The notes beneath the pieces are model-generated. The model worked only from the letters and a program-made list of their open reading frames with translations. It was not told where the DNA came from and ran no database searches. A stretch of 64,000 nucleotides of DNA, taken from Candidatus Nitrospira allomarina (lineage in GTDB: Bacteria; Nitrospirota; Nitrospiria; Nitrospirales; UBA8639). Where the stretch lies: positions 1,981,001-2,045,000 of the forward strand of contig NZ_CP116967.1 of the NCBI RefSeq assembly GCF_032050975.1, in the 5' to 3' direction. Numbering within the stretch: the stretch's first letter is position 1; each line of letters starts with the position of its first letter. Positions 1 through 64,000 of the stretch are shown piece by piece. The translations under genes and the position numbers were made by a program.

Positions 1-1
1 C

Positions 2-331
2 ATTTCAACCGATCCGTATGTAAGGGTTGGAGAGCAGGATATGACGGCTCACGTCAACTTTTCCGCGTTGGCAAGCGTTGGGATGGCCAATGGGTTGGAT
101 CTCGTCGGATTGACGACTATGGCCAATTGGCTGATCGGGTTAGGAGTCGAAGAATTGGTGCGAGACCAAGATCAGGAGTCCCATGATGTAAGGGCGTTAG
201 CGCATTTATTACGTCCGCATGGTATGGGGACAACGTTTAAGGTTCTGGTTCAGCGAAAAGGGATGGAGGCTTTCGCCCTTCAAGGGTTGCGTTATCCGGC
301 TTTTTTTGATGACGTGGTGTTCTCGAATTGA
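2..331 (+). CDS. C-terminal end of a MidA/NDUFAF7-family SAM-dependent methyltransferase (partial)
   Basis: The reading frame is open from base 2 and runs without a stop to 331, so the gene begins before the window and the internal ATG at 41 is not its start. The visible 109 residues match the end of the COG1565 (MidA/NDUFAF7) family: 'DMTAHVNFSAL', a Gly-Leu-rich stretch, then 'LLRPHGMGTTFKVLVQRKG'. In mitochondria the homologue NDUFAF7 symmetrically dimethylates an arginine of NDUFS2, the NuoD counterpart, during complex I assembly. Here the gene ends 73 bases before nuoA on the same strand, which suggests a related role; that link is inference. The SAM-binding motifs lie outside the window, so the family call rests on the C-terminus only. 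Confidence 0.75.
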   Translation: MSTDPYVRVGEQDMTAHVNFSALASVGMANGLDLVGLTTMANWLIGLGVEELVRDQDQESHDVRALAHLLRPHGMGTTFKVLVQRKGMEAFALQGLRYPAFFDDVVFSN

Positions 332-404
332 AGAAGGCAGAGAAGAAAAATGGTAAGCGGATGTAGGGTAGTGAGTATAACTCATGTTGGAATGAGAGTG
401 ATCT

Positions 405-776
405 ATGGGTAGTGAACCGGTTCCCTTTAATTATCTCCCCATCATCATCTTCATGGTTCTCGGGGCACTGTTTGGAGTCGGGTCCTTGGTTGTGGGGTGG
501 ATTGTCCGTCCGAGCCGGCCCTATCGGGCGAAACTGCTTCCCTACGAAAGTGGCGCTCCGTTGTTTATGGACGCCAGGGTGCAGTTTCCGATGCGCTACT
601 ACATCATTGCCATGCTCTTTGTCATATTTGATATTGAGGTCGTGTTTTTATTTCCATGGGCGGTGGTGTTTAAGAAACTTGGCCTTCTTGGCCTTGTTGA
701 AATGGGGGTGTTTCTGGCCATTCTCATTGTGGGGTTTTGGTATGCCTGGAAAAAAGGTGCGTTAGATTGGGATTAA
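405..776 (+). CDS. nuoA: NADH-quinone oxidoreductase subunit A
   Basis: Small membrane subunit of complex I at the junction of the peripheral and membrane arms, beside the quinone cavity. The 123-residue product has three predicted membrane helices (about 10-33, 63-87, 95-115), the usual architecture. The diagnostic loop 'YESGAPLFMDARVQFPMRYY' spans about 47-66 and the acidic pair is D76 and E78 in 'FVIFDIEVVF'. The loop has Ser where mitochondrial ND3 has the Cys of the active/deactive switch, as in E. coli. It is the first gene of the nuo operon and lies 116 bases before nuoB; that spacer holds hairpins. Confidence 0.97.
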   Translation: MGSEPVPFNYLPIIIFMVLGALFGVGSLVVGWIVRPSRPYRAKLLPYESGAPLFMDARVQFPMRYYIIAMLFVIFDIEVVFLFPWAVVFKKLGLLGLVEMGVFLAILIVGFWYAWKKGALDWD

Positions 777-827
777 GAAATAGTTCTTTTCTCCTGGAAA
801 AAACCGGAGTCCACCCAGTACAATGGC

Positions 828-846
828 ACCCCCATCTTTTGGGGGT
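828..846 (+). other. Perfect 7-bp hairpin in the nuoA-nuoB spacer
   Basis: ACCCCCA (828-834) and TGGGGGT (840-846) are exact inverted copies separated by a 5-base loop. A weaker stem (CTCC...GGAG, about 791-809) precedes it. No run of T follows, so an intrinsic terminator is unlikely. An RNA-processing or stability element that sets the nuoA to nuoB ratio is possible but unproven. Confidence 0.5.
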
Positions 847-892
847 AGGCAACGAGCTTCATACAAAACATTGAGGTACCCACGGTAATCTT

Positions 893-1372
893 ATGGGGAT
901 GCTTGAACGACAGCTTGAACCGAATATTATTACGACCAACCTGGACTATTGTATTGCCTGGTGCCGGAAATCAGCCCTTTGGCCGATGACCTTCGGGTTA
1001 GCCTGTTGTGCGATTGAAATGATCGCCTCGGTGTCTTCCAAGTATGACATCGATCGTTTTGGAGCAGGGGTGTTTCGTGCGTCACCACGTCAGTCCGATT
1101 TGATGATTGTGGCTGGAACGGTCTGTCGGAAAATGGCACCGGTGATTCGTCGAATTTATGATCAAATGGCGGAGCCCAGATATGTGATCTCCATGGGATC
1201 CTGCGCGACATCCGGAAATCATTACAATAGTTACAGTGTGGTTCAGGGTGTGGATCAAATTGTCCCGGTGGATGTCTATATCGCAGGTTGTCCCCCAAGA
1301 CCTGAGGCACTCATGGATGGTCTCATTAAGCTCCAAGAAAAAATTCAGAAAGAAAAATACTTCGTGAAATAG
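893..1372 (+). CDS. nuoB: NADH-quinone oxidoreductase subunit B
   Basis: Carries the terminal iron-sulfur cluster N2 that passes electrons to quinone. The 159-residue product has the family's four ligands: the adjacent pair C38-C39 in 'LACCAIEM', C104 in '[14 protein letters not shown]' and C133 in '[10 protein letters not shown]'. Length and motif order are standard for NuoB/PSST. The chosen ATG at 893 gives the normal N-terminus '[19 protein letters not shown]'. The next gene, nuoCD, begins 59 bases downstream on the same strand. Confidence 0.98.
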
Positions 1373-1431
1373 CTCTGGAAGTTGTGTAGACGGTCTTTCG
1401 ATATTCCACGATTCAGCAACACATCAGATTT

Positions 1432-3183
1432 ATGCATGCTTTTCTCGAATCTCTGGTCAACCGCTTTCCTCAGGCTGTGCTGACGGCGCAGCAGGATCCT
1501 GTGCGTTTGGATTTGTGGGCACAAGTGCAAGCCGACCATTGGCCGGAAATTGCGCAATTTCTCCATGACGATCCCGCGATGGCGTTGGATCATATTACCG
1601 ATATCTGTTCGGCGGATTATCCTGATGCCCTCGAACGATTTGAAGTTATTTATCACTTTCTCTCCCTTCCCCATGGAACCCGCATCCGGATTAAAGCGCG
1701 CGTGACAGAGGATCATCCGGAGATCGCCTCAATCAGTGGGATCTGGAAAGGGGCCAATTTCCTGGAACGTGAAGTGTACGACTTAATGGGCATCCGCTTT
1801 ACCGGGCATCCCGACCTTCGTCGAATTTTGATGCCTGATGATTATGATGAAGGGTACCCGTTACGAAAAGATTTTCCGGCCGAAGGGAAAGGGTGGAGGA
1901 GCCGGTTCGATTTTCTTCCCAGGTTGGATGAACCGATCGGCGAATGGTCGGAATCCGAGGTGTCAGATGATCAACGCCATCAATTCATGGCGGAGGATCA
2001 TCCGGGTGACACCAAACGCACGACGGAAATGCTTCTCAATATGGGTCCACAACATCCCAGTACGCATGGTGTGCTTCGAGTCGTATTGGAGTTGGATGGT
2101 GAGCGGGTCAGCAAGGCCACGCCCGATCTTGGATATTTGCACCGTGGAGTGGAAAAACTGGCTGAAGGCCTGACGTATATGCAAATGGTCCCGCATACCG
2201 ATCGCTTGGACTATGTCTGCGCCATGACCAATAACTATGCGTATGTGCGGGCCGTAGAAAAATTGATAGATATGACCGTTCCGGAACGGGCGGAATATGT
2301 GCGGACCATCGTTGCCGAAATGCAACGTATCATTGGTCATTTATTCTGGCTGGGAACACAAGCCCTGGATATTGGGGCGATGACCGTGTTCTTCTGGACC
2401 TTCCGGGAGCGTGAAATCTTGTTGGATATGTTTGAGAAATTGTGTGGCGCTCGTCTGACATTGAATTATTACCGGATTGGAGGCGTGGATGCAGATCTTA
2501 CGCCGGAAATTATTACGACTCTCCGGGGTTTTTTGAAAACGTTTCCCGAACACATTCGGGAATACGACACGCTCTTGCAAAAAAATAGAATTTGGGTTGC
2601 CCGCACAAAAGGTGTGGCACTCCTTTCTGCGGAGGATGCCATCAATTTCGGATGCACAGGGCCGGTTCTGCGTGGGTCCGGAGTGTCCTACGATATTCGG
2701 AAGTTGGAGCCGTATGGCGTGTATGATCGAGTGGATTGGGAAGTGCCCCTTGGAAAAGACGGGGATACCTACGACCGGTATTGGATCAGAATGGAAGAAA
2801 TGTGGCAAAGCGCCCGCATCATTGAACAATGCCTCAATCAAATGCCTGAGGGGCCGATCATGGCGGTCGATGCTCAAGCCATTCCACCGCCCAAGCCAGA
2901 GGTGATGAGGGATATGCAAAGTCTGATTCATCATTTCATTATCTTTACGCAAGGGTTTAAGCCACCGAAGGGCGAAACGTATTGTGCGACGGAGGTGCCT
3001 AAAGGTGAATTGGGATTTTTTATCATTAGTGACGGAAGTTCGCGTCCCTATCGGTTGAAAATCCGATCTCCTTCCTTTATTCATATGGGGGCATTTGATC
3101 ATATGGCCCGTGGATATTTAATCTCGGATATCGTCACGATTTTCGGAACGTACGATATTGTGATGGGGGAATGCGATCGATAA
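1432..3183 (+). CDS. nuoCD: NADH-quinone oxidoreductase fused subunits C and D
   Basis: One 583-residue protein joins the 30-kDa NuoC domain (about 1-165, with 'EREVYDLMGIRFTGHPDLRR' near 112-131) to the 49-kDa NuoD domain (about 200-583), as in E. coli rather than the split genes of many bacteria. NuoD forms most of the quinone pocket with NuoB; the 'GPQHPSTHG' loop is at 205-213 and the protein ends in the family signature 'MGECDR'. R238, in 'LGYLHRGVEKL', aligns with the NDUFS2 arginine that NDUFAF7 dimethylates in mitochondria. That is notable because a MidA/NDUFAF7-type gene precedes this operon. The reading frame is continuous across the C-D linker. Confidence 0.98.
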   Translation: MHAFLESLVNRFPQAVLTAQQDPVRLDLWAQVQADHWPEIAQFLHDDPAMALDHITDICSADYPDALERFEVIYHFLSLPHGTRIRIKARVTEDHPEIASISGIWKGANFLEREVYDLMGIRFTGHPDLRRILMPDDYDEGYPLRKDFPAEGKGWRSRFDFLPRLDEPIGEWSESEVSDDQRHQFMAEDHPGDTKRTTEMLLNMGPQHPSTHGVLRVVLELDGERVSKATPDLGYLHRGVEKLAEGLTYMQMVPHTDRLDYVCAMTNNYAYVRAVEKLIDMTVPERAEYVRTIVAEMQRIIGHLFWLGTQALDIGAMTVFFWTFREREILLDMFEKLCGARLTLNYYRIGGVDADLTPEIITTLRGFLKTFPEHIREYDTLLQKNRIWVARTKGVALLSAEDAINFGCTGPVLRGSGVSYDIRKLEPYGVYDRVDWEVPLGKDGDTYDRYWIRMEEMWQSARIIEQCLNQMPEGPIMAVDAQAIPPPKPEVMRDMQSLIHHFIIFTQGFKPPKGETYCATEVPKGELGFFIISDGSSRPYRLKIRSPSFIHMGAFDHMARGYLISDIVTIFGTYDIVMGECDR

Positions 3184-3269
3184 CATGGAGAATGGTGTGA
3201 TGGAGGTAAAAGCTTACCGACACCATGGCCATTGCGCGTTGACTGCTCTCCTCAACTTACGAGTGTTCT

Positions 3270-3794
3270 ATGCTATTTGAGCGATTCAAAAACGAAGTGG
3301 ATGATATTCTATCCCGCTATCCTGTCAAGCGATCGGCGTTATTGCCGTTATTGAACCTGGCGCAGCGGGAAGAGGGATTTGTGAGTGAATCGGCCATGCA
3401 GGAGATTGCCAAAATTTTGGGTTTGACGCCGGCACAAGTGTTTGAGACCGTCACGTTTTATACCATGTTTAATCTCAAGCCGATCGGAAAGTTTCATCTT
3501 CAAGTGTGCAAATCGCTGATGTGTGCGTTAGTCGGATCTGATGATGTGGTGGTATGGATCCAGAAAAAACTGGGCATTGCACAGGGTCAGACAACGGCGG
3601 ATAATCTCTTTACCCTCAGCGTGGTGGAGTGCCTTGGGTCCTGTGGTACAGGTCCCATGATGCAAGTGAATGATGACTATTATGAACAATTATCCGAAGA
3701 AAAGGTCGGACGTGTCCTGGACGATTTAAAACAAGACGGAACCTGTTCGCTTAAAACAGGACCCTTCATGTATCCTCAGCCCTTTGCTAAATGA
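3270..3794 (+). CDS. nuoE: NADH-quinone oxidoreductase subunit E (24 kDa, 2Fe-2S)
   Basis: Part of the NADH dehydrogenase tip of complex I, binding [2Fe-2S] cluster N1a. The 174-residue product has the thioredoxin-like ferredoxin signature C80-x4-C85 ('VCKSLMC') and C121-x3-C125 ('ECLGSCGTGP'), preceded by the helical region with 'TPAQVFETVTFYTMFN'. Length is normal. It lies 86 bases after nuoCD and 77 before nuoF, all co-directional. The last 20 residues ('GTCSLKTGPFMYPQPFAK') are a lineage-specific tail. Confidence 0.97.
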   Translation: MLFERFKNEVDDILSRYPVKRSALLPLLNLAQREEGFVSESAMQEIAKILGLTPAQVFETVTFYTMFNLKPIGKFHLQVCKSLMCALVGSDDVVVWIQKKLGIAQGQTTADNLFTLSVVECLGSCGTGPMMQVNDDYYEQLSEEKVGRVLDDLKQDGTCSLKTGPFMYPQPFAK

Positions 3795-3871
3795 CAGAAG
3801 TCTTTGCAGGGAATAGCCGTTAAGCAATTCATGAGTTATCTATAACTGCCCGTTCACGAATTAGTGTCTTT

Positions 3872-5179
3872 ATGGCCACTTACGAAAAAATCTTATTGAA
3901 GAATATGGAACAACCGGGATACACCGGTTCGTTGGCCGACTATGAAGGGGCCGGTGGGTATCGAGCTCTCCGGACAGTTCTCAAAGATATGCAGCCCGAT
4001 CAGGTAATTGAGGTGGTAAAAAAGTCAGGTCTTCGCGGTCGTGGGGGAGCCGGATTCCCCACCGGCGTAAAATGGGGGTTTATTCCGAAGAATCATCCTG
4101 GTCCTAAATATCTATGCTGTAACGCGGATGAAAGCGAACCGGGAACATTTAAAGACCGGCAACTTATGGAACGTGATCCTCATCAAATGCTGGAAGGGAT
4201 GGCCATTACCTGTTTCGCTATTGGCGCACAAACGGCCTACATCTACATTCGGGGAGAGTTTCGTCTCGGCGCGAAGATTCTGGAGAAGGCTCTTCAGGAG
4301 GCCTATGCGGCCGGGTATCTGGGCGACAACATTCTCGGGAGCGGGTTGACGATCAATATCTATGTTCACCTTGGTGCCGGAGCCTATATTTGTGGGGAAG
4401 AAACGGCACTTCTCGAATCGTTAGAGGGCAAACGGGGCATGCCTCGCTTTAAGCCGCCGTTTCCTGCGACGCATGGATTGTATCAAAATCCCACTGTGGT
4501 GAATAACGTCGAGACGATGGCGAATATTCCTCATATTATCAATCGAGGGGGAGAGTGGTTTGCCTCGATCGGCTCTCCGCCGAAAAGTTGCGGAACGCGG
4601 GTGTTTTGTTTAAGCGGACATGTGAAGCGGCCTGGTAATTATGAGACGCCCATGGGCATCACTTTCCGTGAATTGATTTATGATTTGGGCGGGGGTATGC
4701 GATCGGATAAGCCCCTCAAGGCTTTTATTCCTGGAGGAGCATCGGCTCCCTTTCTGACGCCTGATCATTTGGATGTGAAAATGGATTTTGAGTCAGTGGC
4801 GTTAGCGGGATCTATGCTGGGATCCGGCGGTGTCACGGTGATGGAAGAAGGCACGAATATGGTTTGGGCCGCTCTGCGATTGATGGAGTTTTTCTACCAT
4901 GAATCGTGTGGGAAATGTACACCCTGCCGGGAAGGAACTTCCTGGCTGGTTCAGACTCTTCAGCGGATCTGGAACAAACGAGGGCGTCCTGAAGATATTG
5001 GAGTTCTTGATGAACTCTGCGGAAATATCCCCGGCCGGACGGTCTGTGCGTTTGGTGATGCGGCCGTATCCCCCATCGTGAGCACGCTGCAGCATTGGCG
5101 TGGGGAATATGAGGCCCTTATCCGTGAGGCTCAAGAGACGATGCCTCGCAACAAGGAAATTCCAGTTTTCACGCATTGA
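3872..5179 (+). CDS. nuoF: NADH-quinone oxidoreductase subunit F (NADH- and FMN-binding)
   Basis: Oxidises NADH through FMN and passes electrons to cluster N3. In the 435-residue product the FMN/NADH site is visible as 'GLRGRGGAGFPTG' (53-65), 'NADESEPGT' (84-92) and the 'GAGAYICGEETALLES' segment near 168-183. Cluster N3 ligands are C346, C349 and C352 in 'SCGKCTPCREG' plus C392 in 'TVCAFGD'. Length and order match the family. The stop codon adjoins the start region of nuoG, so the two are probably translationally coupled. Confidence 0.98.
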   Translation: MATYEKILLKNMEQPGYTGSLADYEGAGGYRALRTVLKDMQPDQVIEVVKKSGLRGRGGAGFPTGVKWGFIPKNHPGPKYLCCNADESEPGTFKDRQLMERDPHQMLEGMAITCFAIGAQTAYIYIRGEFRLGAKILEKALQEAYAAGYLGDNILGSGLTINIYVHLGAGAYICGEETALLESLEGKRGMPRFKPPFPATHGLYQNPTVVNNVETMANIPHIINRGGEWFASIGSPPKSCGTRVFCLSGHVKRPGNYETPMGITFRELIYDLGGGMRSDKPLKAFIPGGASAPFLTPDHLDVKMDFESVALAGSMLGSGGVTVMEEGTNMVWAALRLMEFFYHESCGKCTPCREGTSWLVQTLQRIWNKRGRPEDIGVLDELCGNIPGRTVCAFGDAAVSPIVSTLQHWRGEYEALIREAQETMPRNKEIPVFTH

Positions 5180-5190
5180 GTGTAACCAAA

Positions 5191-7881
5191 ATGGCAACAA
5201 CTCCAACCCCAACCACAGACATGATTACGTTGACGATCGATGGAAAATCGGCAACGGTTGCCAAAGGGACCCTGGTCATTGAGGCTGCGCGGCAGGTTGG
5301 GGTCATGGTGCCGCACTTTTGCTATCACCCGAAACTGACCCCAGACGCTAATTGCCGGATGTGTTTAGTGGAAATTGAAAAAATGCCCAGGTTACAAACC
5401 TCCTGTAGTACGCAAGTGGCGGAAGGCATGGTGGTGAAATCAGCATCTTCCTCTGTGGTGCAGGACGCCCGTAAATCGGTGTTGGATTTTATTTTGGCCA
5501 ATCATCCGTTGGATTGTCCTGTCTGCGATCAAGGGGGGCGGTGCGATCTTCAGGACTTTTCCCATGAATATACCGCGACGACCAGCGGGTTTAAGGAACT
5601 CAAACGGGTCTTTCCGAAGGAGTATTTCAGTCCGCTGATTGAAACGCAGATGAACCGGTGCGTCCAATGTTTGCGATGCGTGCGCTATTGTGATCAGGTC
5701 ATGGACGTAAAAGCCCTGGCGCCTGTGGGACGCGGCACCATGACGGAAATTAAAGCTTTCGGGGCCCACGAACTGGATTGTGAGTTTTGTGGTGGATGTA
5801 TCCAGATATGCCCGGTCGGAGCCATAACCAGTCGAGTCTCTATGTATGAATTTCGTCCATGGATGCTAAAGCGGACTGAATCGGTTTGTGGCTATTGTGG
5901 AGATGGGTGCCAAATTACCTTTCAAACCAAGAATAATGACCTAATCGAAGTGAACTCCACTCACGGGGCCGGACGGAATAATGGGGATCTCTGTGCCCGA
6001 GGGTATTTTGGCTACCATGTCAGCGTTCATCCAGATCGCCTGACCTCACCCCTCATCCGTCAAGGGAACGATTTTCAGTCGGTTCAATGGGAAGAGGCTT
6101 TGGAGTTGGTGGGGCAGCGTTTAAAGGAAATTAAAGCCACGTATGGGCCCGATGCGATTGGCGGATTAATTACGGGACGATGTACCAATGAAGATATCTA
6201 TGTTTTTCAGAAATTCATGCGCGGGGTGGTGGGGACCAATCGGATTGATAGTAGTGTGCGGTACGGCCACCTGAATGCCGTGCATGCCATGCAACGAGTG
6301 CAAGGCACCCATCGTTGGGCCGTGAGCTATGACGATATTCTCTCCGCAGATACCCTCTTACTTGTCGGGACCAATATTACGGAAACCAATCCCATTACAG
6401 GGCTGAAGGTCAAAGAAGCGGTGAAGCGGCGAGGGGCGAAGCTCATCACCATTGAAGCGTTGGAACCTGCTATTGGGAGCATCAGCAATATCGTGAATCT
6501 CGCCCACCATCATCTGGGGGTCAAACCGACGGCCTATGCCGGGGCGGTTTTGGGCATGTTGAAAGCTGTGGTTGATCAGCAATTGGTGGATCCGGAACTT
6601 CAGGCCAACGCCCGGTCTTATGCCAACGACATAACCGTCAGACTGAAGGCCCTGTCCTCGGATGCGATTCAAGTGCAAACCGGCCTGGCTTCAGATTTGT
6701 TAACTCAAGCGGCCCAAGTGTTTGCCAAAGGACAGAAGGTCGTCATTCTTGTCGGACCGGGAGTTCTGCGATCGGTGGGTGGATTTGGAATGACCATGAA
6801 TTTGTTGGACTTGTTATTGATAACGGGAAAACTCACCAAGCCTGGCTGTGGCCTTGCTCCCCTGGCAGAAGAAAATAATGATCAAGGAGCTTTTGAAATG
6901 GGAGGAACCGGGTCGGTGTTGCCTGGTGGACAATCTCTGGGTGACCCGGACGTGCGGAAACGGTTGGCGCACGCGTGGGGTCGGCCAATTCCCGAAACAC
7001 CAGGCTCTTCACTTCCACAGATGATTGAAGATGCGCAACACGGCAAACTAAAAGCCTTGTTTGTGGTTGGTGAAAATCCCCTGGGCTCCTTGCCTCCGTC
7101 CTCGGGTATTCATTCGGCATTGGAGAAGCTTGAGTTTCTGGTGTGTCAGGAATTGTTTCTCACCGAAACGGCCCAGCAAGCTCATGTCGTTCTGCCAGCC
7201 TGTTCCTATGCGGAAAAGGACGGAACGTTTACCAACACGGAAGGGCATATTCAGTCAGTACGAAAAGCCATTGATCTGGTTGGTGAGAGCCGACCGGATT
7301 GGGAAGTGTTTTCCGCGCTGTCGGTGATGATGAATGATCCGATGGAATATGGAGACGTCAAGGAAATTGGCAAAGAGATCCATAACCTTCTCCCCGGTAC
7401 GCGTACCCTGGGCCCTGCCCCCTTGCCCGCTCAACCGGATTCAACGGTCATCGCCCGATATCTCAAGACCGATTATCAGCGGGATATCGCTACGCGGTAT
7501 CAATTGCCGCCAGATGATGCCGCTGCTGGGGCGGAAGACATGATCTTGCAGGTTTCGCAATCCTTGTTTCATTCCGGGAAATTTTCGCGAAAAGCCAAAG
7601 GCTTACTGCAAGTTGAAGCGACTGGCAAACTCTATCTGCATCCGGAAGACGCCGCGCGACGTGGAATTGGTGAAGGGGACATCGTGAAGGTGGGCAATCG
7701 TTTGGGTGAGGTGATCACCCCGGTCGGGCTTCGTGAGCGAATCCCGCAGGGAGTCGTGATGTTTCCCGAGCATTTTGATGAGGAGGTCCGCCGTCTCTTG
7801 TCGTATAGTGTTGATTCGGAAACGCAGGTGCCCTATTGCAAGGTGACTCGCGTTCGTGTTGAAAAAGTGGTGGGAACATGA
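5191..7881 (+). CDS. nuoG: NADH-quinone oxidoreductase subunit G (multi-cluster electron wire)
   Basis: Large peripheral-arm subunit carrying the chain of iron-sulfur clusters. From the ATG at 5191 the product is 896 residues; a TTG at 5176 overlapping the nuoF stop would add five. Visible sites in order: [2Fe-2S] C44, C55, C58, C72; His-Cys3 cluster H105, C109, C112, C118; two ferredoxin-type sets C157/160/163/167 and C197/200/203/207; and the extra N7-type set C233, C236, C240, C268. A molybdopterin-oxidoreductase-like domain follows (about 230-760) and a C-terminal dinucleotide-binding-like domain (about 795-885). The N7 ligands are complete, as in E. coli and Thermus. No molybdenum cofactor is expected in complex I. 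Confidence 0.97.
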   Translation: MATTPTPTTDMITLTIDGKSATVAKGTLVIEAARQVGVMVPHFCYHPKLTPDANCRMCLVEIEKMPRLQTSCSTQVAEGMVVKSASSSVVQDARKSVLDFILANHPLDCPVCDQGGRCDLQDFSHEYTATTSGFKELKRVFPKEYFSPLIETQMNRCVQCLRCVRYCDQVMDVKALAPVGRGTMTEIKAFGAHELDCEFCGGCIQICPVGAITSRVSMYEFRPWMLKRTESVCGYCGDGCQITFQTKNNDLIEVNSTHGAGRNNGDLCARGYFGYHVSVHPDRLTSPLIRQGNDFQSVQWEEALELVGQRLKEIKATYGPDAIGGLITGRCTNEDIYVFQKFMRGVVGTNRIDSSVRYGHLNAVHAMQRVQGTHRWAVSYDDILSADTLLLVGTNITETNPITGLKVKEAVKRRGAKLITIEALEPAIGSISNIVNLAHHHLGVKPTAYAGAVLGMLKAVVDQQLVDPELQANARSYANDITVRLKALSSDAIQVQTGLASDLLTQAAQVFAKGQKVVILVGPGVLRSVGGFGMTMNLLDLLLITGKLTKPGCGLAPLAEENNDQGAFEMGGTGSVLPGGQSLGDPDVRKRLAHAWGRPIPETPGSSLPQMIEDAQHGKLKALFVVGENPLGSLPPSSGIHSALEKLEFLVCQELFLTETAQQAHVVLPACSYAEKDGTFTNTEGHIQSVRKAIDLVGESRPDWEVFSALSVMMNDPMEYGDVKEIGKEIHNLLPGTRTLGPAPLPAQPDSTVIARYLKTDYQRDIATRYQLPPDDAAAGAEDMILQVSQSLFHSGKFSRKAKGLLQVEATGKLYLHPEDAARRGIGEGDIVKVGNRLGEVITPVGLRERIPQGVVMFPEHFDEEVRRLLSYSVDSETQVPYCKVTRVRVEKVVGT

Positions 7882-7932
7882 GGCGGTTCTCAGCATGTGG
7901 GTCGGTATATAGAGGAGAGGAGTGATTCCGGC

Positions 7933-9006
7933 ATGGATACGGGAATTCGATTAGCCTTAACGTTAAGCCAGATTGGCGTGGTGATGGTGGCGGTGCTTCT
8001 GACTGTCGCAGCACTCACCCTTCTGGAGCGAAAGGTGTTGGGTTGGATGCAGGATCGGATGGGGCCCATGGAAGTCGGGCCTTATGGCATCCTGCAACCG
8101 GTCGCCGACGGCTTAAAGCTCTTTTTTAAAGAAGACATCATCCCAGCCGGAGCGAATAAGTTCATGTTTAGCATGGCACCGGTGTTGTCATTAGTTCCTG
8201 CCCTCATCGGATTCGCGGTGATTCCGTTTGGCCCGGATTGGACGGTTGATGTCGGCGGCGTCAATTTTAAACCGTTTGTGATTACCGACATCAATATCGG
8301 TGTTCTCTATATCCTGGCGTTTGCTTCAATCGGTGCATACGGCATTATTTTGGGCGGGTGGTCATCAAACAGTAAGTATTCCCTTCTGGGAGGCCTGCGT
8401 TCTGCGGCCCAATTGATTAGTTATGAGTTGAATGTGGGGCTTTCAATTGTCGGTGTGTTGCTTCTTTCAAGCTCCTTAAGTCTCGTGACGATTACCAATG
8501 CGCAGGCAGGAGGATTTTGGAACTGGTACTTTTTCGGGGGAGGGGGATTCCCTCAAGCCCTGGCGTTCATCGTGTTTATAATTTCTGCAGTAGCGGAAAC
8601 GAATCGAACCCCGTTTGATTTGCCGGAAGCGGAAAGTGAGTTGGTGGCCGGATTCTTTACGGAATATAGCGGCATGCGATTCGCATTCTTCTTTCTGGCC
8701 GAATACGGCAATATGATTTTGGTGTCTTGCGTGGCCACTGTCTTGTTTTTTGGTGGCTGGCATCCTCCCTATCCAGGCACTCTTATGGAGTACATCGGGG
8801 TGGGCCATCTCCTCTGGATTGAGGGCATCATGTGGTTTGTCCTCAAAGTGGCGTTTTTTCTCTTTTTCTTTTTTTGGCTCCGGGCCACATTACCGCGATT
8901 ACGATATGACCAGCTTATGCGGTTCGGGTGGAAGGTTCTCCTTCCCATCGCGTTGGCTAATATTGTGGTGACGTCGATTGTTGCATTTCTTTTTCCTGGG
9001 AGCTAG
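7933..9006 (+). CDS. nuoH: NADH-quinone oxidoreductase subunit H
   Basis: Membrane subunit linking the quinone chamber to the pumping arm. The ATG at 7933 is chosen because AGGAG lies ten bases upstream; a GTG at 7897 in the same frame would add 12 residues without a good site. The 357-residue product has about eight to nine membrane helices. Family signatures include '[14 protein letters not shown]' near residue 32, the acidic quinone-site loop with '[14 protein letters not shown]' near 228, and '[15 protein letters not shown]' just after it. It sits between nuoG and nuoI as in most nuo operons. Confidence 0.97.
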
Positions 9007-9020
9007 GAAGGTTGCATGGT

Positions 9021-9560
9021 ATGAAACTCAAGGAGTGGGTCAAAACGCTTCTATTTTATGAGATTGCGTTAGGGATGAAGGCCACCTTATCCCATTTCCT
9101 TCATTATAGGCCGATCACCGTACAATACCCGCACGAGAAGAAACAGTTACCGTCTAACTATCGAGGTATGTTGGCGTTACTGCGCTATGATGATGGAACG
9201 GAGAAGTGCGTGGGATGTGATTTATGTGAGGCGGCTTGCCCCTCCCGTGTCATCCGTGTAGTGAGTGCCGAGGTACCGGGAGAACCCACGAAGCGCTATT
9301 CCAAGGAATATTACATGGACATGACCCGATGCTTGTTTTGCGGGCTGTGTGTAAAAGCCTGTCCGGTTGATGCGTTGGGCATGACGCAGGAGTATGAATG
9401 GGCGGTCTATGATAAGCGTCAGCTTCAATTAAATAAGGAGCAGCTTCTGGCTATTGGCGATCGCAACTTTCCAGTTCGGGAAAAGCGACTCGAATTTCAA
9501 CATCCCAATGTGGCCTATTTTAACGTAGGGTTTAAAGAGATTCCGCAAAAAGAACTGTAG
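9021..9560 (+). CDS. nuoI: NADH-quinone oxidoreductase subunit I (2 x 4Fe-4S)
   Basis: Peripheral-arm ferredoxin-like subunit holding clusters N6a and N6b, which feed N2 in NuoB. From the ATG at 9021 the product is 179 residues; GGAAGG about nine bases upstream supports this over the TTG at 9012. The two ligand sets are C63-C66-C69-C73 ('CVGCDLCEAACP') and C104-C107-C110-C114 ('CLFCGLCVKACPVDA'). The N-terminal amphipathic helix ('WVKTLLFYEIALGMKATLSH') is the usual membrane-surface anchor. The spacer to nuoJ is about 75 bases. Confidence 0.97.
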   Translation: MKLKEWVKTLLFYEIALGMKATLSHFLHYRPITVQYPHEKKQLPSNYRGMLALLRYDDGTEKCVGCDLCEAACPSRVIRVVSAEVPGEPTKRYSKEYYMDMTRCLFCGLCVKACPVDALGMTQEYEWAVYDKRQLQLNKEQLLAIGDRNFPVREKRLEFQHPNVAYFNVGFKEIPQKEL

Positions 9561-9635
9561 TCATTATGGCCTGGCGGTGCACTCGGTCCACATGCCGGCT
9601 AAAGAATATCGCCAAAATTTTTGAATGAACCGGTG

Positions 9636-10154
9636 ATGGGAACGATAGTTTTTTTCTATTTTGCCAGCGTGATTGTGGTAACGGCGGCTCTCGTCGTAGC
9701 CCTGAGGAGTCCCGTATTTAGTGCTCTGGCGCTCCTGGTCATGTTCTTCCACGTCGCCGGGCTTTTTGTCACGTTGCATGCGGAATTCCTGGCCGTGATT
9801 CAGATCCTGGTGTATGCGGGCGCCATTCTGGTGCTCTATCTTTTTGTGGTGATGTTGCTCAATTTGAAGGGTGAAGTACATTTTCACCACCAATTGACTG
9901 TAGGCCTTTTTCTGGGATGTATGGTCTTTGCAGAGGCGGTCCTGCTCGTGGTGAAAGGTGAATCCTCATTGGGTGCGAACCTCCCTGATCCGAGAGAACC
10001 GACCCATTTGACTCAGGGCAATACGGAATCGATCGGTGAACTCCTGTATTCCACATATCTATTTCCATTTGAAATTGCGTCTCTCATTCTCTTAGTGGCG
10101 ATGGTGGGTGCGGTTATTCTCACCAAAAAGGGGATATTGGAGGCCAAGGGTTAA
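9636..10154 (+). CDS. nuoJ: NADH-quinone oxidoreductase subunit J
   Basis: Membrane subunit of complex I between NuoA/H and NuoK. The ATG at 9636 gives a 172-residue product with a normal N-terminus ('[20 protein letters not shown]'); TTG 9621 and GTG 9633 are in frame but less likely. Five membrane helices are predicted, the third containing the glycine-rich '[18 protein letters not shown]' with the pi-bulge region of the family. Its stop codon TAA shares the A of the nuoK ATG, so translation of the two is coupled. Confidence 0.95.
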
Positions 10155-10459
10155 TGGACGTTCCAGTGAGCTATTACCTTGTGCTGAGCGGAATTGTATT
10201 CTCAATCGGGTTGGTGGGAGTACTCATTCGTCGCAATATCATCATAATCTTATTATCCATTGAGTTGATGTTGAATGCCACGAATATTAATTTTGTGGCT
10301 TTTTCTTCCTATTTGGGTAATCTTTCCGGACAGGTGTTCGTGTTTTTTGCGCTTACCGTGGCTGCTGCGGAGGTTGCGGTAGGGCTGGCGATTATCATCG
10401 CGCTCTATCGGCATTCGGCCAGTACCAACATTGACGACTTCCGGTTGCTGAAATGGTAA
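10154..10459 (+). CDS. nuoK: NADH-quinone oxidoreductase subunit K
   Basis: MrpC-like membrane subunit contributing a proton channel. The 101-residue product has three membrane helices, and the two functionally important membrane glutamates are visible as E37 ('[12 protein letters not shown]') and E73 ('[12 protein letters not shown]'). Length is exactly typical. It overlaps nuoJ by one base and is followed four bases later by nuoL, so J-K-L is a tightly packed translational unit. Confidence 0.97.
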
Positions 10460-10463
10460 GGCG

Positions 10464-12365
10464 ATGCTCTACGCCTTAATTCCTCTCCTCCCACTCCTGG
10501 CCTTTGTCATCCTCGGGCTGTTTGGCCATTGGATCAAAAACCGAAGCCATTGGGTGGCCGTGCCAGCCGTCCTGGGATCGTTCCTTCTTTCAATCATGGC
10601 GCTTGTCGACGTGGCGGGTGGTCAGACGCTTCAGATACCTCTCTATACCTGGGCGGATTCGGGAAATCTTCATATTGCCTTAGGGTTATTCATCGATCAG
10701 CTCACGGTCGCGATGTTGTTGCTTGTCACCATTGTGAGTTCGCTGGTCCATGTCTATACGATTGGTTACATGCATGGAGAACCGGGCTACGCCAGATTTT
10801 TCAGCAATATCGCGCTTTTTACCTTTTCCATGTTGATGCTGGTGATGTCCGATAATTTCCTTCAACTATTTGTCTTTTGGGAAGCGGTGGGTCTTTGCTC
10901 CTACCTGTTAATCGGCCATTGGTATGAGCGCGAGTCAGCCAGGGCAGCGGCCACCAAAGCGTTTCTGGTGAATCGAGTCGGGGACTTCGGATTCATGTTG
11001 GGTATTCTGCTGATCTTTGTCACCTTCGGCAGTTTGCACTATCAGGAGGTGTTTTCCCAGTTGGATCAAAAGTCTGGTGGCCTGGTGAATCTTCTTGGTT
11101 CTGTCGGAGGTCATTGGGAAATATCGGTGATGACCTTGATCTGCCTTTTTTTATTCGTTGGGGCAGTCGGGAAATCTGCTCAAGTGCCTCTGCATGTATG
11201 GTTGCCGGATGCGATGGAAGGTCCCACTCCGATATCCGCACTTATTCATGCCGCGACGATGGTGACCGCCGGAGTCTTTATGGTTGCCAGATTTGCTCCG
11301 TTATTTAACCTTTCTCCCGTGGCCATGGATGTGGTGGCAGTGGTGGGGGGAGCCACGATGTTTATTGGCGCGACCATCGCGTTGACGCAAACCGATATCA
11401 AACGGGTTGTGGCCTATTCCACCCTCAGTCAACTCGGCTACATGATGATGGCTTGTGGGCTGGGTGGCTATATTGCCGGAATGTATCATCTTCTGACCCA
11501 CGGAGCATTTAAGGCCTTGTTATTCCTCGGGTGTGGGTCGGTGATTATTGCTCTTCACCATGAACAAGATATGAAACATATGGGTGGACTCAGGGATAAG
11601 CTGCCTGTGACGTATTGGACCTTTCTCATCGGGGCCCTGGCATTGTCCGGTTTTCCTCTCACTGCGGGATATTTTAGTAAAGATGAATTACTCCTGGCTG
11701 CCTGGATGGCTAGTGGTCTGGGTAAAGTTCTAGCCGTCTTAGGATTATTAACGGCTCTCATGACGGCTTTTTACAGTTTTCGATTGGTGTTTGTGACATT
11801 TTGGGGAGAATCCCGAGTGGATCCTCACCATGCCAAGCATGTGCATGAACCGTCAAAATCGATGACGTTTCCTCTTCTGATTCTTGCCGTGCTGAGTATT
11901 CTCGCAGGATACATGGGAATTCCAGAATTTTTGGCTCCCGCATTTCCCGCTGCTGGGAATGGTGGAGATCATCATGAAGGATCTGCAGCCATCGGCATGA
12001 TGGTGACGGCCACCGCAATGGGCCTATTAGGAATTGCGGGCGCCTATTGGGTCTATGTCAAGTCGCCGGGCTTGCCGGACCGTTTGGCGAATCAGTGGCG
12101 ATCGCTGTATCAGTTCTCCTTGAATAAATGGTTTGTGGATGAAGCCTATGACCGGACCGTGGTCATGCCAACATTGAATCTTGCGGATCGTTTATGGAAA
12201 CGGGTGGATATTGCGGTGATTGATGGTGCGGTCAATGGAGTGGCGCGAGCCGTGGCCTGGGGAGGATGGGTGACGCGAAGACTTCAAAGCGGACAAGCAC
12301 AGAATTATGCGCTGGCCATGACTGTCGGCGCGGCGGTTATTTTAGGTGCGATGATTTTTTATTAG
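10464..12365 (+). CDS. nuoL: NADH-quinone oxidoreductase subunit L (antiporter-like pump)
   Basis: Distal antiporter-like pump subunit with the long lateral helix. The 633-residue product has about 14 core helices and a C-terminal extension consistent with helix HL and the terminal anchor. Key pumping residues are visible: E140 in 'FVFWEAVGLCSYLL' and K237 in 'GAVGKSAQVPLHVWLPDAME'. The segment near 500-520 is His-rich ('NGGDHHEGSAAIG'), a soluble loop before the last helices. The spacer to nuoM is 55 bases. Confidence 0.97.
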   Translation: MLYALIPLLPLLAFVILGLFGHWIKNRSHWVAVPAVLGSFLLSIMALVDVAGGQTLQIPLYTWADSGNLHIALGLFIDQLTVAMLLLVTIVSSLVHVYTIGYMHGEPGYARFFSNIALFTFSMLMLVMSDNFLQLFVFWEAVGLCSYLLIGHWYERESARAAATKAFLVNRVGDFGFMLGILLIFVTFGSLHYQEVFSQLDQKSGGLVNLLGSVGGHWEISVMTLICLFLFVGAVGKSAQVPLHVWLPDAMEGPTPISALIHAATMVTAGVFMVARFAPLFNLSPVAMDVVAVVGGATMFIGATIALTQTDIKRVVAYSTLSQLGYMMMACGLGGYIAGMYHLLTHGAFKALLFLGCGSVIIALHHEQDMKHMGGLRDKLPVTYWTFLIGALALSGFPLTAGYFSKDELLLAAWMASGLGKVLAVLGLLTALMTAFYSFRLVFVTFWGESRVDPHHAKHVHEPSKSMTFPLLILAVLSILAGYMGIPEFLAPAFPAAGNGGDHHEGSAAIGMMVTATAMGLLGIAGAYWVYVKSPGLPDRLANQWRSLYQFSLNKWFVDEAYDRTVVMPTLNLADRLWKRVDIAVIDGAVNGVARAVAWGGWVTRRLQSGQAQNYALAMTVGAAVILGAMIFY

Positions 12366-12420
12366 TGTGGGATGGCCACATGTATGATGGGATACTCGTG
12401 ATGGTTCAACAGACAACCGT

Positions 12421-14025
12421 ATGGCAGGAGATCTTTCAATCGTGACTGAGATGGTCATTCCCACAGGAGGGATCCCCTGGCTCACGATCGTGCTGATTCT
12501 CCCGCTGCTCGGAGTGGTCGCGGTCTTGCTCGCTCAGGAGGCACTTTCACGGGCTATTGCGTTGACGATTTCCATCCTGACCTTGCTGGTCTCATTGCCC
12601 CTGTGGGTTGCGTTCGACAATGCTCAGGCCGGCATGCAATTTGTGGAAAAGCATCTCTGGATCGATTCTCCCGCCATTCATTATTCATTGGGTGTGGATG
12701 GGATCAGCATGCCGCTTGTCCTCTTAACCACCTTTCTCACTCCTCTTTGTATCCTCGTCTCCTGGACGTCGGTTCAAACCAGAATGAAAGAATTCCTGAT
12801 CAGTTTGTTGGTGATGGAGACGGCGACGATCGGTGTGTTTGCGGCCTTGGATTTTGTGCTGTTTTATGTGTTTTGGGAAACAATGCTGATTCCCATGTAT
12901 CTTTTGATTGGTGTATGGGGTGGGCCGAACCGGGTCTATGCGGCTATCAAGTTTTTCCTGTATACCCTGGCCGGGAGTATCTTGCTGCTGGTAGCGATTC
13001 TGGTGCTGTTTTTTGAAGGTGGGCGAACTTTTGATATTTTGGCTTTAACGCACGCGTCCTACGCTCCTGGTTTGCAATCCCTCCTATTCTGGGCGTTCTT
13101 TGCCGCTTTTGCGGTGAAAGTCCCCATGTTTCCCTTTCATACATGGCTCCCGGACGCCCATGTTGAAGCCCCTACTGCCGGGAGCATCATTCTCGCGAGT
13201 GTCTTGCTCAAGATGGGAACCTATGGGTTTTTACGATTTTCCTTGCCCATGTTGCCTGATGCCTCGGTTGCGTACACCCCCTTCATCATGACCCTCTCGG
13301 TCATCGCCATTATTTATGGCGCCTATATGGCATTGGCACAAGCGGACCTTAAGAAACTTATTGCCTATTCCAGTGTCAGTCACATGGGGTTTGTCACCCT
13401 GGGAATTTTTGCGTTAAATGCCCAGGGTATAGAAGGTGCGATCCTTCAGATGATCAACCATGGCATTACGACCGGCGCGCTCTTTATGTGTGTGGGCATC
13501 ATTTACGAACGGACGCATAGCCGGCAAATTACCGATAATGGCGGGTTGGCGAATGCAATGCCGAAATACGCAACATTTTTTGTGATTTTTGCGTTGTCGT
13601 CGGTTGGCCTTCCAGGCATGAACAGTTTTGTCGGAGAGTTTTTAGTCCTGGTTGGAACCTTTGCCTGGAGCAAGCTGACAGGGACCCTTGCGGCTTTGGG
13701 GATTATTTTGGCTGCCGCCTATATTTTGTATTTGGTGCAACGGATGATTTATGGGCCGGCCTCTCCGCAGATGCTCCCTAAATTAACTGATTTGAATATC
13801 CGTGAATTCGGGATGCTGGTTCCGTTGGTGGTATTGGTGTTTTGGATCGGGCTCTATCCGAAACCGTTGCTGGATGTGATGCATGCGAGCGTGGCGAGGG
13901 TCATCGCGTCTCAATCTACATCAGTCATGGTTCAGAAGGGGGGAGATGGCCGAGGTCACACCCTGGCGATGACGGCCGAGCCATCTGGGCATCGGCTCAT
14001 CATGAAGGGTGATGCTGCCCCATGA
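12421..14025 (+). CDS. nuoM: NADH-quinone oxidoreductase subunit M (antiporter-like pump)
   Basis: Second antiporter-like pump subunit, 534 residues, with about 14 helices. The conserved glutamate is E153 in 'YVFWETMLIPMYLL' and the channel lysine is K233 in 'FAVKVPMFPFHTWLPDAHVE'. The C-terminus has a hydrophilic tail of about 30 residues ('VMVQKGGDGRGHTLAM...'), longer than in E. coli. The stop overlaps the nuoN ATG (ATGA), a classical coupling arrangement. Only one nuoM copy occurs here; some Nitrospira complexes carry two, but not in this operon. Confidence 0.97.
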   Translation: MAGDLSIVTEMVIPTGGIPWLTIVLILPLLGVVAVLLAQEALSRAIALTISILTLLVSLPLWVAFDNAQAGMQFVEKHLWIDSPAIHYSLGVDGISMPLVLLTTFLTPLCILVSWTSVQTRMKEFLISLLVMETATIGVFAALDFVLFYVFWETMLIPMYLLIGVWGGPNRVYAAIKFFLYTLAGSILLLVAILVLFFEGGRTFDILALTHASYAPGLQSLLFWAFFAAFAVKVPMFPFHTWLPDAHVEAPTAGSIILASVLLKMGTYGFLRFSLPMLPDASVAYTPFIMTLSVIAIIYGAYMALAQADLKKLIAYSSVSHMGFVTLGIFALNAQGIEGAILQMINHGITTGALFMCVGIIYERTHSRQITDNGGLANAMPKYATFFVIFALSSVGLPGMNSFVGEFLVLVGTFAWSKLTGTLAALGIILAAAYILYLVQRMIYGPASPQMLPKLTDLNIREFGMLVPLVVLVFWIGLYPKPLLDVMHASVARVIASQSTSVMVQKGGDGRGHTLAMTAEPSGHRLIMKGDAAP

Positions 14026-15503
14026 CGCTTCCTCTCGCCGATCTTGTTCTCATTCTTCCTGAATTGCTTATTGTGGGCATGGCCTGTCTGATTCTCGTTC
14101 TTGATCCTATTACGCCTGCACACAAAAAAGATCTCCTGGCGTGGATGAGTCTCGGCATTCTCGTGGTAGTCAGCGTGGTGACGGTGAGCGGTTTTGGTGA
14201 GCGGGTGATGGCCTTTAGTGATTTAGTGGTCGTGGATTCGTATGCGGTATTTTGGAAAATGTTGCTGTATCTTGTGAGTGGTCTGACCATTTTACTGTCA
14301 ATGGGGTATCTCAAAGAGGAAAAGATCCAACTCGCGGAATACTACGCATTTGTCCTGTTGGCATTGACCGGAATGATGGTGATGGTATCGGGGGCTGATT
14401 TGCTCACGATCTATCTTGGAATCGAACTGATGTCGATTACCCTTTATATTATGGCCGGGTTCAAGCGATTTGAGCTGCGGTCAATCGAATCTTCGGCTAA
14501 ATATTTTGTGCTGGGAGCCTTTTCCTCAGGAATTTTGCTCTATGGGATTTCGATTATTTTCGGTGTCACTGGAAGTACGAGGCTGGTAGAAATCGCAGCC
14601 GTGGTCAATGGGCGCGGGATCGATGACCCGTTAGTCTTTATTTCGCTCATGCTGCTGATCGTGGGATTTGGATTTAAAGTCGCGGCAGTGCCCTTTCATA
14701 TGTGGACGCCTGATGTGTATGAAGGGGCCCCGACGTCTGTGACGGCGTTTATGGCGGTGGCTTCCAAGGCGGCCAGCTTTGCCGCGTTCCTCCGTGTTCT
14801 TCTGGAAGCCTTCGGTGGAATTAAACCGGATTGGAATATGTTGATTCTGGTCATATGCATTATCACGGTGGCCCTTGGCAATCTTGTGGCCATTGTTCAG
14901 ACCAACGTGAAGCGGATGCTGGCCTATTCCAGTATTGCCCATGCGGGTTATGCATTGATTGGTGTCGTGGTCGCCGGGTGGGCCGGAAGCGAGGGGGCGG
15001 TTTCGTCTCAAGGCGTTTCGAGCCTGATGCTCTATCTGGCCATTTACTCGTTTATGACGATAGGGGCATTTTCCATGGTGGCCATCTTGCGGAAGGGTGG
15101 CCTGGAAGGCGAGGAAATAGAAGATTTCACCGGATTGGCCAAGCGACATAAGGGTGGCGCGTTTCTCATGTTGGTTTTTATGGTGTCGTTGGCGGGCATT
15201 CCTCCCACCGCCGGGTTCATTGGGAAACTGTATCTTTTCATGGCGGCGGTCAATGCCGGCTTGGCATGGCTGGCGATCATTGGATTGATCTTTGCCGCTA
15301 TTTCAGCTTTTTTCTATTTGCGCATTGTCATGGTGATGTATATGCGTGAGCCATCCTCCGAACAGGAATTGCATACCCGATTGGTCCTTTCTCCACAGGT
15401 ATCGTTTGTGTTGGCCTGCGCCGTGGCCGGTGTGGTTTTGCTCGGGATCTTTCCAGGTCCGCTGGTATCGGTTGCAGACCTTTCCTCCCTCTCCCTGAAA
15501 TAA
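14022..15503 (+). CDS. nuoN: NADH-quinone oxidoreductase subunit N (antiporter-like pump)
   Basis: Third antiporter-like pump subunit and last gene of the operon. The 493-residue product has about 14 membrane helices; 'IYLGIELMSITLYIMAGF' carries the conserved glutamate near residue 134 and 'FKVAAVPFHMWTPDVYEGAP' the channel lysine near 219. 'SSIAHAGYALIG' is the family's second-half signature. It faces the minus-strand EamA gene 55 bases downstream; I see no clear intrinsic terminator between the convergent genes. Confidence 0.97.
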   Translation: MTLPLADLVLILPELLIVGMACLILVLDPITPAHKKDLLAWMSLGILVVVSVVTVSGFGERVMAFSDLVVVDSYAVFWKMLLYLVSGLTILLSMGYLKEEKIQLAEYYAFVLLALTGMMVMVSGADLLTIYLGIELMSITLYIMAGFKRFELRSIESSAKYFVLGAFSSGILLYGISIIFGVTGSTRLVEIAAVVNGRGIDDPLVFISLMLLIVGFGFKVAAVPFHMWTPDVYEGAPTSVTAFMAVASKAASFAAFLRVLLEAFGGIKPDWNMLILVICIITVALGNLVAIVQTNVKRMLAYSSIAHAGYALIGVVVAGWAGSEGAVSSQGVSSLMLYLAIYSFMTIGAFSMVAILRKGGLEGEEIEDFTGLAKRHKGGAFLMLVFMVSLAGIPPTAGFIGKLYLFMAAVNAGLAWLAIIGLIFAAISAFFYLRIVMVMYMREPSSEQELHTRLVLSPQVSFVLACAVAGVVLLGIFPGPLVSVADLSSLSLK

Positions 15504-15558
15504 CTCTCGGTTGTGCGGTTCAACTCCTGTATTTCGGTTTGTTGTTGGGCTGACAAGG

Positions 15559-16437
15559 TTAGTCCTGTTGCTCGAAACCTAATACGACAACTCCGATCAT
15601 CATGAAGGCTGCACCAATCAACCGCTCGCCTACGTATTTCTCCTTCAAAAATAAAAAACCCCACATGACGGCAAAGAGAATACTCGATCGTTTTACCGCG
15701 ATGACGGAGGGAACCGGTCCCAGGCTGAGAGCAGTATTGTGAACGAGGAGGCCTATGGTCTGAAACAGGCCGATCAGCAAAAGGATGCCGAGAGTGGTCA
15801 GGTGAGGAGCGGCATTATTCTGTGCCGGCAGGAATCGTAGCAAGAACACAAATCCGATGGTCATCACGCTGGAAATGGAGAGGCTCCAAAAGATGGGAGA
15901 GGAATTCTGCACGCCGATTTTGTCGAAATTCGACGAGAGGCTATATATGAACGCCACGGAAAGCATTCGCCTTGGCCCCGGTTCCCGGAAGATCGCGAAT
16001 AATGGCGCAAAAAGACCATGGTGTATTGATTGAATATGGAGGACATATGCTCCCCCCACAATACAGAAGATGCCCACGATATCCCGTGTCGTTGGGATAT
16101 CTCCGACCAGGAAAGGGGAGGTGATCAGTAAAAAAAGAGGAGTAAATGAAACGAAGGGAATGGCCAAGGAAAGATCGGAACTTTGTAAGGCTCTCATGAA
16201 TTGGAACATGGCCAGGATATTCAGGGTTCCTCCAATGAGCAGTGCCCACCCATACCGGGGGCCCAGCAAAGGAACTGAATCCGTGAACAGCACAATGCTC
16301 AGAAGTATGGGAATAGGAGTCGCACCAGCGGCTAAAGCCGCCAGTTGAGGTGAGACGGATCGCAGTCCCTGCTTACTTAATAGGTCTTTTAGAGATTCAG
16401 TGAGTGCCGCCAACAGAGCAAAATACATCCAGCTCAT
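15559..16437 (-). CDS. EamA/DMT-superfamily permease
   Basis: The 292-residue product has ten predicted membrane helices arranged as two repeats of five, the pattern of the drug/metabolite transporter (EamA) superfamily. It starts 'MSWMYFALLAALTESLKDLLSKQGL' and ends in the typical 'ERLIGAAFMMIGVVVLGFE'. Substrates in this superfamily vary widely (amino acids, nucleotide sugars, drugs), and nothing here identifies one. It is convergent with nuoN and followed upstream by other minus-strand genes with gaps too large to call an operon. Confidence 0.85.
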   Translation of the reverse strand: MSWMYFALLAALTESLKDLLSKQGLRSVSPQLAALAAGATPIPILLSIVLFTDSVPLLGPRYGWALLIGGTLNILAMFQFMRALQSSDLSLAIPFVSFTPLFLLITSPFLVGDIPTTRDIVGIFCIVGGAYVLHIQSIHHGLFAPLFAIFREPGPRRMLSVAFIYSLSSNFDKIGVQNSSPIFWSLSISSVMTIGFVFLLRFLPAQNNAAPHLTTLGILLLIGLFQTIGLLVHNTALSLGPVPSVIAVKRSSILFAVMWGFLFLKEKYVGERLIGAAFMMIGVVVLGFEQQD

Positions 16438-16634
16438 GCAGGGATCCCCAATTCAGACGATTTCGAGGTGAAATAATTGATCACAAATTTTGTCTGAATG
16501 CACGTAGCTAGGAATGCGTGTTCAGGATCTTACAATGAATACCTGGATGCCACCAGTGGTTTCATCTGAAGTTCCGGGAAGATGTGGAATCGAATAGGAA
16601 ATGGGGCCGGAGTGAGGGGGTTTACGGTGAAGAC

Positions 16635-17420
16635 CTAGGAAGCCAGGGGGTTAGGACAGTGCTGGAAGACTTCCTGAAGAGCCGCATAGAGTTGACCCGA
16701 TGTGGCAGACGTGGAGCTCTGGAGTGGTTGTGAGGGAAGAGAACAGGTGGCTCCACGTGACAGCAAATAGTGTGTCAGATTCCGTTGGCCGGAAAGAGCG
16801 GCAGAATGGAGGGGTGTGATGCCAATGGCATTGGTGGCATCGATCGGCGCGCCGGAATCCAGAAGTAGGCGAGTCATGTCGGCATCTCCGGTTTGTGCGG
16901 CGATGTGCAGCGCAGTCCAGCCTTCCTTAAATGAGGATTGGACCGTTGCGCCGCGAGCTAACAGAAAAGACGCCATCCGGTGGTGATGCTCTTGCACGGC
17001 AATGTGGAGTGGCGTGATGTTTCCTTTAGAGCCATCTACGGGCGCACCGTGCTGGAGGAGGAGATCGGCGATATCCACATGTCCTCCCTTCGCGGCGAAA
17101 TGGAGAGGCATCCATTCGGACTGATAAATTGCCTCAGGGTCTGCTCCTTTTTGTAACAGAAGACGAGTAATCGTAAATTGCCCGGATCTTGCGGAAAAAT
17201 GCAGAGGTGTCGCTCCTTGTGGAGTGCGCTGATTGACATCGGATCCTTGAACGACCAGCTTCTGAACCAGGGGCAAATTGCGATTTTGAATAGCTTGAAA
17301 AAGATCAGGTTCCTGGGAGAAAGAAAAGGTGTTCCACTCTGATGCCAATGCATAGGACAGAAGAATGCCAATACATACCACCGCATATTTGACTATGATG
17401 AGTTCGCGTGATTGCGGCAT
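16635..17420 (-). CDS. Exported or membrane-anchored ankyrin-repeat protein
   Basis: The 261-residue product begins with a hydrophobic segment (about 9-24, 'KYAVVCIGILLSYALA') that is a signal peptide or anchor. About six ankyrin repeats follow (roughly 38-230), recognisable by repeated 'TPLHFSA', 'MPLHFAAKGGH', 'TPLHIAV', 'TALHIAAQTG' and 'TPLHSAALSG' cores. The C-terminal 30 residues are Ser-rich with two cysteines. Ankyrin arrays bind other proteins, so a periplasmic scaffold is plausible; the partner cannot be read from the context. Confidence 0.85.
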   Translation of the reverse strand: MPQSRELIIVKYAVVCIGILLSYALASEWNTFSFSQEPDLFQAIQNRNLPLVQKLVVQGSDVNQRTPQGATPLHFSARSGQFTITRLLLQKGADPEAIYQSEWMPLHFAAKGGHVDIADLLLQHGAPVDGSKGNITPLHIAVQEHHHRMASFLLARGATVQSSFKEGWTALHIAAQTGDADMTRLLLDSGAPIDATNAIGITPLHSAALSGQRNLTHYLLSRGATCSLPSQPLQSSTSATSGQLYAALQEVFQHCPNPLAS

Positions 17421-17780
17421 GAGAAAACTGTTTCTTTGCTTGAAAGATGAATGGAAACGGTCTCAGGGGTGAGCCCAATGAGCATTAAGATGTAGCGAAC
17501 GTCAAAGCGGTGGCCTACACCATTCCCCATTTGAAGGGGGCGTTCCTCGCGCTCTTTTTGGTGTGTTTGTGGATTACGTGGGGAATCTAAGCTGCAAAAA
17601 TTACAAGGACCTTTGGAAATCGTGAAAAAAACCGAGTAAGTCTGGCCCGGTATTCACGAATGGGTGGGGGTACGGACAACTCTGTAAGTTCTTGACGAAG
17701 GCAACAATGAGGAATTTACCGAAGTGGGGAAGAGAGGCTAGGGAGTCTGGGGTACGGCAGGTGAGACAGGAGGGCGGAAT
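17421..17780. other. Intergenic stretch between two minus-strand genes
   Basis: No standard gene is evident. On the plus strand a short frame from GTG 17510 to TAA 17590 would encode a 26-residue hydrophobic peptide ('VAYTIPHLKGAFLALFLVCL...') without a clear ribosome site. The rest shows no strong repeat, terminator or promoter, though promoters of the ankyrin gene should lie here. Confidence 0.4.
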
Positions 17781-18437
17781 CTATGAAGCTGCGCTTGTTA
17801 AAGCTGGGTTCTTTGTCGGCTGGTCTGTGTCATCTAGATCCGAATCCTGCTGAAGACACGCCAGTTGGTCGGCTTGGAGTATCAAACCATCCAAAACCTT
17901 GTGCCAATGTGTTGCCGTACCTAGGGATTTTTCAAAGAGAATGCCCCCTTCTTTGGTTTCCATATTGAGAAAATTGACAACATGGAAGGGTTCGTCTTCA
18001 TCGTGGATCCACACCATGAGGTCGATTCGCTGGTTGTCTTTTTGGGAAGAGGAGGTCTGCCAACTCTTGATCAATCTTTCCGCGTTCGCCTGCATGAGTT
18101 TTTGAAATGAGATAAGGGATTTTGGGGCAGTTCGTAACGTTTCGTTAAGGACTTCTCCATTTTTTACGAGGAATGAACCGACCAGGCTTGAAATATGAAT
18201 CAAGCGTGGTGGGACCGCAGGACTATGTAACAGGCAAATTTTGAGATTTTGTTCGTTGACAGCAATACCTCCATGCCCATCGGTACTCATGAACATTTGT
18301 GATGGAATGAAACTTGTGCCCTGGATCTGGGGTTCTTCTTTTTTGTTTTTCGCTTTAGGACTCAGGCTTAATGTGAGCATAATGGCCCCGAGTGCAAGAT
18401 ATACCACCAACATTATGAACATCAGGACGAAATCCAT
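17781..18437 (-). CDS. Membrane-anchored protein of unknown function
   Basis: The 218-residue product starts at the ATG ending at 18437, which has AAGGA eight bases upstream; a TTG one codon earlier is also in frame. One N-terminal membrane helix (about 3-25, 'FVLMFIMLVVYLALGAIML') is followed by a basic stretch ('SPKAKNKKEE') and a soluble domain of about 180 residues that I do not recognise. The pattern of a tail facing one compartment resembles small inner-membrane assembly factors, but no motif supports a function. It is about 360 bases upstream of the ankyrin gene on the same strand. Confidence 0.65.
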   Translation of the reverse strand: MDFVLMFIMLVVYLALGAIMLTLSLSPKAKNKKEEPQIQGTSFIPSQMFMSTDGHGGIAVNEQNLKICLLHSPAVPPRLIHISSLVGSFLVKNGEVLNETLRTAPKSLISFQKLMQANAERLIKSWQTSSSQKDNQRIDLMVWIHDEDEPFHVVNFLNMETKEGGILFEKSLGTATHWHKVLDGLILQADQLACLQQDSDLDDTDQPTKNPALTSAAS

Positions 18438-18999
18438 CAATGAATCCTTATGACTGTGAGAGTTCTTACAGTATTGTTAAAGATCGAAATGGAGTCTAAC
18501 TCGTGAGAATTTTGCAAGTTTACTTGTCACCTTAAGCCGGAGGTGGTTTTCGGCGTCTAGAATAAGGCAGAACATGCAGCAATCCCCTGATACTTAAGGC
18601 TCTCCTTTCCGCGTACCATGTGATGAGAAAATTTTGTTACCGAAACCAAGGAGACAGAGGGGATGTCCAAACTGATGGTTCTGCTATTATTTCGAGCCGG
18701 CTTTCAATATATTATTTCGGCAGAATCGGAATTTGGCTTTATGGGTGTATGAAGAAATATGTTGTGGATGAAAATCAGCCTCTTTCTGTTAAGAGGTTTA
18801 AATGAAAATAGGGACACTGAAACACCAAAACCTCAAGATGGGCTAAGGAAAATTTCATGGACGTGGAATAGGCGAACCAGCGGGAGAAGGTCTGGTCCTT
18901 AGGGCATAATCTTTAGGATTCGTTGAAGTTCCTCAGGTCATTTGCTAAGCTGACTTTCCTTTTTTTACCCATCAACAGAGACGCGTAGCAGGAGAACAC
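18438..18999. other. Intergenic region before purH with a probable promoter
   Basis: No convincing gene is seen. TTGAAG (18923-18928) and TAAGCT (18946-18951) are separated by 17 bases and could form a sigma-70 promoter for purH about 50 bases upstream of its start. A frame at 18620-18805 lacks a ribosome site and plausible composition. No purine riboswitch core was recognised. Confidence 0.4.
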
Positions 19000-20556
19000 A
19001 TGGCAAAATTGGGGAAGGCGCTGATCAGCGTATCCGATAAATCCGGTCTAGAGAAAATGGCCAAGGGGTTGGCGGCACTTGATGCGGATATTTTGTCAAC
19101 AGGTGGAACCGCCAAGATGCTCCGCGACGCCGGGGTTGCTGTGACCGAGGTGGCAGATTACACCGGGTTTCCGGAAATCTTGAACGGGCGGGTGAAAACG
19201 TTACATCCGAGGATTCATGGTGGGTTATTAGGGCGGCGTTCGGTGGATGCGCATGTGCGACAAATGCAAGAGCAGGGAATTGAGCCCATCGATGTCGTGA
19301 TCGTCAATCTTTACCCATTTGAAGCGACCATTGCGAAGCCTGGCTGTACGTTTGAAGAAGCCATTGAAAACATTGATATCGGGGGACCATCCATGCTCCG
19401 GTCGGCGGCAAAGAACCATGAGGATGTCCTGGTGGTGGTCGATCCTCAGGATTATGAGCGGGTCTTGGAGGCCTTGCAGTCGGGAACGGTCTCTTTAGGC
19501 TTGCGACGCGAATTAGCCAAAAAAGTCTTTGACCATACCGCCAGGTATGACAGCCTGATCGCCAATTATCTCACCTCCAAGTTAGCCGATACCTCAGAGC
19601 AAAAATTCCCCTCGTTGTTGTGTCTGTCGTATGAAAAGGTCGAAGATCTACGGTATGGAGAAAATCCGCATCAGGCCGGTGCGGTATACCGGGACCGGCA
19701 GACCAAAGAAGCCTCGCTTTGCCAGGCCAAACAACTTCATGGCAAAGCCATGTCCTATAATAATTACTTAGATGCGAATGCGGCATTGGAACTGGTAAAG
19801 GAGTTTGATGAAACGGCGGTCGTCATCGTCAAACACAATAATCCCTGCGGGGTCGCCATCGGGGATATGCCGGTGGAGGCCTATGTGCGGGCCCGAGAAA
19901 CGGATCCGGTCTCGGCCTTTGGCGGGGTCATTGCCTGTAATCGAGACGTCGATCTGGCCATGGCGAAAGAAATCACCTCCACGTTTGTGGAGGTATTGAT
20001 TGCGCCGGCATTTTCGGAAGAGGCCTTGGCTGAACTTCAACGGAAAAAAGATTTGAGGCTGTTAGCGGTGGGTGCGTTGGAAAGTGCACAACGGGATGCC
20101 TTGGATATGAAAAAAATTGTGGGCGGGATTTTGGTGCAAGACCGGGATTTGGGGTCGTTGCGTGAGATGGGAGATTTATCCATGCCGAGTGAACGGCAAC
20201 CGACCGACCACGAGTATCAAGCCTGCGATTTTGCCTGGAAAGTGTGCAAGCACGTCAAGTCCAATGCCATTGTCTTTGCCACGCAGATCCAAACCGTCGG
20301 CATTGGCGCCGGCCAAATGAGCCGGGTTGATTCGGTGAAATTGGCTCAAATGAAAGCGAATCTTCCCATCAAAGGGTGCGTGATGGCTTCCGATGCCTTT
20401 TTCCCGTTTCGTGATGGCATTGATGCCGCCGCAGGCGCAGGGATTACTGCGGTAATTCAGCCAGGAGGGTCTATTCGGGATAAGGAGATCATCCAAGCCG
20501 TTGATGAGCATAAGATGGCCATGATTATGACGGGCATGCGCCACTTCCGTCATTAA
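19000..20556 (+). CDS. purH: Bifunctional AICAR transformylase / IMP cyclohydrolase
   Basis: Catalyses the last two steps of IMP synthesis: formylation of AICAR with 10-formyl-tetrahydrofolate, then ring closure. The 518-residue product has the N-terminal MGS-like cyclohydrolase domain (about 1-195; 'SVSDKSG', 'STGGTA', 'NLYPFE', '[14 protein letters not shown]') and the C-terminal transformylase domain (about 200-518; 'RYGENPHQ', '[11 protein letters not shown]', '[12 protein letters not shown]'). The start has 'GCAGGAG' six to twelve bases upstream. purD follows 222 bases downstream. Confidence 0.97.
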
Positions 20557-20778
20557 CAAATCCAACCTCGACACTTTTCATTATCTCCCAGAGTTCAAGC
20601 GTTCTGACTTGGCAGGTGTTTTATACTGTTGTTTCGTCCCTTTTCGGCTTTCTGGATTCTTGAGGAAATGGTGGTGGAAGAGATTGTCAGGGCCTAGCCG
20701 AGGTAAAAGTAAGCAAGCTGGGGCAATGTTCCTGACCCCCATATGTTGAAGGGATGACGGGAGGCACAAATTTTTCCG

Positions 20779-22053
20779 GTGAACATATTAATCATAGGCA
20801 ATGGTGGCCGCGAGCATGCCCTCGCATGGAAGCTTGCCCAATCGCCACGTGTGGGAAAACTTTTTTGTGCCCCGGGCAATGCGGGGATCGCCCAGGTAGC
20901 CGAATGTGTGCCACTTCAGGTTGATGACCTTGAAGGGCTTAAGCACTTTGCCCAAACCCACGAGATCAACCTCACGGTGGTCGGACCCGAGCTGCCGCTC
21001 TCCCTCGGCATCGCCGACGAATTCCGAAAATCGCACTTACGGATTTTTGGCCCCACTCGCAATGCGGCTCTTATTGAATCCAGCAAATCGTTTGCCAAAG
21101 AACTCATGGTGCGGGAAAAAATTCCCACCCCTTCTTCCCGTACATTTGACCAACTGAAACCGGCTTTAACCTGGCTCGAATCCTGCCCGCTCCCGATCGT
21201 CGTCAAAGCCGATGGCCTGGCGCAAGGGAAGGGGGTCATCATTTGCCAAACCAGGGCGGACGCCCGTGAGGCGGTTCGCAGCATGCTGGAGGAGCAGCGA
21301 TTTGGAGTAGCCGGCGCCCGGGTCGTGCTGGAAGAATTTCTTGAGGGAGAGGAACTCACCGTTATGGCCTTTGCCGATGGCGGAACGGTCATCCCTATGA
21401 TCCCCGCCCAGGATCATAAGCGAATCGGTGAAGGGGACACGGGTCTGAATACTGGAGGGATGGGGGCCTATGCGCCGGCCCCATTGGGAACATCAGAACT
21501 CCGTCAGCGTATTCTTGACGAAGTCTTGTCTCCGGCGGTCACGGGGTTGTCCCGGGTGGGGAGTCCTTTTTATGGCGTGTTGTATGCGGGGATTATGGTG
21601 AAGGATGGCAAACCCTATGTATTGGAATTTAACGCCCGCTTTGGCGATCCCGAAACCCAGGTGGTCTTGCCACTCTTAAAAACAGATTTATTGGATGTGC
21701 TGGAAGCCGTGGTCGAACATCGTTTGGACCAACTGCAGGTGGAGTGGCACAATCAGGCAGCGGTGTGCGTGGTATTGACCTCCGGCGGATATCCCGAGTC
21801 CTATCAAACGGGATTGCCAATCACCGGCCTCCCGGAAAAAGAGTCGAAGTCGGTCATAGTGTTTCACGCCGGGACCTCCTATGCCAATGAAAAGATTGTC
21901 ACAAATGGCGGGAGGGTCCTAGGGGTAACCGGGATTGATTCGACCCTGGCCGGTGCCAGAGATCATGCTCATCAGGCACTCGCCCCGATTCAGTTTGAAG
22001 GCCGGTATTTCCGTTCCGACATCGGGCACCGCGTGCTGCAGGTTCCATCCTGA
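20779..22053 (+). CDS. purD: Phosphoribosylamine-glycine ligase
   Basis: Second step of purine synthesis, ATP-dependent joining of phosphoribosylamine and glycine. The 424-residue product starts with GTG at 20779, giving the family N-terminus 'MNILIIGNGGREHALAWKLA'. ATP-grasp signatures include 'TVVGPELPLSLGIADEF', 'VVKADGLAQGKGVI' near 142-155, and 'LEFNARFGDPETQVVLPL' near 281-298. Its length is typical. A Sua5/YrdC gene follows after 17 bases, so the two are probably cotranscribed. Confidence 0.97.
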   Translation: MNILIIGNGGREHALAWKLAQSPRVGKLFCAPGNAGIAQVAECVPLQVDDLEGLKHFAQTHEINLTVVGPELPLSLGIADEFRKSHLRIFGPTRNAALIESSKSFAKELMVREKIPTPSSRTFDQLKPALTWLESCPLPIVVKADGLAQGKGVIICQTRADAREAVRSMLEEQRFGVAGARVVLEEFLEGEELTVMAFADGGTVIPMIPAQDHKRIGEGDTGLNTGGMGAYAPAPLGTSELRQRILDEVLSPAVTGLSRVGSPFYGVLYAGIMVKDGKPYVLEFNARFGDPETQVVLPLLKTDLLDVLEAVVEHRLDQLQVEWHNQAAVCVVLTSGGYPESYQTGLPITGLPEKESKSVIVFHAGTSYANEKIVTNGGRVLGVTGIDSTLAGARDHAHQALAPIQFEGRYFRSDIGHRVLQVPS

Positions 22054-22070
22054 TTCAAGGGCCCCCTACC

Positions 22071-22718
22071 ATGGCCACCGTTCTCCCACTCAATTCCCCT
22101 CCATCGCCTCAACTGATTCATCAGGTTGCGCAATGTCTCCAGGATGGCGGAGTCCTAGCTGTGCCGACCGACAGCTTTTACGCGCTGTCGGTCAGTCCCT
22201 TCAATGAAATGGCATTAAAGCGGCTGATGGATATCAAAGGCGAACGCAGCCACAAACCCTTTCCGGTGTTAGTGGGTGACCTATCCCAACTGAATCAACT
22301 GACGGAAGCTATCCCCGATGTCGCTCGAACACTCATGGAAGAGTTCTGGCCAGGGTTGCTCACGTTGGTTTTCCAGGCTCGTTCAACTCTTTCGCCTATC
22401 CTGACGGGCGGGCAGGGAACCGTTGGCATCCGGCAGCCGAATGATCCACGAGTCTGCGAACTTATGACGCACATCGGTCCACTCACCGGCACTAGCTCCA
22501 ATCGAAGCGGGCAGCCGCCGGCGCAATCTGCGGGACATGTGAGGCAACAATTAGGGACAGTGGTTGATGTGATCGTCGATGGCGGACCTGCGCCGGGTGG
22601 TCAACCTTCCACTGTGTTGCAACTGGAACCGGAACTCTGCATCCTCAGAGATGGTGCAGTCACCCGAAAGCAAATTGAAGTGGTTCTTGGCCAACCGTCT
22701 TTATGGTTTCGTGAATAA
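22071..22718 (+). CDS. L-threonylcarbamoyladenylate synthase (Sua5/YciO/YrdC family)
   Basis: The 215-residue product is a single YrdC domain, with 'GGVLAVPTDSFYALSVSPFNE' near 31-51, the basic 'KGERSHKPFPVLV' motif and 'PLTGTSSNRSGQPPA' near 138-152. Members of the family make threonylcarbamoyl-AMP for the t6A modification of tRNAs reading ANN codons (TsaC/Sua5). The C-terminal Sua5 extension is absent, so it is TsaC-like; the related YciO group is not excluded. It lies 17 bases after purD. Confidence 0.88.
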   Translation: MATVLPLNSPPSPQLIHQVAQCLQDGGVLAVPTDSFYALSVSPFNEMALKRLMDIKGERSHKPFPVLVGDLSQLNQLTEAIPDVARTLMEEFWPGLLTLVFQARSTLSPILTGGQGTVGIRQPNDPRVCELMTHIGPLTGTSSNRSGQPPAQSAGHVRQQLGTVVDVIVDGGPAPGGQPSTVLQLEPELCILRDGAVTRKQIEVVLGQPSLWFRE

Positions 22719-22791
22719 TGAGGGAAAAAGCATTCAATCCTGAATTTCATTTTTACCCATTGGTTGTACCATCAAGAATGTAATTTAAGGA

Positions 22792-23232
22792 ATGAAAACA
22801 GTGGGCTTCCTTGATTTTTTGATTTACAAATTTGCAGCAAACGAAGTTGAAATAACTCTGAACAAAGACGTTGTCATTTTCCGTTCCGGAGACGCAAGCT
22901 TACGGCTAGAACCTGTGGTATATCTGGCAGCCGACTCTAGGAATCCGCGAGTCCTTTCAATTGGTAAATCCACTGATCTCAGCGAACCTTTTGAACGCAT
23001 TGATCTCTTTGATGGTAAACGAATTGTAATTAAGGGTTTGGACAAAACGAATGCTTTAGAAATGTTTTTACATTTTGGCTTCACCCAATTAGCAGGGCGG
23101 CTGGCTTTAGTCCGACCTAAGGTGATATTTGTCCTTGGAAACCCATTATCGGAGATTTTCGGAGGATATGAGCGTGTTGTGCTCATGCAATCCGCGGAAA
23201 ATGCCGGGGCCCGAGAAGTTGTTTTTGGCTAA
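22792..23232 (+). CDS. Short MreB-like protein lacking the nucleotide-binding loop
   Basis: The 146-residue product ends with 'VRPKVIFVLGNPLS...VVLMQSAENAGAREVVFG', strongly like the MreB segment 'RPRVVICVP...RAVRESAEHAGAREV'. The N-terminal part ('FAANEVEITLNKDVVIF...LRLEPVVYLAAD') follows the MreB order of strand, loop and 'NEPSVVAI'-type strand. The phosphate-1 loop (normally 'DLGTANT') is replaced by 'EITLNKDV', and all of MreB after subdomain I is missing. It should therefore not bind ATP alone. ATG 22792 is only one base from AAGG; GTG 22801 has better spacing. It could be a decayed mreB or a regulator of the actin-like cytoskeleton. Confidence 0.55.
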   Translation: MKTVGFLDFLIYKFAANEVEITLNKDVVIFRSGDASLRLEPVVYLAADSRNPRVLSIGKSTDLSEPFERIDLFDGKRIVIKGLDKTNALEMFLHFGFTQLAGRLALVRPKVIFVLGNPLSEIFGGYERVVLMQSAENAGAREVVFG

Positions 23233-23292
23233 AATGGAACTATCTCAAACTAAATTAAGATATGAGAAGCCGGAAGGGATCTCAGTCACACG

Positions 23293-23360
23293 GATATTGG
23301 CTTAGCCGGATAGACTGCATAAGCCGGTGGGCTATACGGCCAATATCTCAATGGTTAGGC
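23293..23360 (+). other. attC-like site 0 (left end of the cassette cluster)
   Basis: GATATTGGC (23293-23301) pairs exactly with GCCAATATC (23339-23347); inside, TAGCC and GGCTA can extend the stem. A perfect core box GTTAGGC (23354-23360, consensus GTTRRRY) follows. No matching RYYYAAC box is seen on the left, so the left simple site is degenerate or was lost. Confidence 0.5.
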
Positions 23361-23377
23361 GTCAGTGAAACCGCCCC

Positions 23378-23651
23378 ATGCGTGGAATCGTAGTCGAGAT
23401 AAAACCAGCCAACGTCCTAATGCCCGGTATCGAGTTTATGCAGTATGGCAACCAACATCTCGATGCAGCCGAGTTCCTTTCGGCGAGAGATCCTGATGCC
23501 TGGTTTGATCTCCCTCACATATCACCTGCTCTGCCAAGCGCTCGGGCTAGGAGAAGCACCGGGTCCCATGCGGTGTGATGCAAATGGCAATTGGGAGGCA
23601 GATTGCGTTCGCTTGAGGTTCTTTGCCGCGAAACCAATCGTCGCAACCTAA
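23378..23651 (+). pseudogene. Frameshifted cassette gene of unknown function
   Basis: A frame starts at ATG 23378, 17 bases after the core box, and reads 'MRGIVVEIKPANVLMPGIEF...DAWFDLPHIS' before losing coding character and stopping at 23578. Another frame then continues with 'YHLLCQALGLGEAPGPMRCD...FFAAKPIVAT' and stops at TAA 23649-23651 inside the attC inverse-core box. Read together with one frame change near 23520 they give one protein of about 90 residues filling the cassette exactly. I do not recognise its family. A sequencing error could also explain the shift. Confidence 0.45.
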
Positions 23652-23707
23652 CATTCTGTTCGAGAGGGACGCGCCAAAAACGGCGCCCCCTCAACTTTAC
23701 ATTAGAC
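23646..23707 (+). other. attC site 1 (best-preserved)
   Basis: This 62-base site has a perfect inverse core ACCTAAC (23646-23652), a stem GAGGGACGCGCC (23664-23675) with GGCGCCCCCTC (23682-23692) containing an unpaired base, and a core ATTAGAC (23701-23707) with one mismatch to GTTRRRY. Size, order and bulge match integron attC sites. Confidence 0.7.
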
Positions 23708-23738
23708 CGCAGTCCTGATATTGGAGAATCCGTCGACT

Positions 23739-24350
23739 ATGTGCAAAGACGCCGTCATTGATCTATACGAGCGACATGCGCCGATCTATGATCGCGACCG
23801 CGGTCGATCCCTTCAGGAACGCATGTGGCTGGATCGGTTTCTGGTCAAGGTGCGTTCCGGAGGCACAGTTCTCGACCTGGGCTGCGGGATGGGCGAGCCA
23901 ATCGCACGATACCTAATCGATCGCGGGTTTCGCGTCGCTGGCATGGATACCTCGGCGTCTATGATCGCGCTTTGCCGCGCGCGCTTTCCCGACTCCGAGT
24001 GGCTTGTGGCTGACATGCGTCAGTTCGAGGTCGGCCGACGGTTCGAAGGCATCCTGGCATGGGACAGCTTTTTTCATTTGGGCATGGAGGATCAACGGAA
24101 GATGTTTCGACGCTTCGCCGAACATGCTCAACGAGGTGCACCGCTCATGTTCACGAGCGGTCCTGCGGAAGGTGAGGCGATCGGCACCTACCGCGAGGAA
24201 CCACTCTACCACGCGAGTCTCGGACCTGCGGAGTATGAGCAGCTGCTCGCGACCAACGGGTTCGTCGTGAGAGCGTACATGGCAGAAGATCCAGCATGCG
24301 GCAAGCACACCGTGTGGCTCGCAACCTATGATGTCGCACCCGCGGCCTAA
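23739..24350 (+). CDS. Class I SAM-dependent methyltransferase in a cassette
   Basis: From ATG 23739 the product is 203 residues; a TTG at 23721 would add six. Motif I is 'TVLDLGCGMGEPIARYL' near 42-58, followed by 'GMDTSASMIALCRARFP' and 'VADMRQFEVGRRFEGILAWDSFFHL', the standard Rossmann methyltransferase order. The substrate is unknown. The stop codon lies inside the attC box GCCTAAC, and base composition differs from the purD-side genes, both consistent with acquisition as an integron cassette. Expression would depend on read-through or a cassette promoter. Confidence 0.85.
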   Translation: MCKDAVIDLYERHAPIYDRDRGRSLQERMWLDRFLVKVRSGGTVLDLGCGMGEPIARYLIDRGFRVAGMDTSASMIALCRARFPDSEWLVADMRQFEVGRRFEGILAWDSFFHLGMEDQRKMFRRFAEHAQRGAPLMFTSGPAEGEAIGTYREEPLYHASLGPAEYEQLLATNGFVVRAYMAEDPACGKHTVWLATYDVAPAA

Positions 24351-24410
24351 CAAACCTGTGAAGCTGACCTGGCCCTCGCTCCCCTTGTCCAGGTGCTCCT
24401 CACGTTGCTC
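24345..24410 (+). other. attC-like site 2
   Basis: Perfect inverse core GCCTAAC (24345-24351), then GTGAAGCTGACCTGG (24358-24372) which imperfectly pairs with CCAGGTGCTCCTCAC (24389-24403), directly followed by GTTGCTC (24404-24410), a core box with two mismatches. The geometry fits attC; the weak core suggests decay. Confidence 0.5.
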
Positions 24411-24530
24411 GGAGACGGGTAGCTTACACTTCACACTTGCAAGCCCTCGCAGGTGGCGGACGGAGTGCTGAAGAGGTTGAAGGGGACGTGGCTGCTCGAT
24501 GGGGGATTAGGGGGAATTGATGATCTGGCG

Positions 24531-24641
24531 GCTGAACAGAGTTCGCGCCTAGGACTGTTTGTCCGCCGTCTGCAGCAGCCGAACGTGCGGCTCGAATCGA
24601 CGGGCCTCCTGCCCACCATTCAGCCGCAGACTCTGTTGAGC
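24531..24641 (+). other. attC-like site 3 upstream of the VOC gene
   Basis: GCTGAACAGAGT (24531-24542) and ACTCTGTTGAGC (24630-24641) are inverted copies with a single mismatch. The right arm contains a perfect GTTGAGC core (24635-24641), and the left a one-mismatch inverse core. At 111 bases it falls within the known size range of attC sites. The 120 bases between site 2 and this site contain no convincing gene. Confidence 0.45.
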
Positions 24642-24664
24642 TATCACCGGATTTGACACCGCCA

Positions 24665-25027
24665 ATGAAGATTGTTGAATTTGCTTTTATTGTATATCCG
24701 GCCACGGATCTGGCGCGGTCCCGTGCCTTTTATGAGGGCGTTCTCGGGCTCACTAGCGCGACTTCCATGGATCTGGCAGACGGATTCTGGGTCGAATATG
24801 AGATCGGTCCTCACACGCTGGCCATCGGCAAAGAACCATTCCTGAAGCCATCGGGCGACGGTCCTCAGCTTGTGCTGGAAGTGGACGATTTCGACAAGAC
24901 GATAGAACACCTCAGGCATTATGACGTGCACTTCGCCCTTGAGCCTTTTGACCTCCCTCACTGCCGGGCAGCGATTATCCTGGACCCCGACGGGAACAAG
25001 CTTGGCATACATAAACGAAAGGCCTAA
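24665..25027 (+). CDS. VOC-superfamily (glyoxalase/bleomycin-resistance-like) protein
   Basis: From ATG 24665 the product is 120 residues, a single vicinal-oxygen-chelate domain: 'FIVYPATDLARSRAFYEGVLGL' at the start, 'DGPQLVLEVDDFDKTIEHLR' in the middle and 'AIILDPDGNKLGIHK' at the end. VOC proteins include glyoxalase I, dioxygenases and resistance proteins that bind fosfomycin or bleomycin; the sequence does not choose among them. Its stop codon lies in GCCTAAC, marking it as a cassette gene like its neighbour. Such proteins are frequent cargo of integrons. Confidence 0.85.
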   Translation: MKIVEFAFIVYPATDLARSRAFYEGVLGLTSATSMDLADGFWVEYEIGPHTLAIGKEPFLKPSGDGPQLVLEVDDFDKTIEHLRHYDVHFALEPFDLPHCRAAIILDPDGNKLGIHKRKA

Positions 25028-25039
25028 CAGCTGATAGGC
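25022..25039 (+). other. Internally deleted attC remnant
   Basis: GCCTAAC (25022-25028) is followed after four bases by GATAGGC (25033-25039), a one-mismatch core box. The two outer boxes of an attC seem to be joined with the central stem removed. It marks the right end of the cassette cluster. Confidence 0.4.
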
Positions 25040-25087
25040 CCATGTTTTTAGGAGTCTTCTGGAATTGGAGTTATGGAAAATAGAAAT

Positions 25088-25951
25088 TCAAATTTTGGAT
25101 GTGGCTGCCATCCTGCGGGCTTTTTGGAGCGAGAGCAAAGGCGTTTCGAGAGCCTGTTTGGCTCGAGAGGAGTCCATGGTGAGATCCATGGGGCGGATCA
25201 GTCCTGATTCCTCGATGGTTCCCATTTGAATATTCGATGTCTCCGCGATCCCAAAGTGCTGGAGCAATCCCATACCCAAGTCCCACCGGTTCAGGCTTTC
25301 AGGGCCCCCGAGATGTACGATTCCTGGCACATCTTTGGTGGCGACTTCCAGTAATACTTCGGCAAGATTTTCCACCCAGATAGGGCAACGACGTTCATCT
25401 ATGAACAAGCGGTACTGTTCGCCGGCTTTTGTGGACTCGATTAAGCGTGTCGTCTGGCGGTCCGGCGTGCGCAGATCATAGAGCAATGAGGTGCGGACGA
25501 TGGTGGCCTTCGGATTCAGGGAGCGGATGAGTTCTTCCGCCTGGGCTTTGGCCTTACCGTAGGGGTTGATGGGGTTCGTGGGGCTCTCTTCGGTATAGGG
25601 CGCCGAAGTCCCATCAAAGACTTGATCGGTCGAGAGGTGAATGAAGCGAATGTTTCGCTCTACTGATTGCATGGCGAGGAGTCCTGCTGCAGGGAGGATC
25701 GCATCAATTCCTTTTCCCTGCTCCGAGCAGGCGGTGTGAATCATGACGTCTGGTTGCACCCGATCCATGAGGACTCGAACTTCCTCAGGGCTTTGGAGAT
25801 CACACACATGAAAGGTTACGCCGGGAAGGGATGTGGAGGGCGTAACGTGCAGCGTTCCGGCTGCGACAAATTGATTGGCCCGACGTAGGAGGTGATTTCC
25901 TAAAAAGCCCGCTCCGCCGGTGACGAGGAGACGTGTTTTCATCGCCCGCAT
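25088..25951 (-). CDS. RmlD-like sugar-nucleotide reductase / SDR family protein
   Basis: The 287-residue product is an extended short-chain dehydrogenase of the dTDP-4-dehydrorhamnose reductase (RmlD) type. It has the NAD(P) loop 'LLVTGGAGFLGNHLL' near 8-22, 'FIHLSTDQVFDG' near 103-114, and the catalytic Y-x3-K in 'NPYGKAKAQAEE' near 128-139. The substrate is not fixed by the sequence: RmlD-like proteins also include methionine adenosyltransferase regulatory subunits and other nucleotide-sugar enzymes. No rml neighbours are present. ATG at 25942 ('MKTRLLVTGG') is an equally good start. Confidence 0.8.
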   Translation of the reverse strand: MRAMKTRLLVTGGAGFLGNHLLRRANQFVAAGTLHVTPSTSLPGVTFHVCDLQSPEEVRVLMDRVQPDVMIHTACSEQGKGIDAILPAAGLLAMQSVERNIRFIHLSTDQVFDGTSAPYTEESPTNPINPYGKAKAQAEELIRSLNPKATIVRTSLLYDLRTPDRQTTRLIESTKAGEQYRLFIDERRCPIWVENLAEVLLEVATKDVPGIVHLGGPESLNRWDLGMGLLQHFGIAETSNIQMGTIEESGLIRPMDLTMDSSRAKQALETPLLSLQKARRMAATSKI

Positions 25952-26042
25952 TGTAGACCAATGCCAAAAGGAAAATCTTGTGTGATGAAAGACGGTTCCT
26001 TAGAATACCGACAGTGTCAATATTTTTGGAAGGAATCGGCTC

Positions 26043-27083
26043 ATGCAGAAGATTGATTTGCGCAGTGATACCGTGACGAAACCGACACCCGCTATGCGGG
26101 AGGCGATGGCTCAGGCCGAGGTGGGCGATGATGTGTATGGAGAAGATCCGACCGTGAATCGATTGGAGGCCCTGGCCGCTGAAATGTTAGGCAAGGAGGC
26201 CGCGGTCTTTGTGCCATCCGGGGTGATGGGCAATCAATTGGCTCTCCGATTGCACACGCGGCCCGGTGATGAAGTGATCGTGGATAGTACATCCCATCTC
26301 ATTCGCTATGAAGGAGGATCGGCGTCTTCGCTCTCCGGGGTCCAATTGGTTTGCGTGCCGGGTCATCGCGGTCGCCTTTCGCCGGAGTCGGTCGAAGCGG
26401 CCATCCGGCCGAAGGGACTTCATAACCCTCCAACCACGTTGGTGTGTCTGGAGCAGACCCATAATGTGGGTGGAGGATCAATTTATTCCTTGGAGGTCAT
26501 TCATCAAATTGCAGAGGTGGCCCGCACCCATGGGCTGGCCCTGCATTTGGATGGTGCTCGGTTGTTCAATGCCGTGGTCTCAACCGGTGTGGCGGCTGCT
26601 GACTATGCTCGTCCATTTGATACGGTGTCCTTTTGTTTGTCGAAAGGTTTGGGGGCTCCCGTCGGGTCGATGGTGGTGTCCGATGCGGCACGTGTTCAAA
26701 CATTGCGCCGTCTTCGCAAAGTGTTTGGCGGGGGGATGAGGCAGGTGGGCATTCTGGCCGCTGCGGGTGTGTATGCACTTGAGCATCATATTGTCCGATT
26801 GGCTGAGGATCATGTGAATGCACATTATCTGGCGACACTCTTAGAGGACATCCCGGGTGTGGTCGTTGATGTCAAGGCAGTGGAGACCAATATGGTGATG
26901 TTTCAGGTCCCCCATTCTTCTAAAACGACCGACAAGCTTTTAGCGGACTGCCGGGAGGCCGGAGTCCTGTTGAATGCCATGGGGGATCGGGCGTTTCGGG
27001 TGGTGACGCATTTGGATGTCAATCATGAAGATATGGTTGCGGCCGGGCGGGTCTTCAGGCAGGTCTTTTCAGCCGCGGGGTGA
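26043..27083 (+). CDS. Low-specificity threonine aldolase (PLP-dependent)
   Basis: Cleaves L-threonine or allo-threonine to glycine and acetaldehyde. The 346-residue product has the family's opening '[35 protein letters not shown]...' and the PLP lysine K201 in '[14 protein letters not shown]'. '[11 protein letters not shown]' near 168-178 carries the PLP-binding aspartate and arginine. Length is typical of beta-eliminating lyase-like aldolases. It could supply glycine; it is monocistronic by spacing, with a separate promoter visible after it. Confidence 0.92.
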
Positions 27084-27104
27084 ATGTCGCCACCCCTGAG
27101 TTCG

Positions 27105-27133
27105 TTGACAGGGTCAGGGACAGTTCCTACAAT
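27105..27133 (+). promoter_or_regulatory. Probable sigma-70 promoter
   Basis: TTGACA (27105-27110), 17-base spacer, TACAAT (27128-27133). Transcription would start near 27140, which makes the GTG at 27166 a more likely start for the next gene than the in-frame TTG at 27139. Confidence 0.6.
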
Positions 27134-27165
27134 TTCTATTGATTAGCTTGATGAAGGGAGCCAAC

Positions 27166-27399
27166 GTGAGTTTATTGGATACGGTTTCGTTTCAGCATAT
27201 CACGAGAATTTTAGAAGTGACGGATGAGTTGGATATTTCCCGGGAGGCAGTGGAAATTCCCCTGGCCCCGGCAAGTCCAGGGGTGGTTCGTCGGTTGTCC
27301 AATGGCAAGCTGGAAATTGTTGTTGATGCCGATCTGCCCTTCGATGATTGGGTGCAGACACTGCCTGAAAAGATTCAGGCGGAAATGCCGGATGATTAA
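27166..27399 (+). CDS. Small protein of unknown function (77 residues)
   Basis: The GTG at 27166 is preceded by AGGGAG at a good distance, and a strong promoter lies just upstream; ATG 27151 is an alternative. The product 'MSLLDTVSFQHITRILEVTDELDISREAVEI...' is acidic, with two Pro-rich points and a C-terminal 'PFDDWVQTLPEKIQAEMPDD'. I do not recognise a family. The good promoter and ribosome site argue that it is real. Confidence 0.6.
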   Translation: MSLLDTVSFQHITRILEVTDELDISREAVEIPLAPASPGVVRRLSNGKLEIVVDADLPFDDWVQTLPEKIQAEMPDD

Positions 27400-27451
27400 G
27401 TCCGATTAGTCAAAACGTGTAACCAACAGGTAGGCAAAGGAGACCGTACTC

Positions 27452-27658
27452 ATGGCTGTGCGTGATCGTGAGTGGCCTGGGTATACCATTTGGTACTGTT
27501 GTCAGGAGTGTGGCCGCTTGTGGACGTATCAAGGGTCAGATGTTGTGGCGCTGGACCTCTGCAGTTCATTGGGACCGGCCATGGTCGGGGACGGCGTCCG
27601 CGGACGAATGTGTGCAATTTGTGAAGGGCGATGCCACGCCCCGTCGGCTGAAATTTAG
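27452..27658 (+). CDS. Small putative zinc-ribbon protein
   Basis: The 68-residue product starts at an ATG with AAAGGAG about nine bases upstream. Two CxxC knuckles, C17-x2-C20 ('CQEC') and C54-x2-C57 ('CAIC'), with extra C16 and C61, suggest one zinc-binding ribbon. The spacing to the preceding 77-residue gene is 52 bases, so they may be cotranscribed. Function unknown; such proteins often bind nucleic acid or partner proteins. Confidence 0.6.
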   Translation: MAVRDREWPGYTIWYCCQECGRLWTYQGSDVVALDLCSSLGPAMVGDGVRGRMCAICEGRCHAPSAEI

Positions 27659-27722
27659 CGACCGTGATCGTGTGGGGAAGACAAGCGTTTAGCCTCAACG
27701 ACGCCATGTTTCCCTGACGCAT

Positions 27723-28157
27723 TTACTGAGAACCAACCGCAACGGGTTGTCCCTTCATGTCTGTCTCGCCTGACTGTTTCGTGGTTTTTTCCACTGACCA
27801 TTCATGGGGCGTAATCTTTAGGAGATGCCCTTTGAGCGTATAGAATTCGCCTTCCGGTATTTCCACCTGGTCCGTGCCAGTCACATTAATGGCCAGGACC
27901 CGTTTCTTGTCTCCTCTGTTGGATAAAATTATGCCGTTCTCCAATCGTTCCAGTTGATAGGCCCCTTGTTCGTTAATGACCAGGGAGTTGGCTTCTATCT
28001 TTGCGTGCATTTTTCCAACTTTATCGAAAATGGCAAAATTGACTCGAACAGGGGTTCCTCCGGTTTTTCGGAGCTGCATTTCAATTTGGGGGAGTCCGTC
28101 AATTTCTACAATTCCATTGGAATTGCGGTACCAATGCGGTCCGACTTTCACATCCAT
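27723..28157 (-). CDS. Protein of unknown function, beta-rich (144 residues)
   Basis: The start at 28157 is preferred because AGGAGG lies ten bases upstream; an ATG at 28166 is only one base from that site. The product is a chain of short beta-type segments ('HWYRNSNGIVEIDGLPQIEMQL', 'RVNFAIFDKVGKMHAKIEANSLVINE') with no signal peptide or membrane helix. The 'IFDKVGKMHAKIEAN' stretch resembles repeats of proteins that describe an altered state of a base material, but I cannot name a family. The good ribosome site supports it as a gene. Confidence 0.6.
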   Translation of the reverse strand: MDVKVGPHWYRNSNGIVEIDGLPQIEMQLRKTGGTPVRVNFAIFDKVGKMHAKIEANSLVINEQGAYQLERLENGIILSNRGDKKRVLAINVTGTDQVEIPEGEFYTLKGHLLKITPHEWSVEKTTKQSGETDMKGQPVAVGSQ

Positions 28158-28512
28158 GCCCACCATGCCTCCTTTGTTCTTCAGTGAATAGACTCAAAAA
28201 CTGACCCGTATTGTACTGACCGGATCAGGCTGGTGGCTAGAGGAAATGTTTCTTGGGGAGTGTTGAAAACACGTGGGGTACCTCGAAATGCTTTTAGGGG
28301 GTGCGTATTGGCCGCTTGCCCCTGCTCACATACTCCTCCGTGCGCTCCGCTCGTCCTAGCGGACTGCGGCTTTTTCTCGAGAAGCCTCGGAACAGGGCTG
28401 AACTCGCCATTCTTTGGCCAAGCTCAGGTCAAGTTTTGAGCATTCCTTGAAACGGCGAGGAGCTTGGGATGTGTGGGAGAGAATACGGGGAGGCTGTCAC
28501 ACGTAACTGGAG
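28158..28512. other. Intergenic stretch with a GC-rich hairpin and possible repetitive element
   Basis: TCCGCT (28346-28351) and AGCGGA (28358-28363) form a stem, and a short T-run follows at 28371-28375, a terminator-like layout on the plus strand although no plus-strand gene precedes it. The C-rich flanks (about 28290-28440) look like a dispersed intergenic repeat rather than coding sequence. No gene is supported. Confidence 0.35.
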
Positions 28513-28728
28513 TTAGGACTTATCCTTGATTCGATTCAGGATGAGGGCAATGCACCCACCCAAGAGTCCTCCTCCAAAGATCGGCGGTCCCAATTCGACC
28601 AGTTTAATTTCCCATATAGGTTCATTAGCCAACATTAGATCCCGAATCCCGCCTTGAATCATGATGACAGCCAGTGCCATGAGGGCGCCAATCATGAACC
28701 ACCATCGAAATACTTTAAACGATTCCAT
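28513..28728 (-). CDS. Small membrane protein of unknown function
   Basis: The 71-residue product has two predicted membrane helices (about 9-27 and 48-65) separated by a short loop, and ends in a basic 'NRIKDKS' tail. It lies 18 bases upstream of the YifB gene start and may share its message, as the last codon of this gene precedes 30273 in the opposite order on the minus strand: the YifB gene is transcribed first, then this one. No family was recognised. Confidence 0.55.
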   Translation of the reverse strand: MESFKVFRWWFMIGALMALAVIMIQGGIRDLMLANEPIWEIKLVELGPPIFGGGLLGGCIALILNRIKDKS

Positions 28729-28746
28729 GAAATGTCCTTATGCCAA

Positions 28747-30273
28747 TTATGCCAGAATGGGTCGATCTAATGTTCGGTACTGAATTGCTTCAGCGACATG
28801 TGTGGGTGAAATCATAACCGATTCTCCTAAGTCGGCAATAGTTCGGGCCACACGTAAAATCCGGCCATAGGCACGTGCGGACAATCCCAGGCGGGTGACG
28901 GCTTGATCCAACAAAGTGTTTCCGGCTTGATCCAGTTGGCAATATTTTTTGAGCAAGCGAGGCTTAAGCTGTGCATTGTTTAGAGTCTGCTCAGCGCGGT
29001 AGCGGTCGATTTGACGATGTCGGGCCTGGATCACTCGTTGACGAATGGCTGAAGAGGCTTCACCGGTTTTGCTGCCTGAGAGCTCTTTGACAGGGACTGC
29101 GGGGACTTCGATGTGAATATCCAGCCGATCAAGGAGTGGACCGGATAGACGGCTTCGATACCGTTGAATGTGATAGGGCGTACAGACGCATTCATGGGTG
29201 GAGTCTCCGCAATATCCACATGGGCAGGGATTCATCGCGACGATTAACATAAGTTTGGCGGGAAAGGTGAAGCTGGCCTGTGCGCGGGTCAGTGTGACAG
29301 TTCCATTTTCCAGTGGCTGGCGTAAGCTATCCAAGAGCGACCGCTTAAATTCCAAGGCTTCATCTAAAAAAAGGACGCCATGATGTGCCAGAGAGACTTC
29401 TCCGGGACGGGGGATGGATCCTCCTCCAACCAGGCCGGCTTCTGAAATGGTGTGATGGGGGGCACGAAAGGGGCGATAAGCGAGGAGGGCCGCATGAGGT
29501 GGAAGGTTTCCCGCCACACTGTGAACCTGACTGGCTTCCAAACATTCCTGAAAGCTCATGGGTGGAAGAATACCTGTTAACCGTTGGGCTAACATGGTTT
29601 TCCCTGATCCTGGCGGACCTACCATGAGAAGATTGTGCCCGCCTGCGGCAGCCACCTCCAGGGCACGTTTGGCCTGATATTGTCCCACCACATCGGCAAA
29701 GTCTTCCTCAGTGGAGGAGAGTCCGGGTTGCACGAGGGGAAAGGTATTTTTTGCAGGAAGGAGAGTGAGCGCCTTCTGGAGAAATTCCACCACCTGAGGG
29801 AGGGTCGAAACGCCAAACACGGTGGCGTGGTCGACCACGGCAGCCTGCGAAGCATTGTCGTGAGGCAGGATCAATGAAAAGGGGTGATGAGTGGCAATAG
29901 CCATGGATAGCGCCCCGGGTACCGCTTTGATTCTGCCATCCAATGCCAGTTCTCCAACAAAAATATAGGAGGTGACGGCGTCTTGTGACAGAACCCCTTC
30001 GGCTACCAAAATGCCGATGGCAATTCCCAACTCAAGACCTGCCCCTTCCTTTTTTAATCCGGCCGGCGCCAAATTGACGGTGATTTTTTTGGCAGGAAAA
30101 TGGAACCCCGTGTTTTTGAGTGCGGATCGAACCCGGTCCCGGCTTTCACGAACGGTTGCATCGGGTAGCCCCACGATGGAAAATTGTGGAAGGCCTCCAC
30201 CTATATCCACCTCAATTTCTATGAGATTGGCTTCTAAGCCCACCAATCCCACACTTTGAATTTTGGCTAACAT
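28747..30273 (-). CDS. YifB/ComM-family Mg-chelatase-like AAA+ ATPase
   Basis: The 508-residue product matches the YifB/ComM family in length and order: an N-terminal Lon-protease-like domain (about 20-150, 'VNLAPAGLKKEGAGLELGIA'), then the AAA+ module with Walker A 'GPPGSGKTMLAQRL' near 218-231 and Walker B-type 'GVLFLDEALEF' near 300, then 'MNPCPCGYCGDSTHECVC' with a cysteine cluster and a C-terminal 'GLSARAYGRILRVARTIADL' region. ComM acts as a branch-migration helicase that helps integrate DNA during natural transformation. A competence role here is inference. Confidence 0.93.
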   Translation of the reverse strand: MLAKIQSVGLVGLEANLIEIEVDIGGGLPQFSIVGLPDATVRESRDRVRSALKNTGFHFPAKKITVNLAPAGLKKEGAGLELGIAIGILVAEGVLSQDAVTSYIFVGELALDGRIKAVPGALSMAIATHHPFSLILPHDNASQAAVVDHATVFGVSTLPQVVEFLQKALTLLPAKNTFPLVQPGLSSTEEDFADVVGQYQAKRALEVAAAGGHNLLMVGPPGSGKTMLAQRLTGILPPMSFQECLEASQVHSVAGNLPPHAALLAYRPFRAPHHTISEAGLVGGGSIPRPGEVSLAHHGVLFLDEALEFKRSLLDSLRQPLENGTVTLTRAQASFTFPAKLMLIVAMNPCPCGYCGDSTHECVCTPYHIQRYRSRLSGPLLDRLDIHIEVPAVPVKELSGSKTGEASSAIRQRVIQARHRQIDRYRAEQTLNNAQLKPRLLKKYCQLDQAGNTLLDQAVTRLGLSARAYGRILRVARTIADLGESVMISPTHVAEAIQYRTLDRPILA

Positions 30274-30483
30274 GCTTGTCTTATCTATTCGATTTCGACC
30301 TGTGGTGGCTGTGCATTCACGGATCCTAAATCACGTTTTTTTTGAAACTACAACCAAATCATTTGGCGGATTCGGCCTGCTGGCCGCTGAGGGTTCCTGC
30401 CGACCATAAGGTTTAAGAGATATCGGTCTTGTGTGATGGACTCATGCATAGGGCTTCTGAAAATTTGCACTGTGAGCGAGTGC

Positions 30484-32355
30484 TTATGGGGGAGATACGG
30501 GCGATGAAAGAGCGGGGAGTTTCGGTGCGGGGGTAAGAGACGGTGGATTCGGAGGGGATGGAAGTACAGGACTGGGTCCCTCCGAAGAAAGGGTAGGGAT
30601 CTGAACCGAATCCAATATGTCTTGGAGTTCCTTGCTTTCAATGTTGTCTAACGACTCGGTGTTCGGGGAGGGAGCAGTTGAGTCCTGTAAGGATGGCGGT
30701 CCCTTGGGAGAAAGTGCTGGAGACTGTTCAGATTGTGATGCGGGTTTCTCCGTGACTGTAGGGACAAGTCTTTGCCCCGTTGCTGGAGGATTTGTTGTCG
30801 ACGGCGGTGGCGTGACCGGAGTAACCGGTTTTTTGGAAGATGGTGGATCAGCCATGTTGGCATGGCCTTGGGATGGCGCCGAGTTTGGTTTGTCCGAAAC
30901 CTGGGTGCCTTCAGATATGTGTTGTGGGCTCGGGTTCAGAGATTGTGTATTTGTGTGTTCCGGAGGAGAAGGCAATGGTGTTTCAGGGTGGTGTGATGCA
31001 TCAGGTTTCAAGGAGTGATCCTCCCCCACCGTTGCTGGTGCCGGGGGTGTCGGGATTGCCCGGTTTGAGTTATCACTCTTTGGTGTGTCACTGATGTTCA
31101 CGTGTGGCACTTCTGTCGTTGAGGTATTGAGCGGAGAAGAAATTGGGCTGTCAGGAGGTACGGTCGACAATGAGTCTATTGGTGGAACGACAGGCGTTGG
31201 TTCGTTGAGGAGTGGCTGCTTGTGGACCCTGGGTTGATTCGATGCCAGAAAAGGGATGCCGAGCTGTTCCTTATATATATAACCCATGGTGCCACCAATA
31301 AAGAGAAGCAAGGTGATTCCAATCGTGACGCCTGTTTTTTTTCTCGTCTTGGCTCGGTGTATTCCTTGATAGTCGGTAGAGTGTTTCGGCCGGGTCACGG
31401 TAGACGGTTGGCTTGGAGGGTCTACTGATACTGGTGCCTGGGGTGGAAGGCTCGGTGTCTCTATCTTGGCTGTTTGGATGTCTGGCGTCGGATGAGGTTC
31501 TGCAGGGGCCGCTGGCGGCCTCAAAACTTCAGGTGCAAATTTTGCCAATTGCTGGTTCAAAATGGTGAGGACATGGGTAGCATCTTGAAGTCGCTGTGGG
31601 GACTGATTCCGGGTCATTTGGCGGATAAGCTCACAGATGGCTTTCGGGACATGGTCCGGGAAGTCAAACGCCGGGTCAGCCTGGTCGAAAGCCAGTTTTC
31701 CCATAATTGATGTCTTCGGAAGACCGGAATAGGGCACTCGCGTGGTGAGCATGTCATACATCATGAATCCCAAACAGTACAAATCACTGCCGAGGGTCAG
31801 AAGTTCGCTTTTGGCAGTTTCCGGGAGCAGGTAGGGTAATGGTCTGAGTAACTCAGCGTCACAGTTTTTCAGGATGTCCATCAGGATCCAAGATAATCCG
31901 AGGTCCATCACTTTGATCTGGCCTTGAGGGCCGACCAGGACGTGCCCCGGATGGAGTGTGCCGTGAATGATGCCTTGAAAGTGGATATGAACTAACACTT
32001 CCGCAATTTCACGAGCCAGCAAGAGCATTTTTTCGACTGAAAGAGGCCCTTCATTCTGAATGACGTGTTGAAGACTGGGAGCGTCAAAAAATTCCATGCA
32101 GACGATAGGGGTGCCGTCCTGCTCTTCCACTTTGAAGATTTTAATGAGATTGGGATGTTCTAATCGAAGGAGCGATTTGGCTTTTTCGATGAAGGCTTTT
32201 CCACGAATGAGCCGACCATTGATATGGGTATGATACACCTTAATCGCCATTTCTTGCCGCAGTTCGAAATCATACCCATAGTAAATGGTTCCGGTTTGAC
32301 CGTTGGCAATTTCTCCCTGTATTTCAATTTTTCCAGGCAACAGCTGTGTAGTCAT
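30484..32355 (-). CDS. Membrane-spanning Ser/Thr kinase-fold protein, predicted pseudokinase
   Basis: The 623-residue product starts with a Hanks-type kinase domain (about 8-270), then a Pro-rich linker, one membrane helix (about 342-362, 'GVTIGITLLLFIGGTMGYIY') and about 250 residues of Pro/Ser/Thr-rich outer sequence. The ATP lysine is K39 in 'EMAIKVYH' and the magnesium aspartate D151 in 'MDLG'. The catalytic loop, normally HRDLKPxN, reads 'HGTLHPGHVL' at 131-140: the catalytic Asp is T133, the Lys is H135 and the Asn is H138. Phosphotransfer is therefore unlikely, and a signalling scaffold or sensor is more plausible. Outer repeats of PPSP type could contact the cell wall. Confidence 0.85.
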   Translation of the reverse strand: MTTQLLPGKIEIQGEIANGQTGTIYYGYDFELRQEMAIKVYHTHINGRLIRGKAFIEKAKSLLRLEHPNLIKIFKVEEQDGTPIVCMEFFDAPSLQHVIQNEGPLSVEKMLLLAREIAEVLVHIHFQGIIHGTLHPGHVLVGPQGQIKVMDLGLSWILMDILKNCDAELLRPLPYLLPETAKSELLTLGSDLYCLGFMMYDMLTTRVPYSGLPKTSIMGKLAFDQADPAFDFPDHVPKAICELIRQMTRNQSPQRLQDATHVLTILNQQLAKFAPEVLRPPAAPAEPHPTPDIQTAKIETPSLPPQAPVSVDPPSQPSTVTRPKHSTDYQGIHRAKTRKKTGVTIGITLLLFIGGTMGYIYKEQLGIPFLASNQPRVHKQPLLNEPTPVVPPIDSLSTVPPDSPISSPLNTSTTEVPHVNISDTPKSDNSNRAIPTPPAPATVGEDHSLKPDASHHPETPLPSPPEHTNTQSLNPSPQHISEGTQVSDKPNSAPSQGHANMADPPSSKKPVTPVTPPPSTTNPPATGQRLVPTVTEKPASQSEQSPALSPKGPPSLQDSTAPSPNTESLDNIESKELQDILDSVQIPTLSSEGPSPVLPSPPNPPSLTPAPKLPALSSPVSPP

Positions 32356-32625
32356 ACAAAAAACCTAACTCTTTAAAGAAAATTTGTGATGAATGAGTAC
32401 GTCTTGTGGTCGTGGCGCATTGAAACGAAGGCACCCCTATCAATCAGTCAATGCGGAAATCTCGGAGCCATGGAATTCCTGCTCATCTTGTCGGAATACC
32501 GTTTGATTTTCTTGAATGGAGGGGATTCTTGATCTTTTGAAGATCTCGAATGTAGGACGTAAAGAGAGGGCGTTTCGCAGGAGGGGCCGGGAGGCATTAG
32601 AGGAGCACAGGGAGCAATCCTTCGC

Positions 32626-33798
32626 TCAGAGAACCTTAAGGGCTGTTCCTACTTTCCGTAATGCTCTGAGGGCGGTCTCGAGATGCTCAAGCGAATGATC
32701 GGCTGTCACCGTGATGCGGAGGCGGCTGGTCCCTTTAGGAACTGTAGGGGGGCGGACAGCGGGAATCCACACGCCCTCTGCCCGTAAGTGTTGGCTCATC
32801 TGGACCCCGATTTCCGGGTCGTTCACCATGATCGGGAGAATAGGGCTGTGAGTGTTGGTCAGTTGGAATCCCATGGACACTAAGCCATGATGCAAAAACT
32901 CTCGATTTCGCCAGAGCATCACTCGGCGTTGGGGTTCTTGCCGGATGATTGCCAGAGCTGCGCTCGCTGCGGCGGCAAGGGCGGGTGGGGGGGCGGTGGT
33001 ATAAATTAAGGAGCGTGCGGTATTAACCAGATAGGCCACGAAATCTTTCGGCCCCGCGATAAACCCGCCACTGGATCCAAGGGCTTTACTGAGCGTGCCC
33101 ATCTGCAGAATGTGGCGCGAGTCTATTCCAAAATGTTCTACCGTGCCTCGACCGGTTGCGCCCATGACCCCGGTGCCATGCGCGTCATCAATGAGCAGGG
33201 TGGCACCGTATTCTTCTGCCAATCTCGCTATCTCGGGTAGTGGAGCCACATCTCCATCCATACTAAACACCCCTTCGGTCAGAATGAGCGTCGAAGTCCT
33301 GGAGCGTGTTTTTGCCAGAAGTCGCTTAAGATGGCTGACGTCGTTATGATGGAAGACGCGTAGTGTGGCCCGGCTGAGGCGGCAACCATCGATCAGGCTG
33401 GCATGGCATAACCGATCCGCCAAAATCAGGCTATCTGCTGTGGCAAGATTCGGGATAACTCCTATATTGGTGGTATAACCTGAAGAAAAGGTGAGAGCGG
33501 CCTCTGTTTCCTTAAAACTGGCTAACTCACCTTCTAAAACGTGATGAGGCGTGATGTTGCCGGAAATGAGCCGTGAGGCTCCAGATCCTACTCCAAATTT
33601 TTCAATGGCTTTTATGGCGGCATCTTTTATCTGTGGATGGTTGGCCAGCCCAAGATAGTTATTGGAAGCAAAAAGAAGGACTTCCTGCCCTTCCACTGAA
33701 ATGACCGGAGCCGAGGGAGAGTTGATGAGAGATAACTCCCTCAAAAGATGTCGTTGCGCCAAGGCCTTGAGGTCTTCTTTGAACATTGAGATGGCCAC
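32626..33798 (-). CDS. bioF: 8-amino-7-oxononanoate synthase (biotin synthesis)
   Basis: PLP enzyme of the alpha-oxoamine synthase family, condensing pimeloyl thioester with alanine in biotin synthesis. The 390-residue product has 'LLFASNNYLGLANHP', 'GVGSGASRLISGN', 'LLIDDAHGTGVMG' near 201-213 and the PLP lysine K238 in 'GTLSKALGSSGGF'. Other members (2-amino-3-ketobutyrate ligase, ALA synthase) are close, and no other bio gene is adjacent, so BioF is likely but not certain. The first codon at 33798 is GTG; an ATG at 33786 is also possible. Confidence 0.85.
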   Translation of the reverse strand: MAISMFKEDLKALAQRHLLRELSLINSPSAPVISVEGQEVLLFASNNYLGLANHPQIKDAAIKAIEKFGVGSGASRLISGNITPHHVLEGELASFKETEAALTFSSGYTTNIGVIPNLATADSLILADRLCHASLIDGCRLSRATLRVFHHNDVSHLKRLLAKTRSRTSTLILTEGVFSMDGDVAPLPEIARLAEEYGATLLIDDAHGTGVMGATGRGTVEHFGIDSRHILQMGTLSKALGSSGGFIAGPKDFVAYLVNTARSLIYTTAPPPALAAAASAALAIIRQEPQRRVMLWRNREFLHHGLVSMGFQLTNTHSPILPIMVNDPEIGVQMSQHLRAEGVWIPAVRPPTVPKGTSRLRITVTADHSLEHLETALRALRKVGTALKVL

Positions 33799-33875
33799 CG
33801 GATTTTGAAATATTACCTATAAGATCTATCGTCCACAGGTATTTCGTAATACGATCAACCCTGTTACAATAAATA

Positions 33876-33905
33876 TTGACTTGAAAAAACCATAATGATT
33901 ACAAT
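33876..33905 (+). promoter_or_regulatory. Probable sigma-70 promoter of the ilv operon
   Basis: TTGACT (33876-33881), 18-base spacer, TACAAT (33900-33905), in an A+T-rich stretch. It would give a leader of about 130 bases before ilvB. I found no leader peptide rich in Ile, Leu or Val and no T-box core in that leader. Confidence 0.55.
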
Positions 33906-34040
33906 GGTTTATTTATACAGACTATAAATTTACCACAAATGGGGAATATTTTTTGTCGGAGAGGTTATTGAGGGGTTTTCCCGGGACGATGTGGTTCACC
34001 AGGTTTGGTCCGTCGTCAAATTAACCAGAGGGTGAGAATT

Positions 34041-35816
34041 ATGAAAATCACTGGTGCAGAAATCTTCTTAGAAGCATTAAAGCGTGAGGGCGTGAAAACC
34101 ATGTTTGCCTTACCAGGCGGAGTGGTTCTCAAAATATTCGATGTCTTGCACCAGCAAAAAGATATTCGGGTAATTCTGACACGACATGAACAGGGTGCAG
34201 GGTTTATGGCCGTCGGATATGCGAAAGCCATGGGCAAGCCTGGTGTGGCGCTGATTACCTCCGGCCCCGGTATGACAAATGTTATCACGTCTCTTGCGGA
34301 CGCGTATATGGATTCAGTTCCCATAGTCGTCTTTTCAGGACAGGTTCCGACAGCCTTAATCGGCAACGATGCCTTTCAAGAGGCCGACAACATCGGTCTC
34401 AGTCGTCCGTGCACCAAATACAACTTCCTGGTTAAGGACGTGAAAGATTTGGCACAGACGATTAAGGAGGCGTTTTATATTGCCACTACTGGTCGCCCTG
34501 GCCCGGTTTTAGTCGATATACCTAAAGATATTTCGCTCGATAAAGCGGACTTTCATTACCCAACCTCTGTTTCCATTCGCGGGTACAACCCCACGTACGA
34601 CGGAAGTCGGTGGAAAATTAAGCAAGCGGCGGACGCGATCATGAAAGCCAAGCGTCCAATTTTATATGTGGGTGGAGGAGTCGTGTTATCCGGGGCCTCT
34701 CCGGAGGTGAAAGAGCTGGCCGAGCTGACGCAAATTCCCGTGGATATGACGTTGATGGCGCTTGGGGCATTTCCCGGAAACCATCCACTCTCACTGGGCA
34801 TGCTGGGCATGCATGGGACGTATGTCGCGAACATGGCCATGCATTATTCTGACCTGGTTATTGCCGTTGGGGCACGATTTGATGATCGGGTGACGGGCAA
34901 GGTTTCAGAGTTTTGTCCCGATGCGAAAATTATTCACATTGATATTGATCCGACCTCTATTCGGAAAAATATTCAGGTAGACATTCCTATTGTCGGTGAC
35001 TGTAAGCGAGTGCTCATCGAATTGAATAATATTCTTCGCGCTACGGTGAATGGGAATCAAAAAGAGCAAAGGAAACCCTGGTGGGATCAACTGAATGCCT
35101 GGAGGCAAGCACATCCTCTGCGCTATGATCAAGATCCTGACGGACAAATTAAGCCACAATTTCTTATTGATCGCCTGTATCAGCTGACGAGCGACCGAAA
35201 TCCTATTTTGGCCACAGACGTGGGACAACACCAGATGTGGTCAGCTCAATATTTTAAATTACAAAATCCTCAATCCTGGTTAACATCAGGGGGATTGGGG
35301 ACCATGGGGTTTGGATTGCCGGCTGCCATGGGTGCGCAAGCTGCGTTTCCGGATCGACTGGTTCTGTGTGTCGCCGGTGATGGCAGTATTCAAATGAATA
35401 CCCAAGAGTTGGCGACCGCAGTCGTTGAGCAACTACCAGTTAAAGTTTTTATTATTAATAACCGGTTCCATGGCATGGTTCGGCAGTGGCAGGATTTGTT
35501 TTATGAGGGCCGGTATGCGTCAAGTTACCTGGGAACCGTTCCTGATTTTGTGAAATTAGCGGAAGCCTATGGGGCTGCCGGTATTCGAATTGAAAAGGTT
35601 TCGGAAATGGATAGCGGGATTCGAGAAGCGCTTTCCATAAAGGGCCCGGTTGTGATTGACGTCCCGACCTACCAGTTTGAAAATTGTTATCCCATGATTC
35701 CGGCCGGAGGCTGTAATCACGAAATGTTATTAGCAGATCCCCCGGACTTAAAAAAGCCCAATGCCATGCAAAAAATTGGTACTCAGGCGGATTCGGATTC
35801 TGTCATCACAGCTTAG
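34041..35816 (+). CDS. ilvB: Acetolactate synthase, large catalytic subunit
   Basis: First committed enzyme of Val/Leu/Ile synthesis, ThDP- and FAD-dependent. The ATG at 34041 follows AGAGGGTGAG and gives a 591-residue protein starting 'MKITGAEIFLEALKREGVKTMFALPGG'; a TTG at 34005 would add 12 residues. The ThDP glutamate is in 'RHEQGAGFMAVGYAKAMG' near 52, and the metal-binding motif is 'CVAGDGSIQMNTQELATAV' ending with 'INN' near 470. 'DVGQHQMWSAQYF' and 'GLGTMGFGLPAAMGA' are further family signatures. The regulatory subunit gene follows after 22 bases. Confidence 0.97.
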   Translation: MKITGAEIFLEALKREGVKTMFALPGGVVLKIFDVLHQQKDIRVILTRHEQGAGFMAVGYAKAMGKPGVALITSGPGMTNVITSLADAYMDSVPIVVFSGQVPTALIGNDAFQEADNIGLSRPCTKYNFLVKDVKDLAQTIKEAFYIATTGRPGPVLVDIPKDISLDKADFHYPTSVSIRGYNPTYDGSRWKIKQAADAIMKAKRPILYVGGGVVLSGASPEVKELAELTQIPVDMTLMALGAFPGNHPLSLGMLGMHGTYVANMAMHYSDLVIAVGARFDDRVTGKVSEFCPDAKIIHIDIDPTSIRKNIQVDIPIVGDCKRVLIELNNILRATVNGNQKEQRKPWWDQLNAWRQAHPLRYDQDPDGQIKPQFLIDRLYQLTSDRNPILATDVGQHQMWSAQYFKLQNPQSWLTSGGLGTMGFGLPAAMGAQAAFPDRLVLCVAGDGSIQMNTQELATAVVEQLPVKVFIINNRFHGMVRQWQDLFYEGRYASSYLGTVPDFVKLAEAYGAAGIRIEKVSEMDSGIREALSIKGPVVIDVPTYQFENCYPMIPAGGCNHEMLLADPPDLKKPNAMQKIGTQADSDSVITA

Positions 35817-35838
35817 AGTACAACCATAAAAGGGTGTT

Positions 35839-36360
35839 ATGGAACACATTATTTCGTTGACGGTAGAAAATAAATTCGGATCTTTGTCCCGAATAGCGGG
35901 ACTCTTCAGCGGGCGTGGGTTTAATATCGAAAGTTTGTCAGTTGCCCCGACGCTGGATCCCTCTGTGTCCATGATGACCCTGGTCACCAAGGGGGATGAT
36001 CCGATTATCGAACAAATCCTGAAGCAGCTGAACAAACTCATTGATGTGATTAAAGTCGTTGATATTAGCGAAAGCGAGTTTGTTGAACGAGAAACTGCGC
36101 TCATTAAGGTTCATACCCGGCCGGAGGATCGAGCTGAAGCTCTTCGCATTGCAGATATTTTTCGAGCTAATGTTCTGGATTCCTCTCCTACCAGCTATAC
36201 CATTGAAGTCACTGGAGATGTGAGGAAAGTCCAGGCGATCATCAATCTCCTACAGCCACTTGGCATCAAAGAGCTGGTACGCACCGGCAGGATTGCCATT
36301 GGGCGCGAACCGACACGCTCGACACAAACCCAATCCCGACCGCTTGCGAAAGCGAATTAA
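35839..36360 (+). CDS. ilvN: Acetolactate synthase, small regulatory subunit
   Basis: The 173-residue product begins with an ACT domain ('HIISLTVENKFGSLSRIAGLFSGRGFNIESLSVAPT...', residues 3-75), where valine normally binds to inhibit the enzyme, followed by the conserved C-terminal domain ('IKVHTRPEDRAEALRIADIF'). Length is normal for the IlvH/IlvN type. It associates with and stimulates IlvB. Spacing to ilvC is 93 bases. Confidence 0.96.
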   Translation: MEHIISLTVENKFGSLSRIAGLFSGRGFNIESLSVAPTLDPSVSMMTLVTKGDDPIIEQILKQLNKLIDVIKVVDISESEFVERETALIKVHTRPEDRAEALRIADIFRANVLDSSPTSYTIEVTGDVRKVQAIINLLQPLGIKELVRTGRIAIGREPTRSTQTQSRPLAKAN

Positions 36361-36426
36361 TCAGGCCAACCAACACCTGCCTTTAGACTGAAGGGATCCG
36401 TCCACCCTGATCGACGGAACGACTAA

Positions 36427-37470
<1,044 letters not shown>

Positions 37471-37503
37471 TGAGAAGGTTGCGGGACGTGAGACCCATTC
37501 CCA

Positions 37504-38169
37504 ATGGCTGATCAGGCAAAAGGGATTCCTGTTGCAAAAGAAGGCATCCCCTTTATCGCAGGGGGAGGACTTCTGACGCTTGGGTGTTGGGCGGCCGGAT
37601 CGGTCTGGTTCACTTGCCTGATGGGATCGTTAACCCTGTTTACTGCCTGGTTTTTTAGAAACCCGGCCAGAACGATTCCTCAGGGAAAAAACCTCATTGT
37701 GTCTCCAGGGGATGGGACGGTCGTAGCGGTGGAAGAGGAGTTCGAGCACCGGTTCCTCAAAGAGCCCAGTATCAGAATCAGCATTTTTTTAAACGTATTC
37801 AATGTCCATATCAATCGGATGCCGGCCGCAGGAGTGTTACAGGATGTCGTCTATGCTCCAGGGAAGTTTTTAGTAGCCAGTCGTCCGGAGGCATCAGCGG
37901 AAAATGAGCAAAATGCGCTGATGCTCAGGCGTTCCGATGGGAAAAAGATATTGTGCGTCCAAATTGCCGGGTTAATTGCCAGACGAATCGTCTGTTGGGT
38001 CAACCCCGGTGAACAGGTTGAGGCAGGCGAACGGTTTGGGCTTATTCGGTTTGGATCTCGGATGGATTTGTATCTTCCTCACGATAGTGCCATTCAAGTC
38101 AAGGTTGGCGAGAGGGTAAAGGGAGGATCGTCCATCGTGGCGGAGTTGCTATGCGTGGAGCCTTCATGA
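37504..38169 (+). CDS. psd: Phosphatidylserine decarboxylase proenzyme (short form)
   Basis: Makes phosphatidylethanolamine from phosphatidylserine at the membrane. The 221-residue product is the short, archaeal-type form: a hydrophobic N-terminal anchor (about 15-50), 'VSPGDGTVVAVEE' near 67-79, 'IFLNVFNVHINRMPAAG' near 97-113, and the self-cleavage/pyruvoyl site 'KGGSSIVAEL' near 206-215, where the first Ser becomes the pyruvoyl group. It is followed by pssA with overlapping ends, so substrate supply and use are encoded together. Confidence 0.95.
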   Translation: MADQAKGIPVAKEGIPFIAGGGLLTLGCWAAGSVWFTCLMGSLTLFTAWFFRNPARTIPQGKNLIVSPGDGTVVAVEEEFEHRFLKEPSIRISIFLNVFNVHINRMPAAGVLQDVVYAPGKFLVASRPEASAENEQNALMLRRSDGKKILCVQIAGLIARRIVCWVNPGEQVEAGERFGLIRFGSRMDLYLPHDSAIQVKVGERVKGGSSIVAELLCVEPS

Positions 38170-38936
38170 AACAGCCCAAAAAACGACGGGTCGTCTATTT
38201 AATTCCCAATCTGCTGACCACAGGAAATCTCTTTAGTGGCCTGGCTTCTATCCTGTTTGTCTTTGGAGGCGATTATGGATCTGCGGCCATTGCGATCCTT
38301 GTGGCGATCGTGTTTGACGTATTGGATGGGACGTCAGCCCGTTTGATGAAAAGTACGAGTGACTTCGGGTTGCAATATGATTCGTTGGCAGATGTCGTGG
38401 CTTTCGGCGTGGCTCCTGGCTTGCTGATGTATTCGTGGGCCCTGAGTGGTCCGAAGATGTTGGGCGCGGCGGTGATGTTTGCCTTTGTCGCATGTGGTGC
38501 CCTGCGTTTGGCTAGGCATAACGTTTTGGCGACAACAGGTGGAGACGGCAAGCCGTTTACCGGACTCCCTATTCCCGGTGCAGCAGGGGTAATGGCCACG
38601 TTGGTAATTTTTGATCAGCATGTTGCGCCGTTAGGGGAGAAGGTGAAGCCTATTCTTGGGATTATCTTGACCCTGGTGCTGGCGTTTCTCATGGTGAGTA
38701 CATTTCGTTATCGTAGTCTGAAGGAATTGAAAACGCAGGAACACCACCACTTTAATTATTTGGTGTATGCAGTCCTCATTCTCATGGCGGTCTTAGCGTA
38801 TCCACAGGCGATGCTTTTTGTCGTGTTTGCAGCCTATGCGCTTTCGGGCGTATTGGAGCAAGGATGGAAGCTGGTGGCAGGTATGATGGGGAAAAAGCCG
38901 GGGGAAGAGATTAGGCCGGATGGACTCCATAAATGA
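38166..38936 (+). CDS. pssA: CDP-diacylglycerol-serine O-phosphatidyltransferase
   Basis: Makes phosphatidylserine from CDP-diacylglycerol and serine. From the ATG at 38166, which overlaps the psd stop as ATGA, the product is 256 residues (an ATG at 38151 would add five). Its CDP-alcohol phosphotransferase signature, with DG-x2-AR and the two downstream aspartates, spans 'DGTSARLMKSTSDFGLQYD' near 52-70 and continues with 'SLADVVAFGVAP'. About eight membrane helices are predicted. This is the membrane-bound type II enzyme, coupled to Psd. Confidence 0.95.
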   Translation: MKQPKKRRVVYLIPNLLTTGNLFSGLASILFVFGGDYGSAAIAILVAIVFDVLDGTSARLMKSTSDFGLQYDSLADVVAFGVAPGLLMYSWALSGPKMLGAAVMFAFVACGALRLARHNVLATTGGDGKPFTGLPIPGAAGVMATLVIFDQHVAPLGEKVKPILGIILTLVLAFLMVSTFRYRSLKELKTQEHHHFNYLVYAVLILMAVLAYPQAMLFVVFAAYALSGVLEQGWKLVAGMMGKKPGEEIRPDGLHK

Positions 38937-39000
38937 ATAAACCGCCATGCAGAGGAGAAGGGGCGTTAGATGAAGACCAAATGTGGGGGGGTAATGAGCC

Positions 39001-40548
39001 ATGACACGGATGATCCGAATTTTTGATACCACCTTGCGGGATGGAGAGCAGTCTCCTGGCGCGAGCATGAACATCGAAGAAAAAATCCTCGTGGCGAGGC
39101 AATTAGCCCGGTTAAATGTAGATATTATCGAAGCCGGTTTTGCGTTTAGTTCTCCTGGTGATTTTGAAGCGATTCATCGTATTGCCCAGGAAGTGGAAGG
39201 TCCGGTCATTTGCAGTCTGGCCAGGGCGAAACCGGAAGATATTGACCGGGCTTGGGAGGCACTCAAAGGCGCACCCAAATGCCGAATCCATACGTTTTTG
39301 TCTTCTTCGGATATCCATCTGAAACATCAATTTCGCATGACCAGGGACGAAGCCCTTAAGAGGGCAGTGGAAATGGTTCGCCATGCCCGGAGTTATGTTG
39401 AGGATGTGGAATATTCGCCCATGGATGCCACCCGTTCCGATTTGACCTATCTCTGTGAGGTGGTGGAAGCCGTAGTGGAGGCTGGAGCGGGAACGGTGAA
39501 CATTCCGGATACGGTGGGGTATACGACTCCCGAGGAGTTTGGAAAGATTATTCGGACATTAAGAGAGCGAGTCCGGGGGATGGAGACAGCCATTATTTCC
39601 GTCCATTGCCATAACGACTTGGGGTTGGCTGTCGCAAATTCCATGGCCGCCATTTATGCGGGAGCGGGCCAGGTGGAATGTACGATCAACGGGATTGGTG
39701 AACGAGCCGGCAATGCGTCGTTAGAAGAAATCGCGATGGGACTCCGTACGCGTACCGATTTTTACCAGTCCGATACCAACATCCGCACGGAGGAAATCTC
39801 CAAAGCCAGTCGATTGGTCAGTAATATTACTGGAATGGTGGTTCAGCCCAATAAAGCGATTGTGGGTGCCAATGCCTTCGCGCACACGTCCGGTATTCAT
39901 CAGGACGGATTGCTCAAAGACAAAAGTACTTATGAGATCATGCGACCGGAATCAGTGGGATTAACCCAAAGTCGGTTGGTGATGGGTAAACTGTCTGGTC
40001 GGCATGCCTTTCGTGAAGAACTGGCAAATCTGGGGTACACCCTTTCTGATCAGGAATTGCAAGAGGCTTTTGAACGCTTTAAACATCTGGCGGATCAAAA
40101 GAAGGAATTATTTGAAGAAGATCTGGAGGCAATCGTCAATAAGGCAATTACCAAAGTTCCTGAGCGCTATGCCTTAAAGGGGTTGCATGTGGAAAGTGGC
40201 CTGGATCAGCGCCCGACCGCGATGGTGGAATTGATGATGGATGGGCGAATCGCGAAACTGATGGGTACGGGTGATGGGCCGGTGGATGCGGTGTACCGGA
40301 CCATTGCGGCCTTGACTGAAACGAAAAGTCTTCTTCGTGCCTATATCGTCAAAGCGATTACTGGGGGTACTGATGCCCAGGGAGAAGTGTCGGTTCGCGT
40401 CGAGGAAAATAGTGAAACCGTTACCGGTCACGGATCAGATACGGATATTATTCTTGCTTCTGCACAGGCCTACCTCAATGCGCTCAATAAATTGGCGGAT
40501 TTCGCGGAACGGCATGCCAGAGCCGAACAAAAAATCGGGTTGTGTTGA
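39001..40548 (+). CDS. leuA: 2-isopropylmalate synthase
   Basis: First step of the leucine branch: acetyl-CoA plus 2-ketoisovalerate. The 515-residue product is the long form: a catalytic HMGL-like barrel with 'IFDTTLRDGEQSPGASM' near 6-22, 'SVHCHNDLGLAVANSMAAI' with the metal-binding HxH near 201-219 and 'GIGERAGNASLEEI', then the communication region and the C-terminal leucine-binding regulatory domain (about 390-510). Leucine feedback inhibition is expected from the family. It is separated from leuB by 150 bases. Confidence 0.97.
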   Translation: MTRMIRIFDTTLRDGEQSPGASMNIEEKILVARQLARLNVDIIEAGFAFSSPGDFEAIHRIAQEVEGPVICSLARAKPEDIDRAWEALKGAPKCRIHTFLSSSDIHLKHQFRMTRDEALKRAVEMVRHARSYVEDVEYSPMDATRSDLTYLCEVVEAVVEAGAGTVNIPDTVGYTTPEEFGKIIRTLRERVRGMETAIISVHCHNDLGLAVANSMAAIYAGAGQVECTINGIGERAGNASLEEIAMGLRTRTDFYQSDTNIRTEEISKASRLVSNITGMVVQPNKAIVGANAFAHTSGIHQDGLLKDKSTYEIMRPESVGLTQSRLVMGKLSGRHAFREELANLGYTLSDQELQEAFERFKHLADQKKELFEEDLEAIVNKAITKVPERYALKGLHVESGLDQRPTAMVELMMDGRIAKLMGTGDGPVDAVYRTIAALTETKSLLRAYIVKAITGGTDAQGEVSVRVEENSETVTGHGSDTDIILASAQAYLNALNKLADFAERHARAEQKIGLC

Positions 40549-40698
40549 AAAACGCGTTCCCTTCATCTTAAGTCAATGAGCCTCTGATCTCCTGCCATTT
40601 TCTTCGTCCATGGGTGTGTGTTTTCTCTCAGACCGTTTAGGGTGCGCGTTTATCGACAGAATTAAACCAAAGATGTTCATCATATTATTGGGGGAATC

Positions 40699-41772
40699 AT
40701 GAAGAAACGGATTGCCGTATTGCCAGGTGATGGAATCGGACCTGAAATCATGCCACAAGCGATTCGGGTGCTCGAGGCCATTGGTCAGAAGTGTGGGCAT
40801 CAATTTTCCTTTACCTATGGGCAGGTTGGCGGGGAGGCGATTGACGCGACAGGCTTTCCATTGCCGGCCGAGACCCTGAAATTGGCTCAATCGAGTGATG
40901 CTGTCCTTCTGGGAGCTGTGGGCGGCCCGAAGTGGGAAGGCCTTGAGTATGAGCGTCGGCCGGAGCGTGCCTTACTCGGGTTGCGAGAGCAGCTTGGGCT
41001 TTTTGCTAACCTCCGACCGGCAAAAATGTATTCAGCGTTGGTGGGGGCATCCAGTCTCAAGCCTGAAGTCGTGTCGGGTATTGATATTCTGGTTGTTCGG
41101 GAATTGACCGGTGGGATTTATTTTGGCAAACCGAAAGGCATTGAACAAACGGCGACAGGACATCGGGGATTCAATACCGAAGTCTACACGACCGAGGAAA
41201 TTCGACGGATCGCGGAAGTGGCTTTTCAGGCAGCCCGGAAGCGGCGTGGCCTTGTTCACTCAATCGATAAGGCCAACGTGCTGGAATCGTCCGAGCTCTG
41301 GCGGCGAGAAGTGATCAAGGTGCATAAAGATTTTCAAGATGTGGAATTGCGTCACATGTATGTAGATAACTGTGCTATGCAGCTTGTTCGCTATCCCAAG
41401 CAATTCGACGTGGTCGTGACGACCAATTTGTTTGGGGATATTTTAAGTGATGAAGCGGCGATGCTGACCGGGTCGATAGGCATGCTTCCTTCTGCCAGCG
41501 TTGGAGCGACAGTGGGGATGTTTGAACCTATCCATGGAAGCGCTCCGGATATTGCGGGAAAAAATATCGCCAATCCTATTGGGACCATTGCTTCCGCAGC
41601 CATGATGTTGTGCTATTCGTTCGAATTGACGAAAGAAGCCGAGATGATTGAAACGGCTATCCAGAAGACTCTTGAGCAGGGATATCGCACGAAAGATATT
41701 GAGAGTCACGGCTGTACGCTGGTTGGAACCGCTGAAATGGGCGATCACATCGCAACGCAGTTAGGACACTAA
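40699..41772 (+). CDS. leuB: 3-isopropylmalate dehydrogenase
   Basis: NAD-dependent oxidative decarboxylation of 3-isopropylmalate. The 357-residue product has '[20 protein letters not shown]' at the start, '[11 protein letters not shown]', the NAD-specific '[12 protein letters not shown]' near 257-268 and '[20 protein letters not shown]' near 276-295. The ATG follows GGGGGA at five bases. leuC and leuD, which supply its substrate, are not in the window. An NHL-repeat gene begins four bases after its stop. Confidence 0.97.
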
Positions 41773-41776
41773 CTAG

Positions 41777-42991
41777 ATGATTGGTCAAGGACGGAGTGGG
41801 GAAATTCTTACGATAGCGGGAACCGGGGAGCCCGGATATGAGGGCGACGGACAGCCGGGAACTCAAGCGGTTCTGAATGAACCCAAAAATGTGTGCTTTG
41901 ACGCTGAAGGTAACCTTCTGATCGCCGATTCTGAAAATCATGTCATTCGCCGTTTGCGACATTCCACCGGTGTTATCGAAACGATAGCCGGGTGCATGAT
42001 CCTGCGACGTGTTGGAGGAGACAATCCACAGTCTTCGACATCATCTCCAACTTCTCACGTCGAGGAGGAGATTGATCCTCTTGCGGATGTGGATGAGATT
42101 CCGGGCCAGGCCTACTCTCAAACGCCTGATTTGAGTGGAACGGTGCGATACATAGTTGGACAGGGGATGGCCAAAGATCGGTTTGCGGGAGATGGAGCCC
42201 TGGCCACAAGAGCACAATTAAATTTTCCCTCTGCCGTCGCCGTTGATGCGGCAGGCAATCTCTTTATTGCCGACACGTGGAACCATCGCATTCGGCGTGT
42301 AGATTCTAAAACGGGGATGATCCAGACCGTGGCCGGGACCGGCCAGGCAAAGTGGACAGGGGACGGCGGTCCCGGAACTTCCGCTTCCTTGAATGAACCG
42401 GTGGCATTAGTCGTGGATGGTACGCGACTCTATATTGCCGATCAGAGTAATAATCGCATCCGTATGCTGGATTTGGAATCGGGTGTCATTACAACCATCG
42501 CAGGAACCGGAGAGTCCGGATATACCGGGGATGGTATGCCTGCGATTGAGTCGGCGCTTGCGGGACCAAGCGGGTTGGCACTTGATCGCCATGGAAATCT
42601 CTATATTGCCGATACCTTTAATGGCCGTATTCGAATACTTGACCACCGCACGGGGATTTTGTCCACGGTGGCGGGGGATGGTGCCGAGTTTCGCTACGAG
42701 CGTGGGGCGAACGAACAATCTCAGGCGTTGGCCAGGCCTTATGGCATCGCGATAACACCACAAGGCCATGTGCTTATCACGGATTCCGATCATCACCTAA
42801 TCCGGAAGTGGGATGCCGTCAAAAAAGAAATGACTCTGGTCGCGGGCAATGGCCAATCGACATGGGCTGGTGATGGAGGCCCGTCTTCGGATAGTAGCCT
42901 CAGTTTTCCGTTTGGTGTGGCGGTTGACGCCTTGGGCAATATTGCCATTGCCGATACCTTTAATCACCGCATCCGCTATATTCCTGTCTAA
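41777..42991 (+). CDS. NHL-repeat beta-propeller protein
   Basis: The 404-residue product has six NHL repeats, each of the form 'GNLFIADTWNHRIRRVD...G.I.TVAGTG'; they begin near residues 33, 148, 204, 257, 315 and 372. The short N-terminal strand 'GEILTIAGTGEPGYEGDG' matches the end of a repeat and would close a six-bladed propeller. A non-repeat insert (about 75-125, acidic and Ser-rich) follows the first blade. No signal peptide is visible, so a cytoplasmic protein is indicated unless a start was missed. The start is only four bases after leuB. Function unknown. Confidence 0.85.
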   Translation: MIGQGRSGEILTIAGTGEPGYEGDGQPGTQAVLNEPKNVCFDAEGNLLIADSENHVIRRLRHSTGVIETIAGCMILRRVGGDNPQSSTSSPTSHVEEEIDPLADVDEIPGQAYSQTPDLSGTVRYIVGQGMAKDRFAGDGALATRAQLNFPSAVAVDAAGNLFIADTWNHRIRRVDSKTGMIQTVAGTGQAKWTGDGGPGTSASLNEPVALVVDGTRLYIADQSNNRIRMLDLESGVITTIAGTGESGYTGDGMPAIESALAGPSGLALDRHGNLYIADTFNGRIRILDHRTGILSTVAGDGAEFRYERGANEQSQALARPYGIAITPQGHVLITDSDHHLIRKWDAVKKEMTLVAGNGQSTWAGDGGPSSDSSLSFPFGVAVDALGNIAIADTFNHRIRYIPV

Positions 42992-43086
42992 GAAGAGTTC
43001 GGGAGGCCATTACGGGGGTGTCAGAATTTTCGGCTTTGGGCTTTAGCCGGAATGCTCTATCGCTATGGACTTCCCTTTCGTCATTT

Positions 43087-43115
43087 TTGAGTCAAGGATT
43101 TTGAACTGATAGGAT
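43087..43115 (+). promoter_or_regulatory. Possible promoter upstream of asd
   Basis: TTGAGT (43087-43092), 17-base spacer, TAGGAT (43110-43115), about 50 bases before the asd start. The -10 box is weak. Confidence 0.35.
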
Positions 43116-43166
43116 GTGTGTAATATTGAATACCATCCGTGTTTTTCTTGAGGGAGTGAGCCTGAC

Positions 43167-44180
43167 ATGATAAAGAAAAAATCGGCCTATACGGTCGCTG
43201 TGGTGGGAGCAACCGGTGCCGTTGGTACGGAAATGATCCAGGTCCTGGAAGAACGGGAGTTTCCTGTCGAGGAGTTAGTCCCGCTGGCCTCGGCGCGTTC
43301 CGAAGGCAATGAGGTGATGTTTCGGGGGCAGACCCTTCCTGTCAAGGTGCTGGAGCACAACTCGTTCGAGGGTGTGGATGTGGCCTTGTTTTCGGCAGGA
43401 GCCGGTGTTAGCACAGAATTCGGTCCGATAGCTGTCAAAGCTGGAGCCGTCGTGGTGGACAATAGTTCCGCATGGAGGATGGACCCCAACGTACCACTCG
43501 TGGTGCCTGAGGTGAATGTCGATGCTCTTTCGGGACATCAGGGGCTGATTGCCAATCCCAATTGTTCCACCATTCAAATGGTCGTGGCTTTGAAGCCGCT
43601 GCATGATGCAGTCCAAATCAAACGGATCATTGTCACGACATTTCAATCCGTGTCCGGAACCGGCAAGGATGCGATGGAAGAATTGATTGATCAGTCCCGG
43701 CAACTACTCAGTTTTGGAGAAGCCAAAGTGTCGGTCTATCCGCATCAAATTGCCTTTAATTGTTTGCCACATATTGATGATTTTTTACCGAATGGGTACA
43801 CCAAAGAAGAAATGAAAATGGTCAACGAGACCCGGAAAATTTTGGGTGAATCATTGTTGCCGATTACGGCAACGACGGTCAGGGTCCCGGTCTTTATCTG
43901 CCATGCAGAATCCGTGAATATTGAAACTGAGCAAAAGCTGAGCGCCAATGACGCACGAGCTATACTGTCTGCCGCTCCGGGCATTCAGGTCTACGATGAT
44001 CCCAGTCGCAATTTGTATCCTCTGCCGATCGATGTGGTGGGAACTGATGCGGTATTTGTGGGGAGGGTAAGGGAAGATGAATCGGTGACTCATGGATTAA
44101 ATCTGTGGATTGTGGCGGATAATTTGCGAAAAGGTGCCGCGCTCAACGCCGTACAAATCGCCGAAGAACTTATCCGGTAA
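43167..44180 (+). CDS. asd: Aspartate-semialdehyde dehydrogenase
   Basis: Makes aspartate semialdehyde for lysine/diaminopimelate, threonine and methionine. The 337-residue product has the NADP loop 'VAVVGATGAVGTEMIQVLEE' near 10-29, 'SARSEGNEV', 'DNSSAWRMDPNVPLVVPEVN' near 98-117 and the catalytic cysteine C133 in 'ANPNCSTIQM'. A conserved 'VRVPVFICHAESVNIE' segment lies near 236-251. Length and motifs match the common bacterial type. A DUF2905 gene follows closely. Confidence 0.97.
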   Translation: MIKKKSAYTVAVVGATGAVGTEMIQVLEEREFPVEELVPLASARSEGNEVMFRGQTLPVKVLEHNSFEGVDVALFSAGAGVSTEFGPIAVKAGAVVVDNSSAWRMDPNVPLVVPEVNVDALSGHQGLIANPNCSTIQMVVALKPLHDAVQIKRIIVTTFQSVSGTGKDAMEELIDQSRQLLSFGEAKVSVYPHQIAFNCLPHIDDFLPNGYTKEEMKMVNETRKILGESLLPITATTVRVPVFICHAESVNIETEQKLSANDARAILSAAPGIQVYDDPSRNLYPLPIDVVGTDAVFVGRVREDESVTHGLNLWIVADNLRKGAALNAVQIAEELIR

Positions 44181-44195
44181 TGCGTGAGAGTCGAC

Positions 44196-44435
44196 ATGAT
44201 GAGTGGAGTGGGAAAAGCCCTGATGCTGTTGGGGACTATCCTCCTGGTGCTGGGGGGAATATTTTGGGTCTTGGGTAAATGGTCCGATAGTGAGGGGGGG
44301 CTGGGCTGGCTTGGCCGGTTACCCGGCGATTTTATCATCAAGCGGGATCATGTGACCTTTTACTTTCCTCTTGCGACCAGTCTCATTCTCAGTGTGGTCG
44401 GAAGTGTGATCTTTTATCTTTTCTTCCGGCGGTAG
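44196..44435 (+). CDS. DUF2905 family small membrane protein
   Basis: From ATG 44196 the product is 79 residues with two membrane helices (about 7-25 and 54-75) around the conserved 'LGRLPGDFIIKRDHVTFYFPLATSL' region that defines DUF2905; that run is cited here by its core 'GRLPGDFIIKRD'. A GTG at 44184 is in frame upstream. The function of the family is not known. It lies between asd and a SpoIID-type gene with gaps of about ten bases, so the three probably form one message. Confidence 0.85.
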   Translation: MMSGVGKALMLLGTILLVLGGIFWVLGKWSDSEGGLGWLGRLPGDFIIKRDHVTFYFPLATSLILSVVGSVIFYLFFRR

Positions 44436-44444
44436 GCAAGAGTT

Positions 44445-45641
44445 ATGGCATGTGTGACACGTCGCTTAGGCCTAGGTCTACTCCTTGTGAGTTGGGTGAT
44501 GTTGTATTCTCCGGTCATTTGGGCGAATGAACCGGTTATTCGCGTGGGTCTTGCCCAGGCTGCCCAGGTTCTTTCCATTCAATCTGCGGATTCGTTTTCC
44601 CTCCTTCTGCCTTCCGGAAAAAGATTTCATGCTTCAGGTCAAGTGACTATTCGAAGGCAAGGCGCTGGTCTTCTTCTCAATGACCGTGTCGTGACTGAGG
44701 CGAGTCTGCGGGTTGAAGGATCCACAGGCACCTATCAGGTACGAGTGGAGACGAAGAACGGAAAGGCTGCCCTCGGCAATTCACGGCCAGAATGGGTGGT
44801 TCGCGGCCCGCTTGAAATTCGATTGGACCCATCCGGATTAACCTTGATTAATTGGGTTGATCTTGAATCCTATGTCGCAGGCGTAGTTTCGGGTGAAGTC
44901 GGGGCCAAGTGGCCCTTGGAGGCCCTGAAAGCCCAAGCTGTTGCTGCCAGAACCTATGTGTTGTACAAAAAAGTTGAAAACCAATTGCAATCCTTCGATG
45001 TAGTCGCCGGCGTGCAAGATCAAGTCTATCATGGCCATTCCGTACAAGCTGAATCTGTGCTTCAGGCCGTTGCAGCCACCAGGGGCCAAGTAGTGACGTA
45101 TGAAAATCGCCCCATCTTTGCAGCCTATTCGTCAACAGCGGCTGGTCCCACCGAAGATGCATTGTATGTGTGGGCATTGGATCTTCCCTATCTTAAAGGT
45201 GTTGACTGCCCGTTTGACGAGCAAGCTCCACGATATGATTGGCGGACATCATTTACATTCGACTTTCTTGAGCAGCAACTGCTCAAAGAAGGATATGACG
45301 TTGGCAACATCGCGACCTTTACGCCCTATACCTTTACCCCATCGGGTCGTGTTGATCGTGTGCGCCTGCTCCATTCTCGCGGAGAAATTATTCTGCGTGG
45401 GCAAGACTTGCGACGAGTGGTGGGATACTCAAAAATTTTCAGCACCCAATTTTCCATCGAATCATTGGGTCAGGAAGTGGTCGTGGTGGGTCATGGGGCG
45501 GGACATGCCGTAGGGATGTGTCAGTGGGGTATGCGCGAGATGGCCGAGTTGGGGTATGACTACCAATCGATTATTCGACATTATTATCCACACACGATAC
45601 TTCTTCCTATCGACCGTGTGCTCCTCACTGCTATTGACTAA
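44445..45641 (+). CDS. Exported SpoIID/LytB-domain protein
   Basis: The 398-residue product has a signal peptide (about 1-28, hydrophobic 'LGLGLLLVSWVMLYSPVIWA') and a SpoIID domain in the second half: 'LEVYVAGVV'-type 'LESYVAGVVSGEVGAKWPLEALKAQAVAARTYVLY' around 140-175, 'AVAATRGQVVTYENRPIFAAYSS' and the C-terminal 'GHGAGHAVGMCQWGMREMAELG'. In sporulating bacteria SpoIID cleaves peptidoglycan glycan strands; homologues in non-sporulators are septal or envelope lytic transglycosylases. There is no sign of sporulation here, so an envelope role is inferred. Confidence 0.88.
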   Translation: MACVTRRLGLGLLLVSWVMLYSPVIWANEPVIRVGLAQAAQVLSIQSADSFSLLLPSGKRFHASGQVTIRRQGAGLLLNDRVVTEASLRVEGSTGTYQVRVETKNGKAALGNSRPEWVVRGPLEIRLDPSGLTLINWVDLESYVAGVVSGEVGAKWPLEALKAQAVAARTYVLYKKVENQLQSFDVVAGVQDQVYHGHSVQAESVLQAVAATRGQVVTYENRPIFAAYSSTAAGPTEDALYVWALDLPYLKGVDCPFDEQAPRYDWRTSFTFDFLEQQLLKEGYDVGNIATFTPYTFTPSGRVDRVRLLHSRGEIILRGQDLRRVVGYSKIFSTQFSIESLGQEVVVVGHGAGHAVGMCQWGMREMAELGYDYQSIIRHYYPHTILLPIDRVLLTAID

Positions 45642-45669
45642 TTCTTTTACCTTCTTTTCTTGCCTGGTC

Positions 45670-46716
45670 ATGGATCTTTCCCAATTCAACTTTCCCTTTG
45701 ACCAGACCCTGGTTGCCAAATATCCGGTTCATCCACGCGATCATGCCAGATTATTGGTGCTGAGCCGGTCTACTGGAGACATAACCGATCGGCAAATCAA
45801 AGATCTCCCAAATTTATTACGACCTGGGGATTTGCTCGTGGTGAACGATACCAAAGTCATTCCGGCTCGCCTCTGGGCGAAGAAGGTCCCAAGTGGGGGC
45901 CGGGTGGAATTGCTGTTTGTCAAAGAAATCGGTACAGATCATGCGGAAGTCCTCATTCAGGGAAAAGTTGGGGTCGGACAGATTGTGGAATGTGAGGGGT
46001 CTGCCCGTGCGCAGGTCGTGGAAAAAGAGCCTGGTCGATCGGTCATTCATTGGCTTGGCCCGGGTGCATTGCGGACATGGTTACAGTCCCATGGGGAAAT
46101 CCCCCTTCCTCCGTACTTGAAACGCCAACCGGTTTCACGTGATCAAGAGGATTATCAAACCGTCTTTGCCAAAGTAGAAGGGGCTATTGCCGCCCCAACC
46201 GCCGGATTGCATTTTACGCCACAATTGATCACGCAACTGGCAGAGAAGGGAATCGGGACGGCCACGGTTACCCTGCATGTTGGACCTGGAACTTTTCAAC
46301 CGGTCAAGGCAACGGACATCACCCGCCACATTATGCATCCGGAATGGTTCGAGGTATCAGAAGAGACCGCTGAGAGGATTCGTGAGGTTCGGAAGCGAGG
46401 CGGGAGAATTGTCGCTGTCGGGACGACCGTGGCGCGAAGTCTTGAGTCAGCTCTAGATGACACAGGCGAGCTCAGGTCCTGTTCAGGAGAGACCCGCCTC
46501 TTTATCCTGCCGGGATTCAAGTTCCGGGTCATTGATGGGCTCCTGACTAATTTTCATTTTCCCGAAACGACTCTCTTGATGTTAGTTTCAGCGTTTGCGG
46601 GATTAGAGCAGGCCAGGAAGGCATATGTCCATGCGGTGTGTGAGCGCTATCGGTTTTATAGCTATGGGGATGCGATGCTTGTTTTGAATAATGGCGATGG
46701 TAGCAATAGGGAATAA
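45670..46716 (+). CDS. queA: tRNA preQ1 ribosyltransferase-isomerase
   Basis: Transfers the ribose moiety of SAM to preQ1 in tRNA, making epoxyqueuosine. The ATG at 45670 gives 348 residues starting 'MDLSQFNFPFDQTLVAKYP', the normal family start; the open frame extends upstream into the SpoIID gene but that extension is not conserved-looking. Signatures are 'RPGDLLVVNDTKVIPARLWAKK', 'PLPPYLKR', 'AAPTAGLHFT' and 'LLTNFHFPETTLLMLVSAFAG'. tgt and other que genes are not in the window. Confidence 0.95.
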   Translation: MDLSQFNFPFDQTLVAKYPVHPRDHARLLVLSRSTGDITDRQIKDLPNLLRPGDLLVVNDTKVIPARLWAKKVPSGGRVELLFVKEIGTDHAEVLIQGKVGVGQIVECEGSARAQVVEKEPGRSVIHWLGPGALRTWLQSHGEIPLPPYLKRQPVSRDQEDYQTVFAKVEGAIAAPTAGLHFTPQLITQLAEKGIGTATVTLHVGPGTFQPVKATDITRHIMHPEWFEVSEETAERIREVRKRGGRIVAVGTTVARSLESALDDTGELRSCSGETRLFILPGFKFRVIDGLLTNFHFPETTLLMLVSAFAGLEQARKAYVHAVCERYRFYSYGDAMLVLNNGDGSNRE

Positions 46717-46874
46717 TCCGGAAGTGATTTCTCTGCAAAGACTATCTCACGTATGGCCAAGGTTTCAGGTTATGGAGGCAAAAGGAAGGGTCTGTGCCTA
46801 CGGTGCATCTACGGGTGGCTCAGTGGGGGATTCCAAACAGATGAGATTTTCAGGGTAAGGCCGGATGTCTGTTC

Positions 46875-47567
46875 TTACAGCAGTTCCTCGTGAATCGTAA
46901 CGTCTCCGCGAGCTCGAAGAGCTGTCTGGACGGCCTGCATGGCTCGTTGTTTCTTTTGCATGAGGAATTGAAAGCGAATCTGTTCTAAGACGTTGAGGTC
47001 AGGTTCGGCCCCATCAAGCGTTTGTCGGTCAGCGAGTTCTTTGACTTCTTTCATTTCCGTCGGGGTGAGTGTTGTGGCTTCAGAGACAAGGAGTCTCGCC
47101 TTTTCCGCCAGCAATTCGTTCCGGCGTTGCTCCTCATATTGATGAGGTTTCATCCGGTTGGCCGCTAGGAGCCGCTGGTAATATTCTGTATCGAAGACGC
47201 CATCTTTTTGGAAGTCTTTTTGGTTCACAATCGCATCGTGGAGTTCTTGAGCTGAGACGGCTAAATTCATTTCATCCGCCAGTAATTGCCAGGATTTTGT
47301 GGTGATCAATCCCTCGAGGGCGAGTTGCTTAATGGTTTCTTCTTTTACGTCTTCTTGTTTGAGTTGGTCGCGATAAAATCGGAAATAGCCTTGCTTCGTC
47401 CTGAGATATTCATCCTTGGTGACTTTATAGGGACCGACCGTTGCGACCGCGTTGCCTTGAGTGGACTCGTACCCATACCAACCCATGCCGATGACAAAGG
47501 TGACAGCAATGAGCAGAATAACCGCCTTGATAACCCACGGCGAACCCTCGCGGATAATTCGAATCAT
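46875..47567 (-). CDS. Membrane-anchored SurA-N-terminal-domain protein without a PPIase domain
   Basis: The ATG at 47567 has GAGGAGGCAGG just upstream; the open frame continues further upstream but without such a site. The 230-residue product has an N-terminal basic segment, a membrane helix (about 13-32, 'AVILLIAVTFVIGMGWYGYE') and a SurA/PpiD-type chaperone domain ('VATVGPYKVTKDEYLRTKQGYFRFYRDQLKQ...'). It stops where a parvulin PPIase domain would begin, so it is likely a periplasmic holdase resembling the N-terminal half of PpiD. Partners are unknown. Confidence 0.82.
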   Translation of the reverse strand: MIRIIREGSPWVIKAVILLIAVTFVIGMGWYGYESTQGNAVATVGPYKVTKDEYLRTKQGYFRFYRDQLKQEDVKEETIKQLALEGLITTKSWQLLADEMNLAVSAQELHDAIVNQKDFQKDGVFDTEYYQRLLAANRMKPHQYEEQRRNELLAEKARLLVSEATTLTPTEMKEVKELADRQTLDGAEPDLNVLEQIRFQFLMQKKQRAMQAVQTALRARGDVTIHEELL

Positions 47568-47895
47568 GCGTCCTGCCTCCTCGGAATTTCTTTGATGACC
47601 ATGATGAAATTTTAAGGGCCGGAAACGGGAAAGGCAAGTATGCAGGTCGTGCCAATTCAGTTCTTTACATCGGGAAGGGGGCATGGTAAAGCAACGGGCC
47701 GGAGAATGAGAAATATGACTTGGGAGGTTGTACTGCATGCGGTATGAAGGTTTCCCGGAAACGGCTGTTTTTGATTCTCAGGGGAAAGAGGTGTGTAGAG
47801 GCGATTATGGCGCCATGAGAAATCAATGGCACCTATCCGGAGGGGCCTCTTTTAATATGGGCGTGGGAGGTCAAGAGAAAGATCGGTGAAAACAC

Positions 47896-49326
47896 ATGAG
47901 TGAGGTTCGAGTTCGTTTTGCGCCAAGTCCGACTGGATTCCTCCATATTGGTGGTGTGCGGACAGCGTTGTTTAATTGGTTATTTGCGCGCCATGAGGGT
48001 GGAACCTTTATCCTCCGTATTGAGGACACCGATCGGGACCGGTCCACGGATGATGCTATTCAGGTCATTCTGGATGGCTTGAAATGGACCGGATTGAATT
48101 GGGATGAGGGGCCTTTCCGCCAAACCGACCGCTTAGAGTTGTATCGCGACCGGGCGATGGAACTCTTGAAGCGAAAGCTGGCCTACTGGTGCGTCTGTAC
48201 GCCTGAGGAATTAGACACAAGACGAAAAGAAGCTCAGGCTAAGGGCGAATCCATCAAATATGATGGGCGGTGTCGACATCGAGGCATTTCCGACCCTGCC
48301 GAACCGGCGGCTCTTCGCTTTCTAACCCCGCAGGAAGGGCAGACAGTCGTCAATGATCTCATTAAAGGCCAGATTGTGTTTGATAACACAGTCATGGACG
48401 ACCTCATCATCCTCAGGTCCAATGGCTATCCTACCTATAATTTTTCGGTGGTGGTGGATGACGGACTTATGAACATTTCCCATGTCATTCGCGGGGATGA
48501 TCATGTCAACAACACCCCGCGACAGGTCCCGCTCTTTTCAGCTCTGGGGTTTCCGGTGCCTCAGTTTGCTCACCTGCCCATGATTCTGGGGTCTGATAAA
48601 ACGCGTCTATCCAAACGTCATGGAGCCACATCGGTGTTGGCCTATAAAGAGATGGGGTATCTGCCGGAAGCGCTCATCAATTATCTGGTCCGTCTGGGAT
48701 GGTCCCATGGAGATCAGGAAATTTTCTCAATTCAGGAAATGGTCGAGTTTTTCGATTTTAAGCAGGTACAGGCCTCAGCAGCCGTCTTTAATCCTGAAAA
48801 ATTACGCTGGGTCAATGCGCAGTACATTAGAAACAGTGACCCTAAAGAGGTGGCCGACGCTCTCTTGCCTTTTTTGCAAAACGCAGGCTATGACCAGGCT
48901 GCCTTGTCTAGAATTCCTGGAGGAGCAGAGGCCTTGATCCCGCCCTTGCGAGAGCGATCGGAGACGCTATTGGATATTGTGCAAGGGGCTGTACCCTATC
49001 TGGCAGAGCCCATGACGATGGAGGAAGAGGCTGCGAACAAACATCTCACCCAAACGATCGCTCCGATTCTCAAGGAATTTGCCGATCAGGTGGAGGTCTT
49101 TGAGGACTTTTCCAAGGAAACTCTGGAGCGCATCCTCCATAGCCTTATCGAGCGTCATGGGCTCAAAATGGGTAAAGTGGCTCAACCGTTACGCGTGGCG
49201 TTGACAGGCCGGACAGTCAGCCCCGGCATTTATGAGGTGATGGCGCTGTTAGGAAAAGAGCGGTCACTTCAACGCATCCGTGCCGGGGTTGAGCGAGCCA
49301 TCACTGGCAATAACCAGCCTTCCTGA
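47896..49326 (+). CDS. gltX: Glutamyl-tRNA synthetase
   Basis: Class I aminoacyl-tRNA synthetase, 476 residues. The HIGH motif is in 'RFAPSPTGFLHIGGVRTALF' near 6-25 and the KMSKS motif appears as 'DKTRLSKRHGAT' near 234-245. The C-terminal anticodon-binding domain ('LRVALTGRTVSPGIYEVMALLG') is intact. In bacteria without a glutaminyl-tRNA synthetase a GltX of this type also charges tRNA-Gln, with GatCAB amidating the product; a tRNA-Gln gene follows immediately, but which mode applies here cannot be told from the window. Confidence 0.97.
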   Translation: MSEVRVRFAPSPTGFLHIGGVRTALFNWLFARHEGGTFILRIEDTDRDRSTDDAIQVILDGLKWTGLNWDEGPFRQTDRLELYRDRAMELLKRKLAYWCVCTPEELDTRRKEAQAKGESIKYDGRCRHRGISDPAEPAALRFLTPQEGQTVVNDLIKGQIVFDNTVMDDLIILRSNGYPTYNFSVVVDDGLMNISHVIRGDDHVNNTPRQVPLFSALGFPVPQFAHLPMILGSDKTRLSKRHGATSVLAYKEMGYLPEALINYLVRLGWSHGDQEIFSIQEMVEFFDFKQVQASAAVFNPEKLRWVNAQYIRNSDPKEVADALLPFLQNAGYDQAALSRIPGGAEALIPPLRERSETLLDIVQGAVPYLAEPMTMEEEAANKHLTQTIAPILKEFADQVEVFEDFSKETLERILHSLIERHGLKMGKVAQPLRVALTGRTVSPGIYEVMALLGKERSLQRIRAGVERAITGNNQPS

Positions 49327-49344
49327 TTTGTCTTGCTGCTTCGC

Positions 49345-49373
49345 TTGACTGCTTCTGAACAGTGAATTAAGCT
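49345..49373 (+). promoter_or_regulatory. Probable promoter of the tRNA-Gln gene
   Basis: TTGACT (49345-49350), 17-base spacer, TAAGCT (49368-49373). The tRNA begins 11 bases after the -10 box, so the primary transcript would have a very short leader. The same -10 variant occurs in front of purH. Confidence 0.5.
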
Positions 49374-49383
49374 CAGTCTAGGT

Positions 49384-49457
49384 TGGGGGATCGTCTAGCG
49401 GTAGGACGCCAGATTCTGGATCTGGCTGCCCAGGTTCGATCCCTGGTCCCCCAGCCA
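49384..49457 (+). tRNA. tRNA-Gln (anticodon CUG)
   Basis: The acceptor stem TGGGGGA (49384-49390) pairs exactly with TCCCCCA (49447-49453), followed by discriminator G and an encoded CCA. The anticodon stem CCAGA/TCTGG encloses the seven-base loop TTCTGGA, giving anticodon CTG, which reads CAG (Gln). The T arm shows 'GGTTCGATCC'. It lies 57 bases after gltX with its own promoter-like sequence. Confidence 0.95.
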
Positions 49458-49774
49458 ACTTTCCAAGGTTCCACATTTCTTCCACAAAATACTTCGCTAT
49501 GAGGAAATAATCTACCCGGTTTTATCTTCAATGGACGGATAGGCTTGAAGTCCCCTATTTTTTAATTTCTTGAGTTCACTCAACCCTCGGAGACGAAGGC
49601 TAAGGATAGAAGGAAATGTTTCTGTCTGATTGTTGAACTGGTTAAGTAATCCTGAAAAAATTGTAAGGCAAGGGGGAATGATCGACTCAGAATGAAGTTT
49701 GAGTGTCAGGGGTCGGATGGGAAAAGAGACACCAAGTCATATTACAAAGGAATGATAGTGTAAGAGGAGACGCC
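49458..49774. other. Intergenic region after tRNA-Gln
   Basis: No gene, attachment-site duplication or integrase remnant was recognised next to the tRNA. The stretch is A+T-rich with no clear terminator hairpin. It presumably holds the promoter of the winged-helix gene. Confidence 0.4.
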
Positions 49775-50050
49775 ATGAATCTTCATCAACGCGGTACGGA
49801 GTTGATTGAGGCATTGAAGGGCCATTTATTAGAGGTCCTTCATGGGCATCCGGATGCAGAGCCGGGAGGAACGGGGGTTTTTCAGGAAGAAATCGCCCGT
49901 CGGGCAGGGTTGCACAATATGGGCACCGGGGAATTGGACCATACATGTGGTGAAATGTTGCGGTTGCTCCATAAGGAAGGCAAGATTAAACTCGTTGATG
50001 AGGCCGAGCCGGATGAAAAGAGGAAGCGCTGGCGTTTAACCTCGCAGTAA
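49775..50050 (+). CDS. Small winged-helix-like protein
   Basis: From ATG 49775, with AGAGGAG six bases upstream, the product is 91 residues. It reads as a winged helix: helix 'GTELIEALKGHLLEVLHGHP', 'GVFQEEIARRAGLHNMGTGELDHTCGEMLRLLHKEGKI' cited by its core 'FQEEIARRAGLHNM' (helix-turn-helix) and a basic beta wing 'EKRKRWRLTS'. DNA binding is plausible, but no close family or target is evident. It is monocistronic in a poorly coding region. Confidence 0.7.
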   Translation: MNLHQRGTELIEALKGHLLEVLHGHPDAEPGGTGVFQEEIARRAGLHNMGTGELDHTCGEMLRLLHKEGKIKLVDEAEPDEKRKRWRLTSQ

Positions 50051-51254
50051 GTCCTGGCTTAATTAATATTGCACTTCACTTTTGCTTTACTTCCCTCCAA
50101 CCGAAAATCTTTGCTCACTGAAAGCATTTTTGATCCCTTTCTGGGATTAGGTCAAATGATAGCAGTAGTGAGACCAATAGCCACGGAGGCCCAGGTTTAG
50201 TCGGATTTCCCACAAGACCATGGCTATCGCAGTTGCCCTAATTAACCAATTGCCTGAGTTGCATGTACAATTTGAATTTAAGTTAAAAAACAGCTCGCTT
50301 AAATCGAATGGGAAAAGGAGGTAAGGTTTATGCCCCAAGTAGGCCTGGCACTGAAGGAGAGGAATGGATCTTTCCACAGCAAAATCCCTACGGTACACAG
50401 CCTGAAGGAACGTGGGAAGATGTCATGTGACTGGATGTCCTTCCCTTCCTGAAAATGTGCATCACGCCTAAAGTTCATAAAAAATATGGTCGATAAAAAA
50501 ATCGTAGTCATATGTACCCTGCTCTTCGTTGCCGTCATTGGATCCAATTGTCCTAGAGGGTGCTCGTTTCCCTCTTCAGAATGGGAACTCTTCTCTTTTT
50601 CCAAGCCTCCGTTGGACAACAAAAAATGGTCCCATCGGAATGAAGCAATGGCAATTCAACTCCTATCCCATTTGAAGGCATTCAACCATCCCAACATAGG
50701 ATTCACTCTCGATCCTGCCTCCAACTTTTAATGGCTAGCAAATAAAAATGATGGATTTCTATGTTTTTGTTGGGATTCCTCAATACCGTTGACCTGTTTT
50801 TGCTTGTTAAGAGAGAGAATGAAGAAGGATTGCTTTTAAATGGTGTAGGGGTAGTTTTTATTCTTCAAATTCGGAATCATAAGGCCAAGCACAGTTGGGG
50901 CTTACCTCCCCCTAATGAATTCAAGCGAATTCCAAATGGCCGAATCCGTTGCTTTAGGACAATATCCGTGGCATCCACAAGCCTTGCACACATTCTTTCT
51001 ATGGAGTGGTTGGAAATCTTGAGATATGCTAATTTCCCTCGCTCATGCATCCTATTCATAAATCCACACCCAATATTTCGGGAAAATTGGATACATTTTC
51101 AATGAAACATTATGTTTTTTCTTCTTTAGTTGTCATGGACGAAAAGGGATAGTAGATTGAACGAAAATCGCAGGCAGAATAACTTTTTTGATCGGCTTCC
51201 CACCGAATTTTCTCTCAGAGAGAATTAATAAAACTGTTGAAAGGAGGAAATACA
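50051..51254. other. Largely noncoding 1.2-kb stretch
   Basis: Frames at 50486-50731 (81 residues, hydrophobic N-terminus 'KKIVVICTLLFVAVIG') and 50761-51105 (114 residues) exist, but neither has a good ribosome site or recognisable family, and both have odd composition. An imperfect inverted repeat, ATAGCCACGG (50177-50186) with CCATGGCTAT (50218-50227), is the only structure noted. The region may hold decayed genes. Confidence 0.4.
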
Positions 51255-51632
51255 ATGAAAATCATGGTGCCGGTATCTGTCATGCTTTGGTTAATGCTGA
51301 TTAGTGCCCCACTCCTGAAAGCAGAGGTTATTGTGGAAACATATGGCGGAGAAGAGGAAACAATGTCTCTTGAAAATCGTCAGGGAACCCCTCCACCAGG
51401 TAAAGCCCCAATGCGGATTGAAGGACCGGATGGGACGCTACGACCTCTTCCTTCGGGCTCGATACCCGAGAGTCGTATGAGTACGGAGGGCTTACGGGAT
51501 GTTCCGGATGCGGGGGGAGGAACAATGGTGAATGTTGAGGGGCGGTTCCAGTCAATTCTGAAGGTGCCCGACGGAGCGGACCATGCGATTCATCATCATG
51601 ACCCCGAGGACCTAGAGCCATTGAAACCCTGA
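51255..51632 (+). CDS. Small exported protein of unknown function
   Basis: The ATG at 51255 has AAAGGAGG at ideal distance. The 125-residue product has a clear signal peptide (about 1-23, 'MVPVSVMLWLMLISAPLLKA') and a mature part that is Gly/Pro-rich and acidic, ending in a 'HAIHHHDPEDLEPLKP' tail with four His residues that might bind metal. No family recognised. It precedes the FG-GAP-like repeat gene by 26 bases and is probably cotranscribed with it. Confidence 0.7.
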   Translation: MKIMVPVSVMLWLMLISAPLLKAEVIVETYGGEEETMSLENRQGTPPPGKAPMRIEGPDGTLRPLPSGSIPESRMSTEGLRDVPDAGGGTMVNVEGRFQSILKVPDGADHAIHHHDPEDLEPLKP

Positions 51633-51658
51633 AGATTGTTGGAAGACTCTTTTCATCC

Positions 51659-53545
51659 ATGAATTATTCTAAAGTCGCCAGACTGGGAAGCCCCTTTTCT
51701 TCTCATTTACCGATACCCTTCGGCCTCCGGGTGTCTGGATTTCTGGTCGTCTTATTCTTTGGCTGCTTTGGACCCTTGACCGAGACCTTCGCTGCCACCA
51801 TTATTATTGTGAATAAAGATAGTCCCGGGGAGGGATTTAACGATCCTGCGCCTTTTACACCAGTGGGTGGAAATACGGCCACCACCCTTGGGGAGGCACG
51901 GTTAAAAGCATTTGAGTATGCGGCAAATATTTTAGCGCAGGTGCTGGTGAGCACGGTGGGCATTCGAGTCGATGCTCGAATTGATTCCTTGGGAACAGGG
52001 ATACTGGGATCGGCTGGCCCTAATACCGTCCATCGGAATTTTCCCAATGCTCCTGTGGCAAATACCTGGTATGTCCAATCCCTTGCCAATAAGCTTGCAG
52101 AGCAGGATCTGGATCTTACTACCAGTGATATAAGTGCCACCTTCAGTGCAAATTTCACGAATTGGTATTTTGGGCTGGATGCCAATCCTCCATCTGGTCA
52201 ATTTGATTTTGTTACCGTGGTACTTCATGAGATTATTCATGGCCTTGGTTTTTTGTCACTTGTTGATGTGCAAACCGGAGAGAAATTCTTAGGAACCAAT
52301 GATGTTTTTATGCGTTGGTTGGAGCTTCATGGAGCCAGTCCGGCCAATTACCCTGAAATGACCGATAACCAAAGGCAATATGCGAATGTGGCGAACCCGA
52401 ATCTTCATTTTGTTGGTGGCAATCTTCAAGGCGGCTCCGAAACCCTGACGGCCGGACGGACGGATACTCATGTTCAGATGTATGCTCCAAACCCGGCTCA
52501 ATTAGGTTCATCGGTGTCTCATTTCACGAATACGATTAAGCCTGATCAGCTTATGGAGCCAGGAATAGCTTCCGGAAGGGCGATTCATGATCTCGGGTTA
52601 GCTCAACCTCTGTTGCAAGATTTAGGATGGATATTTGAGGCTGGCGTGAGTTTCCCAACTCGGAATGATGTTAATGGTGACGAGAAGGCAGACCTCGTTT
52701 GGCGCAACACGAGCACGTGGGCTGTCGCGATTTGGTTGATGAACGGTTCTACGATTGCTTCCTCCGGTTTATTGGGGGTGGTGTCGTCGAAGTGGCAGGT
52801 TGCCGGTACTGGAGATGTCAATGAGGATGGGAAAGCAGATGTTATCTGGCGTCACAGCGATACAGGAACGGTTGCGGTGTGGCTGATGAATGGTCTCACT
52901 GTCATGTCGGTGGGTTTTCCAGGTAGCGTCTCTGTGGATTGGCAAATCGCGAGTGTGGGTGATGTCAACGGCGACGGGAGGGCGGACCTCGTTTGGCGCA
53001 ACACAAGTAGTGGGGAAGTGACGATTTGGTTAATGAGCGGCTCCACGATTGCTTCTTCCGGCCATTTGGGCGCCGTACCGTTGGAGTGGCAAATAGCGGG
53101 AACGGGAGATATGAATGCCGATGGAAAAGCGGATCTTATATGGCGGAATAACCTGACCGGCGTAGTGGAAGTGTGGCTAATGCAAGGACTCACGGTCCTG
53201 TCAATTGGTTTCACCGGAGGGGTCTCCACGGATTGGCAAATTGCAGGGGTGGGTGATGTAAATGATGACGGGATGGGGGATTTGGTTTGGCGTAAAACGA
53301 GTAACGGGGAGGTTGCAATTTGGTTGATGAATGGGGTGACTCTCAGTTCTCCTGGGTTTTTTGGCGTGGTGCCTCAGGGATGGGAGATTGCTAGCACCAG
53401 TGATGTCAATGGGGATGGGCGCGCAGATATAATTTGGCGTAACAAGCAGACGGGTACGGTGGCGGTGTGGATGATGAATGGGCTTACTGTCATGTCGATT
53501 GGCTTTCCGGGTAGTACTTCGATCAATTGGAAAATTCAACATTAG
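51659..53545 (+). CDS. Exported HExxH protein with FG-GAP-like repeats
   Basis: The 628-residue product has a long N-terminus with a hydrophobic signal segment (about 24-42), a globular domain (about 45-325) with the zinc-protease motif 'HEIIHGLGF' at 190-198, and six C-terminal repeats of about 46 residues (from about 337) of type 'DVNGDGKADLVWRNT...VAIWLMNG', which are FG-GAP/VCBS-like calcium-binding beta-propeller blades. H190, E191 and H194 fit zinc binding; the usual third ligand of the HExxHxxGxxH type is a serine (S200), so a distal ligand would be needed. An extracellular protease or adhesin is plausible. Confidence 0.8.
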   Translation: MNYSKVARLGSPFSSHLPIPFGLRVSGFLVVLFFGCFGPLTETFAATIIIVNKDSPGEGFNDPAPFTPVGGNTATTLGEARLKAFEYAANILAQVLVSTVGIRVDARIDSLGTGILGSAGPNTVHRNFPNAPVANTWYVQSLANKLAEQDLDLTTSDISATFSANFTNWYFGLDANPPSGQFDFVTVVLHEIIHGLGFLSLVDVQTGEKFLGTNDVFMRWLELHGASPANYPEMTDNQRQYANVANPNLHFVGGNLQGGSETLTAGRTDTHVQMYAPNPAQLGSSVSHFTNTIKPDQLMEPGIASGRAIHDLGLAQPLLQDLGWIFEAGVSFPTRNDVNGDEKADLVWRNTSTWAVAIWLMNGSTIASSGLLGVVSSKWQVAGTGDVNEDGKADVIWRHSDTGTVAVWLMNGLTVMSVGFPGSVSVDWQIASVGDVNGDGRADLVWRNTSSGEVTIWLMSGSTIASSGHLGAVPLEWQIAGTGDMNADGKADLIWRNNLTGVVEVWLMQGLTVLSIGFTGGVSTDWQIAGVGDVNDDGMGDLVWRKTSNGEVAIWLMNGVTLSSPGFFGVVPQGWEIASTSDVNGDGRADIIWRNKQTGTVAVWMMNGLTVMSIGFPGSTSINWKIQH

Positions 53546-53805
53546 GCAAGGTTTAAATGAAATTTCCAACCTGTTGTTTTACCCAACATACAGAAATGGA
53601 GTTTAAGGGATGGTTTGGAATTAAAAGCACTGGTCGTTGTCTTAGTTGTCACCCCGATGCTGGAATCTGGCTTTTCCTAATGGAAAGTTATTGTTTCCGA
53701 GTGCATGGTTTTAAGGCGGTCAAATTATTTCGAGCCATTTGTTGAGATTAGTCCAATTGGAAGGCATGATCTGGTGATGACAAACCTTTTCCCTTATATG
53801 TAGGC

Positions 53806-54066
53806 ATGGATATGCTGACGGCCAATGTGAAATGGTGGTGGGCAGCAATGCTTGCGGGTAGCATCTTCCTTGCGGTACCTGGGCATTCCGAGATTGGGGC
53901 CATCATAGGCGATGTGGTTGGGCATTTTTTTTCTGCCCTGATCTTAGCCATTGTGCCGATTTTGGGATATCGTCTGTTCTATGAACGGATTGGTGAAAAA
54001 GAAATCACCTATATCTTTGGTGCCGCCTGGATCTATCTTGTGTTTTCGCAATTAGTTGGATGGTAA
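53806..54066 (+). CDS. Small membrane protein of unknown function
   Basis: The 86-residue product has three hydrophobic segments (about 12-25, 30-55, 68-85), with 'GDVVGHFFSALILAIVPILGYRLFYERIGEKEITYIFGAAW' cited by its core 'ALILAIVPILGYRLFYERIG'. The start is an ATG after a modest ribosome site. It has no recognised family and stands alone between the repeat protein and the riboswitch region. Confidence 0.5.
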   Translation: MDMLTANVKWWWAAMLAGSIFLAVPGHSEIGAIIGDVVGHFFSALILAIVPILGYRLFYERIGEKEITYIFGAAWIYLVFSQLVGW

Positions 54067-54700
54067 GAAACTACCTTTATTGCAATGAATTTAGCCATTC
54101 CCTAGGTTTTAAAGCATTATCTGCACTCCCTCATCAAAAAGTTGAAAAGAAGAATATAGGGCGTTTGAAACTCATCGATGCGGTAGAGCGCGCCTCCTCC
54201 GGTTGAATACTTGATGCCACTTCTGATCACAATGATGCGTTAGCAGTGATCCTCTGCAATCTCTTTAAGAGCGTTTGCCTCGCACGCAAACTTTATATTG
54301 ATTAAATCACGGGGAAAACATAAACAGACCTGTTGATATTAGAAATCGTACGCCCGTGTTGGCCTCCTGAGCAGAGAGCTTGGGTTACTTTACTGATTCC
54401 ATAGGGAACGACTTATGTGAGGCCGATTTTCCTGACAAGGGGGCTTTGGGGGATTGCCCAGGTTTCCTGTGCTTCAGATGTAGGACCTTCAGATTAGATG
54501 TTCGTTAACACATTGCGTCTGTTTAATCGTAAGATTAATTCATGAATCATGGGTTCATTTTTCTACGACTATTCTTGTTTTATTGTAATTAAGGTTTGGC
54601 AGTCTTCATGAATTCTTGAGAAATAGGAAATTTTCTTTCCCAGGATTCAAGGATCTGGCAAAGATTCCGATGAAACATCCAGAATTAAAAACGGTTGTAT
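54067..54700. other. Intergenic region upstream of the riboswitch
   Basis: No gene is supported across these 634 bases, which are A+T-rich near the right end. The promoter of the riboswitch transcript must lie here; I could not identify a convincing -35/-10 pair. Together with the spacers at 50051-51254 and 55274-55920 it makes this part of the window unusually sparse in genes. Confidence 0.45.
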
Positions 54701-54783
54701 CCTGAAAAAAAGCAAACCATCTGAAAGGGTGGGACGCAAAGCTATGGGCCTACGTCTCGGAGTTTGAGATAGGGTTGCCAGGT
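54701..54783 (+). promoter_or_regulatory. Cyclic-di-GMP-I (GEMM-I) riboswitch
   Basis: The GEMM-I consensus is plain: 'GCAAACCATCTGAAAGGGTG' (54711-54730) runs into 'GGGACGCAAAGC' and 'GGGCCTACG', and ends 'AGGGTTGCCAGG'. The P1 arms CCTG (54701-54704) and CAGG (54779-54782) pair. The GNRA-type loop and its receptor segment are present. GEMM-I RNAs bind cyclic di-GMP and control expression at transcription or translation. It lies 82 bases upstream of the start of the fibronectin-III protein gene, whose ribosome site (AAGGAG) is a likely target; a stem GAGCG...CGCTC (54815-54833 region) lies between them. Confidence 0.85.
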
Positions 54784-54865
54784 TGCCAGGCAAGCCACAG
54801 AGTCTCCTTGACATGAGCGGAGTGGCTTCGCTCGGCATGATTCACATGCATAAAGGAGATCTCGT

Positions 54866-55273
54866 ATGTCACACGATCAAGGTTTCTCTCAAATTACCTA
54901 CCCCCATACCCATACCCATTCCTTTCGATCCGTATTTAGGTCATTATGGACCATTGTTCTTTTTCTCTGTCTTTTTTCCTCCAATGCACTGGCGGGAGAA
55001 GTCACCCTAGCCTGGAATCCTCCTTCCGCAGAATATGGTGGATTCATTGTCGCCTACGGGACTTCAAGCGGCACTTATTCGGAGACTCAAGATGTCGGAG
55101 CTCAGGCCATTTATACGGTGACAAGCCTGACTCCCGGTCAAACCTATTATTTTGCGGTAAAAGCTTACGACCGGGCTCGTAAAATTGAAAGCCCGTTTTC
55201 AAATCAGGTGAGTGTTACCTTGCCTATCGTTAATGCGCGTCCTGCTCCTCCAAAGGATGTAAAGGTTTATTGA
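54866..55273 (+). CDS. Exported single-domain fibronectin type III protein
   Basis: The ATG follows AAAGGAG at a good distance. The 135-residue product has a His-rich start, a signal peptide (about 26-43, 'SLWTIVLFLCLFSSNALA') and one fibronectin type III domain: 'EVTLAWNPPSAEYGGFIVAYG' near 45-65 and 'YTVTSLTPGQTYYFAVKAYD' near 84-103, ending 'PPKDVKVY'. Such domains bind polysaccharides or proteins at the cell surface. The c-di-GMP riboswitch upstream suggests a role in the biofilm or attached state; this is inference. Confidence 0.8.
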   Translation: MSHDQGFSQITYPHTHTHSFRSVFRSLWTIVLFLCLFSSNALAGEVTLAWNPPSAEYGGFIVAYGTSSGTYSETQDVGAQAIYTVTSLTPGQTYYFAVKAYDRARKIESPFSNQVSVTLPIVNARPAPPKDVKVY

Positions 55274-55920
55274 GATTCGTTTTCTGGGAAAAATAGTTAC
55301 AAATAGATTGTATTTGGATGGGTTGCATCAACGGAAATGTCGTAAGCCGTTTTCACCCGGGATTTATGAAGCGGGCTCCGTGATAATGAAGTCTCCCTAC
55401 CTCTAAGGACATTTGCAGAACGAGGATGTTCTGCAAATGTCCTGTTTATAAAGAATTCTTCTCCGGCGTTCGTTAAATAATGGATATGAGGACAGGGTCG
55501 ATGACCTGAAGTCTCATTTCTCAAGTCCCACTCCGTCGAGATTTTAGTAACTGACCTCAAGAAATTTACATGAAGTCCTGTATGATCCCTTTAACTAAAA
55601 CTGAAGTCTTCCGGTAGAGTTTTATTTGTTTTCCCCACCTTGATCGACTTTATCTTGTAATTTTGGTATTCATCCCCATCTAGAAAAACAGTTTACGAAA
55701 AAAACCTTATACTTCACTTATACTGAAGCCAGAAGGACTGTTTCTTGTGCGGGTTCCTATGGTAGGGTCCATCCCTCATCAGGGAACTCATCTTGCAATT
55801 GACTTAACAGACTGATGAGGGCACCATATCTAAGAGTTGGTCATGCCCAAAACTATAGAGTATTCTTCTGACTCCACCCCCCCGCACTTCCATCGAATTG
55901 AAGATAATAAGGTAGATGTA
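55274..55920. other. Intergenic region before the outer-membrane barrel gene
   Basis: No gene is supported. A perfect 16-bp palindrome lies at 55406-55443 (listed separately). TATACT boxes at 55708 and 55719 exist, but the upstream TTTACG is not at a normal distance. Confidence 0.4.
55406..55443. repeat. Perfect 16-bp inverted repeat
   Basis: AGGACATTTGCAGAAC (55406-55421) and its exact reverse complement (55428-55443) flank a six-base loop GAGGAT. It is strong enough to act as a transcript end, but only a mixed GTTTATAAAG follows rather than a T-run, so it is not a standard intrinsic terminator. It lies 133 bases after the FN3 gene stop. Confidence 0.6.
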
Positions 55921-57309
55921 ATGATTAATTCCGTATGGCGAAAAATAAGAGCGGTGCGTCTTTCCCCATTTGCCACAATGCGTGAGCGGAAACGGCCATT
56001 TGCTGTTATTCTGACTGTTCTCGTTGCCTGTGAGATATTTTCCCCGGTCGGGGGACAGGCTCAATCTTTTTCTGATATGGGACTATTTTATTTTACCGGG
56101 TCTCATCGGCCTATTCAGAATCGGGGGGGGCTTTTTCGTGAATATATGACGGGAAATGGTTTAGGGGATGGTATCAAAGCCGGTCCGGTCCTACTCCGCC
56201 CGTTTTTAGGCGTATCGGAAGTGTATACCGACAATGTGTTTAAGAGAGACACAAATACGAAAAGTGACTTTCTTACGACCGTCGCGCCTGGAATTCAGGC
56301 GTTCATGCCGTTTGGCGGAGGTAAGCACTCTGTCCTTCTTGACTATCGTGCTGCCCAATTTCTCTACGCAAAATTTACTGAAAATAATGCCTTGGCCCAA
56401 GATGCTCTTGGCCACGTCAGTTTGAATTATCCGGGTGGTCTAGCCATAGACTTACAGGGAGGACATTTAGAAGGGTTTGATCCGAGAGGGTCGGAAGTGG
56501 ATACCCAACAAAGGGATATTACCAAATGGAATGTGAATCAGTTTTTAGGCCAGATTGAATTCACGGGACAAAAGGCTGGTATCCGTCTTCGCACGAATTT
56601 CGATGATTTAAATTACACCAACAATGGGCAGGCTGCCCCGCGTGACCGGACCCGGGCTGGTGCCAATCTGAGTGTGTTTGTAAGGGTAACCCCCTCAACC
56701 CGGGCTCTTCTTGGCGTTCGAATAGTGAACAATGATTATAATACGAATACGCAGCAAAATAGTTTCGGTTACGGAGCGTTTACGGGCTTCAGCGTGGCAC
56801 CTACCCGCCAGTTTTCGGGAGAATTCAATATAGGGTACCAGGTACTAAATTTTGACCACGCGCCTATCTCTGAAGAATCAACTCGTGGTCAAAACCTCCT
56901 TGCTAAGGGCTTAAGCCTAGGATCGGAGCAGCAGACTTTCTGGTACATGCGAGGAAATTTGGCCTGGAACCCCACGTCCCGGTTGAGTTTTAATATCCGT
57001 CCCTTTTCGAATATTAATCAGTCAGCGGTTCAGGGTACCTCCACCTTTAAACGAATAGGCGTTGACGTTTATGGGAGACAGTCGTTTACGGAACGTCTGG
57101 CCCTCAGAGGAAATTTTTACTATGCCAACGATAACTTTAATACGAATAGAACTGATGATCAATTTCGATTCCGAATTGGACCGGAATACCGTACGGTCAA
57201 ATGGCTGGGTTTTCGCTTAGATTATATTTTCGAGAAGAGAAGCTCAAACATAAATAATTTTGAATTCAACAGTAATACGATCATGCTTTCGATCCAAGGA
57301 ATAATCTAG
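55921..57309 (+). CDS. Outer-membrane beta-barrel protein
   Basis: From ATG 55921 (AAGG eight bases upstream) the product is 462 residues; the open frame extends to TTG 55837, and an internal ATG at 55978 would start right at the signal peptide ('RPFAVILTVLVACEIFSPV'). The mature part is a series of alternating amphipathic strands rich in aromatic residues ('LLGVRIVNNDYNTN', 'FSGEFNIGYQVLNF') with a final strand 'SNTIMLSIQGII', typical of outer-membrane barrels. It resembles barrels accompanying exopolysaccharide systems (EpsL-like), but the family is not certain. It lies between the FN3 and STN genes. Confidence 0.72.
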   Translation: MINSVWRKIRAVRLSPFATMRERKRPFAVILTVLVACEIFSPVGGQAQSFSDMGLFYFTGSHRPIQNRGGLFREYMTGNGLGDGIKAGPVLLRPFLGVSEVYTDNVFKRDTNTKSDFLTTVAPGIQAFMPFGGGKHSVLLDYRAAQFLYAKFTENNALAQDALGHVSLNYPGGLAIDLQGGHLEGFDPRGSEVDTQQRDITKWNVNQFLGQIEFTGQKAGIRLRTNFDDLNYTNNGQAAPRDRTRAGANLSVFVRVTPSTRALLGVRIVNNDYNTNTQQNSFGYGAFTGFSVAPTRQFSGEFNIGYQVLNFDHAPISEESTRGQNLLAKGLSLGSEQQTFWYMRGNLAWNPTSRLSFNIRPFSNINQSAVQGTSTFKRIGVDVYGRQSFTERLALRGNFYYANDNFNTNRTDDQFRFRIGPEYRTVKWLGFRLDYIFEKRSSNINNFEFNSNTIMLSIQGII

Positions 57310-57640
57310 TAAGACGGAATGCACTTTTGATTGATTCATTTATTTCTCTCGAGATTGTCTTCTTGACCTTCGCCATTTATCGGACTAACATTTTTGTGAG
57401 TTCTTGAGATCGCCCCGTGGCGGTAGTCCTCCTATCCACTTTAAACAACATGGGGTGAAGACCTCGGGAAAGATTTGTAATTGATAGATCCAGAAATCCC
57501 TTAATTTTTTCCGTATGTTCCCGATGGTGAGATCTTTTTTGTTGTGGCAAGCATCGTGACGAAGGGGCGAGATGGAAAATATTCGTGGATAGGATGAGTC
57601 CATGTTTTTCCGTGTGCACTGCTAGATAAGGAGACTCACA
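57310..57640. other. Intergenic region before the STN-domain gene
   Basis: No gene, riboswitch or clear promoter recognised on either strand. The ribosome site of the next gene (AAGGAG) is at its right end. Confidence 0.4.
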
Positions 57641-58435
57641 ATGAGATCCAAACAAGGAATGCCCAAATGGATGAGAGAGTTGGTGCTAATGGTCTTCTTA
57701 ATATTTGGGGCACTCATGGGACAGGGGATGGCATTGTCCCCGGAAGTCCCAATCCAAGTTGAAGGTGATCGGCTAACAGGTCATCTCTCACAGGTGACCT
57801 TACGATCGGTGTTGGAGCAATTACAGAAACAGTTGGGTATAAAATATGAGGCCCCTGGTGAAGAACTGAATAGAGTCATTTCGGTCGATCTACAGCAAGA
57901 CAAAATACTCCCGGCCTTGGCCAAAATTCTGGCACAGTGGGATTATGCGTTTACGGTCAATGCGGCGGGACGCTTGCAATATCTCTATGTAACCGCAAAA
58001 GCCCCACCAAAAGAAGCAGTTTCTGAGACGAGAAACCCCACAGATGTTGATTCATCTGATGTGTTGGGTGTATCGGGTTTGAGTTCAGACCGGCAAATGG
58101 ATCCTGGGCAAGAAGAGATGGATACTCGTTCCTTCTTATCTCAGGAGGGAGAGACTGGTGATAACTTTTCTCCAGCATCCTCATCTTTCTCATCTTCAGG
58201 AGAAAGCTCTGGTTTAAGAGCTCCGGTGGTAGGTGTTCCCATGGATATTCAGCCGGTGCCTGCTGGAACCACGATGCCCATGGTGCCGCCAAGTAGTGCT
58301 AGTGGGATGCAGGTGACGCCGCCGGCCAACTCCCCGGACATGCCAATCATTCCAGCCACAGCCTATCCACCGATGGAGATTGAGCCGGTGCCCAGCTACC
58401 TGCAGGAGGAGATGCTTCGGAATATGCAACCGTAA
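57641..58435 (+). CDS. Exported STN-domain protein with Pro/Ser/Met-rich tail
   Basis: The 264-residue product has a signal peptide (about 12-31) and one STN domain (about 36-115): 'VTLRSVLEQLQKQLGIKYEA' and 'LAKILAQWDYAFTVNAAGRL'. STN is normally the N-terminal domain of secretins and TonB-dependent receptors, yet no secretin or barrel follows. The rest (about 125-264) is low-complexity, rich in Ser, Pro and Met, with 'MEIEPVPSYLQEEM' at the end. The start follows AAGGAGACTCACA. Perhaps an adaptor that docks to a barrel in the outer membrane, such as the upstream gene product; this is inference. Confidence 0.75.
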   Translation: MRSKQGMPKWMRELVLMVFLIFGALMGQGMALSPEVPIQVEGDRLTGHLSQVTLRSVLEQLQKQLGIKYEAPGEELNRVISVDLQQDKILPALAKILAQWDYAFTVNAAGRLQYLYVTAKAPPKEAVSETRNPTDVDSSDVLGVSGLSSDRQMDPGQEEMDTRSFLSQEGETGDNFSPASSSFSSSGESSGLRAPVVGVPMDIQPVPAGTTMPMVPPSSASGMQVTPPANSPDMPIIPATAYPPMEIEPVPSYLQEEMLRNMQP

Positions 58436-59002
58436 CACCGGAAAGTTGAGCTCCACATAGGAATTTGTTTTTAAGGCCGGTTGCGTGTTGGTCTGAGCAC
58501 GGACGAGGATGGATTTAGGGTTCAAAGGTTGGCGGTGCATCTCGTTTTTGCAAAAAGTATGTCAGCGACATCCTGAAAATCCCTTTGAAGGCTTAATATG
58601 ACCATCCGGCTGGATGGTTGATAGCATGGTGTTGATTTTGATATAAATTCTCTTTGCTGTATTGGGCCTTCCCCCCCTCAGTCATGCAATTGGAATCTTC
58701 CCAAAGCTTGAGTAGGCCATTTCTTTCTGACGCATACCCCAAAATTTATTTTTAGAATTTCCCCACTTCCTGGTCGCCCGCCCCTTTGATTTCATTGGTT
58801 TATTGACTGGAATTGAGAAACTAAGCGGATGGTTCGAGTAGAGGATCTGTTTGGGTCGGAATTTCATGCAGGAAGATTTTGGTAGCGTAGCGTTGGAAAT
58901 AATGGGCTTGCCTAAGGGATAATTTGCATTTGAATTTACACTTGGTCAATCTTTTCCGGGTGCCAAGACAAAGATCATCGTGGCTAAAATCGATAATTAT
59001 GC
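58436..59002. other. Intergenic region before the polysaccharide export genes
   Basis: No gene is supported. A 7-bp stem ACCATCC (58601-58607) and GGATGGT (58612-58618) with loop GGCT lacks a following T-run. The promoter of the Wzm-Wzt operon should lie between here and 59003, but I see no convincing pair of boxes. Confidence 0.4.
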
Positions 59003-59818
59003 ATGAATAATACATACAGTCCTTTTTCACCATTGATCTGTGCCTGGCAACACAGAACCTTGATTGCCCGCCTTGCCAAGCGAGAGATCGATGCTCGTTA
59101 TCGAGGGTCGATGCTTGGGGTAATCTGGGCCTTTGTCGTCCCGATGTTGATGCTAGGGGTATATACGTTTGTCTTTTCGGTCGTGTTTCGGATTCGATGG
59201 GAGGTGCCCACGGAGGAAAACGGCGCCTTTGCTCTGTTATTATTTTCCGGGTTGATTATATTTAATCTGTTTTCAGAATGTGTCACGCGTGCTCCTGGTC
59301 TTATGCTCGAAAATGTGTCGTATATCAAAAAGGTAGTGTTTCCTCTGGAGATAATGCCTTGGGTATCGATATTAGTGGCACTTTTTAATGCTGCCGTAAG
59401 TCTTCTGATTTTGTTTATATTCTACCTCATAGTCCATGGTTTTCCACCCCTAACGGTGTTGCTGTTGCCGGTGGTACTTTTTCCGTTTGTCCTCTTGATT
59501 GTAGGATTAGGTTGGTTTCTGGCTTCCATGGGGGTGTTTCTACGTGATGTCCAGCCGTTGGTAGGCGTGATGACCACGATGATGATGTTTCTCAGTCCTA
59601 TTTTTTACCCCCTATCGGCTATTCCTGAAACCTATCGAGGATTCATTCAGCTCAATCCGTTGACACCCGTCCTGAATGCGTCGAAATCGGTCATATTTTT
59701 GGGGCAAATGCCGGAATGGGTAGACTGGCTCCTGTATACGGTTGTTTTTTGGGTGGTCGGTTGGTTGGGCTTTGTATGGTTCCAAATAACGCGAAAAGGA
59801 TTTGCTGATGTTGTCTAA
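59003..59818 (+). CDS. ABC-2-type polysaccharide export permease (Wzm-like)
   Basis: The 271-residue product has about six membrane helices and the ABC-2 polysaccharide-exporter pattern: 'LAKREIDARYRGSMLGVIWAFVVPMLML' near 24-51 cited by its core 'REIDARYRGSMLGVIWAF', then 'YIKKVVFPLEIMPWVSIL' and a late 'PIFYPLSAIPETYRGFIQLNP'. Such permeases move completed O-antigen or capsule chains across the inner membrane, powered by the ATPase encoded next. The end overlaps the start of that gene, so they are co-translated. It opens a locus that continues past the window. Confidence 0.9.
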   Translation: MNNTYSPFSPLICAWQHRTLIARLAKREIDARYRGSMLGVIWAFVVPMLMLGVYTFVFSVVFRIRWEVPTEENGAFALLLFSGLIIFNLFSECVTRAPGLMLENVSYIKKVVFPLEIMPWVSILVALFNAAVSLLILFIFYLIVHGFPPLTVLLLPVVLFPFVLLIVGLGWFLASMGVFLRDVQPLVGVMTTMMMFLSPIFYPLSAIPETYRGFIQLNPLTPVLNASKSVIFLGQMPEWVDWLLYTVVFWVVGWLGFVWFQITRKGFADVV

Positions 59819-61280
59819 GAGTCTCTTTAAAAAACCCTCAATCTTCTCGCGGGAAATGAGTAGGGGAGAGGAAGCTCAACCCACCTATCGCGGATCGCAA
59901 GAATACAAGTCTCAGGGGGTAAGTGGGCAATCCGTGCAAGAGGCCAATGACGTCGCCATCCGCGTTCAAAATCTCTGCAAGTGCTACCAGATTTATGATC
60001 AACCACAGGATCGATTGAAACAGTGGATATACCCACGATTGCAAAGATTTATCGGTAGGCCAGCCAAACAATATTTCTGTGGATTCTGGGCGCTCAAGGA
60101 AGTCTCGTTCGAGGTAAAAAGGGGGGAAACCGTTGGCATTATCGGTCGCAACGGCAGTGGAAAATCTACGCTTCTCCAAATGATCTGCGGAACGCTCACC
60201 CCAACAAGTGGCAGTATATTAACCTATGGCCGGATCGCGGCCCTGCTGGAATTGGGTTCGGGATTCAATGCGGAGTTTACGGGGCGCGAAAACGTTTATA
60301 TGAATGCCGCAGTGCTTGGACTGAGCAGAGCAGAAATCGATGCGCGTATCGATGACATCATTGCATTTGCCGATATTGGCGACTTCATCGAACAACCGGT
60401 AAAAATGTACTCAAGCGGGATGATGGTTCGGCTCGCTTTTGCTGTTCAATCCCAAGTTGCCCCGGCTATTCTCATTGTGGATGAAGCCTTGGCAGTTGGT
60501 GATGCAAAATTCCAGGCTAAATGCTTTGATCGTTTAAAGAAACTCAAAGATAGTGGGACAAGCATATTGCTGGTCACCCACTCTAGCGAACAGATCGTGA
60601 CGCATTGCACCAAAGCACTATTGCTTGAAAATGGTATGGTGCTGGAGTCTGGCCAACCTCGCGTGGTGGTGAATCGTTATATGGATTTGTTGTTTGGCAA
60701 AGAAAAAAAATCACCAGACGCCGAGCCCATCGCGGCAACCACCGCTGCAAACGAGGCTGCAAACCTTAGGTGCTCGTTAAGTTATACGGAAGATGTGTTT
60801 GCCACGCGTCCCGGTTACAATCCGCACGAATATCGCTGGGGGGATGGTTCGGCCTCAATTTTGGATTTTTATTTGTCGGCAGATGGGGACATGTATCCTT
60901 ATGCGATTTCGACGGGACAAACGGTCCATTTGGGTGTTTCATTTAGGTTTTCAAGGAGCCTAGTGCGACCAATATTAGGGATTACTATCAAAACCAAAGA
61001 AGGTGTAACCATCTATGGGGCTAATTCCGAAACACTTGCAGCCAAAGAATTCAAATCCTTGGGTCAGCATGGTCAAGTAGCTTACGCCAAGGCTGTCTTT
61101 TGTTGTCGTCTTGCGCCTGGAGACTATTTTATTTCCTTAGGTATTGCCACCAAGCATGGCGAAGGAGACACGCCTCACGACAGGCGTTATGACGCTATTC
61201 ATTTTCAAGTTCGGCCAGAAACTAAATTTTTTGGCCTTGTGGACTTGGGTCTCCACTTAACGGCTCAGGAAATTGCTTGA
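59808..61280 (+). CDS. ABC transporter ATP-binding protein with C-terminal Wzt-type domain
   Basis: From ATG 59808, within the permease gene, the product is 490 residues. The ATPase domain (about 50-290) has Walker A 'GIIGRNGSGKSTLLQ' near 111-125, the signature 'YSSGMMVRLAFAVQSQ' near 200-215 and Walker B 'ILIVDEALAVGD' near 219-230. The C-terminal portion (about 325-485) resembles the carbohydrate-binding domain of Wzt, which reads the terminal modification of a finished O-antigen chain before export. A methyltransferase-bearing gene follows, which fits a methylated chain terminus. N-terminal start alternatives (59856) exist. Confidence 0.9.
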   Translation: MLSKSLFKKPSIFSREMSRGEEAQPTYRGSQEYKSQGVSGQSVQEANDVAIRVQNLCKCYQIYDQPQDRLKQWIYPRLQRFIGRPAKQYFCGFWALKEVSFEVKRGETVGIIGRNGSGKSTLLQMICGTLTPTSGSILTYGRIAALLELGSGFNAEFTGRENVYMNAAVLGLSRAEIDARIDDIIAFADIGDFIEQPVKMYSSGMMVRLAFAVQSQVAPAILIVDEALAVGDAKFQAKCFDRLKKLKDSGTSILLVTHSSEQIVTHCTKALLLENGMVLESGQPRVVVNRYMDLLFGKEKKSPDAEPIAATTAANEAANLRCSLSYTEDVFATRPGYNPHEYRWGDGSASILDFYLSADGDMYPYAISTGQTVHLGVSFRFSRSLVRPILGITIKTKEGVTIYGANSETLAAKEFKSLGQHGQVAYAKAVFCCRLAPGDYFISLGIATKHGEGDTPHDRRYDAIHFQVRPETKFFGLVDLGLHLTAQEIA

Positions 61281-64000
61281 TGAAATCACTCTTGTCAAGA
61301 GCGGGCTATGGGCTCAATCCCAAAACCAACGTCTGGTCGAGACCTGAATACCCCGGCATTGATTACGATGATGGCGAGATCATCGAGCAACGCCTCGCCG
61401 AGATCATTGAGCATGCGAGTGACATTTCTGTTCTGTCTACAGAGTTACGCCAGCATTGTACGGACTGGCCGTCTCTGTATCACCTCAGCAGCACACGAGC
61501 TAATATCTTGCGTCCATTTCAAAGCATGTTGGAATCTACGGATGTCCTGGAAATTGGAGCGGGATGTGGCGCCATTACTCGTTATTTGGGGGAATGTGGG
61601 GCCCATGTCCTGGCTTTGGAAGGAACGCATCGCCGTGCAAGTATCGCGCGATCACGCACACGTGATCTTCCAAACGTCATTGTGGTGTCGGACACATTTG
61701 ATGACTTCAAATGGGATCACCAGTTTGATGTCATCACACTCATCGGTGTGCTCGAATATGCAAACCTGTTCACGCCGGGGGAAGATCCTGCACTCGGGAT
61801 GTTACGGCGAGTGAGAGCCATGCTGAAACCTAATGGGAAGTTGGTTGTTGCGGTTGAGAACCAACTGGGTCTTAAATATTTTACTGGCGCACCTGAAGAT
61901 CACATTGGGCAAGCTATGTATGGCCTAGAGGGACGATACCGAAAAGACCAGCCACACACTTATGGTCGCAAAGTCCTTACGGAGATGCTCAGACAGGCCG
62001 GTTTTGCGAGTTCGGAGTTCATGGCGCCATTCCCTGACTATAAGTTGCCAGCTTCAATCGTAAGTGAAAGCGGGTTTGTATGTGAGGGGTTTGATGCCAG
62101 TGCTCTGGCCTGGCAAAGCGTGAAACGCGATCCACAGCTGCCGCCACTTCTGGCATTCTCACCTGAACTGGTTTGGCCGGTTCTCATGCAGAATGGAGTG
62201 GCGTTGGACTTGGCAAATTCATTTCTCATCGTGGCGGGGACATCTCTCCAGCACGTGTTGGATCCGTTAATCCTGGCCTGGCATTTCACAAGTGAACGAT
62301 CCAAAGAGTTCTGCAAGGAAACGCGGTTTTTATCAGTCGACAATGGCGCAATCGAGGTTCAGTACTATCCCCTTGTGTCGGGTTCAACCATGCATATTCA
62401 CGGGCGACTATTGACGTTCAACATTCCAGAAAAAGCGGAATATGTGCACGGTAGACCATTGTCTGAAGAGCTCGTCCAGATTGTCACTCGGGATGGCTGG
62501 TGTATAGAAGAAGTTGCCACATTTTTGAAGCGATACCTGCAAATACTGCTTTCGATGAACGTATCTGCCGAAATTTCTCTGCCAATCGATTCTCCGGACA
62601 TACCGATACCAGGTGAACTTTTTGACGCTCTTCCGCAAAACATCATCGTTTGCCATGACGGAACATGGCAGGTCATAGATCAAGAATGGACATTGAACGA
62701 TGACCTATCGGTCGGCAGGATGATTTTTCGATCTCTGCATTTGCTCATTCATTCGGTAACGCGCTTTGGCACAACTGACGATGATTCTCTTGACACGCCT
62801 TTAGAACTTATTCTTGCTGTATTCAAAGCAATGGGCTTTGCCATAACCGATGATACGATCGAACGTTACGCCAAGCAGGAGATAGAGTTGCAAACCGAAG
62901 TAGCCCGGCGGCCGTTGAACTATGATGAATTTCTTCAATGGCTGCGCACGACTCCTTTGCCTCGTCAAAATTTGAATCAAGCCCTGGTTGAGCGAGATGG
63001 TCAGATTGCCAATCTCAAACAGGCTGCGGCTGAACGCGAAATGCAGATCGCCAGTCTCAATAAGGCTGTGGCTGAGCACGAACGGATTGTTGGGGAATGG
63101 GATCAGCGTTTTGGCAATCTGTATGCCCGGCTGCTGACGAAAGAGGAAGAATTACGTCGAATGCATTCATCCTTGCTATGGCGAAATATCAGCAAAGTAA
63201 GGATTTTGAGGGAACGGCTGTGTCCAGAGGGTTCATGGCGTGGAAAGGTTTGCGCAAGTTTGGTGCATTGGTTGAAGGGCTCAGATCTTCCTGTGACTCA
63301 AAGTCGCCAATCCCCCGGTGGCGTGCTTGATCGAGTCCTAACGAGTGCAAAATCCCTATTGCCCGTTTCCCCTCACCGAAAACATCAATTGGTGTCGTTT
63401 GTCTTTGGACGGTTCGGCTCTTTCTTTCAACAGACGGAAAGTTATCGGCGGTGGAAAGACATGCAATTGCCTGTCCTTCATGAATCTGGAAATCCGCATT
63501 TCTCTCCTCAGAATCCTCTTCGTCAGCCGGTTTCTCTCATTCAGCTTGAACCGGGTGGGATGACCACGCTCATTCAGTCCTTCCACTTCACCGAAGTGGA
63601 GCAGCCTTTGGTGTCTATCGTGATCCCTGTCTACAATCACCTGGAATACACCGTTTGCTGTTTGGCTTCGATTTTGAGGTATGTGCCTCAATGTAGCTTT
63701 GAGGTGATCATCGTTGACGATGGGTCTCAGGATGAGACCCCCCAAATTCTCCCGGATGTTCAGAACATTCGTTATTGCAGGAATGAGACAAATATTGGAT
63801 TTCTCCATTCTTGCAATAGGGGTGCAACATTGGCTCGCGGCCAATATCTATTGTTACTGAATAATGACACGCAAGTGCTTGAGGGATGGCTTGATGAATT
63901 GGTGAACACTTTTCAAGAACAATCAGAAGTTGGCCTTGTGGGTTCAAAATTGCTGTATCCCAATGGTGTGCTCCAGGAGGCTGGGGCCATTATTAAACCG
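61280..64000 (+). CDS. Methyltransferase-coiled-coil-glycosyltransferase fusion (3' end outside window)
   Basis: Reading from ATG 61280, which overlaps the preceding stop as ATGA, all 907 codons to the window edge are open. Domains: a class I SAM methyltransferase with 'VLEIGAGCGAITRYL' at 89-103 and 'VITLIGVLEYANLF' near 155; an uncharacterised middle (about 230-560); a coiled coil (about 565-640); and a family 2 glycosyltransferase with 'VSIVIPVYN' from 778, the aspartates of 'VDDGSQDETP' at 813-814 and 'NND' at 861-863. Such proteins build or cap O-antigen chains. Position after Wzm-Wzt supports a role in chain modification and synthesis. The true length is longer than visible. Confidence 0.88.
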   Translation, partial: MKSLLSRAGYGLNPKTNVWSRPEYPGIDYDDGEIIEQRLAEIIEHASDISVLSTELRQHCTDWPSLYHLSSTRANILRPFQSMLESTDVLEIGAGCGAITRYLGECGAHVLALEGTHRRASIARSRTRDLPNVIVVSDTFDDFKWDHQFDVITLIGVLEYANLFTPGEDPALGMLRRVRAMLKPNGKLVVAVENQLGLKYFTGAPEDHIGQAMYGLEGRYRKDQPHTYGRKVLTEMLRQAGFASSEFMAPFPDYKLPASIVSESGFVCEGFDASALAWQSVKRDPQLPPLLAFSPELVWPVLMQNGVALDLANSFLIVAGTSLQHVLDPLILAWHFTSERSKEFCKETRFLSVDNGAIEVQYYPLVSGSTMHIHGRLLTFNIPEKAEYVHGRPLSEELVQIVTRDGWCIEEVATFLKRYLQILLSMNVSAEISLPIDSPDIPIPGELFDALPQNIIVCHDGTWQVIDQEWTLNDDLSVGRMIFRSLHLLIHSVTRFGTTDDDSLDTPLELILAVFKAMGFAITDDTIERYAKQEIELQTEVARRPLNYDEFLQWLRTTPLPRQNLNQALVERDGQIANLKQAAAEREMQIASLNKAVAEHERIVGEWDQRFGNLYARLLTKEEELRRMHSSLLWRNISKVRILRERLCPEGSWRGKVCASLVHWLKGSDLPVTQSRQSPGGVLDRVLTSAKSLLPVSPHRKHQLVSFVFGRFGSFFQQTESYRRWKDMQLPVLHESGNPHFSPQNPLRQPVSLIQLEPGGMTTLIQSFHFTEVEQPLVSIVIPVYNHLEYTVCCLASILRYVPQCSFEVIIVDDGSQDETPQILPDVQNIRYCRNETNIGFLHSCNRGATLARGQYLLLLNNDTQVLEGWLDELVNTFQEQSEVGLVGSKLLYPNGVLQEAGAIIKP

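Follow-up and report, generated by a model that had tools for sequence, protein, structure and literature searches.

The window analyzed here, i.e., the whole stretch of 64,000 nucleotides from the closed 4.55-Mb genome of Candidatus Nitrospira allomarina (G000), contains an integron array without an integrase gene on the + strand at 23256–25040, between purH-purD-sua5 and rfbD-threonine aldolase (Table 1). This array is very probably the relic of a reverse-type chromosomal integron, from which intI was deleted and in which attI and the cassettes were retained. Integron integrases insert circular cassettes at attI and can also cut them out again; the exchange takes place at G/TT (the slash marks the exchange point), between attI and a folded attC site. 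The first-pass annotation of this DNA had described a CALIN-like cluster, and an integrase-less cassette array with no integron integrase near its attC sites is indeed present. However, the region is more than an attC cluster, as the attI was kept.

Table 1. Position and main properties of the array, its cassettes and the flanking genes (window coordinates).
Feature	Position	Strand	Properties
purH	19000–20556		left flank, before purD
purD	20779–22053		left flank, before sua5
Sua5/YrdC gene	22071–22718	+	left syntenic flank; PF01300, E = 9.4e-51; purH-purD-sua5 order also in relatives
146-codon ORF	22792–23232	+	chromosomal flank gene; no Pfam/NCBIfam match
attI relic (by homology)	23256–23360	+	core GTTAGGC 23354–23360; exchange point G/TT after 23354
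Cassette 1	23355–23701	+	68-codon ORF 23445–23651, stop within ACCTAAC, plus attC
attC of cassette 1	23646–23707	+	R'' ACCTAAC; L''/L' GTTCGAG/CTCAAC with one extra base; R' ATTAGAC
Cassette 2	23702–24439	+	class I SAM-dependent methyltransferase 23739–24350 plus attC; PF13649, E = 1.6e-13
attC of cassette 2	24345–24445	+	R'' GCCTAAC 24345–24351; R' decayed, GCAAGCC 24439–24445; by-eye comparison
Cassette 3, gene-less mini-cassette	24440–24635	+	196 bp; profile without window, E = 2.8e-47
attC of mini-cassette	24531–24641	+	R'' GCTGAAC; R' GTTGAGC; core intact
Cassette 4	24636–25040	+	VOC/glyoxalase-fold protein 24665–25027; PF00903, E = 3.6e-12
Terminator-like hairpin	25021–25041	both	formed by R'' stub; the VOC and rfbD genes converge on it
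rfbD-like NAD(P)-dependent reductase	25088–25951	-	right syntenic flank; PF04321, E = 5e-38

Locus and Flanking Genes

The gene order at the site is conserved across the genus: purH-purD-sua5, a variable stretch, and rfbD-threonine aldolase-86-codon ORF-comM. The variable stretch measures 93 bp in G005, which represents the empty site, 2.4 kb in the window, and 4.4 kb in G011. The first-pass annotation had pointed to the absence of the cassettes from close relatives, and in those checked at the same site they were absent or different. Many of the relatives are fragmented MAGs whose contigs end within arrays. The 146-codon ORF at 22792 was considered as a first cassette and ruled out, since it adjoins sua5 in G017, G018, and G019 with other DNA following it. 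In G015 (G015:C7:349979-469516), about 120 kb lie between sua5 with the array and rfbD, which indicates a large insertion or rearrangement at the site; Ku- and LigD-like genes were found by eye among its contents. This stretch is not a superintegron, as a 5-kb array is followed by ordinary chromosomal genes. An Rfam scan of the window returned only a c-di-GMP-I riboswitch (54701–54790, 73.4 bits) and one tRNA, neither of which bears on the array.

The attI Relic and the Loss of intI

Judged from its homologues, the left element of the array is an attI relic. The window itself carries no intI tail, so the identity of the element as attI depends on homology. A profile built from relatives, with the window excluded, matched the window element with E = 3.6e-19, and a profile from the two intI-adjacent copies alone (G022 and G028) found it as the sole match in the window (E = 0.0098). 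In the opposite direction, a left-element profile built on seven genomes, one of them that of the window, matched G022, a member of another genus, with E = 6.7e-16. The G022 copy lies about 150 bp 3' of an intI pseudogene, and G028, of another genus in the same family, has an A-type attI copy after an intI remnant. The element thus takes the place of attI at the proximal end of the array, as in a complete integron, by homology with the intI-adjacent copies, and intI itself is gone.

The first-pass annotation had taken the palindrome at 23293–23359 for an attC, but this palindrome belongs to attI. RNAalifold on the alignment of the attI element gave 0 consensus pairs and no conserved hairpin, in contrast to 24 pairs for the alignment of the mini-cassette attC, and the 9-bp inverted repeat of the left element is private to its own genome. 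The interpretation of this element as an attC was therefore ruled out by the lack of a conserved hairpin and by homologues directly behind intI 3' ends.

As the first-pass annotation had noted, there is no intI nearby. Elsewhere in the own genome, no gene exceeded the cut-off of the IntI profile (TIGR02249); the best match (83 bits vs. 265) was XerC, and the tyrosine recombinases of this genome comprise XerC, XerD, and small fragments. At the same cut-off, an intact intI was identified in none of the 21 genomes of the genus and in two of 49 genomes of the family; further tyrosine recombinases are present in the genus. C-terminal intI remnants occur in G018, G019, G006, G016, and G012. Close relatives retain only the last approximately 19 intI codons 5' of the same attI, with the junction in common: the DNA just 5' of attI aligns with the intI tail of G022 in G011, G015, G020, G003, and G017 (VRSPANGLIIPSDAESRKD-stop in G011 vs. 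VPSPADGLIIPPDAESRID-stop in G022). The DNA farther upstream is also alike in G011, G015, G020, and G003, and most weakly so in G017. The shared tail and the similar upstream DNA indicate that intI had already been lost in a common ancestor. In a purH+purD tree of little resolution, the attI carriers did not form one clade.

In G027 and G025, where intI is intact or nearly so, intI, attI, and the cassettes lie on one strand. This same-strand arrangement of a reverse integron was found in the family relatives G027, G025, G028, and G022, and the window shows attI and cassettes only.

A second attI-like sequence, GCGGATCCGNCTAANNATT/GTT (type 2), was present in 18 of the 21 genomes of the genus, where the reversed pattern had no match, and it sits after several of the C-terminal intI remnants. 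Two attI sites occur in tandem in one array of G020 (L047, 8219–8323 and 3572–3676), and two intI-attI modules in one array of G027 (L164, 839–1783 and 6381–6731). Movement of intI-attI modules as cassettes was considered and set aside, because no attC was seen 5' of the near-intact intI of L165, the only one that allowed a check. A repeat of about 300 bp, with a translation including SVLPGFAPAGE, was observed in L041 (about 8480–8910) and other loci; several relatives have it 5' of attI, and it recurs at other places in arrays.

Cassettes and Their attC Sites

The boxes GTTAGGC at 23354, ACCTAAC at 23646, and GCCTAAC at 24345 and 25022 all lie where the first-pass annotation had put them, and the stops of the 68-codon ORF, the methyltransferase, and the VOC gene fall inside the latter three, respectively. 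Its two cargo proteins, the methyltransferase and the VOC protein, were likewise recovered in cassettes. It had counted at least two cassettes and a broken one. The VOC unit is indeed broken, with its attC cut off, but the array holds four cassettes, and the gene-less unit at 24440–24635 had been missed. The units are bounded by G/TT at 23354, 23701, 24439, and 24635 and carry a 3' attC.

No relatives of the 68-codon ORF of cassette 1 were found in any fetched locus. Its attC folds with a z of -2.8, had no match by blast against plasmids, and shows a core change from G to A in the R' box ATTAGAC at 23701. The methyltransferase of cassette 2 has no counterpart above 35% identity in 97 relatives; its best outside match (73%) is in a gammaproteobacterial MAG, and its G+C content is somewhat above that of the surroundings. 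The attC of cassette 2 was detected by neither attC model, and the matching site in L042 has the R' box GTTCAGC where the window has GCAAGCC. The attC of the VOC cassette is cut off past R'' GCCTAAC (25022–25028). This last box is only an R'' stub within a terminator-like hairpin, which is a consensus match only (5 found vs. 2.9 expected in the region). The identical truncated end occurs in G011 and G013, and other continuations in G003 and G015. Since mutations affect two of the four R' cores (ATTAGAC at 23701, GCAAGCC at 24439) and one attC is cut off, the four cassettes of the window are probably no longer freely exchangeable.

An interpretation of all the sequence between the 24345 box and the VOC gene as the end of a single broken cassette was given up in favor of the mini-cassette. 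The latter is a repeat that occurs in many array loci across the genus as well as in two other genera; its copies begin at G/TT after unrelated attCs and end at G/TT before unrelated genes. With the class 1 attC model described below, in whose training none of these sequences had a part, attCs directly adjoining the mini-cassette were called at L055:9683-9741 (E = 9e-6) and at L044:10860-10921 (E = 0.014). Its own attC was matched by a profile of the G025 and G028 copies alone, which belong to other genera (E = 1.6e-10), and scored 118.9 bits with the family model R1, in which the window copy is included. The left end of the mini-cassette is complementary to its own R'' over about 14 bases, and the two covary in three genera (CAGC/GCTG, CGCC/GGCG, CTCC/GGAG), as would follow from the two halves coming together once the cassette is excised as a circle. 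GTT is absent from the attC in nine of 34 genus copies vs. none of 11 in the two other genera (p = 0.09), which hints at decay in the genus. In G019 (L050, 2018–2848), the product of a cassette adjoining mini-cassettes has a TIR domain and may act in defence.

Detection by Motifs and by Homology

Box motifs and hairpins alone do not exceed chance. In a box-plus-palindrome scan, the region was not outstanding and other places in the window ranked as high, and the hairpin energy of single sites was dropped as a criterion because too many equal scores occurred elsewhere. A covariance model trained on nine attC sites from plasmid-borne class 1 integrons (the class 1 attC model) scored the site at 23646 at 13.9 bits (E = 0.41), which ranked second in the window, and found no significant site there. 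Running an attC model over the window, as the first-pass annotation had proposed, would thus be a weak test. Homology settles the distinction of the array from chance: the background of the profiles, i.e., their other matches in the window, stayed at E >0.6 for attI and the mini-cassette and >9 for the mini-cassette attC.

The same evidence bears on the simplest alternative, in which there is no integron and boxes and hairpins surround ordinary genes by chance. In its favor, neither the palindrome scan nor the known-attC model singles out the region. On the other hand, it is refuted by the profiles of relatives, which match at 1e-10 to 1e-47, and by the unrelated genes that flank the repeats, so that its probability is close to nil.

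Origin of the Array

Very probably, the ancestral element was inserted between sua5 and rfbD, in the order intI, attI, cassettes on one strand. The intI gene was then deleted in an ancestor of this species group, and attI and the cassettes stayed. A later cassette exchange at attI may have been made by an integrase in trans, e.g., from a transient plasmid or another element. The array could instead be a plain CALIN, in which an integrase encoded elsewhere brought the cassettes into the sua5-rfbD gap at a secondary, attG-like site, intI was never present here, and the left element is the attC of one cassette. Cassettes can integrate at non-classical attG sites, according to Loot 2024 as cited in PMC11389934, and other dispersed attC sites exist in the own genome. 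However, the left element always comes first, lacks a hairpin, and follows intI remnants in G022 and G028, and an intI tail lies 5' of the same element in relatives. The intI tail in particular largely refutes the plain CALIN, which we consider improbable.

The own genome has a second integrase-less array on the - strand (L203, G000:C1:224000-231000), with an attC (class 1 model, E = 2e-5), a partial mini-cassette, and three attI-like type 2 sites, in the vicinity of genes resembling HicAB, HNH, and GNAT proteins. Two single attCs were located far from arrays, one at G000:C1:4164374-4164420 (L204, 40 bits, class 1 model) and one at G000:C1:2332966 (L090, 52.8 bits, family model).

Probable Cassette Turnover After the Loss of intI

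The first cassette after this attI differs in seven of seven genomes (G000, G003, G011, G015, G017, G019, and G020, the last taken from the printed sequence only), and no homologues of these first cassettes were found among the other fetched loci. Among the fetched loci, no fewer than eleven distinct cassettes were counted, and no two genomes have any of them in common. G000 and G019 have a later left deletion in common and differ in the first cassette. The empty site of G005 likewise speaks for turnover.

With regard to the relic of a reverse-type integron, we slightly favor the reading that cassettes still arrived after the loss of intI, which needs an integrase in trans. As there is no intI in the genus, integrase events after the loss would need such a supply, and the changes would then be integrase-made and in trans. 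An integrase acting in trans has been proposed for CALINs (PMC11389934). A less probable but serious alternative, which concerns the turnover step only and not the reading as an integron relic, is that the array has been inert since the loss of intI and that the lineages kept different parts of one long ancestral array by ordinary deletions. It requires no enzyme, deletions are visible at the junctions, several lineages have the distal VOC cassette in common, and some cores decay, as in the mini-cassette attCs; unequal deletion of a long ancestral array could also give different first cassettes. The number of non-overlapping cassettes among the fetched loci argues against it, as do the different first cassettes of G000 and G019 despite their common deletion and the methyltransferase, found in none of the 97 relatives and of a G+C content somewhat above that of the DNA around it.

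More speculatively, and with the odds against it, attI sites without intI may keep receiving cassettes throughout the genus via integrases supplied in trans, and the mini-cassette may travel as a hitchhiker, with attC recombination as its sole means of spread. It would mean that the gene-less mini-cassette is the integron counterpart of a MITE.

Comparison with Known Systems

An integrase-less integron array is a known kind of element; the retained attI, the mini-cassette family, and the turnover are new here. The literature searched contained no description of attI relics, nor of a comparable gene-less cassette occurring in several genera. Whether integrase-less arrays are dead or still exchanging by means of foreign integrases has mostly been asserted rather than tested. 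Here, a single attI with a placeable intI deletion is followed by a first cassette that is not the same in any two of seven species, which allows exchange to be tested directly by strain comparison. Moreover, attI relics can be recognized via the intI tail, reverse integrons are not confined to Treponema, and a gene-less cassette can be multi-copy across genera.

Gene-less cassettes are known from Vibrio superintegrons and Treponema integrons (PMC11014356, PMC6557892). The mini-cassette resembles them in having no gene and its own attC, but it forms one family of about 190 bp, with many copies behind unrelated cassettes in several genomes of three genera. For Candidatus Nitrospira inopinata, two CALINs found with IntegronFinder 2 have been reported (PMC9024848). 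The array shares with CALINs its chromosomal cassettes without intI and differs from them in the retained attI; its attCs were scored by our own models. Reverse, i.e., same-strand, chromosomal integrons have been described in Treponema denticola and relatives (PMC3607928, PMC4909258), and Treponema phagedenis kept its attC sites and lost intI (PMC3607928). As in the Treponema reverse integron, transcription of intI points to attI and the cassettes beyond it (observed here for G027 and G025). The array described here differs from the Treponema integrons in belonging to another bacterial family and in that the attI and the intI tail of relatives are still recognizable, so that the loss can be placed by the common junction.

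What the first reader, a model, noticed from the sequence alone, without database searches (positions are those of the whole stretch)
54701..54865. c-di-GMP-I riboswitch controlling a secreted FN3 protein
A well-formed GEMM-I aptamer stands before a gene for a single exported FN3 domain. This gives a direct c-di-GMP input into a surface gene of a likely nitrite oxidiser, where biofilm control is little described.
Basis: partly seen in the sequence, partly recalled or inferred. Interest (0 to 1): 0.65.

Follow-up and report, generated by a model that had tools for sequence, protein, structure and literature searches.

The report
Riboswitch before a secreted FN3 gene
A well-formed cyclic-dinucleotide riboswitch sits in front of a gene for a small exported protein in a Nitrospira-type bacterium; it is one of a family-wide set, and one base in its binding pocket leaves open which signal molecule it reads.

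Summary
Window 54701-54790 (+) matches Rfam c-di-GMP-I (RF01051) at 73.4 bits (gathering score 35, E 1.7e-12). It ends 75 nt before the ATG (54866) of a 135-aa protein with a signal-like N-terminus and one FN3 domain. The leader forms a hairpin that buries the Shine-Dalgarno sequence (z -2.77), so control of translation is most likely; the on/off direction is not settled.

(1) It is not isolated: the genome has nine such aptamers, its genus 83 in 20 of 20 genomes, and 32 of 48 genomes of the family match. They recurrently precede FN3 proteins, Flp pilins, a sigma factor and response regulators. (2) The ligand-selectivity base, G20 in the Vibrio aptamer, is A here (54711), a change associated with 3',3'-cGAMP recognition. 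Yet all seven GGDEF domains of the genome keep the aspartate of ordinary diguanylate cyclases, so no cGAMP maker was recognised. Best reading: a c-di-GMP translational switch with a relaxed pocket; a new member of a known kind with a testable ligand question.

The parts
54701..54790 (+). c-di-GMP-I (GEMM-I) aptamer; P1 54701-54704/54787-54790, GAAA tetraloop 54723-54726, pocket bases A54711 (position 20), A54738-54739 (47-48), C54786 (92)
   Evidence: RF01051, 73.4 bits, E 1.7e-12; numbering from published pairs (PMC3764141 passages) laid
54711..54711 (+). A at the ligand-selectivity position (G20 of Vc2; model position 11)
   Evidence: mismatch to the consensus G; A shared only with sister genome G001 among the class-A loci
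54785..54836 (+). possible antisequestor: 54785-54798 with 54822-54836, sharing bases with the P1 3' strand
   Evidence: appears in SD-open and partial-transcript folds; core 7 pairs kept in 63 of 63 cells of nine orthologues, no compensatory change
54800..54863 (+). Shine-Dalgarno sequestor hairpin, 54800-54809 with 54853-54863
   Evidence: MFE -28.3 kcal/mol, z -2.77; 81 of 90 cells paired, no compensatory change
54852..54858 (+). Shine-Dalgarno sequence AAAGGAG
   Evidence: sequence
54866..55273 (+). 135-aa protein: signal-like N-terminus plus one FN3 domain
   Evidence: ORF; PF00041 35.7 bits against 25; orthologues in ten genomes of the genus including this one
55837..57309 (+). neighbouring outer-membrane beta-barrel protein (BBP2_2); shared transcript not shown (an ATG lies at 55921)
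   Evidence: PF10082 103 bits against 23.7; TIGR03016 53.4 bits, below its cut-off 90.85

Best explanation
The element is a GEMM-I riboswitch that senses a cyclic dinucleotide, most likely c-di-GMP, and controls translation of a small exported FN3 protein. Shown by computation: the aptamer, its spacing to the gene, the FN3 domain, a hairpin that buries the Shine-Dalgarno sequence, and conservation in orthologues. Inferred mechanism: without ligand, the P1 3' strand plus 54791-54798 can pair with 54822-54836, which keeps the anti-Shine-Dalgarno arm in a loop and the ribosome site open; ligand locks P1, that helix loses its outer half, and the 54800-54809/54853-54863 hairpin shuts translation (an OFF switch, only about 55:45 over ON). 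A at position 20 probably loosens ligand choice or affinity without abolishing c-di-GMP binding. The FN3 protein probably belongs to the envelope or matrix, because the same kind of aptamer also precedes other FN3 proteins, a Flp pilin, a sigma factor and a possible flagellar protein in this genome.
For: RF01051 at 73.4 bits. Pocket bases 47, 48 and 92 and the closing pairs G45-C22 and G14-C93 are kept. c-di-GMP machinery in the genome: 7 GGDEF, 4 EAL, 3 PilZ. All 7 GGDEF domains have the ordinary Asp. cGAMP-type aptamers can bind c-di-GMP through a protonated adenine, and position 20 is a selectivity factor rather than a hard filter (PMC9262584 passages). Most orthologous leaders of the same gene have G20. 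SD hairpin z -2.77; no terminator-like site between aptamer and ATG. With 3 nt of coding sequence the cost of opening the SD rises when the aptamer is enforced in 5 of 7 orthologues, in one more by only 0.1 kcal/mol.
Against: A20 is the base associated with cGAMP recognition. The direction is weak: with 30 nt of coding sequence the difference shrinks or reverses, and in this very sequence it reverses (3.6 free, 1.4 bound); the comparison over all loci is indecisive. Neither leader helix has a compensatory change. No binding or expression data.
Confidence: 0.72

Rival explanations
1. It is a 3',3'-cGAMP riboswitch (GEMM-Ib type), and the organism makes cGAMP with a cyclase that lacks the known signature.
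For: A at position 20; a G20A mutant is listed as able to bind cGAMP (PMC7288161 table); A20 recurs in 8 of 83 hits of the genus and 4 of 55 in other genera (after the rows dropped as told).
Against: All 7 GGDEF domains of the genome, and 30 of 30 fetched (of 34 found) in five A20-bearing relatives, have Asp instead of the Hypr Ser. No SMODS nucleotidyltransferase in the genome. Orthologous leaders of the same gene have G20.
Confidence: 0.12
2. The aptamer is decaying: A20 and a seventh A in the strand between P1 and the pocket weaken binding so that the gene is now constitutive.
For: Seven A in place of six bases in orthologues; another A20 copy in this genome (1139945) precedes a split FN3 gene; one class-A relative (G007) has a changed core.
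Against: Score still 73.4 bits; every other pocket base and P1 are kept; the FN3 frame is intact in both A20 genomes, and the leader is 94% identical over nine orthologues.
Confidence: 0.08
3. Same c-di-GMP switch, but ligand turns the gene ON, or control is at transcription termination.
For: With 30 nt of coding sequence the SD-opening cost is lower with the aptamer enforced in this sequence (1.4 against 3.6 kcal/mol). Adhesin-type genes are often induced by c-di-GMP (recalled).
Against: For termination: no terminator-like site in the leader, and a conserved hairpin covers the SD. For ON: with 3 nt of coding sequence the cost rises with the aptamer in 5 of 7 orthologues.
Confidence: 0.35

Closest known systems
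Vc2-type c-di-GMP-I riboswitch (RF01051)
   Same: Whole fold, P1/P2/P3, GAAA tetraloop, pocket bases A47, A48 and C92, and the G45-C22 and G14-C93 pairs
   Different: A instead of G at position 20 and seven instead of six bases between P1 and the pocket (the six in Vc2 follow from its numbering)
Geobacter cGAMP riboswitches (GEMM-Ib; pilM, pgcA)
   Same: Related aptamer fold with A-type selectivity position (identity of the Geobacter base partly recalled); also before pilus and surface genes (PMC6456294 passages)
   Different: No Hypr GGDEF signature in this genome; pilM is a transcriptional ON switch (PMC9262584) while this leader has no terminator-like site
c-di-GMP-I-GGC (RF03167)
   Same: Sister Rfam family in the same clan; the two class-B FN3 aptamers of this genome fall there
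   Different: The window element and four class-A orthologues are assigned to RF01051

Membership tests
c-di-GMP-I riboswitch (RF01051) | Covariance score above the gathering score | tested here: met
   73.4 against 35 bits
c-di-GMP-I riboswitch (RF01051) | Conserved pocket bases G20, A47, A48, C92 | tested here: inconclusive
   A47, A48 and C92 kept; position 20 is A. Members with A at this position still score far above the cut-off
c-di-GMP-I riboswitch (RF01051) | Lies in the 5' leader of a gene with an expression platform | tested here: met
   75 nt before the FN3 start, SD-covering hairpin z -2.77
c-di-GMP-I riboswitch (RF01051) | Binds c-di-GMP and changes expression | not testable with these tools
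   needs in-line probing and reporters
cGAMP riboswitch (GEMM-Ib) | A at position 20 | tested here: met
   A54711; that GEMM-Ib natural members carry A20 is partly recalled
cGAMP riboswitch (GEMM-Ib) | A cGAMP synthase in the host (Hypr GGDEF with Ser, or SMODS/DncV type) | tested here: not met
   7 of 7 GGDEF have Asp; SMODS 0. An unknown synthase is not excluded
cGAMP riboswitch (GEMM-Ib) | Selective binding of 3',3'-cGAMP | not testable with these tools
   needs binding assays
FN3 domain protein | Pfam fn3 above the gathering score | tested here: met
   35.7 against 25 bits

The most novel reading that the evidence does not exclude
In this Nitrospirales family the pocket base of one conserved riboswitch regulon is shifting from G20 to A20 (sometimes C20) in separate genes and lineages, so that part of the regulon reads 3',3'-cGAMP, or both dinucleotides, fed by a cyclase outside the known Hypr and DncV types. 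This would be cGAMP signalling in likely nitrite oxidisers.
Probability: 0.12. Interest if true: 0.72.

Novelty: new member of a known kind. Interest (0 to 1): 0.37.

Why it matters
Among the open-access papers found here, none that I read reports a c-di-GMP-I riboswitch in Nitrospira-type nitrite oxidisers (searches; passages). The conserved regulon (FN3 proteins, Flp pilins, a sigma factor, response regulators, and a protein with a flagellin-type motif) names concrete targets for how these bacteria might change between swimming and attachment. Orthologous leaders that differ at position 20 (A in G000 and G001, G in the other class-A copies) are a natural test of how one base sets ligand choice.

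Tried and rejected
Chance match: rejected on the Rfam score, absence in 14 control genomes and the conserved gene spacing. Terminator platform: no site in the leader. Direction of the switch: three computations did not settle it; over all loci the free and bound opening costs are close for most classes and the sign depends on how much coding sequence is included. Helix covariation: no compensatory change in either leader helix; the leader is too conserved. Hypr GGDEF: none by signature; one relative domain (L116) read Thr, and several others read oddly, because the script took a wrong frame, and read L116 as Asp. Position 20: the script printed 10 A and 1 C of 83 in the genus and 6 A and 4 C of 55 in other genera. 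I dropped two A rows in the genus (G000:4093728, G004:C36), two A rows (G042:C26, G044:C24:76797) and one C row (G044:C5) elsewhere because the motif was caught one base off, and one C row (G039:C24) as degenerate. That leaves 8 A and 1 C of 83, and 4 A and 2 C of 55. Whether the downstream BBP2_2 and ABC-transporter genes share the FN3 transcript was not decided: a gap of 563 nt with a perfect inverted repeat lies between.

Full report
Observation. cmscan of the window against Rfam gives two hits over gathering scores: a tRNA, and c-di-GMP-I (RF01051) at 54701-54790 (+), 73.4 bits, E 1.7e-12, full length. The following ORF, 54866-55273, starts 75 nt after the aptamer, with AAAGGAG at 54852-54858. 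Its 135-aa product has a hydrophobic N-terminal segment ending ALA-G (read by eye) and one fn3 domain, 35.7 bits against a cut-off of 25.

Pocket. I fixed the numbering with published statements seen as passages: G45 pairs with C22, G14 with C93, and the key ligand-contacting bases are G20, C92, A47 and A48 (PMC3764141). In the window these fall at G54736-C54713, G54704-C54787, A54711, C54786, A54738 and A54739. All are kept except position 20, which is A. A passage of PMC9262584 calls the G20 equivalent a selectivity factor rather than a hard filter; PMC7288161 (passages) lists a G20A mutant that can bind cGAMP; PMC9262584 (passages) says cGAMP aptamers can bind c-di-GMP through a protonated adenine. 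The strand between P1 and the pocket has seven A in the window and six bases in most orthologues. The seventh A could be a homopolymer error; A20 itself is shared by a second genome, G001.

Is there a cGAMP maker? The genome has seven GGDEF domains. At the position where the Geobacter enzyme has Ser348 and ordinary cyclases have Asp (PMC6456294 passages), all seven have Asp. In five relatives that also carry A20 aptamers (G001, G004, G011, G013, G014; a further A20 relative, G012, was not searched) 34 GGDEF rows were found and 30 became loci; all 30 have Asp. No SMODS nucleotidyltransferase was found in the genome; that search did ring in three controls. EAL domains: 4. PilZ domains: 3. So c-di-GMP turnover is present and cGAMP synthesis is not evident.

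Leader. From 54791 to 54868 the RNA folds into a hairpin in which 54800-54809 pairs with 54853-54863 and covers the Shine-Dalgarno sequence: -28.3 kcal/mol, z -2.77, 4 of 200 shuffles fold as well. No terminator-like site lies between aptamer and ATG. Over nine orthologues the leader has 94% mean column identity. The sequestor is paired in 81 of 90 cells, and a competing helix, 54792-54798 with 54822-54828, in 63 of 63, but neither has a compensatory change. The competing helix can be extended with bases of the P1 3' strand. That architecture predicts that ligand, by locking P1, favours the sequestor (OFF). With 3 nt of coding sequence the cost of opening the SD is higher with the aptamer enforced in 5 of 7 orthologues tested (of nine), higher by only 0.1 kcal/mol in one (G008) and lower in one (G006); with 30 nt the difference shrinks or reverses, and in the window itself it reverses. 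I therefore commit to translational control with a slight lean to OFF.

Relatives. The genome has nine RF01051 matches, all over the gathering score; 14 controls have none. In the genus 20 of 20 genomes match, 83 hits. By blastp clustering of the first downstream gene: 36 in one FN3-type cluster, 19 sigma factor, 13 Flp pilin, 5 response regulator, 2 of a 579-aa protein, and 8 singletons, of which two loci have no downstream frame and one is the class-A locus with a broken FN3 frame. Single linkage makes the FN3 cluster loose: it holds long proteins with other domains too. At family level 32 of 48 genomes and 7 of 10 genera match, and FN3, Flp, sigma and response-regulator genes again follow (by eye). 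In this genome Pfam gives fn3 over the cut-off in three of four scanned FN3 products and just under it in the fourth (24.7 against 25); Flp_Fap; TadE (a separate frame further downstream); sigma-70 regions 2, 3 and 4; Response_reg; and a Flagellin_IN motif at 23.3 against 22.7 in the 579-aa protein. The fifth FN3 locus (1139945) was not scanned; its gene is split.

Class A, the window's type. Nine loci have this aptamer. The short FN3 protein is found at 68-100% identity in ten genomes of the genus including this one; in the other genera only distant FN3 matches appear. The tenth genome, G004, has no class-A aptamer in the list; a contig of the same length in the named collection begins within 15 bases of the match (L135), so its leader is probably missing from the assembly (inference). 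Position 20 is A only in G000 and G001. A tree of the flanking DNA of eight loci, aptamer left out, joins these two with 99/96 support, so one G-to-A change in their ancestor is the simplest history. Elsewhere in the regulon A20 occurs in a total of 8 of 83 hits of the genus and 4 of 55 in other genera, and C20 in 1 and 2 (rows dropped as told in Tried and rejected).

Host. Named relatives are Nitrospirales MAGs, one labelled UBA8639. Passages of PMC12342949 place family UBA8639 as lineage IV with nitrite-oxidation genes. Three frames of 1146-1157 aa resemble type II DMSO-reductase subunits but none reaches that family's cut-off. 'Likely nitrite oxidiser' is reasonable, not proven.

Literature. 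Two papers hold Nitrospira, c-di-GMP and riboswitch together, each with Nitrospira once (listing only). Six hold Nitrospira, c-di-GMP, biofilm and nitrite-oxidizing (listing); passages of two were read and neither mentions riboswitches. PMC12342949 mentions only guanidine riboswitches and no di-GMP (passages). PMC12452182, which names the c-di-GMP-I-GGC family, has no word beginning Nitrospir (passages). The library is open-access only, and the founding GEMM-Ib papers were not held.

Verdict. A real, well-placed GEMM-I riboswitch and a new member of a known kind. What lifts it a little above routine is the family-wide regulon in likely nitrite oxidisers and an A20 pocket without a recognisable cGAMP synthase, which makes the ligand a clean experimental question.

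Noticed in passing
L009 4946-5022 and 8022-8098 (own genome 1139945 and 1143021): Two aptamers 3 kb apart differ in one base, which is position 20 (A in the first, G in the second); the FN3 gene behind the A20 copy is split into 179-aa and 569-aa frames, the other is intact at 562 aa.
   Followed up: partly
57641-58435: 264-aa exported-looking protein without a Pfam hit; a 41% identical 247-aa paralogue follows the class-B riboswitch FN3 gene directly, so the FN3 and partner pair recurs.
   Followed up: partly
55407-55442: Perfect 15-bp inverted repeat with a 6-nt loop between the FN3 gene and the BBP2_2 gene; terminator-like but without a T run.
   Followed up: no
51659-53545: Exported metalloprotease-like protein (below the NF038122 cut-off) with C-terminal FG-GAP repeats; FG-GAP repeats also end the long riboswitch-linked FN3 proteins of this genome.
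   Followed up: no
L014 5566-5657; also L080, L086 and loci in other genera: Aptamers before response-regulator genes often depart from G20: C in G000 and G042, A in G004, G014, G041 and G043.
   Followed up: no
L012:12115-12990 and L011:6025-7761: Riboswitches also precede a sigma-70-type factor with regions 2, 3 and 4 and a 579-aa protein with a Flagellin_IN motif, a possible motility arm of the regulon.
   Followed up: partly
L058 (G007:C111:19260-19349): Class-A aptamer with GACGCCAGG instead of GACGCAAAG, so the A47 position is changed: probably decayed or an assembly error.
   Followed up: no
59003-64000: Wzm/Wzt-type ABC transporter with a Wzt_C domain followed by a large frame that looks by eye like a methyltransferase-glycosyltransferase: a surface polysaccharide locus downstream of the FN3 gene.
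   Followed up: no
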